Shown one piece after another: positions 1-64,000 of a stretch of DNA of 64,000 nucleotides; positions within the stretch are counted from its first letter, which is position 1, and each line of letters starts with the position of its first letter. A program made the position numbers and the translations under genes. The DNA lies in contig JAGXKN010000001.1 of the NCBI GenBank assembly GCA_018335195.1, positions 62,001 to 126,000 on the forward strand. The letters are read 5' to 3'. The notes under the pieces are model-generated. The model was not told where the DNA came from, made no database searches, and worked only from the letters and a program-made list of their open reading frames with translations. The DNA is from Desulfobacterales bacterium. Its GTDB lineage: Bacteria > Desulfobacterota > Desulfobacteria > Desulfobacterales > Desulfosalsimonadaceae.

Positions 1-105
1 CAACTGAGCGCAGGGGCGGACGTGGCGGAAATGGCCCGCGCCTGGCAGCCGGGAGTGCAGAAATACCTCCGGGAAGTCCGGCGGTTTTACCTTTATGAAA
101 AATAA
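1..105 (+). CDS. C-terminal fragment of a protein truncated by the window edge; resembles the end of DUF1343 / NamZ-like exo-N-acetylmuramidases
   Basis: Frame 1 is open from base 1 to the TAA at 103-105; translation QLSAGADVAEMARAWQPGVQKYLREVRRFYLYEK resembles the typical DUF1343 C-terminus (G..v.em...W...l..F...R.YLLY). Confidence 0.4.
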   Translation, partial: QLSAGADVAEMARAWQPGVQKYLREVRRFYLYEK

Positions 106-140
106 AAACGTCTTTACGTGGCCAAGCAAGAGAGGCAGTT

Positions 141-833
141 ATGAGTCAAAACGAAGTGCCCGGCTGGAAGCGGATGCGGTTTAAGGGCAACAAGGTCTGG
201 ATGGAACTCGATGATTCGGGACGCCCGGCTGTTGCCGACAAAAAAGTACGGATCAAATACCAGCTGGATCAGTCCCATGAATACCGGGTGAGCCCGAAAA
301 GCCTCACCGAGCTGGACCAGGAGCCGCAGGAAAACCGGAAAAAAAAGCCCCGGACCGGATCCGCAAAGCCGGCCGGAAAGACCCGAGGGCCCGATGCCCG
401 AAAGGAGGAAACGACCGCCGGCCGGAATGCGGTGGTCATCTATACCGACGGCGCCGCATCAGGCAACCCAGGCCCTTCCGGCATCGGCGCAGTGCTGCGC
501 TACGGCGGGAAGACAAAGGAGATCTCGAAATACATCGGGATCGCCACCAACAATGTCGCCGAGCTCGAGGCGGTGCGGGCCGCGCTATCCGCGTTAAAAA
601 GAAAGGACTTGCCGGTCCGGCTCTACACGGACAGCAGTTATGTCCACGGTCTGCTCGTGCTGGGCTGGCAGGCGAAAAAAAATCCGGAGCTGGTCGAAAA
701 AGTCCGAGACCTGGTAAGGCAGTTCAAAGACATTGAAATTGTCAAGGTCCGGGGGCATGACGGGATTGCCGACAATGAGCAGGCAGATTTTCTGGCCACC
801 TCTGCCATCAAAAATCAGGCGGGCGGAAAATGA
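141..833 (+). CDS. rnhA: RNase HI-family ribonuclease with extra N-terminal domain
   Basis: VVIYTDGAASGNPGPSGIGAVL, NNVAELEAVRAAL, LYTDSSYV and VRGHDGIADNEQADFLA motifs. Confidence 0.88.
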   Translation: MSQNEVPGWKRMRFKGNKVWMELDDSGRPAVADKKVRIKYQLDQSHEYRVSPKSLTELDQEPQENRKKKPRTGSAKPAGKTRGPDARKEETTAGRNAVVIYTDGAASGNPGPSGIGAVLRYGGKTKEISKYIGIATNNVAELEAVRAALSALKRKDLPVRLYTDSSYVHGLLVLGWQAKKNPELVEKVRDLVRQFKDIEIVKVRGHDGIADNEQADFLATSAIKNQAGGK

Positions 834-903
834 AAAAAACCCCGCAAACGCAAGGCGCGCGGGGCTTGATCGCAAAAGGCGCTTATTCATCAGCAAAAAC
901 CGA

Positions 904-1197
904 TTACTTTTCCTCTTTGAGCTGCTCGATCTCTTTTTTCAGTTCTTCATTTTCCTTGCGGTACTTTTCCGCGTCGCTTTCCGCAGGTGTGGACTCGGCA
1001 ACACCCGGTTCCACGCCGCTTTCTTTCTGCCAAGTATCCTTGAGCTCGTCAAACCCCAGGTAAAGGGCCAGGCAGCCGCCGAGAAGCAGCATCACGGGAA
1101 TGGCGCCAGCCAGAAGCGTCAAAAAGTCGTCAAACCAGACTGCCAAACCGATCACACCGATCACGGCCGCGACCGCACCGCCAATTAAAGTCTTCAT
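904..1197 (-). CDS. Small membrane protein with C-terminal coiled coil, function unknown
   Basis: 97-aa ORF, two hydrophobic segments followed by an EKYRKENEELKKEIEQLKEEK coiled coil; GGAGG-like purine-rich sequence upstream. Confidence 0.65.
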   Translation of the reverse strand: MKTLIGGAVAAVIGVIGLAVWFDDFLTLLAGAIPVMLLLGGCLALYLGFDELKDTWQKESGVEPGVAESTPAESDAEKYRKENEELKKEIEQLKEEK

Positions 1198-1502
1198 AAC
1201 CCTACTTCCTCCTTTTTTTTAAAAAATTCATGACCGCATCACAATATCGATTCGCCCGATTGGCAGGACATTGCAGGAAAACATCAATCCCTCTACCACA
1301 GACGATTCCGCGAAGCAAGCAAAAACCCCGCAGCACCCCGGAGACCTGATACCACATGGCATACCTGCTGTCTCGACTCCGGTTTCGCGCTTGAAAACCC
1401 GTTCATAACCTGTTATTTATGCGAAATCACCAAAACTTTTTCACGGTACAAAATATGGTTTGTTCTGCTTTGCTAATACAAATATAAAACGGTAAAATTA
1501 TC

Positions 1503-4142
1503 ATGCCACTGATTCCAGGCAGAATCCGGAAGAACAGGAAACGCCCGAGCGCCGGGGACGCCGGCAAATCCGAAGAGCAGCCCTTTTTCTGCTATCTTCC
1601 GCCGCAGACGGGATTGCTGGCCGGACTCATCCGCACCGTACTGTTCATGCGCCCGAAAATCGATCCGGACCTGCAAAAAACCTTAAAAGAACTCAAAAGC
1701 TCCGGCGTTATTGTTTTTGTCAACAAGTACCGAAGCCAATTCGATTATTTCTTTTACCACCTCCGATTCCGGCACCAGGGCCTGCCCCACCCGGCCCTGG
1801 GATTTGATTACCGGACGTTTTTCTGGCAGCCCTCAAAAAGACTGGTCAAAGGGATTTCTTTTTATCTTAAACACCTCCTGAAACATTTTCAACTGCCGGA
1901 TCCTTATCAAAGGCATTATTACCGCGATATGCTGCTGGAAGGCCATTGCGGGCTGGTCTCGCTCATTGAGGAAAAGGGGGTTTACCACCGCCTGGTGGAG
2001 TCAAGGACCGACCCCCTTGAATACCTGATTGACATGCAAAAATCCATTGATACGCCGGTTTACCTGGTCCCGCAGATCATTCTCTACGACACGGCCCCGC
2101 AATCGGCCCGGCTGTCCCTTCTGGACATAATCTTCGGCACCCGGGAAAAACCCGGGCGGCTGCGCAGGCTCTTCATGTTAATGACCCGTCCCGGCAAAAT
2201 CCTGGTCGAGTCTCCTGAACCGGTGTGTATCCGGGACTACCTGGAAAGCCGGGATCTGGGCGACATGGACCAGGCCCAGCAGGCCATGTCCCTGCGCCGC
2301 TACCTTGTGGACCAGATCAACCGGCACCGGCAGTCCATTACCGGCCCCGTTCTAAAATCCCGCGTTGAAATCATGCAGGAAGTGATCACCAGCCGGGAAA
2401 CGCAGCAAGCTATCATCGAGTACGCCCGGGAACAGGAGGTTTCCATCCACTTGGCCCAGAAGGAGGCTGGCAAACTTCTCGACGAAATTGCAGCCAATTA
2501 CAACCTGAAGGTCATTCGGATATTTGACATTTCGCTGCGCTGGATCCTCCGGGCCATGTTTGATGGAATGGTGGTGGACTACGAGGGCTTAAACCGGATC
2601 CGGCAAGCCTCCAAAAAAGGCCCCCTGCTGCTGGTGCCCTGCCATAAGAGCCATCTGGATTACCTGATCATCTCCTTTGTCTTTTTCCACAACAACCTGC
2701 CCTGCCCGCACATTGCCGCGGGCAGAAATCTTTCTTTCTGGCCGATAGGCCCGCTTTTCCGCGGGGGCGGCGCCTTTTTCATCCGGCGCACCTTCAAGGG
2801 TGATCCCCTGTATCCCAAGGTGTTTTCCGCCTACCTGCACAAGATCCTGGAAGAGGGCTTTCACGTGGAGTTTTTCCCGGAAGGTGGCAGAAGCCGCACC
2901 GGCAAGCTGCTGACACCCAAGATCGGCTTTTTGTCCCTTGTGGTGGATGCCTTTATGAAAAGCAATTGGGAAGACATGCAGTTTGTCCCCATTTACATCG
3001 GCTATGACCGGGTACTAGAGGAAAAGGCATACGTCCACGAGATGGAAGGCGGGAAAAAGAGCCCGGAAAATATCGGCGGCGTGCTCAGGGCGCGCAAATT
3101 TTTAAAGAAAAAATACGGCAAGATCTATATCAACTTCCATGAGCCCTTTTCCATGAAGGCGCACTTCGGAGCGGATCAAACCGATTATCCCCGGCTTGCC
3201 CGCGAAAAACAAAAAGAACAACTCTATGATTTCGGCAAAAAAATCATCAGCGCCATTAACAACGAATCCGTGGTCACGCCGCACGGGGTGGTTTCCGCAG
3301 CCATCCTCAACTGCTCGCAAAAACGCATCTATTACAGGCAATTGATCGCCAATGCGGAAACGTACATGCATTACCTGCTTTACCAGAACATCAAGCTCAC
3401 CGATACCCTGTACATGGACCGCCACGGCGCATTTGACAGCGTGCTCGACACGCTGGTATCAAACAAGGTGCTCGAAAAGGCCGCCTCGAGCAGCCTGAAC
3501 GATGCCCCGGCAAATCCCATTTTCAAGATCCAGGAAAACCGGCGGCCCAACCTGGAATACTACAAGAACAACGGGGTGATCCACTTTATCCCGGCGGCAT
3601 ATACGGCGCTTTCCGTGCTGGCCCTGGATTCCTTTCAGTTTACAGTGGCAAGCACCTATCCCCATTACGAATTTTTGAAGGAATTCTTTGCCGCAGAATT
3701 TATTTTCGATCCGGGCGATTCCACGGAAAACGCGGTGGCAAACAACCTGAACGCCTTTATCGACGATGCCATCCTCACCCCGCATCCCGACATGGCAGAC
3801 ACCTATAATCTGACCTCTGCGGGTTACCGGAAGCTAAACCTGTTTGCCGGGTTTTTAACCCCTTATTTCGAATCCTACTGGGTGGTGCTCAACTTCTACA
3901 GGCGATACGTCCGAAAGTCCATACTGGATTTCAAGGACTACACCCGAAAGATCCAGGGCTTGGGAAACCGCATGCACAGGCGCAATGAAATCCTCCGCAA
4001 GGAAGCCCTGTCCAAGATGAACTATAAAAACGCCGTGAACTGCTTTGTGGAAAACGGGCTGACCAACCCGGAAAAGGACAAGGAACTGCTGGAAGCCTAT
4101 GTGGAAAACGTGCAGTTTTACCGGCGCTATCTGCCAACCTAA
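1503..4142 (+). CDS. plsB: Glycerol-3-phosphate acyltransferase, PlsB-like
   Basis: 879 aa; acyltransferase motifs VPCHKSHLDYLI and FFPEGGRSRTGKLL. Confidence 0.88.
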   Translation: MPLIPGRIRKNRKRPSAGDAGKSEEQPFFCYLPPQTGLLAGLIRTVLFMRPKIDPDLQKTLKELKSSGVIVFVNKYRSQFDYFFYHLRFRHQGLPHPALGFDYRTFFWQPSKRLVKGISFYLKHLLKHFQLPDPYQRHYYRDMLLEGHCGLVSLIEEKGVYHRLVESRTDPLEYLIDMQKSIDTPVYLVPQIILYDTAPQSARLSLLDIIFGTREKPGRLRRLFMLMTRPGKILVESPEPVCIRDYLESRDLGDMDQAQQAMSLRRYLVDQINRHRQSITGPVLKSRVEIMQEVITSRETQQAIIEYAREQEVSIHLAQKEAGKLLDEIAANYNLKVIRIFDISLRWILRAMFDGMVVDYEGLNRIRQASKKGPLLLVPCHKSHLDYLIISFVFFHNNLPCPHIAAGRNLSFWPIGPLFRGGGAFFIRRTFKGDPLYPKVFSAYLHKILEEGFHVEFFPEGGRSRTGKLLTPKIGFLSLVVDAFMKSNWEDMQFVPIYIGYDRVLEEKAYVHEMEGGKKSPENIGGVLRARKFLKKKYGKIYINFHEPFSMKAHFGADQTDYPRLAREKQKEQLYDFGKKIISAINNESVVTPHGVVSAAILNCSQKRIYYRQLIANAETYMHYLLYQNIKLTDTLYMDRHGAFDSVLDTLVSNKVLEKAASSSLNDAPANPIFKIQENRRPNLEYYKNNGVIHFIPAAYTALSVLALDSFQFTVASTYPHYEFLKEFFAAEFIFDPGDSTENAVANNLNAFIDDAILTPHPDMADTYNLTSAGYRKLNLFAGFLTPYFESYWVVLNFYRRYVRKSILDFKDYTRKIQGLGNRMHRRNEILRKEALSKMNYKNAVNCFVENGLTNPEKDKELLEAYVENVQFYRRYLPT

Positions 4143-5888
4143 ATGCGCTCCGGATCCATGCCGCCTGATTCGATAAAAGCGCTGGTATTGGCCGCGGGCT
4201 TGGGCGCCCGCCTACGGCCCTATTCGCAGAAGGTGCCCAAGCCGCTTTTTCCGGTTGCCGGCCGGCCGATCATGGACATCATTATCAGCCGGCTCATTGA
4301 CGCCGGGATATCCGCCATCGGGGTTAACACCCATCATCTGAGCGATCAGATGGAGGCCTTTCTTTTATCCCGCAGTTATCCAGTGCCCGTGATCCACCGG
4401 CATGAAACGCAACTGCTGGGCACCGGCGGGGCCATCCGGAATTTTGCGGATTTCCTGGGAAGTGACCGGCCCTTTGTTGTCATCAACAGCGATGTTCTCA
4501 CCGACATCTCCATTTCCGGCATAATTTCTCAGCACATGGCCGATTGCTGTGCCGCCACCCTGGCTGTGGTGGACCGCCCGGAATTCAACTCGGTATCCAT
4601 TGCCCCGAACGAAAGAATCACCGGCTTTGCCGGCAATCCGGCCGGAAATGAAAAGTGCCTGACTTTTACCGGCATCCAGGTGATCGATCCGGTGATTTTC
4701 GACTACCTTCCGGCTGCCGGCTTTGCCGGCAGCATTGAGGCCTTTTGCGCCATGATTCAAGACGGCCTGGAAATCCGGGCATATGAAACCTCGGAACAAT
4801 ACTGGAACGACCTGGGCACACCGGAAAGATACCGGCGGGCGGTAATCGACACCATCGGCCCCGAGGCGTTTGCCCGGGCATTCGGCCGGCCGCCTGAATC
4901 AGACATCGACTGCACGCCCCTGGCAGGGGACGGATCGGATCGCAAATGGCTACGAGCCCGCAGCAAAGAGCGGAGCCTTGTGATCGCGGACCACGGCATC
5001 CAGACAGAAGCGCAGACAACGGAATTCGATGCATTTGTGGCCATCGGAAGCCACCTGCATCAAAAAGGCCTGGCAGTGCCGGCGATTTATATGCATGACC
5101 GGTTTTCCGGGCTGGTCTTCCTGGATGATCTTGGAGATACCCTGCTGCAGTCGGCTATTCTGGCCGAAACCGACCCGGCGGAAATTGAAAACCATTACCA
5201 TGCGGTTATCAACAGCCTGCTGGAAATAAGCACCGCCGGGGCCGAAGGTTTTGACCCGGCCTGGGGTTATCAGGAGCCGGTCTATAGCCGGCAGACCATT
5301 ATCGAAAAAGAGGGGCTGTATTTTGTCCGGACGTTTCTGCAGAAATGGCTCGGCATGGAAAACGTGTTCGAGTCAAAGCTGGTCTCCGAGTTTGACCGGC
5401 TGGCCGATGTGATTGAAACCCACGGCGCCGCCGGCTTCATGCACCGGGACATGCAGTCGCGCAACATCATGGCGGCAGCAGACGGCTATTATTTCATTGA
5501 CTTCCAGGGCGGCCGCCGGGGTCCGATCCAGTATGACCTGGCCTCGCTGATCACGGATCCGTACGTGGATTTGAGACCGCAAACGCGCCAAAACCTGCTT
5601 GCATATGCCGCAGACCGGCTGGCCCCAAAAATCGGGATCGACAGGACCGCCTTTTACAAAGGGTACCATTATTGCGCCATTGCCAGGAACCTGCAGGCCC
5701 TGGGCGCTTTCGGCCATCTGTCCGGAGCCGGGCGGAAACCGCAGTTTGCCGCCTATATGCAGCCGGCCTTAAACAATCTTTCTGCTCTGCTGGCATCGGC
5801 CGAAGACCCCGCCCTGCCCTGGCTGGCCGAAACCGTGGCCCGGGCCCGCGATCGGCTCGGGGCGAATTTCCGGCAAAATCCCCGGTAA
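4143..5888 (+). CDS. Bifunctional fusion: N-terminal sugar-1-phosphate nucleotidyltransferase (MurU-like) and C-terminal aminoglycoside-phosphotransferase-fold sugar kinase (AmgK-like)
   Basis: N-term KALVLAAGLGARLRPYSQKVPKPLFPVAGRPI; C-term kinase GFMHRDMQSRNIM and YFIDFQGGRRGPIQYDLASLITDPYV; single uninterrupted 581-aa ORF. Confidence 0.85.
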   Translation: MRSGSMPPDSIKALVLAAGLGARLRPYSQKVPKPLFPVAGRPIMDIIISRLIDAGISAIGVNTHHLSDQMEAFLLSRSYPVPVIHRHETQLLGTGGAIRNFADFLGSDRPFVVINSDVLTDISISGIISQHMADCCAATLAVVDRPEFNSVSIAPNERITGFAGNPAGNEKCLTFTGIQVIDPVIFDYLPAAGFAGSIEAFCAMIQDGLEIRAYETSEQYWNDLGTPERYRRAVIDTIGPEAFARAFGRPPESDIDCTPLAGDGSDRKWLRARSKERSLVIADHGIQTEAQTTEFDAFVAIGSHLHQKGLAVPAIYMHDRFSGLVFLDDLGDTLLQSAILAETDPAEIENHYHAVINSLLEISTAGAEGFDPAWGYQEPVYSRQTIIEKEGLYFVRTFLQKWLGMENVFESKLVSEFDRLADVIETHGAAGFMHRDMQSRNIMAAADGYYFIDFQGGRRGPIQYDLASLITDPYVDLRPQTRQNLLAYAADRLAPKIGIDRTAFYKGYHYCAIARNLQALGAFGHLSGAGRKPQFAAYMQPALNNLSALLASAEDPALPWLAETVARARDRLGANFRQNPR

Positions 5889-5910
5889 TCGAACACCCGG
5901 GCCGGATAAA

Positions 5911-6010
5911 ACCACGAAGCCCGCGAAGGGCAACACGAAGTCCTCGAAGTTACAATAAATATAAAAACAACGCTTTTATGCGCTTCAGGATCCTTCGTGT
6001 TCTTCGTGTT
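5911..6010. repeat. Inverted-repeat element built of CACGAAG / CTTCGTG units
   Basis: accacgaagcccgcgaagggcaacacgaagtcctcgaag ... ccttcgtgttcttcgtgtt. Confidence 0.6.
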
Positions 6011-6400
6011 AAAAAGAAAACCTTATGGTGCAGATGATTCCGAGGGGATTGATCACTCTTGACTTGCCGAGCCTTTTGTTCCAGAAATAAAAAATGACGG
6101 TTTCGTAAAAAGCTGCTTAACCCGTTAGGGCGATATTTTTGCAACAAAGGAAATCCGTAAGCGCCTTGGCTGATCGGCGGCGCGTAAAAGGAGTTTCCTC
6201 GCTCCAGGAGCCTCTTCGAGCCTCGATTTCCGCTCGGAAACCCGCTTTTCCGCACCGCCGTCAGGGCAACGAAGTGCAATTTCGCAAGAGCGCAAAAAAA
6301 GGATTTCCCTGGAAGTCTAAAAAATGTTCTGCCGGCCAAGCAATGAAAATATAACATTTTGATTTTACTTAAACACTTAATCACTTAAAACTTAACACTA

Positions 6401-6424
6401 CCTGTAAAAAAGACTTTTTACAGG
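6401..6424. promoter_or_regulatory. Perfect 10-bp hairpin upstream of dapB
   Basis: cctgtaaaaa-agac-tttttacagg. Confidence 0.5.
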
Positions 6425-6491
6425 CTTATCAAAAATGCGGGAACAAACATCCGCATCAAACTTCGAACCAATACAGCAAGGACAAAATACC

Positions 6492-7322
6492 ATGGCACCC
6501 ATACAGATCATGATCAACGGCCTGCCGGGCAACGTGGCCAACGCGCTGGCTGAACACGCAATCGCGGACAGCCGCTTTACACTGATTGAATATTCCCTTA
6601 CCGGACCGGAGATCACGGAAACCGAGCACCGCGTCAAGGACCGGGCCATCCGGCTGGTGGGCCCGCAAACGCGGCAGGAAGTCATCCGCTCGATTAAGGA
6701 GACCGCGGACGAATTCGTGGTCGTAGATTTTACCCACCCCAGTGCCGTAAACGACAATGCCCGATTCTACTGTGACCATCGCATCCCTTTTGTCATGGGC
6801 ACCACCGGCGGCAACCGGGACCTGCTCTATGAAACCATCCAAAACGCGGATATCTGCGCGGTGATCGCACCCAACATGGCCAAGCAGATCGTGGGGTTCC
6901 AGGCCATGATGGAATATGCCGCGGAAAACTTTCCCGGCCTGTTTGCCGGCTACACCCTCACCATCGAGGAAAGCCACCAGCAGCACAAGGCGGATACCAG
7001 CGGCACAGCCAAGGCCATGGTGAACTATTTCAACAAGCTGGGCGTGAATTTCAAAAAAGAAGACATCATCCAGGTCCGGGATCCGGAAGAGCAGAAAAAC
7101 CGCCTAGGCGTGCCCGAGCAATACCTGTCCGGCCACGGATGGCACACCTATACCCTGATCTCCCCGGATAACACCGTGACCTTCCGGTTTACCCACAACA
7201 TCAACGGCCGGGACATCTATGCCCAGGGGACATTTGACGCGGTAAACTTCCTGACCGAAAAGATGGACCAAGGCGCGCGCGGACAGGTTTACTCCATGAT
7301 CGACGTGCTCAAGGGTGAATAG
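6492..7322 (+). CDS. dapB: 4-hydroxy-tetrahydrodipicolinate reductase
   Basis: IQIMINGLPGNVANALAEHA, VVDFTHPSAVNDN, VMGTTGGNRD, IAPNMAKQIV, IEESHQQHKADTSGTAKA; ORF track starts at 6435, but ATG 6492 has an AAGGA upstream. Confidence 0.85.
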   Translation: MAPIQIMINGLPGNVANALAEHAIADSRFTLIEYSLTGPEITETEHRVKDRAIRLVGPQTRQEVIRSIKETADEFVVVDFTHPSAVNDNARFYCDHRIPFVMGTTGGNRDLLYETIQNADICAVIAPNMAKQIVGFQAMMEYAAENFPGLFAGYTLTIEESHQQHKADTSGTAKAMVNYFNKLGVNFKKEDIIQVRDPEEQKNRLGVPEQYLSGHGWHTYTLISPDNTVTFRFTHNINGRDIYAQGTFDAVNFLTEKMDQGARGQVYSMIDVLKGE

Positions 7323-7326
7323 ATCC

Positions 7327-9138
7327 ATGAAAAAATCATCCTTCTTCCCCTGGGCAGCCGCTCTGGTGCTTCTAGGGGCTGCGCTCCTGCTGTCCGGATT
7401 GGCCGGTATCTGCGCGGCCGAACAGTTCCCGAAAAGCACATGGGAGGACCGCCCGGATCCCCTGGCCAGTCCGCAGGCGCAAAAAGGCGGGGTAATCTCC
7501 GTTTTCGGCGGGCAATACCCCAAGAGCATGAACTACTATCTGGACAACAATATGCTTTCTGCCGAAATATTCGGGACCATGTTTGAAAGCCTGCTGTCCA
7601 TACACCCGATTACCCTGGAATACCAGCCGGCCATTGCAGACAGGTGGGAAATTTCCGAAGACAAGAAAACCTTTACCTTTCATATTGACAAGGACGCGCA
7701 CTGGAGCGACGGCAGGCCCGTTACCGCCCGGGATGTGGCCTGGACCTATGAGGCGATCATGGATCCCAAGCACATGACCGGTCCGCACAAGGTCAGCCTG
7801 GAACGATTCAAGCCGCCCGAGGTCATTGACAGGCGCACCATCCGCTTTATCGCAAAATCGGTGCACTGGAAAAACCTGCTGACCCTGGGCGGGCTAAACA
7901 TCATGGCAAAGCACGCCTATGCGGAAAAGGATTTCAACAAAATCAACTTTTCCTTCCCGGTGATCTCAGGTCCCTACAGGCCCGGAGAAATGCAGGAAGG
8001 CCGGCTGATCCGGATGAAGCGGCGAAAAAACTGGTGGCAGGGCGATTTTGCCGGAAACCGCAACAAGTACAACTTTGACACCATTACCTTCAAGTTCTAC
8101 GCGGAGCGGGAAAACGCGTTTGAAGCCTTTAAAAAGGGCAAAATCGATTTGTTCCCGGTCTACACCTCCCGGATCTGGGTCAAGGAAACCAACGGGGATG
8201 CGTTTTTCAAAAACCACATTCTCCGCCGGAAAATCCACAACCACAACCCGGTGGGGTTCCAGGGCTTTGCCATGAACATGCGGCGCGCGCCGTTTGACGA
8301 CGTGCGGGTGAGAAAGGCAATGGCCCTGCTGCTGGACCGGCAGGAGATGAACCGCACCCTGATGTACAACCAGTACTTTCTGCACCGCTCTTATTATGAG
8401 GACCTCTACACCAGGGACAATCCCTGCCCCAACCCCGTAATTGAAATGGACAAGGAGGCCGCGCGCAAACTGCTGGATGCAGCCGGCTGGCAAGTCAACC
8501 CCGAAACCGGGTTCCGGGAGAAAGAAGGACGCGAGCTGAAGGTGCATTTTCTCACGCGCAACGCTTCTTCCGAGAAATTTCTGTCCATATACGCCGAGGA
8601 CCTCAAGGACGCGGGTATCAAGCTGGTCATTGACAAAAAAGACTGGGCCGCCTGGGCCCGAGACATGGACGAGTTCAACTTTCAGATGACATGGGCGGCC
8701 TGGGGGGCTTCCATGTTCAAGGATCCGGAGGGCATGTGGTTCTCAGAGGAAGCCGACCGCAAGAGCGGGTCCAATATCACGGGTTTTAAGAACGAAGCGG
8801 TGGACCGGCTGATTGAAAAGCAGAAATCCATTTTTTCCGTAGAAAAGCGAAACGAGATCTGCCGTCAGATCGATCAGATCGTGTTTGACGACTTTCCCTA
8901 CGTGCTGCTTTGGAACATCGACTACACGCGGCTTTTGTACTGGAACAAGTTCGGCACGCCCGAAACGGTACTTTCCAAGTACGGCGATGAAATGAGCGCG
9001 CTGTGGTATTGGTGGTGGGATCCAGATGCCGCGGCCATCCTGTCGGATGCGGTCAAGCACGGGTTTTCCCTGCCCCCGGCAGAGCCTTCGGTTCACTTTG
9101 ACGAGGTGTTTTCCACTGCCGAGCGCACCAGCCCGTAA
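7327..9138 (+). CDS. Family 5 extracellular solute-binding protein (peptide-type ABC transporter)
   Basis: Signal peptide; WEISEDKKTFTFHIDKDAHWSDGRPVTARDVAWTYEAI typical of SBP_bac_5. Confidence 0.88.
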   Translation: MKKSSFFPWAAALVLLGAALLLSGLAGICAAEQFPKSTWEDRPDPLASPQAQKGGVISVFGGQYPKSMNYYLDNNMLSAEIFGTMFESLLSIHPITLEYQPAIADRWEISEDKKTFTFHIDKDAHWSDGRPVTARDVAWTYEAIMDPKHMTGPHKVSLERFKPPEVIDRRTIRFIAKSVHWKNLLTLGGLNIMAKHAYAEKDFNKINFSFPVISGPYRPGEMQEGRLIRMKRRKNWWQGDFAGNRNKYNFDTITFKFYAERENAFEAFKKGKIDLFPVYTSRIWVKETNGDAFFKNHILRRKIHNHNPVGFQGFAMNMRRAPFDDVRVRKAMALLLDRQEMNRTLMYNQYFLHRSYYEDLYTRDNPCPNPVIEMDKEAARKLLDAAGWQVNPETGFREKEGRELKVHFLTRNASSEKFLSIYAEDLKDAGIKLVIDKKDWAAWARDMDEFNFQMTWAAWGASMFKDPEGMWFSEEADRKSGSNITGFKNEAVDRLIEKQKSIFSVEKRNEICRQIDQIVFDDFPYVLLWNIDYTRLLYWNKFGTPETVLSKYGDEMSALWYWWWDPDAAAILSDAVKHGFSLPPAEPSVHFDEVFSTAERTSP

Positions 9139-11744
9139 ACCTTGTCTATGGCCTGCTCCAGGTGCTCGGGCTTGGATCCCCCGGCCTGGGCCATGTCCGG
9201 CCGGCCGCCGCCGCCGCCGCCAACCTCTGCTGCAACCGCCTTGATGATATTGCCGGCATGGAACCGGTCTATGAGGTCCTTGGTCACCACTGCGATCAGC
9301 ATGGCCTTTTTGTCCTGGGCGGCGCCGAGCACCACGATGCCCGATCCGATTTTTTCCTTGAACTGATCGGCCAGATCCCGAAGCGCACCCGGATTGTCCG
9401 CCTGGACGGTTTTGGCCAGCACCTTGACCCCGTCCACGGAGGCCACATCCTCGGCCATCCGGTCTGCAGACCGGGCCGCAAGCTTGCGCTTCAACTGCTC
9501 AACGGTTTTTTCCAGGTCCTTTTGTCCGGCAAGCAGCGATTCCACCCGCTGGGGCAGGGCTTCGGGCCGGTCCTTAACCATGCGGGCCGCCTCGTTTAAA
9601 TGGCGGTTGATGTTTTGAATGTGGGCAAATGCGCCCTCGCCGGTGAAAGCCTCGATGCGCCGCACCCCGGAGGACACGCTGGCCTCGGATACGATCTTGA
9701 AAACCCCGATGTCCCCGGTGCGCCGGGTATGGGTGCCGCCGCAGAGCTCCTTGGAAAACGAGCCCAGGGAAATCACGCGCACCCGGTCGCCGTATTTTTC
9801 CTCAAACAAGGCCGTGGCCCCGGTCTGAAAGGCTTCTTCTGCTTCCATCTCCTCGATTGAAACCGCGATGTTTTCCCGGATCCGGGCATTGACCCGGCGC
9901 TCGATCTCCTCGAGGGTCTCGGAATCAAGCTGGGAAAAATGGGTAAAGTCAAAGCGCAGCCGGTCCGGCCCCACGTGCGATCCGGCCTGGCGGACATGCT
10001 CGCCCACCACTTCGCGCAGGCAGCGGTGCAGGATGTGGGTGGCGGTATGGTTCAAGGCGGTGGCCCGCCGCCCGGCCGAATCCACGGACAGGGTGGCCGG
10101 ATCGTTTTTCCGCACAGTGCCGGATGTCACCTTGCCGCGGTGAATGATCAGGCCGGTGGGATCCTTGAACGTATCTTCCACTTCAATTTCAAACTCCCTG
10201 CCGAAAATTTTTCCCGTATCCCCGACCTGTCCGCCGGAAGCAGCATAAAACGGGGTTTTTTCGGCCACCACTTCCACGGCCTGCCCGGATTGGGCCGAAT
10301 CCACGGCCTGGCCGTCCACAACCAGCAGCAGCAGCCCGGATTCGTATTCCAGCCGATCATAACCCACAAACTCGGGGAGCCTGTCCGCATTTGCGGAAAA
10401 CTCCTTGTAGGCCGGACTGATATTGGAAAATGCAGATACGTTCCGCGACTGCTCCCTTCGCTGCTCCATGGCCCGGTTAAACCCCTCCATGTCCAGGTCC
10501 AGGCCCTGATCGCGCACCACGTCGCGCACAATGTCCACCGGAAAGCCGAAGGTATCATAAAGTTTAAAAATCACGTCCCCGGGCACCACGGTGGATTGAT
10601 CCCGCTTCATCTGCTCGGTTGTTTCGGCCAACAGCTTGAGCCCGTGGTCCAGGGTTTCCAGAAAGCGCACTTCCTCGTTTTTCACCACGTTGGTAATAAA
10701 CGCGTGTTCTTCGGCAAGCTCCGGGTAGCCTTCCTTCATGATCTCAAAAACCGGCTCCACGGTCTGATGCAAAAAAGGCTCGGTCAGGGAGATGCTCCGG
10801 CCGTAGCGGATGGCCCGCCGCAGGATCCGGCGCAGCACGTATCCTCTTCCCTCGTTTGACGGCAAAACGCCGTCGCCGATCAGAAATGCCGCAGCCCGGC
10901 TGTGATCGGCAATCACCTTCATAGCCACGTCGGTTTCATGGCTTTGGCCCATGCTGCAGCCGGACAAGGATTCGATGGTCCGGATAATCGGCAGAAACAG
11001 GTCGGTGTCAAAATTGGTGGGCACGTCCTGGATAATGGCGGCAATCCGCTCCAGGCCCATGCCCGTGTCAATGCTGGGCTTTGGCAGCGGCGTCATGTTG
11101 CCGTCAGCATCCCGGTTATACTGCATGAAAACCAGGTTCCAGATCTCCAGGTATCGGTCACATTCACATCCCGGCATGCAGTCGGGCCTGCCGCAGCCCA
11201 TTTCCTTGCCCCGGTCAATGAGAATCTCGGAACACGGCCCGCAGGGACCGGTCTCGCCCATGGACCAGTAGTTGTCTTTTTCCCCGAGCCGCACAATGCG
11301 CTCTTCGGGAAATCCGATCCTGTCGCGCCATGCGTCAAAGGCTTCCTCGTCATCGAGATAAATCGAGACCCAGAGCTTGTCAGCAGGCAGGCCGAGTTCG
11401 TCGACCAGAAGCTCCCATGCATATTCGATGGCTTTTTCCTTGAAATAGTCGCCGAACGAGAAATTACCCAGCATTTCGAAAAACGTGTGATGCCGGGCCG
11501 TGTGCCCCACGTTTTCCAGGTCGTTGTGCTTGCCCCCGGCGCGCAGGCATTTCTGGGAGGTTGCCGCCCGGGTATAGTCCCGCTTTTCCTCACCGAGGAA
11601 CACGCGCTTGAACTGTACCATGCCGGCGTTGGTAAACAAAAGGGTGGGATCGTCCTGGGGAACCAGCGAGGAGCTTCGAACGAGCTGGTGCCCGTTTTGC
11701 CTGAAGTATTCAAAAAATTTTTTCCGGATCTCGTTTCCCGTCAT
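9093..11744 (-). CDS. alaS: Alanyl-tRNA synthetase
   Basis: MTGNEIRKKFFEYFRQNGHQLVRSSSLVPQDDPTLLFTNAGMVQFKRVFLG; C-term CGGTHTRRTGDIG. Confidence 0.97.
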   Translation of the reverse strand: MTGNEIRKKFFEYFRQNGHQLVRSSSLVPQDDPTLLFTNAGMVQFKRVFLGEEKRDYTRAATSQKCLRAGGKHNDLENVGHTARHHTFFEMLGNFSFGDYFKEKAIEYAWELLVDELGLPADKLWVSIYLDDEEAFDAWRDRIGFPEERIVRLGEKDNYWSMGETGPCGPCSEILIDRGKEMGCGRPDCMPGCECDRYLEIWNLVFMQYNRDADGNMTPLPKPSIDTGMGLERIAAIIQDVPTNFDTDLFLPIIRTIESLSGCSMGQSHETDVAMKVIADHSRAAAFLIGDGVLPSNEGRGYVLRRILRRAIRYGRSISLTEPFLHQTVEPVFEIMKEGYPELAEEHAFITNVVKNEEVRFLETLDHGLKLLAETTEQMKRDQSTVVPGDVIFKLYDTFGFPVDIVRDVVRDQGLDLDMEGFNRAMEQRREQSRNVSAFSNISPAYKEFSANADRLPEFVGYDRLEYESGLLLLVVDGQAVDSAQSGQAVEVVAEKTPFYAASGGQVGDTGKIFGREFEIEVEDTFKDPTGLIIHRGKVTSGTVRKNDPATLSVDSAGRRATALNHTATHILHRCLREVVGEHVRQAGSHVGPDRLRFDFTHFSQLDSETLEEIERRVNARIRENIAVSIEEMEAEEAFQTGATALFEEKYGDRVRVISLGSFSKELCGGTHTRRTGDIGVFKIVSEASVSSGVRRIEAFTGEGAFAHIQNINRHLNEAARMVKDRPEALPQRVESLLAGQKDLEKTVEQLKRKLAARSADRMAEDVASVDGVKVLAKTVQADNPGALRDLADQFKEKIGSGIVVLGAAQDKKAMLIAVVTKDLIDRFHAGNIIKAVAAEVGGGGGGRPDMAQAGGSKPEHLEQAIDKVYGLVRSAVENTSSK

Positions 11745-11752
11745 GAAGCCAC

Positions 11753-12841
11753 CTATTTCTCCGCAGCCGCAGTCGTCGTCTCCTGTTTGGCGGAATCATC
11801 GCCGGCGTTTTGCGCATCAGCGCCCGCCTCCGGTTTGCCCAGTCCGAGGGCCTCCTTGACCTTATCGCGCAGATCGGTATACACGTCCGGATTTTCCTGG
11901 AAATACTTCTTGATGTTTTCCCTGCCCTGGCCCAGGCGTTCGCCCTGGTAGGAATACCAGGACCCGCTTTTTTCAATGACCCCGGCCTTGACCCCCATGT
12001 CGAGCAAATCCCCGGCCGCAGAGATGCCCTCGCCGTACATCACGTCGAATTCGGCCTCCTTAAACGGCGGGGCCAGCTTGTTCTTAACCACCTTGGCCTT
12101 GGTCCGGCTGCCCATGACCTCCTGGCCTTCCTTGATCGCACCGGTGCGCCGCACCTCGATGCGCACCGAAGAATAGAATTTCAGGGCGTTGCCCCCGGTG
12201 GTGGTCTCCGGGTTGCCAAAGACCACGCCGATCTTCATCCGGATCTGGTTGATAAAGATCAGCGACGTGTGGGTCTTGCTGATGGTGCCGGTGAGCTTGC
12301 GCAGGGCCTGGGACATGAGGCGGGCCTGCAGGCCCATGTGGGAATCGCCCATCTCCCCCTCGATTTCCGCGCGCGGCACCAGGGCGGCCACCGAGTCGAT
12401 CACCAGGATATCCACCGCTCCGCTGCGAAGCAGCATATCCGCGATTTCCAGGGCCTGCTCGCCGGTATCGGGCTGGGAAACCAGCAGTTCGTCGCAATTA
12501 ACCCCGAGTTTTTTGGCATAAGAAGTGTCCAGGGCGTGCTCGGCATCGATAAACGCGGCAATGCCGCCCTGCTTCTGGGCTTCGGCCACCGCGTGCAGGG
12601 CCAGCGAGGTCTTCCCTGAGGCTTCCGGCCCGTATATCTCGGTCACCCGTCCCCGGGGAATGCCGCCGATGCCGAGTGCCAGGTCCAGGGCAATGGAGCC
12701 CGTGGGAATGGCCGGCACATTGATCACCGTGTTGCTGCCCAGCTTCATGATGGCACCCTTGCCGAACTGGCGTTCGATCTGGCCCATCGCGGTCTGCACC
12801 GCCTTTTCCTTGTCTTGTTCCTTGTCCGTGGACTTGCTCAT
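11753..12841 (-). CDS. recA: Recombinase RecA
   Basis: [52 protein letters not shown]; start placed at MSKSTDKEQ. Confidence 0.97.
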
Positions 12842-12875
12842 ATCCGCCTCCTGCAATGTAATCGCCTTGTTTCAG

Positions 12876-13030
12876 GAATTTCGAAATACGAATATCGAAA
12901 TCCAAAACAATGACAGAAATATGAATCTCTCAATGTTTAAAATCCTCAGTGATAGCTGGTTCTTTTTGATCATTACATAATTCGGGTTTCATATTGGTTT
13001 CGAATTTCGGATTTTGATATTCGGATTTTA
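12876..13030. repeat. Dispersed AT-rich palindromic repeat, copy 1
   Basis: gaatttcgaaatacgaatatcgaaatccaaaacaatgacagaaat ... ggtttcgaatttcggattttgatattcgg. Confidence 0.7.
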
Positions 13031-13052
13031 TCAAATTTATGCCATCTAAGCA

Positions 13053-13682
13053 CTATTTGTCTTTGCCTTCCAGCCGATGGTGCGAAAGGACCCGGTAAAT
13101 GGGGCCTTTGGGTGTCAGGGTGCTTTCAAACAGCTGCACTGCGTCTGCCATGAATTCATCGGTGGCAAAATCCCCGAACTGCCGGATTGCATCAGCCAGG
13201 CGATCTGCATCCGCCTTGCCCTTGAACCGGCCCAGGGTAAAATGCCCGGAAAACCGCCGGTTTTCCTTTTCAAACCCGATGGCCGCCATGGCATTTTCCA
13301 CTTCCTGCTGCAGCGCTTCAAGCATTTGGCTCTGGCCGGCAACACCCGTCCACAGCACCCGGGGGCGCCGGATACTCGGAAACGCACCCATACCCTTAGC
13401 CGAAAGGGTCATGGGCGAAAACCCGGCAGCTGCAGCAGACAATCGCGCAGTGATGGCCTCCACGTCAGCGGCCCGGATATCACCCAGAAATTTCAGGGTC
13501 AGGTGGATGTTTTCCGGGTCCGTGTATTTCATCCGGATGCCAAAGTTCCTGAGTTTCTGCTGCAGCGCACCCAGAGCCTCGGTCACGTGCGCTGGCAGCG
13601 CCACTGCGATAAAGACCCGATGGGTCTTTGCTTGCCCCCGGGAATCGTCCCGGTTATCCGGATTTTTCACATTTTTACCCAT
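13053..13682 (-). CDS. thpR: RNA 2',3'-cyclic phosphodiesterase (2H superfamily)
   Basis: RVFIAVALPAHVTEALGALQ, IHLTLKFLGDI, FSGHFTLGRFKG (two HxT motifs). Confidence 0.9.
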   Translation of the reverse strand: MGKNVKNPDNRDDSRGQAKTHRVFIAVALPAHVTEALGALQQKLRNFGIRMKYTDPENIHLTLKFLGDIRAADVEAITARLSAAAAGFSPMTLSAKGMGAFPSIRRPRVLWTGVAGQSQMLEALQQEVENAMAAIGFEKENRRFSGHFTLGRFKGKADADRLADAIRQFGDFATDEFMADAVQLFESTLTPKGPIYRVLSHHRLEGKDK

Positions 13683-13687
13683 GATGC

Positions 13688-14176
13688 TCAAGCTCCCGTA
13701 CCAGCGCCCGGGGCAACGGATAAATAGGCAAAGGCGATACCCAGGATGGTACGGCAAATCAGTCCGGCGGCCACATCGTCGATCACCACGCCCACGCCGC
13801 CGGAAAACCGTCTTTCCAGCCAAGCAACAGGCGGCGGTTTGACAATATCTATGCCGCGAAACAGGATAAACCCCGCAACGGCCAGGGGCCATGAAAAGGG
13901 CAGCCCGGCAAAAACCACGCCCATTCCCGCAATTTCATCAATTACAATGGCGCCCGGATCCTTTTGGCCCAAGGCGGTCTCTGCCTGCCCGGCCGACCAC
14001 ACGGCCAAGCCGATTACCGCTGCCAGCAGCACCAGTGCGTACGGAATGGCCATCTGCGCCATCAACCAGTACAGCAGCAGCCCGGGCACGGATCCGAAAG
14101 TTCCGGGGGCTGCGGGCATCCGGCCGATATATCCGCCCGTGGCGATTGCCACGCTGAGTTTGCCCATAAAATTCAT
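13688..14176 (-). CDS. pgpA: Phosphatidylglycerophosphatase A
   Basis: ATGGYIGRMPAAPGTFGSVPGLLLYW; IVIDEIAGM; PPPVAWLERRFSGGVGVVIDDVAAG. Confidence 0.93.
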   Translation of the reverse strand: MNFMGKLSVAIATGGYIGRMPAAPGTFGSVPGLLLYWLMAQMAIPYALVLLAAVIGLAVWSAGQAETALGQKDPGAIVIDEIAGMGVVFAGLPFSWPLAVAGFILFRGIDIVKPPPVAWLERRFSGGVGVVIDDVAAGLICRTILGIAFAYLSVAPGAGTGA

Positions 14177-14219
14177 AAGGTTCTATAATCCCGGGCTGCC
14201 GCTGTCAAGGCATAGTTGG

Positions 14220-15395
14220 TCAGGGGTTTTCATGCCCGTTTTTATCACCTGCACACGCGGCTGCCTGGTAAACTGTGCGCAGTGGAATATTCCGCGACTC
14301 TGCGATCTGCCGGCAGGATTCGTACTCCGGTGCAATCCGGGTTTCCCCGTCCGGGGTATACACCCGCTTGGCCGCCACCGAACCATACGGGGTATCGATA
14401 AAAACCGTCTCCCGCGCCAGGACCTGTCGCTGAACCGGATAATAGCGGACACCGATGGCGCTGGTTTCGGTTAAAATTCTGGATGTCAGAGCCGTCTGCC
14501 GGGCGCGTTCGCACAATACCTGCAGCATGGTGCCGGGCCGGCCCTTTTTCATGTACACCGGAATCATCACCACGTCCCGGGCGCCGTCGCCAAAGAGCTG
14601 ATCTGCAAGATAACCGTAAATCTCCGGATTCATGTCGTCAATGCAGGTTTCCACCAGCATCATGGAATCGGCATTCTCAGCCCGCCTCCGGCCGGTGATG
14701 ACCCGCAGCACGTTGGGCCGGCCGGCAAATTCCCGCTGCCCCGCGCCGTATCCCGCATCTTCTACAATCATATCCGGCATTGCATCAAAGCCTTCGGCCA
14801 GAGTCGTAATAATGGCCGCGCCTGTGGGCGTCACCAGCTCGGATTCAATGCCGGCATCATATACGGGCGCGCCCCGGAGCAGGGCCACGGTGGCCGGAGC
14901 CGGCACCGGCAGGGTCCCGTGACGGCACTGCACCGTGCCCGATCCCATGGGCAGCGCCGAGGCCCGGACCGTTTTGATTCCCAGATAATCGACAGCCAGG
15001 GCCGCACCCACCATGTCCACGATCGCGTCCACGCCGCCGACTTCGTGGAAATGCACGTTTTCCTTGGCGCAACCGTGAATCTTTGCCTCGGCTTCAGCCA
15101 GCCGGTCAAACATGGCCAGGCTGGTTTCAATCACCGCGGGCGGCAGGGTGCTTTCGGAAATCAGCCGGTGTATGGCGCCAAAATCGCGCTCCGTGCTATC
15201 AGTTGCCGCAACCGAGACGCGTCTGGCCGCAATCCCGCATGAATCCACGGATTCAACCGACAGGTCAAAGCCTTCCAGGGGCAGTTTTTCCGCCAGGGTC
15301 TTTTTCAGCCAGTCCGCCGGCACCCCGAGATCGATGAGCGCCCCGAGGGTCATGTCCCCGCTGATGCCGGAAAAACAGTCGAAATAGGCGATCAT
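14220..15395 (-). CDS. larC: Nickel-pincer cofactor biosynthesis protein LarC
   Basis: MIAYFDCFSGISGDMTLGALIDLGVP; NVHFHEVGGVDAIVDMVG; ETCIDDMNPEIYGYLADQLFGDGARDVVMIPVYMKKGRPGTMLQVL. Confidence 0.92.
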   Translation of the reverse strand: MIAYFDCFSGISGDMTLGALIDLGVPADWLKKTLAEKLPLEGFDLSVESVDSCGIAARRVSVAATDSTERDFGAIHRLISESTLPPAVIETSLAMFDRLAEAEAKIHGCAKENVHFHEVGGVDAIVDMVGAALAVDYLGIKTVRASALPMGSGTVQCRHGTLPVPAPATVALLRGAPVYDAGIESELVTPTGAAIITTLAEGFDAMPDMIVEDAGYGAGQREFAGRPNVLRVITGRRRAENADSMMLVETCIDDMNPEIYGYLADQLFGDGARDVVMIPVYMKKGRPGTMLQVLCERARQTALTSRILTETSAIGVRYYPVQRQVLARETVFIDTPYGSVAAKRVYTPDGETRIAPEYESCRQIAESRNIPLRTVYQAAACAGDKNGHENP

Positions 15396-16543
15396 CAGCC
15401 CTGTCCCCTGGAGGCGTGCAGGCCGATGATTTCAAGTAAAAGCGCCGCGGTCCGGGCCATGTCCTCAAGGCGGATCCATTCGCGTACGGTGTGCACCTCC
15501 TGCATCCCGGTACCGATCACGCCCGTGACAATCCCTTTGCTAAAAAATATATTGGCATCCGAGCCGCCCCCGGTTCGCTTGGCTGTGAGCTGCCGGCCCA
15601 GCCGTTCTGCGGCAGCCCGGGCATGCTGTATCACCGGGTGTTCTTCCGGGATGGAAGTCGCAGGAAACATCTCTTCCATATCCACATCAATCCGCGGAAG
15701 ACCGGCCTGCTCATCCCGGGTTTCAAAATTCTCGGCAGCGGCTTGAAAGGCGCCGACGATCCCGTCGCTGACCCGCTTCAGGGTGTCCGGGCTGTGACTG
15801 CGGATTTCCCCCCGGACCCGCACCTGTTCGGGCACGATGTTTGTGGCCCCGTCGCACTGGATCGTTCCGATATTGGCGGTGGTCTCCGAGTCAATACGGC
15901 CCAGTTCCAGCCCGGCAATGGCCCGGCCGGCAACAGAGATGGCATTGATCCCCTTTTCCGGTTCCGCCCCGGCGTGTGCGGCTTTTCCGTGCACCGTCAA
16001 ATCAAACCGGTTTGATGCCGGGGCCTGGGTGATAATGGTTTCCGTGTCCGAGGTATCCAGTGAGTATCCGAATTTTGCGGAAATCATTTTTTCATCCAGG
16101 CACTTGGCCCCGAGCAGGCCGATTTCCTCGCAGATGGTGAAAACCAGCTCCAATGGCCCGTGTTCCAGGCCGTTTTCGTGGATTGCGCGCATGGTTTCAA
16201 TGATTACTGCAACCGCGCTCTTGTCATCCGCGCCAAGTACCGTGGTACCGTCGCTTTTAAATACCCCATCGGAAAACTGCGTCTTGACACCGTTGCCCGG
16301 CTCCACGGTATCCATGTGGGCATTAAGCATCAGCGGCGGCGCCTGCCGCGTGCCGGAAAACTTGATGATCAGGTTGCCCGTATCACTGCCGGTATGACGG
16401 CCTGCATCATCAATGAATACCGCGCCGCCCAGGGGCTCGAGCATCTTCTTGATTTCACTTGAAATCCGGCCCTCGGTTCTTGATACGCTGTCAATTGCCG
16501 CCAGCGCCTGAAAGGTTTCGCCCAGTCTTTGCCTGTTGATCAT
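15395..16543 (-). CDS. M20/M25/M40 family peptidase (peptidase T-like)
   Basis: LMLNAHMDTVEPG, VLGADDKSAVAVIIET, FTICEEIGLLGAK, RTGGGSDANIF. Confidence 0.88.
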   Translation of the reverse strand: MINRQRLGETFQALAAIDSVSRTEGRISSEIKKMLEPLGGAVFIDDAGRHTGSDTGNLIIKFSGTRQAPPLMLNAHMDTVEPGNGVKTQFSDGVFKSDGTTVLGADDKSAVAVIIETMRAIHENGLEHGPLELVFTICEEIGLLGAKCLDEKMISAKFGYSLDTSDTETIITQAPASNRFDLTVHGKAAHAGAEPEKGINAISVAGRAIAGLELGRIDSETTANIGTIQCDGATNIVPEQVRVRGEIRSHSPDTLKRVSDGIVGAFQAAAENFETRDEQAGLPRIDVDMEEMFPATSIPEEHPVIQHARAAAERLGRQLTAKRTGGGSDANIFFSKGIVTGVIGTGMQEVHTVREWIRLEDMARTAALLLEIIGLHASRGQG

Positions 16544-16610
16544 TGCGTAGCTACCTTAAACATGTTATTGACAAAAGCGATATAAACGCTATTTTTGTCT
16601 CGGATCATGC

Positions 16611-16708
16611 GGAAGTGCGCAGCTCACTGGTGGGGCTCCCGGACTTCAAATCCGGTGTGAGGCGTTAACAGCGTCTCAGGTGGGTTCGATTCCCATGCAC
16701 TTCCGCCA
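16611..16708 (+). tRNA. selC: tRNA-Sec (anticodon UCA), CCA encoded
   Basis: GGAAGTG acceptor pairs with CACTTCC before G-CCA; anticodon arm CCGGACTTCAAATCCGG with TCA; long variable arm; T arm gtgggttcgattcccat. Confidence 0.94.
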
Positions 16709-16877
16709 CTTCTACCTATTCGCACTTTTGCTTTTGCAGTGCTGTTTACCGATCTTACCGCATCCGTGGGCACCCGAATCCGGAAACGCAAAACCAGATG
16801 TAAAAATACATGGGATTGATGCTGAGTTCAACGATAAATTACGCGGCGGCTCGGACCAAATTCAGGGCGGAAAAACG

Positions 16878-17672
16878 ATGACGGCAGATCTCCCAAGCGC
16901 CTTGGTGATTACGGACAATAAAAAGTTCCGGCGGGTGGTGCGTACCGATGACCTGGAGACCGTCAACCTTCCCAGCGGCGGCGTATCAAGGGAAGAGCTC
17001 GCGCAGATCGGCGTGGGCGGGACGTTTTTTAAAAACGGGAAAAAATACCATGTGCTTGACTGCGACGCCCATGACCGGGTCATGAGCGGCATCAAGCGCG
17101 ACACCCAGATCATATACCCCAAGGACGCGGGTTATATCCTGCTGCGGCTCGATATTTTTCCCGGCAAGTCCGTGGGCGAGGCCGGCACCGGATCGGGCGG
17201 AATGACCCTGCTCATGTCCCGGGCCGTAGGGAATACAGGCCGGATCTATACCTATGAAAAAAACGCCCAGCTCGCCGGCAGGATCCGCAAAAACCTGCAA
17301 CCTGCAGAGGACTTTGCCAACGTGCATCTTTATACCCGCTCCCTGGAAGAAGGCATTTGCGAAACCGGGCTGGATGCGTTTTTTCTGGATGTGCGTGATC
17401 CATCCGATGTGCTCGCCCAAGTGTCTGCTGCACTCAAGCCCGGCGGGCACCTGGGCGTGCTGGTGCCCACGGCCAACCAGATGACAAAGCTGCTATGGAC
17501 GCTCAATAATTATCCTTTTCTGGTCACCGAGGCCGCAGAGACCTACCTGCGCACCTACAAGCTCAATCCCTCGCGCTTCCGTCCCCAGGACCGCATGGTG
17601 GGACATACGGGATATCTCCTGTTTGCCCGGGCGCTGCAGGCAGAATCTGAAGATTTTCAGGAAAATACGTAA
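16878..17672 (+). CDS. trmI: tRNA (adenine-58-N1)-methyltransferase, TrmI family
   Basis: IYPKDAGYILLRLDIFPGKSVGEAGTGSGGMTLLMSRAVG; DAFFLDVRDPSDVL; track start 16680 lies inside the tRNA, so start moved to MTADLPS. Confidence 0.82.
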   Translation: MTADLPSALVITDNKKFRRVVRTDDLETVNLPSGGVSREELAQIGVGGTFFKNGKKYHVLDCDAHDRVMSGIKRDTQIIYPKDAGYILLRLDIFPGKSVGEAGTGSGGMTLLMSRAVGNTGRIYTYEKNAQLAGRIRKNLQPAEDFANVHLYTRSLEEGICETGLDAFFLDVRDPSDVLAQVSAALKPGGHLGVLVPTANQMTKLLWTLNNYPFLVTEAAETYLRTYKLNPSRFRPQDRMVGHTGYLLFARALQAESEDFQENT

Positions 17673-18730
17673 TAGCAGATCACCGGCTCCAGCTTGTTTT
17701 TCACATACACTTCGCCCTGACACGTACAGGAAAAATCCCCGGGGCAATTCAGATAGGTCTGCTCGCCGATGATAATTTCCCCGCCGTTGGCCATTTGCTC
17801 CAGGCGGGCGGCCACGTTGACACAATCGCCGATCACGGTGTAATCCATCCGGTTCGATGATCCGATATTCCCGATAATTGCACTGCCGGTGTTTATCCCG
17901 ATGCCGATCTCAAAGTATTCCTGCCCGGCCTGCCTGCGCGCTTCCATCATCTCTTTTGCCGCGGCCTGCATTTCAACAGCCGAGGCAACGGCGTTTTCCG
18001 AGGCGCTTTTCTCGGTTTCCACCAGCCCGAACACGCCAATGAGCTGATCCCCCACAAATTTGTCAAGCAGACCGGCGTTTCGGAAAATAATATCCACCAT
18101 CATGCCAAAGTACGCATTTAACATCTCCACCACCGCTTCTGCGGGCATGCGCTCGGCAATGGCGGTAAACGAGCGGATATCGGCAAACAGCACCGTGACT
18201 TCGCGCCGCTCGGTTTCCAGGAAAACCCCGTCCTTGAGATTGACAAGCTTTTCCACAAGGTTGTTGCCCACATACCGACTCAGGCGGTTGCGAAGCTGCT
18301 CCTCCTGCTTGCTGCGCTCATAGGAAAGGGCCAGATCCCGGGCATAGACCATCAATTGTGCGGCCTGCTCCTGGTTCTTGCGGTTTATCTCCGCCAGCCG
18401 CTGATAAAGGGAGTTGAAATGATCCGCGATCTCGTTTAGTTCGCGATCGGCCCGGATTTCAACGGAACCGCTTCTCCCGCCTTCCTGCATCCTGCCGGTC
18501 TCGCGGCTCAGATAATCCAGGAAATCCGCGGATCGGCGTATCAACATAAAACCCGTCAGCATGGAAAAAAGCACCAGGGGGATTAACAGGAGCATGGTCC
18601 GGGTAAATGGAACCTGCTGCCTGACAAACAGATAGACCACCAGCAGAAAGGGAATAATTCCGATCAGGGCCAGGCCGACCCGCAGTTTGCCGTAAAACGA
18701 GGTGTAATCTCTTCTTCTGCGCCTGCTCAT
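17657..18730 (-). CDS. Membrane-anchored class III adenylate/guanylate cyclase
   Basis: REVTVLFADIRSFTAIAERMP, DKFVGDQLIGVFG, IGINTGSAIIGNIGSSNRMDYTVIGDCVNVAARLEQ; N-terminal TMs and HAMP-like linker. Confidence 0.9.
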   Translation of the reverse strand: MSRRRRRDYTSFYGKLRVGLALIGIIPFLLVVYLFVRQQVPFTRTMLLLIPLVLFSMLTGFMLIRRSADFLDYLSRETGRMQEGGRSGSVEIRADRELNEIADHFNSLYQRLAEINRKNQEQAAQLMVYARDLALSYERSKQEEQLRNRLSRYVGNNLVEKLVNLKDGVFLETERREVTVLFADIRSFTAIAERMPAEAVVEMLNAYFGMMVDIIFRNAGLLDKFVGDQLIGVFGLVETEKSASENAVASAVEMQAAAKEMMEARRQAGQEYFEIGIGINTGSAIIGNIGSSNRMDYTVIGDCVNVAARLEQMANGGEIIIGEQTYLNCPGDFSCTCQGEVYVKNKLEPVICYYVFS

Positions 18731-19191
18731 CCACGGTAACCGTTTTTCTCGGCATCGAGGCGTTCAAAGTCAAAGGCGCAGTGGAACTTGATTGCAATAC
18801 GCTGGGCCTGGCCGGACAAATCGTCATCCACGGGCTCAGGAGGGTGAGTCCGCACCACGCTGGCTTCGTTGTAAATGCGCGCCCGCACGTCATCTGCGGC
18901 ATCTAGCTGAATGGAGATGTGCAATAACTGGCCCGGAAAGTACCTGCCCGGATAAGACGAAATAAACTGGGCGCCGCTGCCGGAGACATCCCGAAGCAGG
19001 CTTTTTTCCTCAAAAGGCTGGCTGTGGGGATCATTTCCGGAAACCATGATCGGAAAGGAAACGCAATATCGGTCAAAATCCCGTTGTTCGAGGCTTTTCC
19101 CTTTGTCGGACGGCATTTTTTTCCGGGGCCGCGTTTTGGCAAAAAAGCGCTTGATTCGTTCCCACCAACCCATTTTTCCGGATTCAAACAA
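18727..19191 (-). CDS. PilZ-domain-like protein
   Basis: Region RYCVSFPIMVSG...SLLRDVSGSGAQFISSYPGRYFPGQLLHISIQL with PilZ-type D.S..G. Confidence 0.65.
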   Translation of the reverse strand: MFESGKMGWWERIKRFFAKTRPRKKMPSDKGKSLEQRDFDRYCVSFPIMVSGNDPHSQPFEEKSLLRDVSGSGAQFISSYPGRYFPGQLLHISIQLDAADDVRARIYNEASVVRTHPPEPVDDDLSGQAQRIAIKFHCAFDFERLDAEKNGYRG

Positions 19192-19217
19192 CGGGTGGAT
19201 TCCTGTCGGATTTTTTA

Positions 19218-21614
19218 TCAGATAAGGCAGACCCGGCGCACTTCACTGATATCGGTCAGACCCTGAAACATTTTCAAGATCCCGTCCTGGACCAGGGTGG
19301 TCATGCCTTCCTTGCTGGCCTGGTAGAACAATTCCTCTGCGCTGGACTGTTTCTTGATCATCCGCTTGATCTCTTGAGTGCCGTCCATGAGTTCGTGGAT
19401 ACCCAGACGGCCCTTGTACCCGGTGTGACTGCATTGATCACACCCCTTGGGTGTATACAGCCTCAGATCGTCGGAATAGGTAATCCCGGTTTGTTCAAAG
19501 TCTTCAGGACCGTAAACTTCCACGATATCGTCGAATTCTTCCTTTGCGGGATGATATTCCTGACGACAGTTTTTGCACAGGCGGCGCAAAAGCCGCTGGG
19601 CAAGCACGCAGATAAAGGCATCCGAAAAGTTCAGGGGATTTAACCCCATGTCCAGAAGCCGGGTCACGGTTTCCGGGGCGCTGTTGGTATGCAGGGTGGA
19701 AAAGACCAAATGACCGGTCAGGGAGGCTTCAACGCCGATGGAGGCGGTTTCATAGTCCCGCATCTCACCCACCATGATCACATCCGGGTCGGCACGCAGA
19801 AAAGAACGCATGATCCGGGCAAAATCCAGGCCGATCTTCTTGTGCACCTCGACCTGCCGCAGGCCTTCCTGGGTAATTTCCACCGGATCTTCAGCCGCCC
19901 ATATCTTGCGCTCCGGGGTGTTGATATGGTGCAGAGCCGAGTGCAGGGTAGTGGTCTTACCCGATCCGGTTGGCCCAACGCACAAGATAAGTCCGTAGGG
20001 CTTGGTGATGGCCTTTCGCAGGACATTGAGATTTCGCTCTGTCATGCCCATTTCATCGAGCTTCATGGCACCGGCCGAAGCCAGGATCCGCAACACCGCG
20101 TCTTCATACCCCCCGGCCGTTGGCATGGTGGCCACACGAAGTTCAAACTGCGGCAATCCCCGGCGCTTGAACTTGATCTTGCCGTCCTGGGGCATCCGCC
20201 GCTCGGCAATATCCAGGCCGGCCATGATCTTGATACGCGATAGCAGGGCATTGGCAAATGTATTGGGAATTTCCAGAAAATCCTGGCAGACCCCGTCTAT
20301 GCGATATCTGATCTTGGTCTTTTTGGTTATCGGCGAAGGCTCTACGTGCACGTCGGATGCATTTCTCCGATAGGCCGTGATCAGGGCCTGGTCCACCAGT
20401 CGAACCACCTTGCCCGAGGCCTCGGTGTAGGCCTCCACATCCTCTTCTTCATCTTCCTCTTCCTCGAATTCAATCTCCGGCAGATCCTCGAAATCCATGG
20501 CGGGCGAGGAGGGGGCGGACGTCTCCTTACCGGCCTTGGCCGATGATTTCTTTTGTTCGAAGAAATGGTTGATAATGGCTTCGATATCTTCCTTGATGCC
20601 GACGGAAAAAGTGAACTTGTTGGTGTTGAACAGGGCCTTTGCATGGTCGAGTTTGCGAAGGTCCTTGGGATCATCGAGCAGAATTTCAATATGGTCGATC
20701 TCCCAGTGCAGGGGCACCCACAGATCCTGGAGCAGGAAAGGCTTTTTCAGGTTGGCCAGAAGCTCATGCGGGACTTCCATCTTGGGATCATAGGTTTTAT
20801 ACGGGCAGTTATAATATGCCGAAAGCGATTTTCCGATCTCGTCCTTGGAGATCTTGAACTGATCCATCAAGACCTGCTCAACGCTTTTCCGCGATTTCTT
20901 GGACTGGGCCAGCGCCTTCTGGAGCTGGTCGGTGGTCACGATTTCATTGCGCAGCAGATAGTCGTAGCGGGATTCATAACGCTGACCCGGCTCAACAGCC
21001 TCGATTTTTTCCTTGATCTTGGGGTACACCGGGTCGATCTTCTGAACGGATTTATAGCACTCAACCGCCAGCTCTTTGTAATCGCGCTGCTCCAGTGCCT
21101 GGCCGAGCTCGTATTTCATTGAAGCCCGGGTTTTTTCATCAATCTTGTTTTCAGAACAGATTCTATCGACTTCCTGGCCCATCTGGGATGGTGGAAACAG
21201 GGAAAACAAGCACTCCAGTACATCCGGATAAAAATTCTTGATCGGATAGTCGGTACCAAACAGCTTCTGGTACTCACCCAGGGCTTCCTTATAGAGCCCC
21301 AGTTCCTTGAACGCCCGTGCGCTGTCACAAATTTCCGGTGCGCTTTCTCCGATGGAAAGGCCGGATTTGATGTGGGAAACGTCTTCTTTGGAAAGCTCCT
21401 GGGCGGGAACCCCCTGCTCAACTTCCTCGATTTCCTTGCTCAGGGTATTGATTTTTTCCTCAATATTTGCACGGGTTTCGTCGGTCAAATCCGAAAAGGA
21501 CGAAAGGACCTCCTTGTACACGGTAAGGGCTTCCTCATAGAGCCCGTGCCCTTCATATGCCTCGGCCACTTTCATTCTCGAATCAAATCCGTTTTGCTCC
21601 GTCACACTCTCCAT
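19218..21614 (-). CDS. TPR-fused PilB/GspE/MshE-family secretion ATPase
   Basis: Walker A VGPTGSGKTTTLHSALHHIN; Walker B DPDVIMVGEMRDYETA; GHLVFSTLHTNSA; zinc CKNC and CDQC; N-terminal TPR-like repeats and MshE-N-like region. Confidence 0.92.
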   Translation of the reverse strand: MESVTEQNGFDSRMKVAEAYEGHGLYEEALTVYKEVLSSFSDLTDETRANIEEKINTLSKEIEEVEQGVPAQELSKEDVSHIKSGLSIGESAPEICDSARAFKELGLYKEALGEYQKLFGTDYPIKNFYPDVLECLFSLFPPSQMGQEVDRICSENKIDEKTRASMKYELGQALEQRDYKELAVECYKSVQKIDPVYPKIKEKIEAVEPGQRYESRYDYLLRNEIVTTDQLQKALAQSKKSRKSVEQVLMDQFKISKDEIGKSLSAYYNCPYKTYDPKMEVPHELLANLKKPFLLQDLWVPLHWEIDHIEILLDDPKDLRKLDHAKALFNTNKFTFSVGIKEDIEAIINHFFEQKKSSAKAGKETSAPSSPAMDFEDLPEIEFEEEEDEEEDVEAYTEASGKVVRLVDQALITAYRRNASDVHVEPSPITKKTKIRYRIDGVCQDFLEIPNTFANALLSRIKIMAGLDIAERRMPQDGKIKFKRRGLPQFELRVATMPTAGGYEDAVLRILASAGAMKLDEMGMTERNLNVLRKAITKPYGLILCVGPTGSGKTTTLHSALHHINTPERKIWAAEDPVEITQEGLRQVEVHKKIGLDFARIMRSFLRADPDVIMVGEMRDYETASIGVEASLTGHLVFSTLHTNSAPETVTRLLDMGLNPLNFSDAFICVLAQRLLRRLCKNCRQEYHPAKEEFDDIVEVYGPEDFEQTGITYSDDLRLYTPKGCDQCSHTGYKGRLGIHELMDGTQEIKRMIKKQSSAEELFYQASKEGMTTLVQDGILKMFQGLTDISEVRRVCLI

Positions 21615-21714
21615 TTTTCAGGCAATCCTTGAAATTTGAATTTTTAGAAACCACTGGAGTGCTCGACCGAATGTGGTTGTTATGAATTTCAGATGCGCCC
21701 GCTTCCCGGCCGCA

Positions 21715-22083
21715 TCAGGACCTGCGTTTTTTAAACAACTGTCCGAATCTGCCGCCCGGCTTCAGCCGATCCAGGGAGGACTGCAGCACCTCGCAGTTCA
21801 GCCGCACCATGGAAACCGGGGCGATATCATCGAGCACGACCATGAAAAACCCGTGCTGAATTTTCCGGATATACACCCGTCGTCTTTCAAATACGAGTTC
21901 AGCCTCCACGATATCGGAAAACTCCGGGATAAACGAGTTCCAGTGGACGCTGCCAATCCGGGCTTCCTCTTCCCGGTAATCGCCGGAAAAACGGCTCAAA
22001 AGCAGCCGGCCGTTCCCGTCGAGCGCAATGACGCCATGGACGCCTTCGATTCCGAGTATGTCCTTGAAAATATCTTTCATCAC
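21715..22083 (-). CDS. Roadblock/LC7-like protein
   Basis: Short alpha/beta protein MMKDIFKDILGIEGVHGVIALDGNGRLLLSRF...FFMVVLDDIAPVSMVRLNCEVLQSSL, roadblock-like pattern. Confidence 0.6.
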   Translation of the reverse strand: MMKDIFKDILGIEGVHGVIALDGNGRLLLSRFSGDYREEEARIGSVHWNSFIPEFSDIVEAELVFERRRVYIRKIQHGFFMVVLDDIAPVSMVRLNCEVLQSSLDRLKPGGRFGQLFKKRRS

Positions 22084-22143
22084 GTTTCCCGTATAAATGC
22101 CGGACTGCTGGAGCCGGGTTTGGCGAATGCAGCTGCCTGCCGG

Positions 22144-23313
22144 TCACATCACCGCATCAATAATTCGGTCCCGGGGTGTGTCGGCTTTCATTAAGACCAC
22201 GGCGGCCCGTTGGCCCGGAACAATTACAGATTGCTTGCCGCGCCCCTTGTTCAAATAGATTGCATGCAGGCTGCCGGTATTGAAAATTTTTCCCATATGG
22301 GAAATCTGTTCAATCAGGTAATGCCACTGGAGGTCCTCATAAATATCTTCCACGTCGTCTTCTTTGCCGAGGCTGCTATTTATTTTCTGACGAACAAGCT
22401 CTGCGCCGGATTCCGGTTCTGCCTGCCCGGTTTCGGCAGGCGCAGCTTGCTGCGGCCGGGCTTTAGGCTCAGCAGCGGGCTTGGCTTGCGCCGAAGCCGG
22501 TGGCGGGGTATCGGCCTCCGGATTCGAATTGGAAGCCCGCCGGTTTTGCACCGGTGTATCCAGCAGGATTTCGTCCCGTGATTTCTCCGAGGATTGGGAT
22601 TCCGCTTCCTCTTCCTCCGGGTTGAAATCCTCGCTGCTTTCATCTTTTGTGCGCATGGCATCCAGCAGGATCGCCTGCAGTTCCCCCTCCAGCTGTTTTT
22701 CCGATACAGGGCACTGATTTTCGATGGACACGGAAACCCCGGCCCAAGAAAAAATCTCGTAAGCCGCCTCGCGACCCTGGCTGCCTCCGTAGCGGGCGTT
22801 TAGCAACTCCCCGTTGCGAAAAAACAACGCTCCGGATTTTCCGGCGCTTTTGTTCATTACCCGCAGCGTGCAGGTCTGCTGCTCCATTTCAACGAGCTGA
22901 AGAAAGGTTTCCAGTGAAACATTGTGCAGGCTACCGCCCTCACTTTTTTTCTTGAGCGTGCGGTTAATTTTCCCGGTCAGATCGGAGGCGGTAATCGGCT
23001 TGGTCATGTAGTCATCCGCACCGCTCTTGAAAACCACCTCCCGGGTCTTGGGCCGGTCATAGGCAGTGATAATCAGCACTGAGATATCCGGATACTGATG
23101 CAGAATCCGGTTTAACAGCTCAAAACCGTCGATGCCGGGCATCCGCAAATCGCTCACCACAACGCTGACATCCTCTGCGGCCAGCACGTCCAATGCCTGC
23201 TGTCCGTCATGGGCGGCCAATACGGTGAATGTATCCGCATATTCCGCCAGTTCCTTCTGCATCGCCCCAAGCCATGCCGTATCGTCGTCAACGAGTAAAA
23301 CCTTCGGTGTCAT
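22144..23313 (-). CDS. Response regulator with receiver domain and DUF4388-like domain
   Basis: LLVDDDTAWLGAMQKEL, SVVVSDLRMPGIDGFELL, ADDYMTKPI; then HNVSLETFLQLVEMEQQTCTLRVMNKSAGKSGALFFRNGELLNARYG. Confidence 0.85.
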   Translation of the reverse strand: MTPKVLLVDDDTAWLGAMQKELAEYADTFTVLAAHDGQQALDVLAAEDVSVVVSDLRMPGIDGFELLNRILHQYPDISVLIITAYDRPKTREVVFKSGADDYMTKPITASDLTGKINRTLKKKSEGGSLHNVSLETFLQLVEMEQQTCTLRVMNKSAGKSGALFFRNGELLNARYGGSQGREAAYEIFSWAGVSVSIENQCPVSEKQLEGELQAILLDAMRTKDESSEDFNPEEEEAESQSSEKSRDEILLDTPVQNRRASNSNPEADTPPPASAQAKPAAEPKARPQQAAPAETGQAEPESGAELVRQKINSSLGKEDDVEDIYEDLQWHYLIEQISHMGKIFNTGSLHAIYLNKGRGKQSVIVPGQRAAVVLMKADTPRDRIIDAVM

Positions 23314-23439
23314 TGTCTCTTATCCTGCCTCCAAGCCATTTATGACAGCTTTGTAAAAATCCCTTTTCTGCCCTGCGCTTTATCTCTCAATCGAAGACGG
23401 ATTTGAAATCCGCCCCCGCCCCGGGAGAATTCAGTGGCG

Positions 23440-24498
23440 CTATAGGCGCACACCGAATCTGTCAATTTCGTCCACATACTCGGTGCGCCAGGAATCGAGC
23501 TGCCTGCGCAGCGGTCTCAGCAGCCCGTTTGCTTCGGCAAGCTCGTAAACACATTCCTCAATTGCCGCAACCAGTTCACTTAACCGGGCATTGCCTGTAA
23601 ACCGGACCTGGCCGGCAGAGTACTTGAACTCTGCGGCAAAAGGATCCAAAAATTCATATTTGTCGATTTTCTCGACAAATTTCTTGTTCAGCAGCGTCTC
23701 AAAATCAGACTTGATTCTCCGGCTTGCCCGGACCTGGGATTCCAGGGCGGCCAGAAGCGTCTGCAACATCTCTAAAACGCGCCGGCGGCTGACCGCATCT
23801 TTTTCCGAAGACCGCCCCCCGGATTTACGCGTTGATTTGACCTTTGCCCCGGGCTCTGCCGAGGCTTTCTTTTTACCGCCAGGCCCTTCTTCCGGCTCCT
23901 GAGCTTCGGCCTCCAAAAACACTTGGCTGACGTTGAACTTACCGCCGTATTCCTTGGAGCGCCGGATCAAATCGTCCCGGTACTCCTGGGAACGGTCCAC
24001 GCTGCCGGCCCCGTCTGCAGAGGATCCGCCAATGACCTGGCCCTTGTAAATAAACAGGAGCCCGCCTTCGGAATTGCTTAACTCCACATCAATGTACCCG
24101 GTGAGCTGTTCTCCCTCCATTTTCTTGATCAGCCCCTCCAGATCGGTAAACTCGGAGGTCAGATCCTGATAAATCGTCTTGGAATTGGGCAGATTGGCCC
24201 AGAAATAAAGCCGCTCCGGCTGAATCCGGTAAACCGAGACGGTGAAGTTGTTTTGGGCTGCCTTTTGGAGTATGCGGTCAATGGCCTCCTGGCCGTTTAA
24301 GTGATGTTTGCGGTTTTCAAAATACCCGTTGACCAGGTTCTGCTCGTCAAAAAACACCACGGCTTCAGCCACCGGAGATTTGAAATACACCACGCCGGCG
24401 CCCAGTTCCCCTTGATAATGCTCAAACAGTTTATCAATGTCCAGGTAATAACTGTTCAAATCCTGGACCACCGGTTTTTCTCTGGGAATGATGATCAT
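23440..24498 (-). CDS. Uncharacterised protein with DUF4388-like segments and charged linker
   Basis: Start placed at MIIIPREKPVVQD; GELGAGVVYFKSPVAEAVVFFDEQNLVNGYFENRK and LTGYIDVELSNSEGGLLFIYKGQVIGGSS. Confidence 0.65.
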   Translation of the reverse strand: MIIIPREKPVVQDLNSYYLDIDKLFEHYQGELGAGVVYFKSPVAEAVVFFDEQNLVNGYFENRKHHLNGQEAIDRILQKAAQNNFTVSVYRIQPERLYFWANLPNSKTIYQDLTSEFTDLEGLIKKMEGEQLTGYIDVELSNSEGGLLFIYKGQVIGGSSADGAGSVDRSQEYRDDLIRRSKEYGGKFNVSQVFLEAEAQEPEEGPGGKKKASAEPGAKVKSTRKSGGRSSEKDAVSRRRVLEMLQTLLAALESQVRASRRIKSDFETLLNKKFVEKIDKYEFLDPFAAEFKYSAGQVRFTGNARLSELVAAIEECVYELAEANGLLRPLRRQLDSWRTEYVDEIDRFGVRL

Positions 24499-24554
24499 TT
24501 TTTTTAGTCCACCGCTTTTTTTAGACGGTTCGGGCGAACACGCATTCTTATTGA

Positions 24555-24610
24555 AGACGAAACAAGCAATGCGCTGTGATCCGGGCAGACGCACATTGCT
24601 TGTTTCGTCT
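24555..24610. repeat. Perfect 17-bp inverted repeat, 22-nt loop, between two genes of the signalling cluster
   Basis: agacgaaacaagcaatg ... cattgcttgtttcgtct. Confidence 0.85.
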
Positions 24611-24621
24611 TGGGCTGCCGG

Positions 24622-25866
24622 TTATCTGCGGCGTCGCAGCCGTTCAATGGAAAAACGCAGGCTGTCCTGCATCCGGGAAATGGCTTCTGCCAGATTGCCG
24701 ATTTCGTCCCTGGAACGAACCTCGACCTCCGCTTCCAGATCGCCGACACTGATGCGGTCTGCGGCTTCTGTCAGGTACCGGATATTACGGCTCAGCCGAT
24801 ATCCGTATATGATGATGCACAGGCCGATAACCAAAATTACCCCGGCCAGAATACCCAGGTTGATATTTCGGGTGCGGATGGTCATCTGCTCCACGTCTTC
24901 TTTCAGCCCCTCGGTCTTTTGCGTGAACTCGTCCATGTAGGCCGTGGCCAGCATTGAAAACGGCTTGCCTTCAATCTCGATGGGCGAAATGGCCATGTAT
25001 TTTTCCCGCAGTTTCCCGTCCGGGTCCTTCCACATGTAATTGCCGGTGGAAACCTCGCGCCCCTTGGAATTCTTGAGAATCGCAAAGAACTCCTCGAAAT
25101 AGGGTCCCAGGGCCTTTCGCAGCGTATTGATATCATCAATGCCCACGAGATTCGGGTTGGGATGCGTCCATATCGTCCATCCCTGGTCTTCCTCCGGCTC
25201 CGGCTCCTGGATCAGGCAGGTATATCCGGTATCTCCAACCTCCTGCACGGCGATCTGGTTAAACTCCGGGTCATAGGAGAAATCCTCCCGCTGCAGGTAC
25301 GGATGCGCCTTGAGATATATCTCGGCCTGCAGTGCCACGTCCTCGGCCTTCTGCTGGAGCTTTTCCTTACCGGACTCGGCAACCAGTTCGGTGCTTTCAT
25401 CAGTAATGTCCGTGGCCAGCTCATTCAACTGCATCTGGGAGAAGTATCCGGATGCTGCAATCAATGCCACCGGGATAATCAGAAAGAGGAAAAACATTTT
25501 TCCCCGCAATCCGATCCATCCCCTCGGGCCTTGCCCGGCAGATTTTTCCGGTGCCGGGGAGGCTGCCGACGATACGGCGGCAGAAGGCTCTTCAGGTCCG
25601 GGTTGCGGTTCCGGCTGGCTCGGGATCTCTGTTTCCATGGAAGACGGTTGGCTTTCTTCCGGCGACGCATAAGCGGTCTCCGAAAGAGAGGTTTCTCCGT
25701 ATGCTTCGGCGGGCGATTCGGTCGTTTCCAGCAGTTTGGACAATTGGGTGACATGACCGCACTCGCCACATCTGACCCGCACGCTTTTGCCCTTGTAACG
25801 CTCCAGCTTATCGGGATCGATGTGGTAAACCTTCCCGCATTCCTCGCAAATCACCGTCATGATCAA
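24622..25866 (-). CDS. Membrane sensor-like protein: N-terminal zinc ribbon, TM, periplasmic Cache-like domain, TM, HAMP; no output domain
   Basis: CEECGKVYHIDPDKL...RCGECGHVTQ; TM MFFLFLIIPVALIAASGYF; TM LGILAGVILVIGLCIIIYGYRLS followed by HAMP, ending RLRRRR. Confidence 0.82.
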   Translation of the reverse strand: MIMTVICEECGKVYHIDPDKLERYKGKSVRVRCGECGHVTQLSKLLETTESPAEAYGETSLSETAYASPEESQPSSMETEIPSQPEPQPGPEEPSAAVSSAASPAPEKSAGQGPRGWIGLRGKMFFLFLIIPVALIAASGYFSQMQLNELATDITDESTELVAESGKEKLQQKAEDVALQAEIYLKAHPYLQREDFSYDPEFNQIAVQEVGDTGYTCLIQEPEPEEDQGWTIWTHPNPNLVGIDDINTLRKALGPYFEEFFAILKNSKGREVSTGNYMWKDPDGKLREKYMAISPIEIEGKPFSMLATAYMDEFTQKTEGLKEDVEQMTIRTRNINLGILAGVILVIGLCIIIYGYRLSRNIRYLTEAADRISVGDLEAEVEVRSRDEIGNLAEAISRMQDSLRFSIERLRRRR

Positions 25867-25971
25867 TCCTCCTTACTCAATTGTTGGCCGCATATTAAAT
25901 CCATAAAAATTGTTTTCTCCCACCGTCGGCGCAAAAGGGAGATCGTCTTCTTTTCGCCGCAGTTCCGGGAT

Positions 25972-26445
25972 CTATGCCTGCAGTTCCCGCAATTTCTTCA
26001 CCATGGCCTGCTGAAAGGCGACCTTGCGTTCTTCGCGCATGATCTGACGCGCCAGCAGATCCACCAGTTCGGCTGCCCGATGGGCCGGAAAATTTTTTGA
26101 ATCTTCTCCCATCTCGCTGATTTCATCTTCAATGGCCACATCTGCGATCGGCCCCATGGCGCGGGAAAGCTGTGCGGAAAGAAAATCAAAAAAATCTTTT
26201 CCCAGCGTGGCCATATTATCCTTTGCAGGCTCGCAAAGCTTGAGGTCATGCAGCTTGGTCAGCACGCTGCGAAGATCCTTCATGCTCATATTCAGGGATT
26301 GGGCCACCTGACTGACTGTTTTTTTCCCGTCAAGCTCCATTAGTACCTGCAGCATTTGACTATCCAGGGATACTTCTCCCAAATCCGCATGAACCGTGCG
26401 CCTTAAGACCATGCGGGAAATGTCGCCTGAAAAAATATTCGCCAT
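25972..26445 (-). CDS. Uncharacterised protein with winged-helix-like N-terminal region
   Basis: LDSQMLQVLMELDGKKTVSQVAQSLNMSMKDLRSVLTKLHDLKLCE; in line with the cluster. Confidence 0.6.
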   Translation of the reverse strand: MANIFSGDISRMVLRRTVHADLGEVSLDSQMLQVLMELDGKKTVSQVAQSLNMSMKDLRSVLTKLHDLKLCEPAKDNMATLGKDFFDFLSAQLSRAMGPIADVAIEDEISEMGEDSKNFPAHRAAELVDLLARQIMREERKVAFQQAMVKKLRELQA

Positions 26446-26490
26446 GGTATTGCCTCCGATGCGTTGCTTCTCGATTCACTCCAGCAGTCT

Positions 26491-27408
26491 CTACGCGCCC
26501 AGATTCTTAAGAATCTGGTGCAGGGTACGGAATTCCGCCTGTATGGTCTTTCTCAATTCCGCGACAATGTAGTCGATCACTTCCTGATTCTGCAGCACCG
26601 CGGCAGGTTTTTCCTCAGCTGCCGCAATGGGTTCTCCCCCGACTGCTGCGGCGGACTCTTCCCCGAGTTCCATCGCGGGCGCTTGTTCGGCTGCCGGAGG
26701 GGACTCCTCCTCGAGCATCACAACGGGCGTTTCCTCGGCTGCTGCGGCGGGCTCCGCTTCAGCCGCCGCGGCGGGTTCTTCCTCTGCCGGCGCGGCGGGC
26801 TTCTCTTCTGCCGGTGCAGCGGCAGCCGGTTCCGGCTCACCGGACTTTTTCTTCGAAGTCACCCGTTCCTTGAAGTCTTTGAAGTTCCTGATCTCTTCGG
26901 CCAGCAGCCGTTTTTTTTGCGCCCGGGGCATATCCGGGGTCAGCAGCGCTTTTTCAAAACTCGTAAACACCGAGGCGACAAACTTGAGGGCATCGGGATG
27001 GGCGCGGGATTTTTTGGCCTTGATGTATTTTCCCACGGATTCGTGAAGCTTGAGAAACGTAGAAAAAATTTTATCATTCCCGTACTGCTGCTGCAGCTGC
27101 CGTACCTCCTTTAAAAACGACACCATACTTTCTTCATTGATTTCCCAGTCAATGCCGAACACCAGTGCTTTGAGCTCGTTTAAGGGGGAGTCAGCTGTTT
27201 CAAAATCAGCGGCCTGCCGGGCCCGCGATTGCGACTGCTGCTGTTGGCCGGTTTCTTTTTTACCTGCTGCTTCAGATTTTTCTGCTTCCTGCCCGCCGGT
27301 GACTTCAGCCTGAGGCGCCTCCTGCTCGCCGGGCTCATCCTCCCCGAACAATTCCTCCAGCCTACTTGATACCTGGGCGCCGATGTCGTCATCATCGCTG
27401 TGAGTCAA
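26491..27408 (-). CDS. Uncharacterised protein with Ala/Glu/Pro-rich repetitive linker
   Basis: N-term half contains EEHGD-like acidic region and SQSRARQAADFETADSPLNELKALVFGIDWEINEESMVSFLKEVRQLQQQYG; linker EEKPAAPAEEEPAAAAEAEPAAAAEETP. Confidence 0.65.
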   Translation of the reverse strand: MTHSDDDDIGAQVSSRLEELFGEDEPGEQEAPQAEVTGGQEAEKSEAAGKKETGQQQQSQSRARQAADFETADSPLNELKALVFGIDWEINEESMVSFLKEVRQLQQQYGNDKIFSTFLKLHESVGKYIKAKKSRAHPDALKFVASVFTSFEKALLTPDMPRAQKKRLLAEEIRNFKDFKERVTSKKKSGEPEPAAAAPAEEKPAAPAEEEPAAAAEAEPAAAAEETPVVMLEEESPPAAEQAPAMELGEESAAAVGGEPIAAAEEKPAAVLQNQEVIDYIVAELRKTIQAEFRTLHQILKNLGA

Positions 27409-27420
27409 TGACTTCCCCTC

Positions 27421-28026
27421 CTATTCCAGTTTCTTGCGCAATGAGCTGACCGTTAACGCAATAATTTTTTTCATCGTGGCAGCCACATTATCTCCGCGAA
27501 TGGCACTGGCTGAAAAGTAAGGCGACTTTAACTGGTTGTTTAAATCCTTTTCCAGGGTTTCCACCGAAAGGATCGGAATCCCTTCATCCGCTAGGTCCCG
27601 CTTGTTGTACTGCATCACCAGGGGGATATTCGACATGTTCTTGTTAAATGCCTCCAGGTTCTCCTTTAAATTCTGCAGCGACCGGATATTCATCTCCCGG
27701 CGCAGGTCCATGGAATCGGCAACAAACACGATGCCGTCCACGCCCCGGAGCACCAGCCTGCGGGTGGCATTGTATTTAACCTGTCCCGGAACCGTGTATA
27801 ACTGGATCTTGATGCTGTGGCCCTTGATTTCCCCGATATCAAACGGCAAAAAATCAAAAAACAGCGTACGGTCGCCATAGGTCTTGACCGTCACCATTTC
27901 GTTTAAGATCCGTTTCTTGAATTTGCGGTTAATATATTCAAGATTCGTGGTTTTCCCGCCTCGACCAGGCCCGTAATAAACGATTTTGACCTGAACCTCC
28001 CGCTTTTTCGGATTTATTAACGCCAA
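27421..28026 (-). CDS. MglA-like small Ras-superfamily GTPase
   Basis: VQVKIVYYGPGRGGKTTNLEYI; TLFFDFLPFDIGEIKGHSIKIQLYTVPGQVKYNATRRLVLRGVDGIVFVADS; VMQYNKRDL. Confidence 0.92.
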   Translation of the reverse strand: MALINPKKREVQVKIVYYGPGRGGKTTNLEYINRKFKKRILNEMVTVKTYGDRTLFFDFLPFDIGEIKGHSIKIQLYTVPGQVKYNATRRLVLRGVDGIVFVADSMDLRREMNIRSLQNLKENLEAFNKNMSNIPLVMQYNKRDLADEGIPILSVETLEKDLNNQLKSPYFSASAIRGDNVAATMKKIIALTVSSLRKKLE

Positions 28027-28162
28027 ATCGCCATCCTCCGGAACAGTTTATGTCAGTTGCACCTTTGCAGCCAGCCCATCTGTGCAGTCAGCTTCGCCCG
28101 ATTGCCCACCGGCCCGGCCAAAAATGCTGCACCCGGTTTTGCCCGATCACCGGGTAAGCCAA

Positions 28163-28555
28163 TCAGATCAGGGACTGTATGCGCTTGATCGCTTCGCCCA
28201 CTTTCAATCTCAAAAAACCCAGCGAGACATTTTTATTAAAAATCGTCAGCAAAAGCAAATCATCCACGACCTTGGAAAAATGGATGCTTTCTTCTTCACC
28301 CTTGTGAAACAGCAGGGAAAATTCCTGTTCGCCGATAATGTTTGCCATCGCGCTGACAGCGCCATAATTTCCAGCCGCCAGAGCCGCCAGCGAAAACACG
28401 TCGTGATCAGACTCCCCGCTGTCAAGATTGACAATGACATTGCCGGCAAGGTCCATCAGGATCACGCTCTGCACGCCCAGATCGATGAGCTCCTTTTGCA
28501 GGATTTCCTCTATGGACTCAATCTGTTCCTTGGTAAAATCAATTGTAAACTCCAT
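28163..28555 (-). CDS. Roadblock/LC7 domain protein (MglB-like)
   Basis: GVQSVILMDLAGNVIVNLDSGESDHDVFSLAALAAGNYGAVSAMANIIGEQEFSLLFHKGEEESIHFSKV. Confidence 0.8.
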   Translation of the reverse strand: MEFTIDFTKEQIESIEEILQKELIDLGVQSVILMDLAGNVIVNLDSGESDHDVFSLAALAAGNYGAVSAMANIIGEQEFSLLFHKGEEESIHFSKVVDDLLLLTIFNKNVSLGFLRLKVGEAIKRIQSLI

Positions 28556-28863
28556 CTACGTTCACCCCTTCAATAATAATTTATGCCCGGCAGGCCGGCT
28601 TTTCGGGGCCTTTTGCCGGAAATTTTCCCGCTTGCCCGGTCTTGGATAAAAACGATTCGGGCTGTGGCTCAACCAACCCTTCAACCCATTTATAAATCAA
28701 TCCCGGCTGCTGCATTCCCGGCCTAGCGTTTGTTTATCAGTACGCACAACGATAGCCGATAGAATTTATAACACATTTTAATTATTTAATTCAAGCGTTA
28801 AAATCAACAATCCGCCCTTGCCGCGTCCGTGAAAAATCTCCTCATCCGCAGGCGCCCCGGGTT

Positions 28864-30237
28864 TTATAAATCATTAAAATATCGTTCCACCAGCGCCTCT
28901 GCCAGCCCGGTATACTCAGTGGCCCCCAGGTTCTTCAGATCCTGCCGGATGGGTTCGGAAAGCGATTCCAGCTTGTCGATAAAAGCGATCAGGTCCTCGC
29001 GGGTAATCCGTTTGCCCCGGGTCAGGGACTTCAGCTTTTCATAGGGTTCGCTTTCCCCGTAAACCCGCATGGCCGACTGCACCGGCTCGGCCAGCAGTTC
29101 CGGATTGGCCTCCAGATCGGCCGCGATTGCGGACTCGTTGGCTTCAATGCGATCCAGCCCCTTGGCGGTGCTCCGAACCGCCACCATCATGTATCCGAAC
29201 AAAACCCCCAGGTTACGAAGCACGGTGCTGTCGCTTAAATCCCGCTGAAACCGGGATATCATCAATTTGACCGCCATGTGTTCCATCATGGAAATCGCCA
29301 GGCCGGCATTGCCCTCGCTGTTTTCAAAATCAATGGGGTTGACCTTGTGGGGCATTGTCGAGGAGCCCACTTCCCCGTCCTTGAGCCTCTGCTTGAAATA
29401 GCCCAGGGAAATATAGCCCCACATGTCGCGGTCCAGGTCTATGATCACCGCGGCGATCCGGATCATGGCGTGCAGGATCGCAGACAGGTAATTGTTGGGA
29501 TTGATCTGGGTGGTATACAGAACAGGGGTCAGTCCGAGGTAATGCTCGATAAACCGGATGGAGGCCGAAATCCAGTCAATTTCCGGAAACACGAAATGAT
29601 GGGCATTATAATTGCCGCTGGCGCCGTTGATCTTGGCATGGACCGGGAGATCTTCAAGCGTCCGCATTTCCTGCCGCAGGCGCCATGCAAAGTTGATGAA
29701 TTCCTTTCCCACGGTGGTGGGGGTTGCGGGCTGGCCGTGAGTTCGCGACATCATCGGCACTCCCCGATACTGGCGGCCGAGGCTTTCAATTTTGGACAAC
29801 ACCGCCCGGTGGTTTTCCTGCAGCTGCCTGCGCCCGGCTGCCATCATCAGTGCATAGGAAATATTGTTGATATCGTCGGAAGTGCATGCAAAATGTACCC
29901 ACTCCTTGATCCGGGCCAGGCCGGCATCAATGAGCTGATCCTTTATGTAATACTCTGCCGCCTTGACGTCATGGTTGGTCTCTTTTTCGATATTTTTAAT
30001 CCGGACAGCGGATTGCACGTCAAATTGTTCATAAATCGCGTCAATCTGTCGGACCTCTTCTTCTTCCACCGTGGCCAGTTTCAAATCCAGCAAAAGAAAT
30101 TTCAGCCACTGCAGTTCCACGTAAACCCGGTACTTGATCAGCCCGTACTCGGAGAATATCTCTTCGAGCCCCGCGGTATGACGCGCATACCTGCCGTCCA
30201 GGGCGGAAATGGTTTTAATCGCCGTTTCCTGATTCAT
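28864..30237 (-). CDS. purB: Adenylosuccinate lyase
   Basis: SALDGRYARHTAGLEEIFSEYGLIKYRVYVELQWL; TSDDINNISYAL; GEVGSSTMPHKVNPIDFENSEGN. Confidence 0.95.
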   Translation of the reverse strand: MNQETAIKTISALDGRYARHTAGLEEIFSEYGLIKYRVYVELQWLKFLLLDLKLATVEEEEVRQIDAIYEQFDVQSAVRIKNIEKETNHDVKAAEYYIKDQLIDAGLARIKEWVHFACTSDDINNISYALMMAAGRRQLQENHRAVLSKIESLGRQYRGVPMMSRTHGQPATPTTVGKEFINFAWRLRQEMRTLEDLPVHAKINGASGNYNAHHFVFPEIDWISASIRFIEHYLGLTPVLYTTQINPNNYLSAILHAMIRIAAVIIDLDRDMWGYISLGYFKQRLKDGEVGSSTMPHKVNPIDFENSEGNAGLAISMMEHMAVKLMISRFQRDLSDSTVLRNLGVLFGYMMVAVRSTAKGLDRIEANESAIAADLEANPELLAEPVQSAMRVYGESEPYEKLKSLTRGKRITREDLIAFIDKLESLSEPIRQDLKNLGATEYTGLAEALVERYFNDL

Positions 30238-30284
30238 GGATCCCCTGCTTTCTTCGTGATTTATTATTCATTGGCGCTAACCGC

Positions 30285-32285
30285 TTAATCCCTTTTTTCC
30301 GGGCCCAGATACGCCGTGGGCCGGGTCTGGCGGATATATCGCTTGACCCCCCGGACAATGCCGTCGCATAATTCCTGCTGATAGGCCGGATCGGTCAGGC
30401 GGCTGCATTCCCGCTTGTTGCTGATAAAAGAGGTTTCAACCAGAATCGCAGGCATCTGGGCGCCCAGCAGCACATAAAAGGGCGCCTGCTTGACGCCCTT
30501 GTCCTTGATGCGTTTATACCGGTTATCCAGGTGCCTGCACATATCCTTCTGCACAAGTGTGGCCAGCCGGCTGGACTCGTTGACCTTGGCATTGCGCATC
30601 AGGTCGTTTAAAATGTTCTGCAATTCGCTGATATTCTTCTCGGAAGTCGCATTTTCCCGCGCAGCCACGGCAATGGACTCTTCATTCGTGGTCAGGTTCA
30701 GAAAGTAGGTTTCAATACCGTAGGCGTTTCTGTTTCGCGACGCATTCGCATGAAGGGAAATAAACAGGTCCGCCTTTTTCGTGTTGGCGATTGCTGTTCG
30801 CTCCTCTAACGTCAGATACTCATCCCTGCTCCGGGTCAGCAACACTTCACAGTTGAGTTCCTGGCGCATCTGCTCTGCCAGCTTCTTGGCGATATCGAGT
30901 ACCACGTGCTTTTCATGCACGCCCCGGCTGTATCCCGGGGCGCCGTAATCCCTGCCCCCGTGCCCTGGATCAATGACCACCCGCCGCACGCCAAGGGCCA
31001 GAGCCTTGGCAATCGACGCCTCTCCTTTATCGGCCGTGCCGGTCTGCCCCCCGGCCCCCTGGTTGCGGGCAACCGCCTCTCCCCGAACGTCAATGACGAT
31101 GCGGAACGGATTTTTCAGGGAAAAGACATTGTAGTTTTCAAAAGACTTGATATCCACAACAACCCGCACGGTCTCCGGATCGTGCTGACCGGCCCGCACA
31201 TCTTTTAACAGGGTGTCGTCTATGGGGATCTGCTTCTGGATATCATTTCCCAGGCGACTGTTTTTCAGATCCACGTACAGCCGCTGATGCGGCTGATTAA
31301 TGGACGGATCCTTGTTCAACAGGTTGTTTTTAAAATCGGTTTCCTGGTTGGCGTCAATCACCACCCGGGTATATTCCGGGTTGGACCAGTACCGGATACC
31401 GGTGACCGTAATGGGTTCGCCCGGATCCGGGGCCGGGGTATCCGCAGCCGAATCGGTGGTCACCTCGCCGGATGCGGTCTCCTCCCGGGTGACCTCCCGG
31501 ATTTTATCCCCGCCCGCCTTTTGCCTGCCAAGCTGTTCCCGGGCCCGGTCGCAATAGGCACTGGATGGATATTTTTCAGTGATTCGCTCAAACAGCGACC
31601 GGGCTTTTTCCCGATCCCGGGGATTGCCTGAATGCGTATACAGCCCCCGGTAAAGCTCGGCGGTCATGAAAAGCCCGGCTGCCGCCCATGGACCCTCCGG
31701 GTCCCGGTTATGTACCTGCCTGAATTCGCGAATGCACTCCATCCAGGCACTGCGGTATTTCTGGCGCTTGGAATTGTTCTTTAACTCCTGGTAGCAGGAC
31801 TCGGCGGCATAGTACTGCTTTCTGGCCCCGGAAGTATCTGCCATCCGATCCGAACCCAATTGGTCGAGCGCCTTGCGGGCGTCTTTCCGGTAAGCGCTGG
31901 ACGGATAATCGGCCACCACCTGACGGAAAAGGGACCTGGCTTTTGACAGGTCCGCGGGCTTGTAAGAATGCTTGTAAAGCTTCTGGTACATGGAGCCGGC
32001 CATGTACAAACCGGCTGCCGCCCACGGACCCTCGGGGTCCTGGCGATGCACGGCCTCGAACTTGCGGATGCAGTCCAGCCAGTAACTCCGATATTTCTGT
32101 CGTTCGGGGCTATCCTTTAAATCCTGGTAGCACGACTCGGCGGCAAAATAAAGCTTGTTCGGCGGTGTGCCGATGGATGCACAGGACCAGAACACGGTGA
32201 GCAAACAGATCAGTATGGCCGGAACAATGCGTCGCAAGATCATTTCCCGATATGTTTTTCCACTGGCTTTTCCGGGTGAGTTCAA
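30285..32285 (-). CDS. amiC: N-acetylmuramoyl-L-alanine amidase (AmiC type) with AMIN domain and duplicated N-terminal TPR-like module
   Basis: RRVVIDPGHGGRDYGAPG; ADLFISLHANAS; PAILVETSFISNKREC; AMIN-like IRYWSNPEYTRVVIDANQE. Confidence 0.9.
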   Translation of the reverse strand: MNSPGKASGKTYREMILRRIVPAILICLLTVFWSCASIGTPPNKLYFAAESCYQDLKDSPERQKYRSYWLDCIRKFEAVHRQDPEGPWAAAGLYMAGSMYQKLYKHSYKPADLSKARSLFRQVVADYPSSAYRKDARKALDQLGSDRMADTSGARKQYYAAESCYQELKNNSKRQKYRSAWMECIREFRQVHNRDPEGPWAAAGLFMTAELYRGLYTHSGNPRDREKARSLFERITEKYPSSAYCDRAREQLGRQKAGGDKIREVTREETASGEVTTDSAADTPAPDPGEPITVTGIRYWSNPEYTRVVIDANQETDFKNNLLNKDPSINQPHQRLYVDLKNSRLGNDIQKQIPIDDTLLKDVRAGQHDPETVRVVVDIKSFENYNVFSLKNPFRIVIDVRGEAVARNQGAGGQTGTADKGEASIAKALALGVRRVVIDPGHGGRDYGAPGYSRGVHEKHVVLDIAKKLAEQMRQELNCEVLLTRSRDEYLTLEERTAIANTKKADLFISLHANASRNRNAYGIETYFLNLTTNEESIAVAARENATSEKNISELQNILNDLMRNAKVNESSRLATLVQKDMCRHLDNRYKRIKDKGVKQAPFYVLLGAQMPAILVETSFISNKRECSRLTDPAYQQELCDGIVRGVKRYIRQTRPTAYLGPEKRD

Positions 32286-34948
32286 TCCACGTACCTGCTT
32301 TCACCCGGCGCCTGTCCGTCGAGGACTTTTTCCTTGAGCATGTTCAAATAATTCATGGCCTCCAGCGGGGTCATGCGCGAAATATCAACCTGTCTGAGCT
32401 TTTCAAGCACCACCTGTTCCGGTCCCCTGAAAAGCGGAAGCTGGACATGCTGCTGCTGTTTTCGGATCCGTTTTGACGGCCCGGCTGCCTCCCGGCCAAG
32501 CACGTGACCCTGTTTTTCCACATTCTCCAGCACTTTTTTGGCACGATCAACAACTTTTTCCGGCATCCCGGCCAGACGGGCGACCTGGATGCCGTAGCTC
32601 CGGTTTGTGCCGCCGGCAACCAGCTGATGCAGAAAAATGATTTCCTCTTTGATCTCCCGGACCGCGATATTGTAATTTTTGACCCGCTCCTTGATGCGGG
32701 GCAGTTCGGTTAACTCGTGATAATGCGTGGCAAACAGGGATTTCACCCCCACGCCGTGGAGGTCGTGGAGATACTCGGCCACAGCCCAGGCAATGCTCAA
32801 CCCGTCAAAGGTGGAAGTTCCCCGGCCGATTTCGTCCATGATCACCAGGCTGTCAGGCGTGGCGTTGTTCATGATGTTGGCGGTTTCCTCCATTTCCACC
32901 ATGAAAGTGCTCTGCCCGTGGGAAAGATTATCCAGCGCCCCCACCCGGGTAAAAATCCGGTCTGTCAGGGCAATTTCGCCCCGGGCCGCCGGGATAAAGG
33001 ACCCCATCTGGGCCATGAGCACAATGAGGGCCACCTGACGCAATACCGTTGACTTGCCGGCCATGTTCGGGCCCGTAATAATTAAAAGCTGGTTTTCCCG
33101 GTTGTCCATGCAAACAGTATTTGGCACAAAGCGTTCACCCACAACAAGTTTTTCCACAACCGGGTGGCGCCCCTCCTCGATCCGGATCTCCCCGCCGGTA
33201 TTGATTTGCGGCCGCGTATACCCGTTTTGCGCGGCAACTTCCGCCAGGGCGCAGAGCACATCAATGCGGGCCGCAAATTCGGCTGCAAGCTTTATGGCCC
33301 GGTGGCCGGCGGCCACATCCTCCCGAAGCCGACAGAAAATTTCGTGTTCCAGCAGAGCCCGCTGTTCCTGTGCGCCAAGAACACGGGTTTCAAACGACTT
33401 GAGTTCGTCGGTGATGTAACGTTCGGCATTGACCAGGGTCTGCTTGCGCACGTAATGCGCCGGCACCGCGTCGGCATAGCTCCTGGAAACCTCGATGTAG
33501 TAGCCGAAAACCTTGTTGTACCGGACTTTCAGTGTCTGAATGCCGGTGGCCTCCTTTTCCCTGGCCTCGAGTTCGGCCAGGTAGCTTTTGCCGTCTCTGG
33601 CAATGTGGATCAGCTCATCGAGCTGTTCATCAAAACCCGCCCGGATCATTCCCCCTTCATTGACCGTGGGCGGCGGGTCTTCCACCACGGCCCGCCCGAT
33701 TTTGGCAGCAAGCGCTTCGAGCTCCGGGAAAATCGATTCATCCGGGAAAAACAACCCGGCGTCAAAGGCTTCCAGGTGACCTCTGATTTCGGGCAGGGCT
33801 TCAATGGAGCGCTGCAATGCGACCATGTCCCGGGCATTTCCCTGGCCCATGGCGATTTTGCTGCCCAGGCGCTCCAGGTCGGCCACGGATTTCAATCCGC
33901 CGCGGACGGCCTTGCGCGCAGCCGATGCCTGCACTGCCTGGTCCACGGCATCCTGCCGCATCAAAATGGCCTCCGCGTCGAGCAGCGGATACCGGATCCA
34001 CCGCTTGATCAGGCGGCCGCCCATGGCCGTGACAGTCAGATCCAGCACGGAAAGCAACGTGGCCTGCCGGTTTCCGGTGCGCAGATTGGCCAGCAGCTCC
34101 AGGTTGCGGCAGCTCACGTCGTCGATCCGGAGATAGGCATCCAGGAAATAGGTCTCCAGGCCGGAGAGATGGGCGATTTCCTGCTTCTGGGTGTCCTGTA
34201 CGTAACACAGAAGGGCCCCGGCCGCCCCCACGCCGGATTTGAGCGACTCGCAGCCGAAGCCTTCCAGGCTGCGGGTGTGAAACTGCTCGATCAGGCGCTG
34301 CCGCGCGGATTCATAGGCAAACACCGCGTCGTCCATTGTGCTGATCGCAGCTTCGGAAAAAAAGTTCAGGAAATCCTCATAATCCGGGACATCAGCAGCA
34401 GATGCCGGCAGCAGAATCTCGCTGGGCCCGATGCGCCGGGCCTCTTCTAAAACCGCCGCGGCATCCTCGCTCTGGGAAACCCGAAACGAACCGGTGGAAA
34501 TATCCAGACAGGAAAGTCCGCATCCGTCGTCGCCGATGAGCACGGACATGATGAAATTATTGGTGCGGGCATCGAGCAGATCGTTGTTGATCACCATGCC
34601 CGGGGTCACCACCCGGACCACTTCCCTTTTGACCAGCCCTTTGGCTTCGGCCGGATCCTCGGTCTGCTCGCAGATGGCGACCTTGTATCCCTTTTCCACC
34701 AAGCGGCCCAGGTAGATCTCGGCGGACTTCACCGGCACGCCGCACATGGGCACCGGCGTGGTTTCATGCTTGTTGCGCGCCGTCAGCGTGATTTCAAGAG
34801 CCCGGGATGCGGTCTCGGCATCGGAAAAAAACATCTCATAGAAATCCCCCATCCGGTAGAAAAGGAGGTAATCAGCATACTGCTCCTTTATCTCCAGGTA
34901 CTGCCGGATCATCGGCGTGATTTGGGAGCTCTTGCCGCTATCGCCCAT
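32282..34948 (-). CDS. mutS: DNA mismatch repair protein MutS
   Basis: TPMIRQYLEIKEQYADYLLFYRMGDFYEMFFSDA; ITGPNMAGKSTVLRQVALIVLMAQMGSFIPA; MDEIGRGTSTFDGLSIAWA. Confidence 0.98.
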   Translation of the reverse strand: MGDSGKSSQITPMIRQYLEIKEQYADYLLFYRMGDFYEMFFSDAETASRALEITLTARNKHETTPVPMCGVPVKSAEIYLGRLVEKGYKVAICEQTEDPAEAKGLVKREVVRVVTPGMVINNDLLDARTNNFIMSVLIGDDGCGLSCLDISTGSFRVSQSEDAAAVLEEARRIGPSEILLPASAADVPDYEDFLNFFSEAAISTMDDAVFAYESARQRLIEQFHTRSLEGFGCESLKSGVGAAGALLCYVQDTQKQEIAHLSGLETYFLDAYLRIDDVSCRNLELLANLRTGNRQATLLSVLDLTVTAMGGRLIKRWIRYPLLDAEAILMRQDAVDQAVQASAARKAVRGGLKSVADLERLGSKIAMGQGNARDMVALQRSIEALPEIRGHLEAFDAGLFFPDESIFPELEALAAKIGRAVVEDPPPTVNEGGMIRAGFDEQLDELIHIARDGKSYLAELEAREKEATGIQTLKVRYNKVFGYYIEVSRSYADAVPAHYVRKQTLVNAERYITDELKSFETRVLGAQEQRALLEHEIFCRLREDVAAGHRAIKLAAEFAARIDVLCALAEVAAQNGYTRPQINTGGEIRIEEGRHPVVEKLVVGERFVPNTVCMDNRENQLLIITGPNMAGKSTVLRQVALIVLMAQMGSFIPAARGEIALTDRIFTRVGALDNLSHGQSTFMVEMEETANIMNNATPDSLVIMDEIGRGTSTFDGLSIAWAVAEYLHDLHGVGVKSLFATHYHELTELPRIKERVKNYNIAVREIKEEIIFLHQLVAGGTNRSYGIQVARLAGMPEKVVDRAKKVLENVEKQGHVLGREAAGPSKRIRKQQQHVQLPLFRGPEQVVLEKLRQVDISRMTPLEAMNYLNMLKEKVLDGQAPGESRYVD

Positions 34949-35007
34949 GATGCCACAATGCCTCGGTTATAAGCGATATATGAAAAACCGGCGAGAACGC
35001 AAAAATC

Positions 35008-35439
35008 CTATTCACCCGGTTTCTCTTCGTTTTTTTCTCCGCCGGCTTCGGAAGCCGGGGTCTGAGTCGTGCCCTGCTGTTGCTGCGGCGGGGCTTGACG
35101 GCTCTGCGGGGATTGCTGCTGCGCCTGCGGCGTTTCACCCGGAGCGGATTCAAGCGCGGCGATTTTCTTCTCACCGGCCGCGACCTTTTCATTTAGCTGC
35201 CGGATGGTTTTGCGGTCCCTGAACTTCTGGGCCAGGGTAAAAAAATAGGATATCAGCATCCCGATCAAAAACACGGCAAGATAATATACGCCGGTGGGCA
35301 GCTCTGGCGAATCATAGCTGAAAAAATAAAGGTCAATCCCCAGGCTGCGCCCGACAATAAAGAACTCGCTGTTTTGATAGACCACAAGGCCCACCAGTCC
35401 GATCACCACCAGCCAGAACACGTACTTGACCTTTTTCAT
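35008..35439 (-). CDS. LapA/DUF1049-like membrane protein with Gln/Pro-rich C-terminus
   Basis: Two TMs, MKKVKYVFWLVVIGLVGLVVYQN...YYLAVFLIGMLISYFFTLAQKF; start moved to internal M. Confidence 0.7.
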   Translation of the reverse strand: MKKVKYVFWLVVIGLVGLVVYQNSEFFIVGRSLGIDLYFFSYDSPELPTGVYYLAVFLIGMLISYFFTLAQKFRDRKTIRQLNEKVAAGEKKIAALESAPGETPQAQQQSPQSRQAPPQQQQGTTQTPASEAGGEKNEEKPGE

Positions 35440-35589
35440 GCGATTTTCCTCCACAAAAGGCTCGAATTTGGCACCATATCCCTCGTAACGGATCACGCCG
35501 CGTGTTGTCAAACTGTCATATTGAATTTTTTGCCCGAAAAACTCAACCGTTTTTTGTACTGCGGGAAATCGGGCCGGGGCCGGCCGGCA

Positions 35590-36759
35590 TCAGAAAACCC
35601 GGACCTGCGGACGCATTTCCGGCGGTGCCTGGCTTAAAAAATACTGGTCTGTCATGCCGGCGATAAAATCGCGCACAATTGCTGCGCTGCTGTGGGAGGC
35701 CCTGTACTCGTCGGCCATTCCGTTAATAAAATTCCTGTATATGGGGGATTCCGGATTCCGCTGCTCGATATCCGCCAGGAGACGGGCAAACAGATGTTCA
35801 AACATCGCCTCGATGGCGGGCACGTCCTTCTTGATCGCCGGGTTTTTATAAATCCGCTCATAGTTAAACCGCTTCAGGCGGTATAGCGCCTCTGAAACCG
35901 CCGGGCTGAATGCCACCCAATCCTGGCCATAGCTGCTGCGGATCGCGTCTGTCACCAGGGTGTAGACAATGGTGCCGTTTGTATCGCCCAGCTGCTCGAC
36001 ACAGGACTGCGGCAGGTCCGAACGCTCGATCAGGCCCAGGCGGATGGCATCCTCGATGTCCCTGCCGATATAGCTGATCGTATCGGCGAACCGGACCACG
36101 CAGCCCTCCAGGGTCATGGGCACAAGCGTAACCGGCCGGCCCGTTTGCTTGTCGCGCAGTTCGCGGTCATGCTGCTCAAACGTTTTGCCACGGACCGGTG
36201 CCAGGTGCTGATCATGGACTTCCCCGTCGTGGCAAAGGATGCCGTCCAGGGTCCGAAGGCAGAGATTCCACCCCCTGCCCTTGCGCTCCACTTTTTCCAA
36301 AAACTGCACGCTCTGGACGTTATGATGATAAGTCCCGATGCCGTGCCGGCTGCAAAGTGCCGAGAGCATCCGCTCTCCGTCGTGCCCGAAAGGGGCATGG
36401 CCGATGTCGTGGCCGATGGCCACGGCCTCGATCAGGTCCTCGTTTAACCCCAAAAACCGGCCGATGGTCCGGGCCACCTTGGATACAAGCTGCACATGGA
36501 GCATCCGGTGGGTAATGTGATCGTTTCGGATCAGGTAAAACACCTGGGTCTTGTCAATATAACGGCTGTAGGCAAGCGAATGCAGGATCCGGTCCACGTC
36601 CACCGCGTACTGCTGCCGGTAATCGGCTTCCAGCAGTTTTTCCGGGCGGCGGCGCAAGCCCTCCGCGCTCCTGGCTGCGGCAGGGGAAAGCACTTCTTCC
36701 TCCCGACTGTCAAGCAGTGTTTTCAGCCGATCCAGCGGGGGGAGTTCAGATTTCGCCAT
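35590..36759 (-). CDS. dgt: Deoxyguanosinetriphosphate triphosphohydrolase (HD domain)
   Basis: QYAVDVDRILHSLAYSRYIDKTQVFYLI; HRMLHVQLVSKVARTIG; IGHDIGHAPFGHDGE. Confidence 0.9.
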   Translation of the reverse strand: MAKSELPPLDRLKTLLDSREEEVLSPAAARSAEGLRRRPEKLLEADYRQQYAVDVDRILHSLAYSRYIDKTQVFYLIRNDHITHRMLHVQLVSKVARTIGRFLGLNEDLIEAVAIGHDIGHAPFGHDGERMLSALCSRHGIGTYHHNVQSVQFLEKVERKGRGWNLCLRTLDGILCHDGEVHDQHLAPVRGKTFEQHDRELRDKQTGRPVTLVPMTLEGCVVRFADTISYIGRDIEDAIRLGLIERSDLPQSCVEQLGDTNGTIVYTLVTDAIRSSYGQDWVAFSPAVSEALYRLKRFNYERIYKNPAIKKDVPAIEAMFEHLFARLLADIEQRNPESPIYRNFINGMADEYRASHSSAAIVRDFIAGMTDQYFLSQAPPEMRPQVRVF

Positions 36760-37531
36760 TTCCGATCTTAGCCTCCATCATCTTCGCATAATCAATGCCG
36801 GCCCTGGCAAAGCCGGTTTTTCCGTATTTCATGTTGGCTTCGAGGACATAATAACGCCCGTTGCATACGCAGATATCCAAGCCCACGTCGTTCCAGCCGC
36901 ACCGCCGTGCGGTATCCAGTGCCAGTTCGCAGGCTCCTGCCGGAACGTTATCCAGGCTGATCCGCCCGCCGCACTCCAGATTGCTCCGGAATTCGCCGGG
37001 CGATGCAATGCGCCAGTAGGCAAGGGCGACTGAATCACCGATGATCACCACCCGGATATCCCGGTCAATGGGCAGATATTCCTGGATATAGGCCACCCCG
37101 GTCAAATCGCAGTAAGTCTGCAGGTCATCTGCGTTTTCAATCAGGTAAACGCCCCTGCCCAGCGCCGAACCGCGGGGAATTTTGCCCACAACGGGAAATC
37201 GAAAATGCGCCAGGATTTTTTCCTGCCGCCGACGGCCGTAAAAGGCCCGGGTTTCGGGCCTGGGCACGTCCAGCATGGCAAAAAGCGCACTCTGCTTGAT
37301 CTTGTCCTGGACAAAACGGTAGGTATGCGCGCTCGGGAATATCGGTTTGCCCATGGCCGCAAACATGTCGGCATAAAACGTGGATGGATAATAAATTTTG
37401 GCTGCATCCCGGATAATAGCCGCATCTTTGGGGGGATAATCCGAAAAATCGGGCCGCACGCCCAGGCAGGTAACATTGGCGCACGCCCGCAGGTGCAATT
37501 CCAGGGCAACGGCAGGGGATGCGGATTTCAT
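36746..37531 (-). CDS. RimK-like ATP-grasp ligase
   Basis: FPVVGKIPRGSALGRGVYLIEN; YIQEYLPIDRDIRVVIIGD; GLDICVCNGRYYVLEANMKYG. Confidence 0.78.
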   Translation of the reverse strand: MKSASPAVALELHLRACANVTCLGVRPDFSDYPPKDAAIIRDAAKIYYPSTFYADMFAAMGKPIFPSAHTYRFVQDKIKQSALFAMLDVPRPETRAFYGRRRQEKILAHFRFPVVGKIPRGSALGRGVYLIENADDLQTYCDLTGVAYIQEYLPIDRDIRVVIIGDSVALAYWRIASPGEFRSNLECGGRISLDNVPAGACELALDTARRCGWNDVGLDICVCNGRYYVLEANMKYGKTGFARAGIDYAKMMEAKIGNGEI

Positions 37532-37558
37532 AAGGTTTCTGAAATGCTTTTCTCGGGG

Positions 37559-38338
37559 TCAATCACAGCGGGCGCCTTCGGGAAGATCTGTGGAAAACGC
37601 TTCGGCCGAGGGTTTGATATTGATCCAGCAGCGCTCAACGAAAACCCGCATCCGGCTGCCGGATTCGTCTGAAATTTCCAGGGCAAAGGGCATGGGTTGG
37701 CCGCTGACCTGTCGGCGGCGCGTGATTTTTGCCCGGTAATCGGGGCCGCGCCATCCGTAGACCGTCACTTCCCGGACATGGGCCATATCCGGCGAAAACC
37801 GGATGGTTTCCACTGTGCCGAAAAACCGCTTCTTCAACACCACCAGCTTCTCCCCGGAATCCATATCGTATGCGGCCGCTGAATCGTAATCCACCAGCGG
37901 CGCCCCGCCGCCCAAAAGCCGCACCAGATCTCCGGCCGCCAGGTCCATGCCGACAAGCGGCGCCAGGCTTCTGCCTCCGGGTGTTTCCCTGCGCAGGCAG
38001 CCCTCATCCTCGCTGTGAAAAATAAAATAACATTTGCGCGGATCGCAGATCATCCGGGCAAATGCCTGGCCCGTCAGGCTCAGGGCCGCAACCCGCAGCC
38101 GGCCGTCAGGGGCGGCCACCCACGCGGCCCGGACACCCCATGAGTTGCCGCTGTTTTGGATGCCGATCCGGCCGATGCCCTTGTAAGCGGCCAGCTCCGC
38201 ATTTTTTGCCTTTACGGTGCGCAGCATCCGGGCCGAATCCGGAGCGGAAAGCTGTGAGGTAACCCCCGGAGGCTGCCTGCCGGCACATGCGGCAAGCAGC
38301 ACCAGACAGAGAAGAAACGGCCACCTGGAAAGCTTCAA
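37559..38338 (-). CDS. Outer-membrane lipoprotein, LolB/DUF4292-like
   Basis: Lipobox LLAACAG; YKGIGRIGIQNSGNSWGVRAAWVAAPDGRLRVAAL resembles LolB/DUF4292. Confidence 0.6.
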   Translation of the reverse strand: MKLSRWPFLLCLVLLAACAGRQPPGVTSQLSAPDSARMLRTVKAKNAELAAYKGIGRIGIQNSGNSWGVRAAWVAAPDGRLRVAALSLTGQAFARMICDPRKCYFIFHSEDEGCLRRETPGGRSLAPLVGMDLAAGDLVRLLGGGAPLVDYDSAAAYDMDSGEKLVVLKKRFFGTVETIRFSPDMAHVREVTVYGWRGPDYRAKITRRRQVSGQPMPFALEISDESGSRMRVFVERCWINIKPSAEAFSTDLPEGARCD

Positions 38339-40110
38339 GGCTGTACCCCTTGCTTTTCCAAAGCTTCAATCTTATCTGCCAGGGCTTCCTTGTCCTTTTT
38401 CCTGCCGGCGGTTTCCCGGGCCTTCCGGTAATACTGCAGGGCCTTTTCCCGCTGGTTAAGCTTGATATACACATCAGCCAGGTGTTCGAAGATCACGGGG
38501 TCGTCTGCCACCCGGTCAACCGCCCGCTCAAGATATTTCCGGGCCGCTTCGTAGTCGCCCTTGCGGTAATAGACCCATCCCATACTGTCGAGAATATAGC
38601 CGCTGCCGGGGTCCAGATCCAGGGCCTGCCGGATCAGGGACTCGGCCTTGTCAAGCTTCACACCCTGGTCTGCGTACGTATAGCCCAGATAGTTCAGGGC
38701 GTCCGCATTTTCCGAATCCATCCGGATGACCTGCTTCATTTTTTCGATGGCCGCATCCCGGTCTCCCTTGCGGTCATAGAGCACCCCGAGTTCGTAATGC
38801 AGTTCCACGTTTTCCGGCTCCATGGAAAGCCCTTCTTTGAGCAGTTCCGCAGCCTGTTCATAGAGGCCCTGTTCCTGATAAAAAGCGCTCAAATAAGGAA
38901 TCAGATCCAACCGGGCGGTGCTTTCCACATTGTCCATGGCGATTTCCAGCACGGAAACCGCTTGCCCGGGTTTTCCCTGCTTGTTGTAAATCAGGGCCCG
39001 ATGAATCATGGCATCCGGATAAAACGCGGCATCCGGGCCCACGGAGTGGAAATGCGCCAGCGCCGGCTCAAACTGCTCCATCATATACCGGGTGGCGCCG
39101 GCCAGGTAATGCAGTGCTGGATCATCCGGCGCATATTCGAGCATGCCGGACAACACGGTCATGGCATCGGGATATCGCTCCCGGGACAACAATTGCCGGA
39201 TCACGTTTCTGACCACCGCTGAATCAGAAGAAACCCGGTCTGCCAGATCCGACCACAGCTCGCCGGCCTTTTTCTTTTTTCCGCGCGTTTCATAAAGCAG
39301 TCCCAGTTCAATGGCTGCGGCCACGTTACCCGGGTGCCGGGAAAGCAGTTTCTCATACTGGGTCATCGACTGATCCTGCTGGCCCCGGGTGTTATAAATT
39401 TCAATCAGCCCGACGCGGGGTTCGACCAGCTCGGGCTTGATCTCCAGGCTTTTCTTGTAGGCGTCAATGGCTTTTTCAATTTCACCCATCTGCGTATAGG
39501 CCTTTGCCAGATAGAAAAAGCCGGTATAGTTTTGCGGGAAGCGCTCCAAAAAAGGCTCCAACAGGTCCGCGGCATTCTCATACGCCTCGTCATGAAGATA
39601 CAGCCGGGCCAGCACCGGGTATATATCTTCCCGGCCCGGATCCTTTTGCAGCACCTTTTCATAGGCCTGCTGCGCCGCATCATTTTTACCCATGGACTGC
39701 CTGATGGAGCCGGCTACAATCAGGGCTTCCACGTTGTCCGGCGCCTGCTCGACAACCGCCTCCACCAGGGCCAGGGCATCTTCCTTGCGGTCGAGTTCCA
39801 GGTAAATCCGGGCAAGGTCTCTTTTCAAAAACAGATCCCCGGGCGATGCTTTAACCGCCTTCTCCATGAATCCGGCGGCTTTTTCCTTCCTGGCGGCCTT
39901 GAGTGCAAGCCGGGCACGGATAAAATAATAGTACGCATTGGCCGGGGGCTCGGGTTCCGCCGCCCTCACCTGATCACCGGGGTCGACATGGTCGGCCGAT
40001 GCGGGGGACGCTGCCTGCTTGTTTCCGGTTGCGCATCCGCCGATGCACAGCATCAACGTCAAGACCGCCGCCGGGAGAACGTAATATAACTTCATTAATT
40101 TATTCAACAA
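38335..40110 (-). CDS. TPR-repeat lipoprotein
   Basis: Lipobox LCIGGCA; many TPR units (e.g. VELHYELGVLYDRKGDRDAAIEKMKQVIRMDSENADALNYLGYTYADQG). Confidence 0.88.
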   Translation of the reverse strand: MLNKLMKLYYVLPAAVLTLMLCIGGCATGNKQAASPASADHVDPGDQVRAAEPEPPANAYYYFIRARLALKAARKEKAAGFMEKAVKASPGDLFLKRDLARIYLELDRKEDALALVEAVVEQAPDNVEALIVAGSIRQSMGKNDAAQQAYEKVLQKDPGREDIYPVLARLYLHDEAYENAADLLEPFLERFPQNYTGFFYLAKAYTQMGEIEKAIDAYKKSLEIKPELVEPRVGLIEIYNTRGQQDQSMTQYEKLLSRHPGNVAAAIELGLLYETRGKKKKAGELWSDLADRVSSDSAVVRNVIRQLLSRERYPDAMTVLSGMLEYAPDDPALHYLAGATRYMMEQFEPALAHFHSVGPDAAFYPDAMIHRALIYNKQGKPGQAVSVLEIAMDNVESTARLDLIPYLSAFYQEQGLYEQAAELLKEGLSMEPENVELHYELGVLYDRKGDRDAAIEKMKQVIRMDSENADALNYLGYTYADQGVKLDKAESLIRQALDLDPGSGYILDSMGWVYYRKGDYEAARKYLERAVDRVADDPVIFEHLADVYIKLNQREKALQYYRKARETAGRKKDKEALADKIEALEKQGVQP

Positions 40111-40136
40111 AATATTAAATGCGGTTTTTCGCCCCG

Positions 40137-41147
40137 CTAACGCCCGTTTTCCTCGGGGTTCTGGTAACTGGCAAAATCCGGGATCTCGTTTTCAAAAAAA
40201 GCTCTCATTTTCTTGACGATATTTTTTTCCAACTGCCGTACCCGCTCCCGGGAAATCTGGTACGTGTCCCCGATTTCCTGGAGAGTCACGGCCGTATCCG
40301 TGAAAACCCGCTTTTCAAAGATATCGAGTTCCCTTTCGGACAACTGCTTTTTGAATTCGTTCACCTTTTCGCGCAGCAGGCCTTCGACCTCTTTGCGGGC
40401 CACCTGATTTTCAATGGATTCCGAGTTAGAGCTGAAAAAATCACCCCGCTCCGTATCCGAATCGTCCTTGAGCGGCTCGTCCAGGGAAAGATCCCATCCG
40501 TCCAGGCGCTGGTCCATGTCACGCACTTCCTGCTCGGAAACCCCCAGGCGGCTGGAAAGAAGCTTGGTTTCAGGCATAAATCCCTGCTCCACGAGCTTTT
40601 GCTTTTCCTTCTTGAGCTTGAAAAACAGCTTGCGCTGTCCCTGGGTCGTGCCGATTTTGACCAGGCGCCAGTTGTCCATGATAAATTTCAGGATATAGGC
40701 CTTGATCCAGAATGCCGCGTAGTAGGAGAACTTGACGTTCTTGTAAGGGTCAAATTTCTGAACAGCATGCATGAGCCCGATGTTGCCCTCCTGGATCAAG
40801 TCCATTAAATTCTGCATCCAGGTCCGCTGGAACTCCATGGCGATCTTGACCACCAGCCGCAGATTCGAGGTGGCCAGGATATATGCCGCATCCGGATCGC
40901 CCTCCTCCCGGACCCGGCGGCCGAGCTCGATTTCCTGTTCCCGGGTAAGCAGCGGGTATCTGCTGATTTCGGAAAGATATCGCTGAAGCGGATCATACGG
41001 GACCAGGTTCCCCTCTTCCTTGGAGACGGTCACGGCTTCCTTTAATTTCCGGGTTGTATCGCTTTGTTCGGCATCCGGGACATCTATGTCCACTTCTTCA
41101 TCGAGTGCGATATCGTCGCGATCTTGATCCTTTTGATCATCGGTCAT
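40137..41147 (-). CDS. rpoH: RNA polymerase sigma-32-like factor
   Basis: DPLQRYLSEISRYPLLTREQEIELGRRV; NLMDLIQEGNIGLMHAVQKFDPYKNVKFSYYAAFWIKAYI; LQEIGDTYQISRERVRQLE. Confidence 0.9.
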   Translation of the reverse strand: MTDDQKDQDRDDIALDEEVDIDVPDAEQSDTTRKLKEAVTVSKEEGNLVPYDPLQRYLSEISRYPLLTREQEIELGRRVREEGDPDAAYILATSNLRLVVKIAMEFQRTWMQNLMDLIQEGNIGLMHAVQKFDPYKNVKFSYYAAFWIKAYILKFIMDNWRLVKIGTTQGQRKLFFKLKKEKQKLVEQGFMPETKLLSSRLGVSEQEVRDMDQRLDGWDLSLDEPLKDDSDTERGDFFSSNSESIENQVARKEVEGLLREKVNEFKKQLSERELDIFEKRVFTDTAVTLQEIGDTYQISRERVRQLEKNIVKKMRAFFENEIPDFASYQNPEENGR

Positions 41148-41224
41148 TGTTTTCTTGCCACCACCCTTGGTACTTTCAATTTTTCAGGCCAAAATTTGCG
41201 GAAAACATAAATACAATTTAACCT

Positions 41225-41416
41225 AAATTGAGCGATTTTCAAGTTTGCCGGATATACAAGGAAGATGCAACCTCGCTATAGTGAGCTATGTGAGGCTGCA
41301 TCTGACGCAGTAGATGCGGTAAACTTGGAAATCCCGGAGGGTTTCAGATTTTTAACATAGAAATGGATGTTATCCTTTAAAATCAATTGCTTTTAAAAAT
41401 CTGAAACGCTCAATTT
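41225..41416. repeat. Nested inverted-repeat element (MITE-like candidate)
   Basis: Outer aaattgagcg/cgctcaattt; perfect 15-bp gtttcagatttttaa (41341-41355)/ttaaaaatctgaaac (41393-41407); near-perfect gattttcaagttt/aaacttggaaatc and gatgcaacctc/gaggctgcatc. Confidence 0.75.
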
Positions 41417-41549
41417 CGGTTTAAATCATTTTTCCCGGCCCCTCAACCGGATTGCGCAAACCGGGGAAAACCGGCAGCCCCCGTGCGGAAATGATATGGA
41501 CAAAAACATCTTTCAGTGGTACAGAAAAATCTCTGCGGCAGACAGTTTC

Positions 41550-41626
<77 letters not shown>

Positions 41627-41642
41627 CCTTTCAAATCCTGCT

Positions 41643-42257
41643 TCAGTTGTTGCGGGCGTGAATCAGCGTCCAGAAGCCCAGGAGGTTGACCCGGCGGGTA
41701 TCGACAACCTGGAGCGGATTCTGCCGGAGAAACTGCTCCATCGAGTATCTGGGATGAAATCCGATCAGGTTTTGAAACGGCAGAAGAGCGGTTTCCACCA
41801 TCCGCGGTACCAGCCTGTGATTACTGAAGTGATTGAGCACGAAGATATCGCCGCCGGGCTTGCATACGCGCCGGATTTCTTCCATCATCCACTCCGGATG
41901 CGGCACCACCGTTACCACGTACATCACCGCCACCTTGTCAAAGCTGTTGTCTGCAAAGCTCATTTGCTGCGCATCCATCAGCGACAGGCAGCGGGTTCCG
42001 GGCACGTTTCCGTTGATGTAATTTCTGGCAACCCATAGCATGTGGGGCGACAAATCGATACCCACAACCGAAATATCCGGCGGATACATCGGAAGAGACA
42101 ATCCGGTGCCCACGCCGACTTCCAGGATCCGCTGGCCGGCTGTAAATCCCATTTTATTGATGAGCACCCGCCGGCCGTGATCAAAAATTTTTCCAAAAAT
42201 CCGGTCATAATTCCGGGCGTATCGCTTGTACGCCTTGATTACCGATTGTTCGTCCAT
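41643..42257 (-). CDS. Class I SAM methyltransferase, phospholipid N-methyltransferase-like
   Basis: YDRIFGKIFDHGRRVLINKMGFTAGQRILEVGVGTGLSLPMYP; DLSPHML; VNLLGFWTLIHARN. Confidence 0.75.
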   Translation of the reverse strand: MDEQSVIKAYKRYARNYDRIFGKIFDHGRRVLINKMGFTAGQRILEVGVGTGLSLPMYPPDISVVGIDLSPHMLWVARNYINGNVPGTRCLSLMDAQQMSFADNSFDKVAVMYVVTVVPHPEWMMEEIRRVCKPGGDIFVLNHFSNHRLVPRMVETALLPFQNLIGFHPRYSMEQFLRQNPLQVVDTRRVNLLGFWTLIHARNN

Positions 42258-42424
42258 TATCCGATTCCAGAGATATTTTCCGGCCCGCCTGTCGGGCGCC
42301 GTTTGACAAATATCGCAAATTCATTTATTCATCCATAAATATTTACAATTAATATCAAACCCCCGGCCGGTTTGAAAGTCTTTTCTGATCCGGACCCATA
42401 ACCCCCAATAATCGGGAGGATGCA

Positions 42425-43216
42425 ATGCCGTACGAGACCATTCTGTTTGAAGTCGCTGACGCGATCGCCACGATCACCGTGAATCGCCCGAAATCGCTGA
42501 ACGCGTTGAACTCGCAGGTTGTCGCGGAAATGCTTTCCGCTGTCGATGAAATATCGGAAAACGACGAAATCCGGGCGGTCATCATTACCGGCGCCGGAGA
42601 AAAAGCCTTTGTGGCGGGTGCCGACATCACCGAACTGTCCCGCCTGAACCCGGTGAGCGCCAAGTACTTCGCCTCCCGGGGACACAAGCTCATGCGGGCG
42701 CTGGAACTGCTGCCCGTACCGGTTCTTGCGGCCGTCAACGGATTTGCCCTCGGCGGCGGCCTGGAAATGGCTTTATCCTGCGATTTCATCTACGCGGCGG
42801 AAAACGCCAAAGTGGGCCAGCCCGAGATCAACCTGGGGCTGATCCCGGGTTTCGGCGGAACCCAGCGGCTGACCCGCCAGGTCGGAAAAAACCTGGCCCG
42901 GGAAATGATTTACACAGGCATGATGCTTTCAGCCGGGGAGGCCGAGAAAAAGGGAATTGTCAACCGCGTGGTGCCGGCTGCCGATCTCATGGAAACCGCG
43001 AACAAAACCGCCCGCACCATGGCGGAAAAAGGCCGGATTTCCATATATGCCGCAAAACAGGCAATTGACAAAGGCATGGACGCGGATATGGACTCCGCCT
43101 GTGAAATCGAGATCAACGCATTTGCCCTTTGCATGGCAAGCCCGGATGCAAAAGAAGGCACCGCGGCTTTTCTTGAAAAGCGAACACCCGATTTCAAAGG
43201 AACTCTGAAGGGATAG
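42425..43216 (+). CDS. Enoyl-CoA hydratase (crotonase family)
   Basis: ATITVNRPKSLNALN; GEKAFVAGADITEL; NGFALGGGLEMALSCDFIYAAENAKVGQPEINLGLIPGFGGTQRL. Confidence 0.92.
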   Translation: MPYETILFEVADAIATITVNRPKSLNALNSQVVAEMLSAVDEISENDEIRAVIITGAGEKAFVAGADITELSRLNPVSAKYFASRGHKLMRALELLPVPVLAAVNGFALGGGLEMALSCDFIYAAENAKVGQPEINLGLIPGFGGTQRLTRQVGKNLAREMIYTGMMLSAGEAEKKGIVNRVVPAADLMETANKTARTMAEKGRISIYAAKQAIDKGMDADMDSACEIEINAFALCMASPDAKEGTAAFLEKRTPDFKGTLKG

Positions 43217-43231
43217 AGGAGGACAAGGACG

Positions 43232-44533
43232 ATGATTTACGACATCGAATACGAGACCATGCCCCGGGAAGCCCTGGAATCCATTCAGGCCCGGCGCCTG
43301 CAGGCAACGGTTTCCCGGGTGTATGCAACGGTGCCTTTTTACCGGAATAAATTCGATGAAGCCGGCATCGGCCCCGGGGACATCAATTCCGTCAGTGACC
43401 TGCCTCGGCTGCCGTTTACCACCAAGCAGGATCTGCGGGACAATTACCCGTACGGCATGTTCGCCGTGCCCATGGACAACGTGGTGCGCATCCATGCTTC
43501 TTCGGGCACCACGGGCAAGCCCACGGTCGTGGGATACACCAACCGGGATATCAATAGCTGGGCGGAACTTATGGCGCGGTCGCTTGCCGCAGGAGGTGCC
43601 ACCCGGGGCGATATTGTCCATAACGCCTACGGGTACGGGCTGTTCACCGGCGGGCTGGGCGCGCATTACGGCGCGGAAAAACTGGGAGCTTCTGTTATTC
43701 CCGTGTCCGGCGGCAACACCAAGCGCCAGGTGGTCATCATGAGAGATTTCGGCCCGACCGTTCTGACCTGCACCCCCTCCTATTCTCTGCACCTGGCAGA
43801 GGCGGCCGAGGACATGGGCGTCTCGTTCAGGGACCTGAATTTCAAGTGCGGGATATTCGGCGCCGAACCCTGGTCCGAGAACATGCGCCGGGAAATCGAG
43901 GAAAAGCTGAACCTGACGGCAGTCGATATTTACGGGTTAAGCGAAGTGATCGGTCCCGGGGTTGCCGTGGAATGCCACGAGGCCCAGGCCGGTCTCCACA
44001 TTGCCGAAGATCACTTTATCGCGGAAATCATCGATCCGGCCACCGGAGAGATTCTACCTCATGGAGAAACCGGGGAACTGGTGCTCACCTCCATTACCAA
44101 GGAGGCATTCCCGGTGATCCGCTACCGTACCCGCGACATCACCAGCTTGAATCCCGAGCCCTGCGTCTGTGGGCGCACCATGATCCGGATGAACAAGATC
44201 AGCGGCCGCACTGATGACATGCTCATCATCCGGGGGGTCAACGTATTTCCCTCCCAGATCGAAAGCGTGCTCATGGAAATCGAGGGGGTTGAGCCCCATT
44301 ACCAGATGGAAATTGACCGCAAGGACAACCTTGACACGCTTACCATCCGGGTGGAGGTCAGCCAGAGCGCTTTTTCGGACGAGGTCAAGGAACTCCAGCG
44401 CTTTGAAGACAGAATTGCAAATGAGATCAAGGAACTCTTCGGCATCTCGGCGATCGTTAAGCTTGCCGAGCCCAAGACCATTGCCAGAAGCGAGGGCAAA
44501 GCCGCCCGGGTTATCGACAGGCGCGAGATATAG
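43232..44533 (+). CDS. paaK: Phenylacetate-CoA ligase family
   Basis: [89 protein letters not shown]. Confidence 0.93.
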
Positions 44534-44575
44534 CCCGGCTTCCATATGTTGCAACAACTTCAAGGAGGGGGACCC

Positions 44576-45007
44576 ATGCAAGCCGAACAAATTTCGATTT
44601 TTCTGGAAAACAAGGCCGGCCGGCTTTCCGAGGTAACCGGGATTCTGTCGGAAAACGGCGTTAATATCCGTGCCCTGGCACTGGCCGACACCACCGATTT
44701 CGGGGTGCTCCGGCTGATTGTCGACGACAATGCCAGGGCGGAACAAGTCCTGAAACAGGGCGGCTTCACGGTGCGCAAAACCAAGGTGGTGGCCGTGGAA
44801 GTACAGGATCAGCCGGGCGGACTGCACAGCATCCTTGACATCCTCCACAGGGCGGAAATCAACGTGGAATACATGTACGCCTTTGTCCGGCAAAGCGGCA
44901 ACAATGCCGTCATGATCTTCCGGTTTGATCAGCCGGATGAAGCCATCCGGGTGTTGTCGGATAACAGGGTCAGCGTGATCAAAGGGGCCAATCTCTACAG
45001 TATGTGA
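44576..45007 (+). CDS. Tandem ACT-domain protein
   Basis: [35 protein letters not shown] and [30 protein letters not shown]. Confidence 0.88.
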
Positions 45008-45009
45008 TC

Positions 45010-45070
45010 AAAAATTCGAATATCGAAATCCGAAATTCGAAACAAATTCAAAATCCGAAATACAAAATCA
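45010..45070. repeat. Dispersed AT-rich palindromic repeat, copy 2 (half element)
   Basis: aaaattcgaatatcgaaatccgaaattcgaaacaaattcaaaatccgaaatac. Confidence 0.65.
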
Positions 45071-45169
45071 CCAAAACCGCTGTATTGAAAGGTGCGGACC
45101 GTTTGAATGCATTTGTTCGTTCAAAACAGGACTTCCCTTTAAACCTTAAAAAATACGAGGAGTCAGACC

Positions 45170-46339
45170 ATGCTGTTATCCAAAAAATGCCGGTTTGCCG
45201 CCATGGCCGCAGCTGTACTGCTGGCCGGGGCATTGATTTTCACGCCCGGGGTTTTTGCCGAATCTCACCAGAAGGCTTACAAGATCGGCGGCATCTTTTC
45301 GGTCACCGGACCCGCCTCGTTTCTCGGCGATCCGGAAAAAAAATCCATGGAGCTTGCCATTGAGGAAATCAACGCGGCAGGCGGCGTGGACGGCCGCATG
45401 CTCGAGCCCGTTATTTACGACACAGAGGGCGATCCGTCCAAAACCGTCATGGCGGTGGGAAAACTCATCAACAAGGACCGGGTGACCGCAATTATCGGTC
45501 CGAGCCGCACCCCCACCACCCTGGCTGTCACCCCCATGGTCAAGCGGGCAGAGATCCCGTTTATCAGCTGCGCGGCGGGCAATAAAATCGTGGAACCGGT
45601 CAAACCCTGGGTTTTTAAAACCGCCCAGAGCGACACCCAGGCGGTGGCCTCCATTTATGAACATATCCAGCAAAGGGACATCCAAAAGGTCGGCATTATC
45701 ACGGTGGCCAATTCGTTCGGGGAAAGCGGCAAAGAGCAGCTTCTGGCGCAGGCCGGGGATTTCGGCATCACCGTGGTAAGCAGCCAGAGCTTCGGGGCCA
45801 GTGACACGGACATGACCGCCCAGCTCACCAAGATCCGCCAGGAAAAACCGGGCGCAATCATATGCTGGGGCACCAATCCCGGGCCGGCCGTGGTAGCCAA
45901 AAACGCAAAGCAGCTCGGCATTGAAATTCCGCTGTATCAGAGCCACGGAGTGGCTTCCCCGAAATTCATCGAGCTGGCCGGAGATGCGGCCGAAGGCATT
46001 TTCCTGCCCACGGGAAAAATCCTGGTGGCAGACCTGCTTGCCGACAACGACCCGCAGAAGCAGGTGCTTGCCGACTACATCAATGCCTATGAAAGCAAGT
46101 ACAATGAGACCGTTTCCGGTTTCGGCGGCTATGCATACGATGCGGTCCACCTGCTGGCCCGCGCCATGGAAGGCACAAACGGGGACAAGGCCGAAATCCG
46201 AAAAAACCTGGAAACCCTCAAGAATTACGTGGGCATCTCCGGGGTGTTTAACTTCAGCAAAACCGATCACAACGGACTGGACCCCTCGGCTTTTGTCATG
46301 GTGAAGATCAAAGACGGCAAGTGGCAACTGCTGGAATAA
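45170..46339 (+). CDS. Branched-chain amino acid-type ABC transporter substrate-binding protein
   Basis: Signal peptide; KIGGIFSVTGPASFLGDPEKKSMELAIEEINAAGGVDGRMLEPVIYDTEGDPSK. Confidence 0.93.
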   Translation: MLLSKKCRFAAMAAAVLLAGALIFTPGVFAESHQKAYKIGGIFSVTGPASFLGDPEKKSMELAIEEINAAGGVDGRMLEPVIYDTEGDPSKTVMAVGKLINKDRVTAIIGPSRTPTTLAVTPMVKRAEIPFISCAAGNKIVEPVKPWVFKTAQSDTQAVASIYEHIQQRDIQKVGIITVANSFGESGKEQLLAQAGDFGITVVSSQSFGASDTDMTAQLTKIRQEKPGAIICWGTNPGPAVVAKNAKQLGIEIPLYQSHGVASPKFIELAGDAAEGIFLPTGKILVADLLADNDPQKQVLADYINAYESKYNETVSGFGGYAYDAVHLLARAMEGTNGDKAEIRKNLETLKNYVGISGVFNFSKTDHNGLDPSAFVMVKIKDGKWQLLE

Positions 46340-46358
46340 GCCAAAGCGGGACGGGCGC

Positions 46359-47234
46359 ATGCAGGAAATTCTGCAGTATCTTTTTTCAGGGCTGACCAAC
46401 GGGGCCATTTACGCGGTTATTGCCCTCGGTTTTTCCATGCTTTACAGCTCCACCGAGCTGATCAACTTCGCCCACGGCGAATTTGTCATGCTCGGTTCGC
46501 TGTGCATGGTCACGCTTGCCGCCAACCTCGGATTCCCGCTAATACCGGCGTTCTTTCTGTCCATTTGCGCGGTGGCAGCAGCAGGCCTGCTTTTTGAGCG
46601 CCTGGCCATCCGCCCGGTGCGCCATCCCGAACCGATCGTGCTGATTATCATTACGGTGGGGGCCTCGATTTTCCTCCGCGGCGTCGGTATGCTCATATGG
46701 GGCAAAAACGCCCACAGCATGCCCCCTTTTTCCCAACACCCGCCCCTCGATGTGGCCGGGGCCAGGCTTCTGGTCCAAAGCATCTGGATCCTGGTTATCG
46801 TGGCGGCACTCACAGCGGCACTCCAGATGTTCTACCGCCGAACCCTTACCGGAAAGGCCATGACCGCCTGCGCGGTAAGCAAAAAGGCTGCCTGGATCGT
46901 GGGGATTCCCACCAAGTGGATGGTACTTCTGGCATTCGGGCTTTCCACTGGCATGGGCGCCGTGGCCGGCGCCATTATTGCCCCGATCACCATGTCGAGC
47001 TACGACATGGGCACCATGCTGGGCCTGAAGGGATTTTGCGCGGCCATGCTCGGGGGGCTGGGAAGCCTGTGGGGGGCGATTCTGGGCGGATTTCTGCTCG
47101 GCATCCTGGAAGCCCTGGGCGTGGGCTTTATCAGCTCGGGATTAAAAGACGCCACCGCTTTTGTGCTGCTGTTGCTGGTCCTCTACGTACGCCCCCAGGG
47201 CATCATCGGCGCGGGCGAGGTCAAACGGTTTTAG
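46359..47234 (+). CDS. livH: LivH-type ABC permease
   Basis: LFSGLTNGAIYAVIALGFSMLYSSTELINFAHGEFVMLGS. Confidence 0.92.
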   Translation: MQEILQYLFSGLTNGAIYAVIALGFSMLYSSTELINFAHGEFVMLGSLCMVTLAANLGFPLIPAFFLSICAVAAAGLLFERLAIRPVRHPEPIVLIIITVGASIFLRGVGMLIWGKNAHSMPPFSQHPPLDVAGARLLVQSIWILVIVAALTAALQMFYRRTLTGKAMTACAVSKKAAWIVGIPTKWMVLLAFGLSTGMGAVAGAIIAPITMSSYDMGTMLGLKGFCAAMLGGLGSLWGAILGGFLLGILEALGVGFISSGLKDATAFVLLLLVLYVRPQGIIGAGEVKRF

Positions 47235-47237
47235 CCC

Positions 47238-48191
47238 ATGAACGACAAAGCCAACAAAATCGCATATGCCGTGTTTGCACTGGCGGTCATTCTGCTTGGA
47301 TGGCAGGTGGATAACGAGTATTACCTGCAGCTGATGATCTTTATCGGGTTAAACACCCTGCTGGCCCTTTCGCTGAACATGCTCATGGGGTATGCCGGCC
47401 AGATTTCCCTGGGCCATGCCGCGTTTTACGGTATCGGGGCGTATGTCACGGCCATTTTGACCACCACCTACCAGGTGGCACCCCTTCTGGCGCTGCCGGC
47501 AGCCGTGGGCACGGCCATGCTCGTGGCATGGTTCGTGGGTATTCCCACACTGCGGCTTTCAGGCTATTACCTGGGGATGGGCACCCTGGGATTCGGCATG
47601 ATCGTCCACATTGTATTCCGGGAATGGAGCAGCCTGACCGGCGGTGCTTCCGGATTTGTGGGCATTCCGCCGCTGGAAATCGGCCCGGTGGTGTTTGCCT
47701 CTGGCAAAAATTACTTTTTCCTGGTCTGGTCGGTGGTGATGCTTTGCCTTATCATGTGCCGGCGCATTATTGACTCCCGGGTGGGCCGGGCGCTTCGATC
47801 GATTCATGACGGGGAAAAGGCGGCCGCTGCGGTGGGCGTGGACACAAAGAAACTCAAGCTGCAGGTGTTTGTCTTAAGCGCCGGGATGGCGGCCCTGGCC
47901 GGATTTCTTTACGCCCACCTGGTCTATTTCATCAGCCCGGGCACATTCAGCTTTGTGGCCTCCATCCGGATTGTCACCATGGTGGTTATCGGCGGCATGG
48001 CCAGCATCTGGGGGGCGCTTCTGGGAGCCTCGCTGCTGACGCTGCTGCCGGAATGGCTGCATGCATTCTCGGAGTTCGAAATGGTGGTCTACGGACTGAT
48101 TCTCATGAGCGTGATGATTTTTCTGCCCCGCGGCCTGACCCGCGGGGTGCTTGACGTGTATGAACGCTACCGGAAAAGCCATGAGCGATAA
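47238..48191 (+). CDS. livM: LivM-type ABC permease
   Basis: NTLLALSLNMLMGYAGQISLGHAAFYGIGAYVTAIL; GGMASIWGALLGASLLTLLPE. Confidence 0.92.
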   Translation: MNDKANKIAYAVFALAVILLGWQVDNEYYLQLMIFIGLNTLLALSLNMLMGYAGQISLGHAAFYGIGAYVTAILTTTYQVAPLLALPAAVGTAMLVAWFVGIPTLRLSGYYLGMGTLGFGMIVHIVFREWSSLTGGASGFVGIPPLEIGPVVFASGKNYFFLVWSVVMLCLIMCRRIIDSRVGRALRSIHDGEKAAAAVGVDTKKLKLQVFVLSAGMAALAGFLYAHLVYFISPGTFSFVASIRIVTMVVIGGMASIWGALLGASLLTLLPEWLHAFSEFEMVVYGLILMSVMIFLPRGLTRGVLDVYERYRKSHER

Positions 48192-48957
48192 TTCACATCT
48201 GCTGGAAATCAAAGACATTCACAAGGCCTTCGGCGGGGTGCAGGCATTGTGCGACATTGATTTCGACCTGGAAAAAGACGCCATTACAGGGCTGATCGGC
48301 CCCAACGGCGCGGGCAAGACCACCCTGTTTAACGTCATTACCGGCGTGTTTCCCGCAGACCGGGGAGAAATCCGGCTTGCAGGTCAGTCCGTAAACAACC
48401 GGGCGGTCCACGAAAGGGTGGAACTGGGCATTGCCCGAACATTTCAGAATGTTGAGCTTTTCGAGAACATGACCGTTCTGGAAAACATACTGGTGGGTCT
48501 GCATACCCGCACCCGGTGCGGCATGATCGACAGCATCCTCAAGTTTCCGCGCATCCGGCGCGAGGAAAAACAAGCCCGTAAGCGGGCCGCGGAGCTGCTG
48601 GAATTCGTGGATCTGGCAGATTACGCGCCCCGCAGAAGCAGCGATCTGCCCTTTGGATGGCAACGTCTTGTCGAGGTCGCCCGCGCCATGGCCGCAGCCC
48701 CCAGGCTGCTGCTGCTTGATGAACCGGCCGCCGGCCTGAACATGTCCGAAACCCGGCGGCTCGGAGATTTAATCCACCAGATCCGGGACCAGGGTATTAC
48801 CATTTTGCTGGTGGAACACGACATGAGCCTGACCATGTCCATATCCGACAAAATCGTGGTGCTCGACCAGGGCAGAAAAATCGCCGAAGACACCCCGCGG
48901 GCGGTGCAGTCCGATGAAGCAGTCATGGCAGCATACCTGGGAAAGGCGCAACACTAG
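48181..48957 (+). CDS. livG: LivG-type ABC ATPase
   Basis: DIHKAFGGVQALCDIDFDLEKDAITGLIGPNGAGKTTLFNVITGVFPADRG. Confidence 0.93.
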   Translation: MSDNSHLLEIKDIHKAFGGVQALCDIDFDLEKDAITGLIGPNGAGKTTLFNVITGVFPADRGEIRLAGQSVNNRAVHERVELGIARTFQNVELFENMTVLENILVGLHTRTRCGMIDSILKFPRIRREEKQARKRAAELLEFVDLADYAPRRSSDLPFGWQRLVEVARAMAAAPRLLLLDEPAAGLNMSETRRLGDLIHQIRDQGITILLVEHDMSLTMSISDKIVVLDQGRKIAEDTPRAVQSDEAVMAAYLGKAQH

Positions 48958-49010
48958 TGCTTTTATTGTATGCTGCGGAAGCGTGAAGGAATGTGCCGAA
49001 GGCTAAACGT

Positions 49011-49158
49011 AAAATTCGAAATCCGAATTTCGAAATCCGAAACACTTTCGAATGACAGAAATTGGAATTTTCAAAACAGATGCCGATCAGAGTTTATTTC
49101 ATTCGGTCATTCAGATTTCGAATTTATTTCGAAATTCGGATTTCGTGCTTCGGATTTA
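49011..49158. repeat. Dispersed AT-rich palindromic repeat, copy 3
   Basis: aaaattcgaaatccgaatttcgaaatccgaaac...aatgacagaaat...gatttcgaatttatttcgaaattcggatttcgtgcttcggattt. Confidence 0.75.
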
Positions 49159-49231
49159 TGGGATCCTGAAGCATCAAGGCCTGGAGCTCGCAAACAGATG
49201 GCAAAACCCGAAATCGTCTAAAAAACACGCT

Positions 49232-49972
49232 ATGCTTCGTATTCGCAACCTGAAATGCTTTTACGGCCGCATCATGGCCATCAAGGGCATCAGTCTGTCG
49301 GTCAACGCAGGCGAGATCACCTGCCTGATCGGGGCCAACGGCTCGGGCAAAAGCACCCTGCTGTCCGCCGTGTGCGGACTGCTGCCGGATTGGACCGGGG
49401 AAATCGAGCTTAAGGGACAAAGCATAAAAGGCCTGGACCCCCCGGCTTTAGTCCGCCGGGGCATCAGTCTGGTGCCCGAGGGCCGCCTGATCTTTCCTCC
49501 GCTTTCAGTGATGGACAACCTGAAGCTGGGCGCTTACACGAGGTATAAAAAAAAGGCGGCAGGTGCGGTTGAAGAAGATCTGGAATCAATGATGTCCCTG
49601 TTCCCGATTCTCCGGGAACGCTTCCGCCAGCCGGCAGGCACCCTTTCCGGGGGCGAACAGCAGATGCTGGCCATTGCCCGTGCGCTAATGGCCCGCCCCC
49701 GGCTGCTTTTGCTCGACGAGCCGTCCATGGGACTGGCGCCGATGATCGTGGAAAAAATCATGGAAGTGCTGGAAGTCTTACGGTCCGGGGGACTGACCAT
49801 CGTTCTGGTGGAGCAGAACGCCCTGGCCGCACTCGAGGCCGCGGACCGGGGATATGTATTGGAAACCGGGGCCGTGGTGCTCCAGGGTGCCGCAGACGAA
49901 CTGCTGGCGGACAAAGATGTCAAACGTGCCTATCTGGGCAAGGACTATGGAGATTTCTACGATGCAGGCTGA
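49232..49972 (+). CDS. livF: LivF-type ABC ATPase
   Basis: MLRIRNLKCFYGRIMAIKGISLSVNAGEITCLIGANGSGKSTLL; LSGGEQQMLAIARALMARPRLLLLDEPSMGLAP; track start 49052 lies in repeat copy 3. Confidence 0.92.
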   Translation: MLRIRNLKCFYGRIMAIKGISLSVNAGEITCLIGANGSGKSTLLSAVCGLLPDWTGEIELKGQSIKGLDPPALVRRGISLVPEGRLIFPPLSVMDNLKLGAYTRYKKKAAGAVEEDLESMMSLFPILRERFRQPAGTLSGGEQQMLAIARALMARPRLLLLDEPSMGLAPMIVEKIMEVLEVLRSGGLTIVLVEQNALAALEAADRGYVLETGAVVLQGAADELLADKDVKRAYLGKDYGDFYDAG

Positions 49973-51215
49973 GGCTTCTTTTTTTACGCTGCTGCCGGAT
50001 GAAAAACACCAGTTGCAGCTCGAACGGCTGCAAAGCACCCTGAACCGGGCTTACCGGCATGTACCCTATCATGCCAATCAGCTCAATGATCTGGGCATCG
50101 AACCCGCAGACATTGCCACACTTGCGGACCTGCGGCGGCTGCCATTCATGGAGCGGGCGGATTTTTCCGAGCACTACCCGTACGACCTGTTTGCCGTGCC
50201 CCTCAGGGACATTGTCCGGATTCATACGGCACCCGGAACCACCCGTAATCCCACGGTCAGCGGGTATACCGCCCAGGACCGCGAGCACTGGCGCCATATG
50301 CTGAGCCGGGCCATGCGTGCGGCTGGCATCACCCCCCATGATATTCTCCAGATTTCACTGAACCCCGGGCTTGCCAACTGGGGCCGGGATTACAAGGACG
50401 GGGCCGAATCCCTGGGTGCCAGCGTCATACCCAACACCCAGTTATCCATCGAGAAACAGCTGATGGTGCTGCGCGATTACACGACCACGGCGCTGATCAC
50501 CACCCCGGCCATGGCGGGGCACCTGGCCCGGCACATGACGGATTCCGGCATGGGGCCGGCCGCGCTTTCGCTCAAAACGCTGATTATTTGCGGGGAAAGC
50601 ATTGACCCGGATTTGCGCAGAACCGTCGAGCAGGGGCTGCACGTACGGTCGTGGGTTCATTACGGGCTAAGCGAGGTGCCCGGGCCGGCCGTGGCATTTG
50701 AGTGCGAATCCCACGACGGACTCCACATCAACGAGGATCATTTTCTCCCGGAAATCGTGGACCCGGAAACCGGGGCACCGCTTCCCGAGGGCAGCGCCGG
50801 GGAACTTGTGTTAACCACGCTGACCACCCGGGCCTTTCCCCTGATCCGTTTCCGGACCGGGGACCGCGCGCGCATATTCAAAGAGGCATGTGCCTGCGGC
50901 AACACGCTGGCCCGCCTGCAGTGGTATCCCGAACGCGTGGACAACATCATGAACATCGACGGGGTTAATGTACACGGCGACCAGGTGCACTACCACCTGG
51001 AAAACACCCTGTCGCTGGCCAAAGAGGCGATCTCATTGCGGGTGGCCCGGCAGGAAGGCAGAAAACTGCTGGAAGTCTTCATCCGGATGAACGATACGAT
51101 CTTCTCAGACGAGATCAAGGAACTGGAAAAACTATTGCGCCGGGCAGAAGCCCGGCTCCGGGAAAACTTGGGCGTACCTGCGGTAATCCGCCTGATCGAG
51201 TCCGGCAGCATGTAA
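49962..51215 (+). CDS. Second phenylacetate-CoA ligase family protein
   Basis: YDLFAVPLRDIVRIHTAPGTTRNPTVSGYT; YGLSEVPGPAVAFECESHDGLHINEDHFLPEIVDPETG. Confidence 0.88.
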   Translation: MQAEASFFTLLPDEKHQLQLERLQSTLNRAYRHVPYHANQLNDLGIEPADIATLADLRRLPFMERADFSEHYPYDLFAVPLRDIVRIHTAPGTTRNPTVSGYTAQDREHWRHMLSRAMRAAGITPHDILQISLNPGLANWGRDYKDGAESLGASVIPNTQLSIEKQLMVLRDYTTTALITTPAMAGHLARHMTDSGMGPAALSLKTLIICGESIDPDLRRTVEQGLHVRSWVHYGLSEVPGPAVAFECESHDGLHINEDHFLPEIVDPETGAPLPEGSAGELVLTTLTTRAFPLIRFRTGDRARIFKEACACGNTLARLQWYPERVDNIMNIDGVNVHGDQVHYHLENTLSLAKEAISLRVARQEGRKLLEVFIRMNDTIFSDEIKELEKLLRRAEARLRENLGVPAVIRLIESGSM

Positions 51216-51261
51216 ACCGCCTCATGGAAAACACCGCCCGGCGCAATAACAGGTGCCGATT

Positions 51262-51708
51262 CTAGTCGGCGACTTCGTAGGACGCAATGGAAATTTCCAG
51301 GTCTTCGGGCAGTTCCTCCGGGGGCTGCCGGCTCTTTTGAACCATGCAAAGGGCCACTTCCTCGAATTCGAAATCCGCTTCACTGCCCGCAGCCAGGTAA
51401 TCGATCACGTCTTTTTGATGCTCCATCTTTTCATACTCGCTGACAAACCACTGTCCGTCGATGACTTTCTCGCCGCAGGATCTGCAGTAGCCGGTTACCT
51501 CCGCTTTTCTGACGTCCACTTGCCCGGTGTTTCTGATGGTACCTTCTGCATTAACCACGTAGCTGGTCTCGCCATCCTGTTCAATGAAAAATTCGGAATC
51601 CACTATTGCCAATTCTGCCTGCTGCTGCTCTCCTGTGCATCCCCACAAGCACAGCGCCGCCAGTACCGACAAAAAAATCACCGCGCGGAATCGTGCGTTT
51701 CTCCACAT
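51262..51708 (-). CDS. Small lipoprotein, tandem paralog 3 of 3
   Basis: Lipobox ALCLWGCTG; VTGYCRSCGEKVIDGQWFVSEYEKMEHQKDVIDYLAAG. Confidence 0.75.
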   Translation of the reverse strand: MWRNARFRAVIFLSVLAALCLWGCTGEQQQAELAIVDSEFFIEQDGETSYVVNAEGTIRNTGQVDVRKAEVTGYCRSCGEKVIDGQWFVSEYEKMEHQKDVIDYLAAGSEADFEFEEVALCMVQKSRQPPEELPEDLEISIASYEVAD

Positions 51709-51780
51709 TTCCCGACCTCCTTGCCTTCTCAGGCCTCCTGGCATTTTTGCATGATTTATCTTTTCGGCTGGCCGCCAATC

Positions 51781-52227
51781 CTATTGGACGACTTCGTAGG
51801 ATTCAATTGAAATTTCAAGATCTTCCGGCAGCTTTTCCGGCGCTTTTTTACTCCTGTTGGCCGAGTAAAAAGCCACTTCCGTAAAATCGAAATCCGATTT
51901 ACTGCCTGCAGACAGGTAACTGATCACGTCTTTCTGGTGTTCCATTTTTTCGTAATCACTGATATACCATTGCGAATCAATAATCTCCTCGCGACAGGAC
52001 CTGCAATAGCCGGTCACCTCAACCCTTTTGACATCCGCCGGCCCGAGGTTTCTGATGACACCTTTTGCATCAACCACATACATATACTCGGCTTCCTTGC
52101 GAATGGAAAACTCGGAATCCGCTACCTCCAGCTCTGCCTTTTTCTGTTCGCCCGCGCACCCGTAAAGGCACAGCGCCATAATCCCCCCCAAAAAAATCAC
52201 CGCCAAAAACCGCGCATTTCCAGCCAT
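51781..52227 (-). CDS. Small lipoprotein, tandem paralog 2 of 3
   Basis: Lipobox ALCLYGCAG; VTGYCRSCREEIIDSQWYISDYEKMEHQKDVISYLSAG; start moved to MAGNARFLA. Confidence 0.75.
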   Translation of the reverse strand: MAGNARFLAVIFLGGIMALCLYGCAGEQKKAELEVADSEFSIRKEAEYMYVVDAKGVIRNLGPADVKRVEVTGYCRSCREEIIDSQWYISDYEKMEHQKDVISYLSAGSKSDFDFTEVAFYSANRSKKAPEKLPEDLEISIESYEVVQ

Positions 52228-52336
52228 TTCCTCTCTCCCTACCTGTATGGTCCTGCGGGCATTGCCGCCCCTGTTGGCCTTTTCGGATCCATCCGCCCGA
52301 TAACCCCGGATATTTCCGGCCACGAGCCGATGTAAA

Positions 52337-52798
52337 TTATTCCTCAACGACCTCGTAGGATTCGATGACAACTTCGAATTCCTGGTCTTCGGGCACGCCC
52401 TCCGGGGTCGGCACACCGGACGGGGCCGGATAAAAGGCAACCTCCTCAAATGCGAAGTCTTCCCTGGCGCCCGCTGCCAGGTAACTGATCACGTCTTTCT
52501 GATGGGGCATCTTGTCGTATTCGCTGACAAACCATTCGCCGTTGATGACCTGTTCGCCGCAGGTCCGGCAGTAAGCGGTCACGGTAACGTTTTTCACGTC
52601 CACCTCGCCGGAATTGCGAACAGTGCCCTTGGCGTCGATAACGTAAATATGTGAATCCTCGGACTCCTTGCGGAGGGTATACTCATGGTCTGTCACCTCC
52701 AACTGGGCCTGTTTCTGCTCCTCGGCACATCCAAAGACGCACAAAACCGTCAGCGCTGATAAAACGACCAACATCGTCAGGCGTGCATTTCCCGGCAT
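52337..52798 (-). CDS. Small lipoprotein, tandem paralog 1 of 3
   Basis: Lipobox VLCVFGCAE; VTAYCRTCGEQVINGEWFVSEYDKMPHQKDVISYLAAG. Confidence 0.75.
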   Translation of the reverse strand: MPGNARLTMLVVLSALTVLCVFGCAEEQKQAQLEVTDHEYTLRKESEDSHIYVIDAKGTVRNSGEVDVKNVTVTAYCRTCGEQVINGEWFVSEYDKMPHQKDVISYLAAGAREDFAFEEVAFYPAPSGVPTPEGVPEDQEFEVVIESYEVVEE

Positions 52799-53060
52799 GA
52801 CTCCTCCTTGTACTTTGTTTGCGGATATACGCGTTTTTCCCTGCTTTCGGGATATTCCTCTAAAATTTGCCCCCGCCAGAATTCAACAAAGCAATCCAGG
52901 TCTTTTGGATGATCCATCTTCCCGCAACCGACCAAGGGCGATAACGCAAACCGATTTTCCCCTTGCCTTTACGCCTTGCAGCGTGTATCATCAGACATCG
53001 TTCATTTCCCAACTATTTAGTTATATGCCAAAAGCATTGCGGAAAGTAAAGAGGGTTCGC

Positions 53061-53630
53061 ATGAAAAAGTGCATCAAGGCTGCATTGGTACTGGCAGGTG
53101 CCTTCATGGCGTTTTTCCCTGCAAACGGGTTGTGTGAAAACCTGATCGAAAACGGCGGCTTTGAGGTCAAGGCATCGGAGACCCTACCTGAAGGCTGGAA
53201 ACTCAATGTATCTAGAAAAGCCCGGGCGGAGACCGTCTTTGATGCAACAGAAAAACACAGCGGGGACTTCTCGTATCGAATCTCCGTGGACCCGCCCGGC
53301 GGCCGGGCCGTGCTGTATATAGACGAAGCCGCCACAGGAACCGTCATCCCCGGCAAGACCTATGAAGCCACCTTTTGGGCAAAAACCGAAAACCTGGACT
53401 ATAACCGGTTCCACGAAGCCCCCGCCTTCCGGATCAATTATGCCCCACAGCGAGCCCGGCCCGGCGGCGTAATTGACTTGATGGCCAAGTTAGCAGGCAG
53501 ATCCGGCTGGACGCAACTGACGGTTCAGGCGCCGGAAGCACCCCAAAACAGCGACAGGATCCATATTGACGTGATTATCACCCAGGGAACCCTATGGATT
53601 GACGATATTCAGGTCCGCCAGGTGGAATAA
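53061..53630 (+). CDS. Exported protein with carbohydrate-binding-module-like beta-sandwich
   Basis: Signal peptide then NLIENGGFEVKASETLPEGWKL...PGKTYEATFWAKTENL...GTLWIDDIQV, CBM4/9-like pattern. Confidence 0.68.
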   Translation: MKKCIKAALVLAGAFMAFFPANGLCENLIENGGFEVKASETLPEGWKLNVSRKARAETVFDATEKHSGDFSYRISVDPPGGRAVLYIDEAATGTVIPGKTYEATFWAKTENLDYNRFHEAPAFRINYAPQRARPGGVIDLMAKLAGRSGWTQLTVQAPEAPQNSDRIHIDVIITQGTLWIDDIQVRQVE

Positions 53631-53647
53631 CCTGAAAACAACATTTT

Positions 53648-54667
53648 CTACTTATAGACAAGCAGGTTCTGCTCCAGGCAAGAAAGTTCGTCGGGTGACA
53701 GCCCCGCCTTTTTGATCAGATAGCCCTGGACCGTGCCGTAGTATTCCGTGATATAATCCACTACCGCCACAATGCACTCCCGCGGGGCGGTAAGGTATGG
53801 AAAGATCGCGTTGGGATCAACACCTTCCCGCTCCATCATCCGATAGAGCCGCGGCAGCAGATTGGCGATGTAGATATTGGAAAGCTGGTGATCATCAATC
53901 ACCGTTTCCACGGGCACACCCAGTGCCAGCAGTATCAAAGCCGCACACGTGCCGGTCCGGTCCTTTCCGCCGGTGCAGTGAAACAGGATCGGGCCTTTCT
54001 GCGGTTCGGCCAGGGTCCGGAAAATCTCTGCCCAGCACGCGGAAAAATCCTCCAGGTTGCGGATATATCCGTTAACCATGAAATCCGGGGTCAGCCAACT
54101 GGTATCCCCCTTTTTCAGCCGCTGCATGGCTTCTGCAAAATCGAACCGGCCGTGATTGACCGGCAGGTGAATATGGACCGCGGATCCGTCCCCTGGCAGA
54201 CGGTCCGGCGCCCCGGCCACTTCCGAGCGGGTCCGCAGATCATAGACCCGCCGGATACCCATTTGCCTGAATTGCTCCAGATCCCGGTCAGACAAGCGGG
54301 CCAACCCGTCTGATCGGAACACCCGCCCCCACCGGACCCGGCGGCCATCTGCGGTCTCATAGCCGCCCAGATCCCGGAAATTGACCGTACCTTCCATGCA
54401 TACCCGGCGTTCCGCGGTCATGAGCCGATCCCCGCCCGCTTCCAGAGCAAAATAATAACGGGCCAGCGGGTCAAGCCCGCCCACTTCCACGCACCCGTGG
54501 TCTGATAAAGCTACCGGCTCCCGCAAATCCATGTGATCCGGCGATTTTCCCGCATACACGGCCACTTCCGTATCACATCCGCTTTCCCAGCAGATCCGCA
54601 CGCTCTGCGCATCCAGCCGCTCAGCGGCCGCATCAATCAGAATTCGAGAATTTCCCGCCTGGTTCAT
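53648..54667 (-). CDS. Tyrosine-specific protein phosphatase
   Basis: NFRDLGGYETADGRRVRWGRVFRSDGLARLSDRD; active site ILFHCTGGKDRTG. Confidence 0.88.
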   Translation of the reverse strand: MNQAGNSRILIDAAAERLDAQSVRICWESGCDTEVAVYAGKSPDHMDLREPVALSDHGCVEVGGLDPLARYYFALEAGGDRLMTAERRVCMEGTVNFRDLGGYETADGRRVRWGRVFRSDGLARLSDRDLEQFRQMGIRRVYDLRTRSEVAGAPDRLPGDGSAVHIHLPVNHGRFDFAEAMQRLKKGDTSWLTPDFMVNGYIRNLEDFSACWAEIFRTLAEPQKGPILFHCTGGKDRTGTCAALILLALGVPVETVIDDHQLSNIYIANLLPRLYRMMEREGVDPNAIFPYLTAPRECIVAVVDYITEYYGTVQGYLIKKAGLSPDELSCLEQNLLVYK

Positions 54668-54689
54668 GTAAGTGTTTATTTCCTTCCGA

Positions 54690-57302
54690 TCATTTATTCG
54701 GTGCGTTCAGGGTAAACACCCGGTCATACTGTTTCCGAAGGTTTTCCGGCCGGTAGCTCATCTGCCGGTTCCCCCCTTTCAGCCATACCGGAATGCCGTC
54801 GTCATAATGGGCACTGGCCGGATTGCCGGACTGTCCGCCGCTGTTGACCAGAAACAGCGGTTCATTTCTGCCGAAATCCACTACCATGCGCATGGCCGGG
54901 ATCATCCACACGTCAAAATCATACCCCTTGTGATATCCCGCCACGTTGAGCGTGTTAAATCCCCCGCCGCCCGGATACGGGCCCCGGTCGGTGTAGCCGG
55001 CCATCAGCCAGGCCCCGAAGCGTTTGAACAGGGGCAGCTGATCGCGCATTTTTGAAACCTCGGTTTCCCAGGTATAGGTATGGATCTCTCCCCATTGCCA
55101 TTGATCCGGATCATGCCCCATGCGGCGCCGGGCATAAGACACGGCATCTGCCAGGGTGGCGGCAATGATGTCGGACTTGGTCTCAATTTTTTCCGGGGTC
55201 TGCACATCGTCCCAGAACGGGCTCATGGGCCTTGCCAGCAGGTGGTCCTGCTCCGGGCCGTAAATTCCGATGCACAGCATCCGGAAGCTCTCCCAGGCCG
55301 AGCTGCTTTCCGGTCCCAGTTCATCCAGGAACAGGTTGCGCGTCAACACATGATGAAAAATGCCGGTCAGGGCCGCACCCGCGGAATCCGGCGTCATGTC
55401 CCCGTCAAATTCCCGGAAAATCGCAAGCGCCTGTCGGGCCCGAGTCGCCCGCGCTGCATCCTGCCACCCGTCAATGGCCTGGTGAATTTCTGAAGCCAGG
55501 GGGGAATCAAACAGGCGCTGCTGCATTTTCTCCACCAGGAGGTCATGGCGGTCGTTCTGCATTTGCACAGCATCTTGCCAGTCATACGCGGCCCGGTCCG
55601 CCAGCATTTGATCGATGCGCTCGGCGCGTTCCGGCGCATACCAGGAGGATCCCAGCTGAGGGTCCTGCTCCGGCGGAATTGTGCGGTTGTTTGCCGTATA
55701 CACATACCCGCTCTCCGGGTCCCGGGCGTGGGGATGTTTTTCCGGCGGAAGAAAGCCTTGCCAGTCGTAATCGCCGGTCCATCCCGGAGACGGCAGATGA
55801 CCACGCCCGTTTTTACGAATCGGATAGCGCCCGGAAACCTGCCAGCCGATATGTTCGGCACTGCCGTAGATAAAATTCAGATTCATGACCCGGAACCCGC
55901 GGATCGCATCCCCGGCTTCCTGCATGCTGGTTGCAAAAAGCAGGTCATACATCCCGTCAAAAGAAAACACCCCCTCGTTTAAGGCACTGCGCAGGGCCAG
56001 GCCGAAATCGCTGGTTGTTTCTGGCGGCATAAACGGGTTTACGGATGCTGCGGACAGGGCGGAATTCAACAGGGGCCCTTGCCGCGTGGAGCGGATGGTT
56101 TGTTCCACCGGGTCTCCGCCTTTCACGCGAAGGGTTTCCCTCCGCGTCTTTACCGGATGCCAGCCTCCCTGGTACACGTAATGGTCCCTGCCGTTGATCT
56201 TTTTGATGCGTTCCAGAAAAACATCCTGGCTGTCGCCCATGACCATGGTCATTCCCCAGGCGACATGGCCGTTGTAACCGGCCACGATGGCCGGGATGCC
56301 GGGCATGGCCACGCCGGCCGCGTGGAAGCCCGGGGCCTTGAGCTGCATGAGCATCCAGATTGGCGGATGGGAAAGCGGCAGGTGGGTATCATTTGCCACG
56401 ATACTGGCGCCCTTTGCTGTCCGTTCCGGGCCCACGGCCCAGTTGTTGGAAGCCGGGGTTCCCAGGGGCAATAAAACCCGCTCCAGGCGGCCGGTGACAT
56501 CTTCCAGGGCGCGGGCCTCCTCCCGGATGCCGGAATCGGCAAGCCGTGCCCGGCCAAGGACTGCTGCCTTTTCAAACGGCAGGGGCTCGTCCGGGTGTAT
56601 CGGGAACAACCAAGCCGCTTTTTCCGGGCCGAGCGTGCCGGCAAGATTCAAAAAAGCGATCTCCTCGCGCAGGTTAAACGAAAGGCCCAGGTTGAGTACA
56701 TGGAAGATATAAATGGAATTAATCGGTTCCCAGGCCTCCGGGATGTAGCCGGTAACCGCAAAATCCACCGGCAGTTTTTCCTGGTGGGTCGCCATGTACG
56801 CGTTGACCCCGTCGGCAAAATACTGCAGCATCCGGCGCTGCTCCGGGTCGAGCTGCTCGTACTGCTCCCGGGCCGCCCGGGGAAGGCCAAGCGTACGGAT
56901 CAACAAATCAATATCAATCCCCATCCCGCCGGTCATCTCGGAAAGCCGGCCCTGGCCGATAAGGCAGTAGGAGACCATCTGGAAAAGCCGGTCTGCAGCC
57001 ATCACATAGCCTGCGGCATAAATCAGATCGTGCATGTTCTGCGCCTCGACCACGGGAATGCCCAGCTCGTCGCGCCGGACGGATGCATCCGCCTTCAGGC
57101 CGGAAAGCGTAATGGCTCCGGAATCCGGATGCACAGTATCCTGCAGCGTGTAATCGAGCACCGCGCACCCGGGCATCAGCACCGGCAGCGCAAATGCCAA
57201 AAATACCAGGAAGAAAACGAACCCCCCCGCAGGAATGGCCTTTTTGTTCACCCGGTACCCCCCTTTTTGCCGATGTTCATAACATCTCAAGAACTGGAAC
57301 AT
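54690..57302 (-). CDS. Penicillin acylase family Ntn-hydrolase, lipoprotein signal
   Basis: LPVLMPGCAVLDY lipobox; nucleophile region LGTPASNNWAVGPERTAKG; start may be internal, after the RQKGGYRVNKK segment. Confidence 0.87.
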   Translation of the reverse strand: MFQFLRCYEHRQKGGYRVNKKAIPAGGFVFFLVFLAFALPVLMPGCAVLDYTLQDTVHPDSGAITLSGLKADASVRRDELGIPVVEAQNMHDLIYAAGYVMAADRLFQMVSYCLIGQGRLSEMTGGMGIDIDLLIRTLGLPRAAREQYEQLDPEQRRMLQYFADGVNAYMATHQEKLPVDFAVTGYIPEAWEPINSIYIFHVLNLGLSFNLREEIAFLNLAGTLGPEKAAWLFPIHPDEPLPFEKAAVLGRARLADSGIREEARALEDVTGRLERVLLPLGTPASNNWAVGPERTAKGASIVANDTHLPLSHPPIWMLMQLKAPGFHAAGVAMPGIPAIVAGYNGHVAWGMTMVMGDSQDVFLERIKKINGRDHYVYQGGWHPVKTRRETLRVKGGDPVEQTIRSTRQGPLLNSALSAASVNPFMPPETTSDFGLALRSALNEGVFSFDGMYDLLFATSMQEAGDAIRGFRVMNLNFIYGSAEHIGWQVSGRYPIRKNGRGHLPSPGWTGDYDWQGFLPPEKHPHARDPESGYVYTANNRTIPPEQDPQLGSSWYAPERAERIDQMLADRAAYDWQDAVQMQNDRHDLLVEKMQQRLFDSPLASEIHQAIDGWQDAARATRARQALAIFREFDGDMTPDSAGAALTGIFHHVLTRNLFLDELGPESSSAWESFRMLCIGIYGPEQDHLLARPMSPFWDDVQTPEKIETKSDIIAATLADAVSYARRRMGHDPDQWQWGEIHTYTWETEVSKMRDQLPLFKRFGAWLMAGYTDRGPYPGGGGFNTLNVAGYHKGYDFDVWMIPAMRMVVDFGRNEPLFLVNSGGQSGNPASAHYDDGIPVWLKGGNRQMSYRPENLRKQYDRVFTLNAPNK

Positions 57303-57360
57303 TTTCCGCTATTTTTACCGGCAAAGCCCCAAATTCGCAAGAACAAATCCATACCGGAAA

Positions 57361-57530
57361 TAAATTCGAAATTCGAAGCACGAATATCGAAACAAATTTT
57401 AATGACAAAAATTCAAAATCCAAAACAGATGCAGAAAATGAAACAACTGCCGGAAGAACCGGCCATATATGGACCTGTTGTGCTATTTGGTGATTCTGAT
57501 TTCGGATTTGTTTCGAATTTCGCACTTTGG
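57361..57530. repeat. Dispersed AT-rich palindromic repeat, copy 4
   Basis: taaattcgaaattcgaagcacgaatatcgaaac...aatgacaaaaat...gatttcggatttgtttcgaatttcgcactttgg. Confidence 0.75.
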
Positions 57531-57845
57531 TTTATCTCTCCGCGCTGGAAGCTTGCCCGGGAAGGATGGGCTAAATTTTCGAGAAGGTTGGAACAGGGCG
57601 GGACGGCGGGGTGGTTTGCGCAGATACATCGGGCGCGGCAGCGGGCGGCAGATGCGCAAACTCCCCCGCCGGCCCGACCCTGCGGAAAACCTTGAAGCCC
57701 GATGCTTTTTTTGCAGGGCGCAGCGAACTTAAAAATAACAGCAAACAGCCGGAAATCCGTGGTTGTTTTAAGGCTGGGGGATATCGGCAGTCTTTCAGTA
57801 ACACCGGCCATGGATATCCGGAGACAAATCTGGTATGGAAACGCT

Positions 57846-59045
57846 ATGGAAAAACATCGCCACGAACAATTCGCTCCGCCACCGTTCTACCGGCCGGATC
57901 CGCTGGTACCGATTCTGTTTGTGACCCTGATATTTTTTCTGACATTCATTGCCCGGGTCATGTTCTCACCCCTGATGCCGAGCATCGAATCGGAATTGGG
58001 CCTCAGGCACGCACAGGCCGGTTCCCTGTTTCTGGTCATGTCCGTTGGCTATTTTATCGCCCTTAGCGGCTCGGGCTTTATCTCCGCGCGCATCCGCCAC
58101 CGCCGCACCATCGTGCTGTCGGCATGCGGAGCGGGCGCCGGACTTTTGCTGATCGCCCTTTCCTCCGAGCTCTGGCAGATCCGGGGCGCAATTTTCCTTC
58201 TTGGCATGGCCGCGGGCATCTACCTGCCCTCCGGCATCACCACGCTGACAAGCATGGTGGACTCCCGCAACTGGGGCAAGGCGGTGTCCATCCACGAACT
58301 TGCCCCCAACCTGGCGTTTGTGGCCGCACCGGTTATCGCCGAAATCTTTCTGCTTCACTTCGCCTGGCGCACCATGCCGGCCGCGGTGGGCGTCATTTCC
58401 ATTCTGATCGGCCTGCTTTTCGCCGTGCTCGCCAGGGGCGGCGACTTTCCGGGAAAACCGCCGGGCGCGGTGGCCTTCCGGGCACTTGCGGCCAACCGCG
58501 CCTTCTGGATCATGGTCCTGCTCTTTGCCCTGGCCATCTCCAGCACCATGGGGGTTTACACAATGCTGCCGCTCTACCTGGTAAATGAAGTCGAGCTTCC
58601 GCGCAGCTTTGCAAATTCCTTGGTGGGTTTTTCCCGCCTGCCGGGATTGGGCATGGCCTTGATTGCCGGCTGGGCTGCGGATCGCTTTGGACCGCGGCGG
58701 ACCATTGCCGTTATGCTGGGCATGACGGGCTTCACCACCATCCTGCTCGGTGCATGCAGCCACCCGGCAATCGCCACCGGCCTGGTTATCCTGCAGGCAA
58801 CCCTTTCCACCGGATATTTTCCGGCCGGATTTACGGTACTGTCTGCCATTGCCCCGCCCGAGCACCGTAACGTGTCGGTATCGCTTACCATCCCGATCGC
58901 GTTTGTATACGGCGGCGGCATCGCCCCGACAATTATCGGCGCAGCCGGAGATGCCGGATCTTTTGCCGCGGGCGTTATGCTGGTGGGCCTGCTGATCTGC
59001 ATTGGCGCCGTAATGCCGGTTTTCTTAAAAACAGCCGGAAAATAA
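57846..59045 (+). CDS. MFS transporter
   Basis: 12-TM-like hydrophobic profile; FARVMFSPLMPSIESELGLRHAQAGSLFLVMSVGYFIAL; start at MEKHRHEQF uncertain. Confidence 0.85.
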   Translation: MEKHRHEQFAPPPFYRPDPLVPILFVTLIFFLTFIARVMFSPLMPSIESELGLRHAQAGSLFLVMSVGYFIALSGSGFISARIRHRRTIVLSACGAGAGLLLIALSSELWQIRGAIFLLGMAAGIYLPSGITTLTSMVDSRNWGKAVSIHELAPNLAFVAAPVIAEIFLLHFAWRTMPAAVGVISILIGLLFAVLARGGDFPGKPPGAVAFRALAANRAFWIMVLLFALAISSTMGVYTMLPLYLVNEVELPRSFANSLVGFSRLPGLGMALIAGWAADRFGPRRTIAVMLGMTGFTTILLGACSHPAIATGLVILQATLSTGYFPAGFTVLSAIAPPEHRNVSVSLTIPIAFVYGGGIAPTIIGAAGDAGSFAAGVMLVGLLICIGAVMPVFLKTAGK

Positions 59046-59098
59046 ACAATCAAATGTATCGCTTTGTATAAACTGCCGGATCTGATATATCACCGGTT

Positions 59099-60193
59099 AT
59101 GATGAAAATCGTTCTCAAATCCGCACTCTGTCTTATCCTGGCCGGGGGGCTGGCCTACGGTATTTTTTTTGCCTGGACCTGGCTGATCACCTTTCATCCT
59201 GCAAGGCTCCAGAAGGAAAAGGTCCGTTGTAACGGGCCGGCACCGACGCTGCAGCCGGGCCAGCAGATCAAGGTGCTTTCCTGGAACGTCCAGTACATGG
59301 CGGGCAAGGGCTATTATTTCTTCTATGAAGGCGGCAAAGACAAGCGCCCGTCTGCCGCATCGATCCAGCATACCCTTGAATCGGTTGCAGAAATCATAAC
59401 AGCCAAGGATCCGGATATCGTTCTGCTCCAGGAAGTCGATACCGGCGCCGCGCGCACGGACTACCGAAACCAGGTCCACGACCTGCTCGCCCTTCTGCCT
59501 GACAAATACCGGTGCCGCACTTCGGCCTGGTACTGGAAGGCCGATTTTGTGCCGCATCCCGCGATTTTCGGAGCCGTCGGCATGCGTCTGGTCATCCTGT
59601 CCAAGTACCGCATATCGCACTCCATGCGCCATCAGCTCCCCCTGATCCCGGAAGGCCCGCTGCGCAGGCAGTACAACCTCAAGCGCGCCGTGCTCGAGGC
59701 CCGCCTGCCGGTTGCCGGCGGCCGGTCTTTTGCGGTGCTCAACACCCATCTGTCAGCTTTCGCCCAGGGCACGGACACCATGGAAAGACAGGTGGCTGAA
59801 GTCAAAAATATCCTCGACAGGCTGTCTGCAGAAGATATTCCCTGGATTGCCGGAGGCGACTACAATCTGCTGCCCCCGGGAAAGGCCTATGAACGCCTGC
59901 CGCAAAAGGCAAAACGCGCATACCGCTCCCAAACCGAGATCAAGCCCCTGTTTGACGCCTACCGGGCCGTGCCCGGCAAAGAAGCGCTCAACAGCGAAGA
60001 CCCGGCGCCCTGGTATACCCATTTCCCCAACGACCCGGCCATAGATCAGCCCGACAAGACCATTGACTATATCTTTTATGCCGACAGCCTCGAGACCGTT
60101 TCCCGCAATGTCCGGCAGGCAGACACTTGGTCGATCTCGGACCACCTGCCGGTGATCGCGGAATTCCGGCTTCCGAAAGGCCCGCGGAAATGA
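59099..60193 (+). CDS. Endonuclease/exonuclease/phosphatase family protein
   Basis: KVLSWNVQYMAG, DPDIVLLQEVD, VLNTHLSAFAQG, WIAGGDYN, TWSISDHLPVIAEF. Confidence 0.88.
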   Translation: MMKIVLKSALCLILAGGLAYGIFFAWTWLITFHPARLQKEKVRCNGPAPTLQPGQQIKVLSWNVQYMAGKGYYFFYEGGKDKRPSAASIQHTLESVAEIITAKDPDIVLLQEVDTGAARTDYRNQVHDLLALLPDKYRCRTSAWYWKADFVPHPAIFGAVGMRLVILSKYRISHSMRHQLPLIPEGPLRRQYNLKRAVLEARLPVAGGRSFAVLNTHLSAFAQGTDTMERQVAEVKNILDRLSAEDIPWIAGGDYNLLPPGKAYERLPQKAKRAYRSQTEIKPLFDAYRAVPGKEALNSEDPAPWYTHFPNDPAIDQPDKTIDYIFYADSLETVSRNVRQADTWSISDHLPVIAEFRLPKGPRK

Positions 60194-61524
60194 GAGATCC
60201 GGACACTTTTTTTGCAGAAAAAAACCCGGTTGGCATCCTACAGGACCTGATCTGCTTTGACACCACCAATCCCCCCGGCAATGAGGGGCCCTGCATTGAA
60301 TACATCCGGCGTCTGCTGGAAAATGCGGGCATCCCGACACAAATCATAGCCAAAAACGAAAACCGGCCCAACCTGATCGCGCGCATTGCCGGGGACAACA
60401 CCGCCCCGCCCCTTCTGCTTTACGGCCATGTGGACGTGGTCACCGCCAACTCCCAGACCTGGCAATACCCTCCGTTTGAAGGACGGATGGTGAACGGATA
60501 CGTATGGGGCCGCGGCGCCCTGGACATGAAAGGCGGCCTGGCCATGATGGTCTCGGCCATGCTGAGACTTGCCCGAGAAGAACGCTCGCCTGCAGGGGAC
60601 ATCGTTTTTGCCGCGGTTTCGGACGAAGAGTCCGGAGGCATTCACGGCGCCCGGTTTCTGGTGGAAAATTACCCGGAACTTTTTGCCGGCATCCGGTATG
60701 CCATCGGCGAATTCGGCGGGGCCAGCATGGATTTCGGCGGCAGGCGCTTTTACCCCATCCAGGTGTCGGAAAAGCAAGTCTGCTCAATTCGGGCCACGGC
60801 CAGGGGGATGGGCGGGCACGGATCAATGCCGATTCACGGCGGCGCCATGGGCACGATCGGCAAATTGCTGTGTATCCTGGACCGAAGATCTCTGCCGGTA
60901 CGCATCACCCCGACAGCCCGACAAATGATTAATACAATATCCAAAAACACCGGCTTTCCATACAATACTATTTTAAAACAGCTTTTAAATCCGCAGCTGA
61001 CGGATACCGCCCTGTTTCTCATGGGACCGAAAAGCAGAAACTTTCGCCCGCTGCTGCGCAACACGGTCAGTCCCACCATGATTCAGGGCGGGCACAAGAT
61101 CAACGTGATTCCCAGCGAGGTTATCCTGCACATGGACGGTAGAATGGTGCCGGGCTGCACCCCGGAAGAACTGATCGAAGAAGTGCGGCGACTGACAAAC
61201 GGCCGGATCGCACTTGAAGTCCTGCGCTATGAGCCGGGCCCGCCCGAACCGGACATGAGCATGTTCGGCCTGCTATCAGATGTAATCCGTTCCGCGGACC
61301 CGGGCGGCATTGCCGTGCCGCTGCTGCTGCCCGGAGTCACGGATGCCCGTTTTTTTTCCCGGCTGGGAATCCAGACATACGGATTTACCCCCTTAAAACT
61401 GCCCCGGGACTTTGATTATTTCACCTTTATACACAATGCAGATGAGCGCGTGCCCGGCAATGCAGTGAAATTCGGCGCAAACACCGTCCATGACCTCCTC
61501 TGCCGCTACGGCCGGGCCGGTTAA
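60190..61524 (+). CDS. M20 family peptidase (ArgE/DapE-like)
   Basis: LLLYGHVDVVTANSQTWQYPPFEGRMVNGYVWGRGALDMKGGLAMMVSAM; AVSDEESGGIHGARFL; ATGA overlap with upstream gene. Confidence 0.88.
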   Translation: MRDPDTFFAEKNPVGILQDLICFDTTNPPGNEGPCIEYIRRLLENAGIPTQIIAKNENRPNLIARIAGDNTAPPLLLYGHVDVVTANSQTWQYPPFEGRMVNGYVWGRGALDMKGGLAMMVSAMLRLAREERSPAGDIVFAAVSDEESGGIHGARFLVENYPELFAGIRYAIGEFGGASMDFGGRRFYPIQVSEKQVCSIRATARGMGGHGSMPIHGGAMGTIGKLLCILDRRSLPVRITPTARQMINTISKNTGFPYNTILKQLLNPQLTDTALFLMGPKSRNFRPLLRNTVSPTMIQGGHKINVIPSEVILHMDGRMVPGCTPEELIEEVRRLTNGRIALEVLRYEPGPPEPDMSMFGLLSDVIRSADPGGIAVPLLLPGVTDARFFSRLGIQTYGFTPLKLPRDFDYFTFIHNADERVPGNAVKFGANTVHDLLCRYGRAG

Positions 61525-61671
61525 TTCCTGCTCGCCTTTTCCCATCGGTATCAAAGCCGAGCCGGGCAAATTCTCCTTGACGTGTGGCCGGATTATATTT
61601 AGGTTAATGTTTTTACTGAAAAATTATTGGCAACATTGAAATCGGTATACAAAACGGAGGTGCTTATCTTA

Positions 61672-62832
61672 CTTGACAACCAAAGCCCCCAATCCAAAGA
61701 CGCGCAAATGAAAACAAACAAATCCAGACAGATCGTGGAAGACGCGCTCGCGCACGCGGGCATTACCATCAACGGGGATAAGCCCTATGACATCCAGGTT
61801 CACAACGAGGACCTCTACGAACGTGTTATTCGTGACGGAGAACTGGGCGTGGGAGAATCCTACATGGACGGCTGGTGGGACAGCCCGGCGCTGGACCAGT
61901 TTTTCGACCGGGTATTCCGGGCCGATCTGCAGCAATACTTCAAGGACAACTGGAAGGCCTCGCTTCACCTGCTAAAGGCCAAGCTACTCAATCTCCAGAA
62001 AGATCAGCGGGCCTACAAGGTGGGCGAGCAGCACTATGATGTGGGTAACGATTTGTATCGCGATATGCTCGATTCGCGGATGGCCTATACCTGCGGCTAC
62101 TGGAGCGGCGGCGCATGCGATCTGGACGAGGCCCAGGAGGCCAAGCTGGATCTGATATGCCGGAAAATCGAGCTTGAACCCGGCATGAAGGTGCTGGATC
62201 TAGGCTGCGGCTGGGGATGCTTTGCCAAGTATGCCGCGGAAAATTACGGCGCGGAAGTCACCGGCGTAACCGTCTCCCAGGAGCAGGTGGATCTGGGCAA
62301 CAAGATTTGCGAGGGCCTGCCGGTCAATATCTATCTTGACGACTACAGGAACGCAACCGGCAAGTACGACCGGGTGGTCTCCATCGGCATCATGGAGCAC
62401 GTGGGCTACAAAAATCACCGCACCTACATGGAGGTGGCAGACCGGTGCCTGAAAGACAACGGCATCGCCCTGATCCACACTATCGGCGGCAACGTGAGCA
62501 TCACCATCGGCAATCCCTGGACAACCACCTATATTTTCCCCAACAGCATGCTGCCTTCCATCTCCCAGCTCGGCGCGGCCATGGAAGGCCTCTTTGTCAT
62601 GGAAGACTGGCACAACTTTGGCCCGGATTACGACAAGACCCTTATGGTCTGGAACGACAACTTTGAAAAATCCTGGCCCAAGTACCGGGAAAGCTACGGC
62701 GAACGGTTCTACCGGATGTGGAAGTTCTACCTGCTCAGCTCGGCCGGGGCCTTCCGCTCCAGGTCGATTCAGCTGTGGCAGATCGTGATGACCAAACCGG
62801 GACGGGCCCAGCCCGACTGCAGGCTCACGTGA
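61672..62832 (+). CDS. cfa: Cyclopropane-fatty-acyl-phospholipid synthase (E. coli CFA type)
   Basis: GVGESYMDGWWDSPALDQFF; VLDLGCGWGCFAKYAAENYGAEVTGVTVSQEQ; IFPNSMLPSISQLG, FVMEDWHNFGPDYDKTLMVW; TTG 61672 follows GGAGG, ATG 61708 is the alternative. Confidence 0.92.
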   Translation, partial: LDNQSPQSKDAQMKTNKSRQIVEDALAHAGITINGDKPYDIQVHNEDLYERVIRDGELGVGESYMDGWWDSPALDQFFDRVFRADLQQYFKDNWKASLHLLKAKLLNLQKDQRAYKVGEQHYDVGNDLYRDMLDSRMAYTCGYWSGGACDLDEAQEAKLDLICRKIELEPGMKVLDLGCGWGCFAKYAAENYGAEVTGVTVSQEQVDLGNKICEGLPVNIYLDDYRNATGKYDRVVSIGIMEHVGYKNHRTYMEVADRCLKDNGIALIHTIGGNVSITIGNPWTTTYIFPNSMLPSISQLGAAMEGLFVMEDWHNFGPDYDKTLMVWNDNFEKSWPKYRESYGERFYRMWKFYLLSSAGAFRSRSIQLWQIVMTKPGRAQPDCRLT

Positions 62833-62839
62833 ATTTCTC

Positions 62840-63808
62840 ATGAAAACGGCAACCGTCATCATCGTGGGCGGCGGGCCGGCCGGCGCCACCTGCGCCCGGG
62901 AGCTTGCAAGGCACGGCACGGATGTGCTGATCCTGGACAAGGCGGTATTTCCGCGAACCAAGCTTTGCGCCGGCTGGATCACGCCCCGGGTGCTGGCAGA
63001 CCTCGAACTCGATCCGGCCGATTACCCCCACCGGCTGCTGACTTACCGTCGGATCATGTTTTACATCAAGGGCGTGCCCGTGCCCGTGCCCACCCACCAG
63101 TATTCCATCCGGCGTTTTGAATTCGACGATTTTTTGTTAAAACGCGCCGGGGTGCCCGTACAACGCCACCGGGTAAGAAATATCCGCAGAGCCGGCAGCA
63201 AGTACGTTATTGACGATGCATACCAGTGCACCTACCTGGTGGGTGCGGGCGGCACGCACTGCCCGGTTTACAAGTCGCTTTTTTCCGGAATCCATCCCCG
63301 GGATCCCGGGCGCTGCATTGCCACGGCCGAAAAGGAATTTGCCTGGCAATGGCAGGACCCCCAATGCCGCCTGTGGTTTTTCGACCGCGGCCTTCCGGGC
63401 TATGCCTGGTACGTACCCAAGCAAAACGGTTATCTCAACGTGGGCATCGGCGGCAAGCTTTCCTCCCTGAAAAAGCGGGGCGAAACCATCAACACCCACT
63501 GGACGCGCTTTGCCGGCAAGCTCGCGCGAAAGGGCCTGACCGACAGCCGCCGGCTTGCGCCAAAGGGACATATCTACTACCTTCGGGGAGCATTAGATGC
63601 GGTCTGCCGCGAAAACGCGTTTATCCTCGGCGATGCCGCGGGGCTTGCCACCCGGGACATGGGCGAGGGCATCGGCCCGGCCATTGAAAGCGCCAGGCTG
63701 GCGGCCCGCGCCATAATTACTGACAACCCTTATTCCATCCAATCCGTCACCCGGTGGAGCGCTCCGCAAATCCTGGCGGGACGTTTTACTAAGCCGCGCA
63801 AGAAATAA
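62840..63808 (+). CDS. FAD-dependent oxidoreductase, geranylgeranyl reductase family
   Basis: VIIVGGGPAGATCARELARHGTDVLILDKAVFPRTKLCAGWI; FILGDAAGLATRDMGEGIGPAIESARLAA. Confidence 0.88.
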   Translation: MKTATVIIVGGGPAGATCARELARHGTDVLILDKAVFPRTKLCAGWITPRVLADLELDPADYPHRLLTYRRIMFYIKGVPVPVPTHQYSIRRFEFDDFLLKRAGVPVQRHRVRNIRRAGSKYVIDDAYQCTYLVGAGGTHCPVYKSLFSGIHPRDPGRCIATAEKEFAWQWQDPQCRLWFFDRGLPGYAWYVPKQNGYLNVGIGGKLSSLKKRGETINTHWTRFAGKLARKGLTDSRRLAPKGHIYYLRGALDAVCRENAFILGDAAGLATRDMGEGIGPAIESARLAARAIITDNPYSIQSVTRWSAPQILAGRFTKPRKK

Positions 63809-63949
63809 AACGCCGCGAGGCAGAGCCGCTACCGATACATCATTATTTTGTTGCCCCCATCATTGTTTTCCTGATATAACAATTTTCAATAAGACAAATT
63901 GCGTTAAGTTTAAATAACAGCGTTTATACCCTTACAGGAAACTCCCCGC

Positions 63950-64000
63950 ATGGACATGAAGCGGAGTTATTACGAGGATATCCGGCTATTTCCCTCGTGC
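63950..64000 (+). CDS. Start of a CDS truncated by the window edge
   Basis: Open frame MDMKRSYYEDIRLFPSC to base 64000; too short to classify. Confidence 0.4.
   Translation, partial: MDMKRSYYEDIRLFPSC

Follow-up and report, generated by a model that had tools for sequence, protein, structure and literature searches.

A PilB-type ATPase fused to a TPR domain in an MglA operon of the Desulfobacterales: a candidate GTPase-controlled type IV pilus motor

Introduction

How MglA-GTP reaches the pilus motor is an open question in Myxococcus, and a gene fusion from the sulfate-reducing Desulfobacterales bears on it: what could a PilB-type ATPase receive through an N-terminal TPR domain when it is encoded in one operon with an MglA-type GTPase? 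In Myxococcus the TPR protein SgmX is required for polar PilB (PMC7519303); its three C-terminal TPRs bind MglA and its N-terminal ones activate the type IVa pilus (T4aP), and no direct SgmX-PilB contact was detected in M. xanthus (PMC11580455). The fusion gene lies in a 64,000-nucleotide stretch of the genome of a Desulfobacterales bacterium (the window, to which positions refer unless a locus is named). A search of the open-licence literature, including that on MglA in Desulfobacter, returned no report of a TPR-PilB fusion.

Results

The gene occupies 19218..21614 on the minus strand, starts with ATG and encodes a protein of 798 aa, in which Pfam and alignment delineate TPR, MshEN and PilB-type ATPase regions (TPR-ATPase hereafter). 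A preliminary description of the locus had read the N-terminal ~200 aa as TPR repeats, and profile, structure prediction and fold comparison agree with that reading for residues ~1-205 (21000..21614, minus strand), which combine repeated helix pairs with a TPR profile and fold. Several Pfam TPR models match residues 11-41 and 165-195, most of them slightly below cut-off with this single sequence; a profile of the domain (alignment A6, 69 homologues) matches essentially only natural or designed TPR-type proteins in the PDB, with a best E of 7e-17. The AlphaFold2 model of residues 1-212 is all helix in antiparallel pairs (mean pLDDT 87.6, pTM 0.61) and forms two helical lobes with a linker near residues 67-75. 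Foldseek places it closest in the PDB to consensus TPRs and to MamA (E 7e-5, prob 1.00), with low global TM because the superhelix curvature differs. Stand-alone homologues of the domain of ~250 aa, without adjoining MglA, were also encountered (L192:6169-6930, L193:6251-7003 and similar ones).

The MshE-N-like and full ATPase region that had been proposed to follow the repeats is likewise present. The MshEN domain (residues ~214-356; 20547..20975, minus strand) is recognized by Pfam at residues 277-356 (E 4.2e-8), and the PilB/GspE ATPase core (residues 399-794; 19233..20420, minus strand) by orthologue alignment and by the Pfam T2SSE model over its whole length (E 4.8e-119). The core has the Walker A, Asp box, Walker B-like DPDVxMxGExRD, His box and CxxC metal site of PilB/GspE-type extension ATPases (SDVHVEP at 420, the Asp box; GPTGSGKT at 547, Walker A; DPDVIMVGEMRD at 609; GHLVFSTLHT at 634, the His box; CxxC pairs at 680 and 725), and among 18 aligned TPR-ATPase orthologues it is nearly invariant, with catalytic motifs intact and unchanged throughout. 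The protein's score of 514.8 bits against TIGR02538, the PilB equivalog, is below the curated cut-off of 675.65, and we therefore do not name it PilB but regard it only as a PilB-like functional counterpart. An acidic stretch was correctly noticed in the preliminary description (13 of the 23 residues at 378-400 are D or E; 20415..20483, minus strand) but was misplaced there: it lies at the junction of MshEN and ATPase and not between the TPR domain and the rest, so that a role as separator of TPR and motor was rejected. An acidic linker also occupies the equivalent position in the solved PilB structure 5tsg, which makes the one seen here ordinary.

An MshEN domain was taken as a c-di-GMP receptor where it carries the motif RLGxx(L/V/I)(L/V/I)xxG... 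with its R, G, G and Q, and that of TPR-ATPase does not. Its version of the 24-residue motif keeps the hydrophobic pattern, and in motif 1 S-Y-E-S replaces R-G-G-Q (SRYDYLLRNEIVTTDQLQKALAQS), leaving none of the four key residues, against a perfect match with all four in the MshE of the same genome. The signature residues are gone in every one of the 81 fusions checked, with 4 to 7 mismatches of 13 positions against 0 in MshE controls; PilBs of the same order that score above the PilB cut-off largely keep the motif, more so than the fusions. Given this loss, the fusion is, as far as its sequence can tell, probably blind to c-di-GMP through MshEN, and control by that route was rejected.

TPR-ATPase belongs to an operon of ~11 genes, all on the minus strand, in which it is preceded, in order, by genes for a Roadblock protein, MglA, g305, g157, a zinc-ribbon/HAMP protein, g384, a REC-PATAN protein and g122. 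The GTPase (27421..28026, 201 aa) matches Thermus and Myxococcus MglA in the PDB with E of 1.9e-52 and 3e-51; it has the P-loop GPGRGGKTT and, within its G domain, the intrinsic R53 and Q82 of the MglA type, both invariant in alignment A4. The Roadblock/LC7 (MglB-like) protein before it (28163..28555, 130 aa; Pfam Robl_LC7 E 1.9e-8) scores 58 bits against the MglB model, for which the cut-off is 200. Directly after MglA comes the uncharacterised g305 (26491..27408), which is also retained in the compact MglA-g305-TPR-ATPase locus L202, followed by the small winged-helix-like g157 (25972..26445; weak matches only), a Pfam-defined protein with MJ0042 zinc ribbon and HAMP (24622..25866), the uncharacterised g384 (23440..24594), which is kept in the operon and probably starts further downstream than the listed GTG, and a response regulator in which Pfam finds REC and DUF4388 (PATAN) (22144..23313). 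Directly upstream of TPR-ATPase, g122 (21715..22083) has no Pfam match and aligns with Roadblock by hhalign at a probability of 9%; its fold is settled by an AlphaFold2 model (pLDDT 86.8) whose PDB matches are Ragulator subunits, MglB and MglC, so that the operon holds two Roadblock-fold proteins. Downstream lie a PilZ-domain protein (18727..19191, 154 aa; Pfam PilZ E 5.4e-6) and a class III adenylate/guanylate cyclase with a HAMP-like segment (17657..18730; Pfam Guanylate_cyc E 6e-29). The REC-PATAN protein, the second Roadblock-fold protein, the PilZ protein and the cyclase go beyond the preliminary description, which had called the ATPase an orphan, aptly insofar as no other pilus gene is adjacent. 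The zinc-ribbon protein ends immediately behind HAMP; domain searches show no output domain in it, and it may be a membrane sensor or anchor of the operon. A TPR-repeat protein of 591 aa, not SgmX-sized, is encoded near the operon at window positions 38335-40110.

The neighbourhood with an MglA-like GTPase, also pointed out at the start, proved to be a genuine and conserved linkage. The long operon order is kept in every family-level genome examined whose DNA reaches far enough and recurs with modifications in other families of Desulfobacterales, as do compact MglA-adjacent forms; by title, the 80 fusion loci found in a scan that sampled one genome per species come from Desulfobacterales, Desulfobacteraceae or generic Delta-/Proteobacteria MAGs. 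Where 7.5 kb or more of DNA can be read upstream of the fusion, MglA is present at 33 of 42 loci, a count in which L135 is entered as lacking MglA, yet is operon-type and has readable upstream DNA that stops short of the MglA position. Counted by genome, MglA and the fusion share a contig and lie no more than 12 kb apart in at least 66 of 101. Three types of locus were distinguished: type A is the long operon with MglA, type B has MglA directly upstream of the fusion, and type C has no MglA nearby, as judged where the flank is readable, and a REC-PAS gene downstream. Compact loci with MglA directly upstream and without g122 or REC-PATAN are L134, L139, L142, L143, L148, L149, L267 and L268. 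Type C forms a single clade of the tree (17 rows), and some of its genomes also carry an MglA-linked copy of the fusion; from this MglA-less subclade with its REC-PAS gene it follows that the TPR domain may take inputs other than MglA.

Across 243 genomes of Desulfobacterales the fusion occurs in 102, having been assigned by hand from score and reading-frame length with stand-alone TPR proteins excluded. MglA is present in 100 of the 102 and in 104 of the 141 genomes without the fusion (Fisher p 6e-8, ignoring shared ancestry). Fusion genomes without MglA, which the preliminary description had thought would speak against the link if common, thus number two, and in one of them (G246) the contig begins at g305, which in other loci comes directly after MglA; the missing MglA is thus probably an assembly cut. 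Canonical PilB, scoring above the TIGR02538 cut-off, is found in 0 of 102 fusion genomes and in 27 of the 141 others (Fisher p 3e-7, again ignoring shared ancestry), and TPR-ATPase appears to replace it. Genus g112 is mixed, with canonical PilB in two species (G190, G231) and TPR-ATPase in three (G169, G220, G256). The mutual exclusion may partly reflect shared ancestry, and since the assemblies are incomplete, mostly fragmented MAGs, missing genes may be gaps.

The genome containing the window encodes T4aP components in pilMNOPQ (contig C83; L187), pilC-pilS (C33; L070) and pilT and pilU (C41; L041). It also has a type II secretion system (T2SS; C31) and an MSHA-type set (C43), each with an adjacent ATPase of its own, GspE in the former and MshE in the latter. 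No ATPase of this genome exceeds the TIGR02538 cut-off for canonical PilB. It does have a paralogue of TPR-ATPase with GAF-MshEN-ATPase architecture (contig C2, L040:7615-9939, 774 aa), a type that is widespread in the order and whose MshEN motif is degenerate too. With four motors for three platforms, and the GAF-fused paralogue intact, the motor role of TPR-ATPase is not unique in this genome, and its assignment rests on sister genomes. Two of these (G005 and G020) each encode two platforms of the PilC/GspF type, and their intact PilB-type ATPases likewise number two, GspE and TPR-ATPase; a third (G007) has GspE, MshE and TPR-ATPase for GspF, MshG and PilC, with a Tad set in addition. In all three, motors and platforms pair one to one only if TPR-ATPase serves PilC, and no other intact ATPase is left for the PilC of the T4aP. 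The GAF-fused paralogue of G005 (L189:9254-11638) is degenerate, with Walker A (now GPPKSGRT) and the Walker B region both lost, and none was found in sister genomes G002 and G007. PilM was found in each of the eight genomes examined.

Two further sets of ATPase-like proteins were seen in these genomes. PilB-like pseudo-ATPases of 574 aa, with no recognisable Walker B, lie among response regulators (L241:1635-3359 and L242:1316-3040, in G020 and G015), and the T2SS cluster on contig C31 encodes a 541-aa protein whose MshEN motif is intact and whose ATPase region is PilT-like (L038:10107-11732), to which a 538-aa frame beside GspE in G007 is similar.

Homologues of the fused TPR domain also occur as separate proteins of 294-304 aa in four genomes (L190, L191, L196, L197; 75-80 bits with the domain HMM), where they adjoin MglA and a DUF4388 (PATAN) + cNMP-binding protein. 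Among the genomic hints that the TPR module may itself belong with MglA, their position is the strongest.

Discussion

That TPR-ATPase is a T4aP extension motor is fairly well supported, and we infer that it drives the T4aP; the TPR domain would be its input module and MglA-GTP the putative ligand. Taken together, a T4aP extension motor with a fused SgmX-like TPR input module, c-di-GMP input lost and MglA-GTP docking on the TPR domain is a reading to which we give slightly better than an even chance. In the corresponding mechanism the TPR-ATPase product would be the extension ATPase ("PilB") of the cell's T4aP; its c-di-GMP input via MshEN would have been lost and the N-terminal TPR domain would have taken over as input receptor. 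The Roadblock proteins would switch MglA, which would receive its signal from the operon's own REC-PATAN regulator, and MglA-GTP would, by analogy, most likely dock on the TPR domain, thereby recruiting the motor hexamer to, or activating it at, the PilC/PilMNOPQ base, so that a single protein would cover the tasks that in Myxococcus are divided between SgmX and PilB. More tentatively, and at somewhat less than an even chance, we propose that this constitutes a one-protein, GTPase-gated pilus motor, in which MglA-GTP binds the ATPase's own TPR domain and gates its recruitment or activity, and which replaces the c-di-GMP-type PilB in a large part of the Desulfobacterales.

A caution against direct docking of MglA is that TPRs bind many things. 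The fusion could be the T4aP motor and its TPR domain could instead dock REC-PATAN, g122 or PilM, with MglA acting one step upstream on that partner. The g122 and REC-PATAN genes are the closest constant upstream neighbours of the fusion, the MglA-less clade retains a response-regulator gene (REC-PAS) beside it, and a two-hybrid test gave no interaction between M. xanthus MglA and any of PilB, PilT and PilM (PMC7519303); PATAN-REC proteins, moreover, bind PilB1 in Synechocystis (PMC9090330), which makes the REC-PATAN protein a second plausible input. We nevertheless hold this arrangement to be rather unlikely, as compact loci place MglA directly upstream of the fusion without g122 or REC-PATAN, and stand-alone TPR homologues neighbour MglA.

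The other two alternatives concern the motor itself. TPR-ATPase might serve another filament (MSHA-like or T2SS-like) or mix with its GAF-fused paralogue, which would then drive T4aP extension; that paralogue is widespread in the order and, in the genome analyzed here, intact and ~4 kb from a PilR-like regulator. The retention of pilMNOPQ, pilT/U and TPR-ATPase in sister genomes where this paralogue is absent or degenerate, and the dedicated ATPases of the T2SS and MSHA systems, render such a division of labour improbable. It could also be supposed that TPR-ATPase responds to c-di-GMP like any ordinary PilB/MshE-type ATPase and that its N-terminal extension is incidental, given that the MshEN fold is present and a PilZ gene lies downstream; this view is disfavoured and has very little probability in our estimation, for the signature residues are missing from all fusions checked, and the extension is conserved in fusions across the order and common to stand-alone proteins beside MglA.

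The closest known counterpart of the favoured reading, MglA-GTP acting on the motor through its TPR domain, is the SgmX-MglA-PilB pathway of Myxococcus xanthus, which shares with it MglA, Roadblock partners, a TPR input and a motor of the PilB type; both presumably decide where and when pili extend. There, however, the TPRs reside on a separate 14-TPR protein, SgmX, and mglA is not beside pilB, whereas here one short TPR domain and the motor form a single polypeptide in an operon with MglA. With MshE and PilB proteins whose MshEN binds c-di-GMP, TPR-ATPase has in common the MshEN plus T2SSE architecture and the acidic linker, but the c-di-GMP signature is lost and a TPR domain added. As for the PATAN-REC proteins that act on Synechocystis PilB1 (PixE and others), their likeness here is a REC + DUF4388 (PATAN) gene two genes upstream of the motor; to our knowledge, cyanobacterial PilB1 has not been described as TPR-fused. 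Some MglA genes near PATAN genes were recorded in the survey of Wuichet and Sogaard-Andersen (2014; PMC4316618), the accessible part of which describes no TPR-PilB fusion or motor in these neighbourhoods.

The operon offers a compact set of purifiable parts (MglA, two Roadblock-fold proteins, the PATAN regulator and the fusion) for testing. A natural fusion of TPR domain and motor in an MglA operon suggests that the MglA signal and the motor meet physically and that the polarity switch controls the pilus motor directly, without a separate adaptor such as SgmX; it further suggests that pilus motors can exchange a c-di-GMP input for a small-GTPase input.
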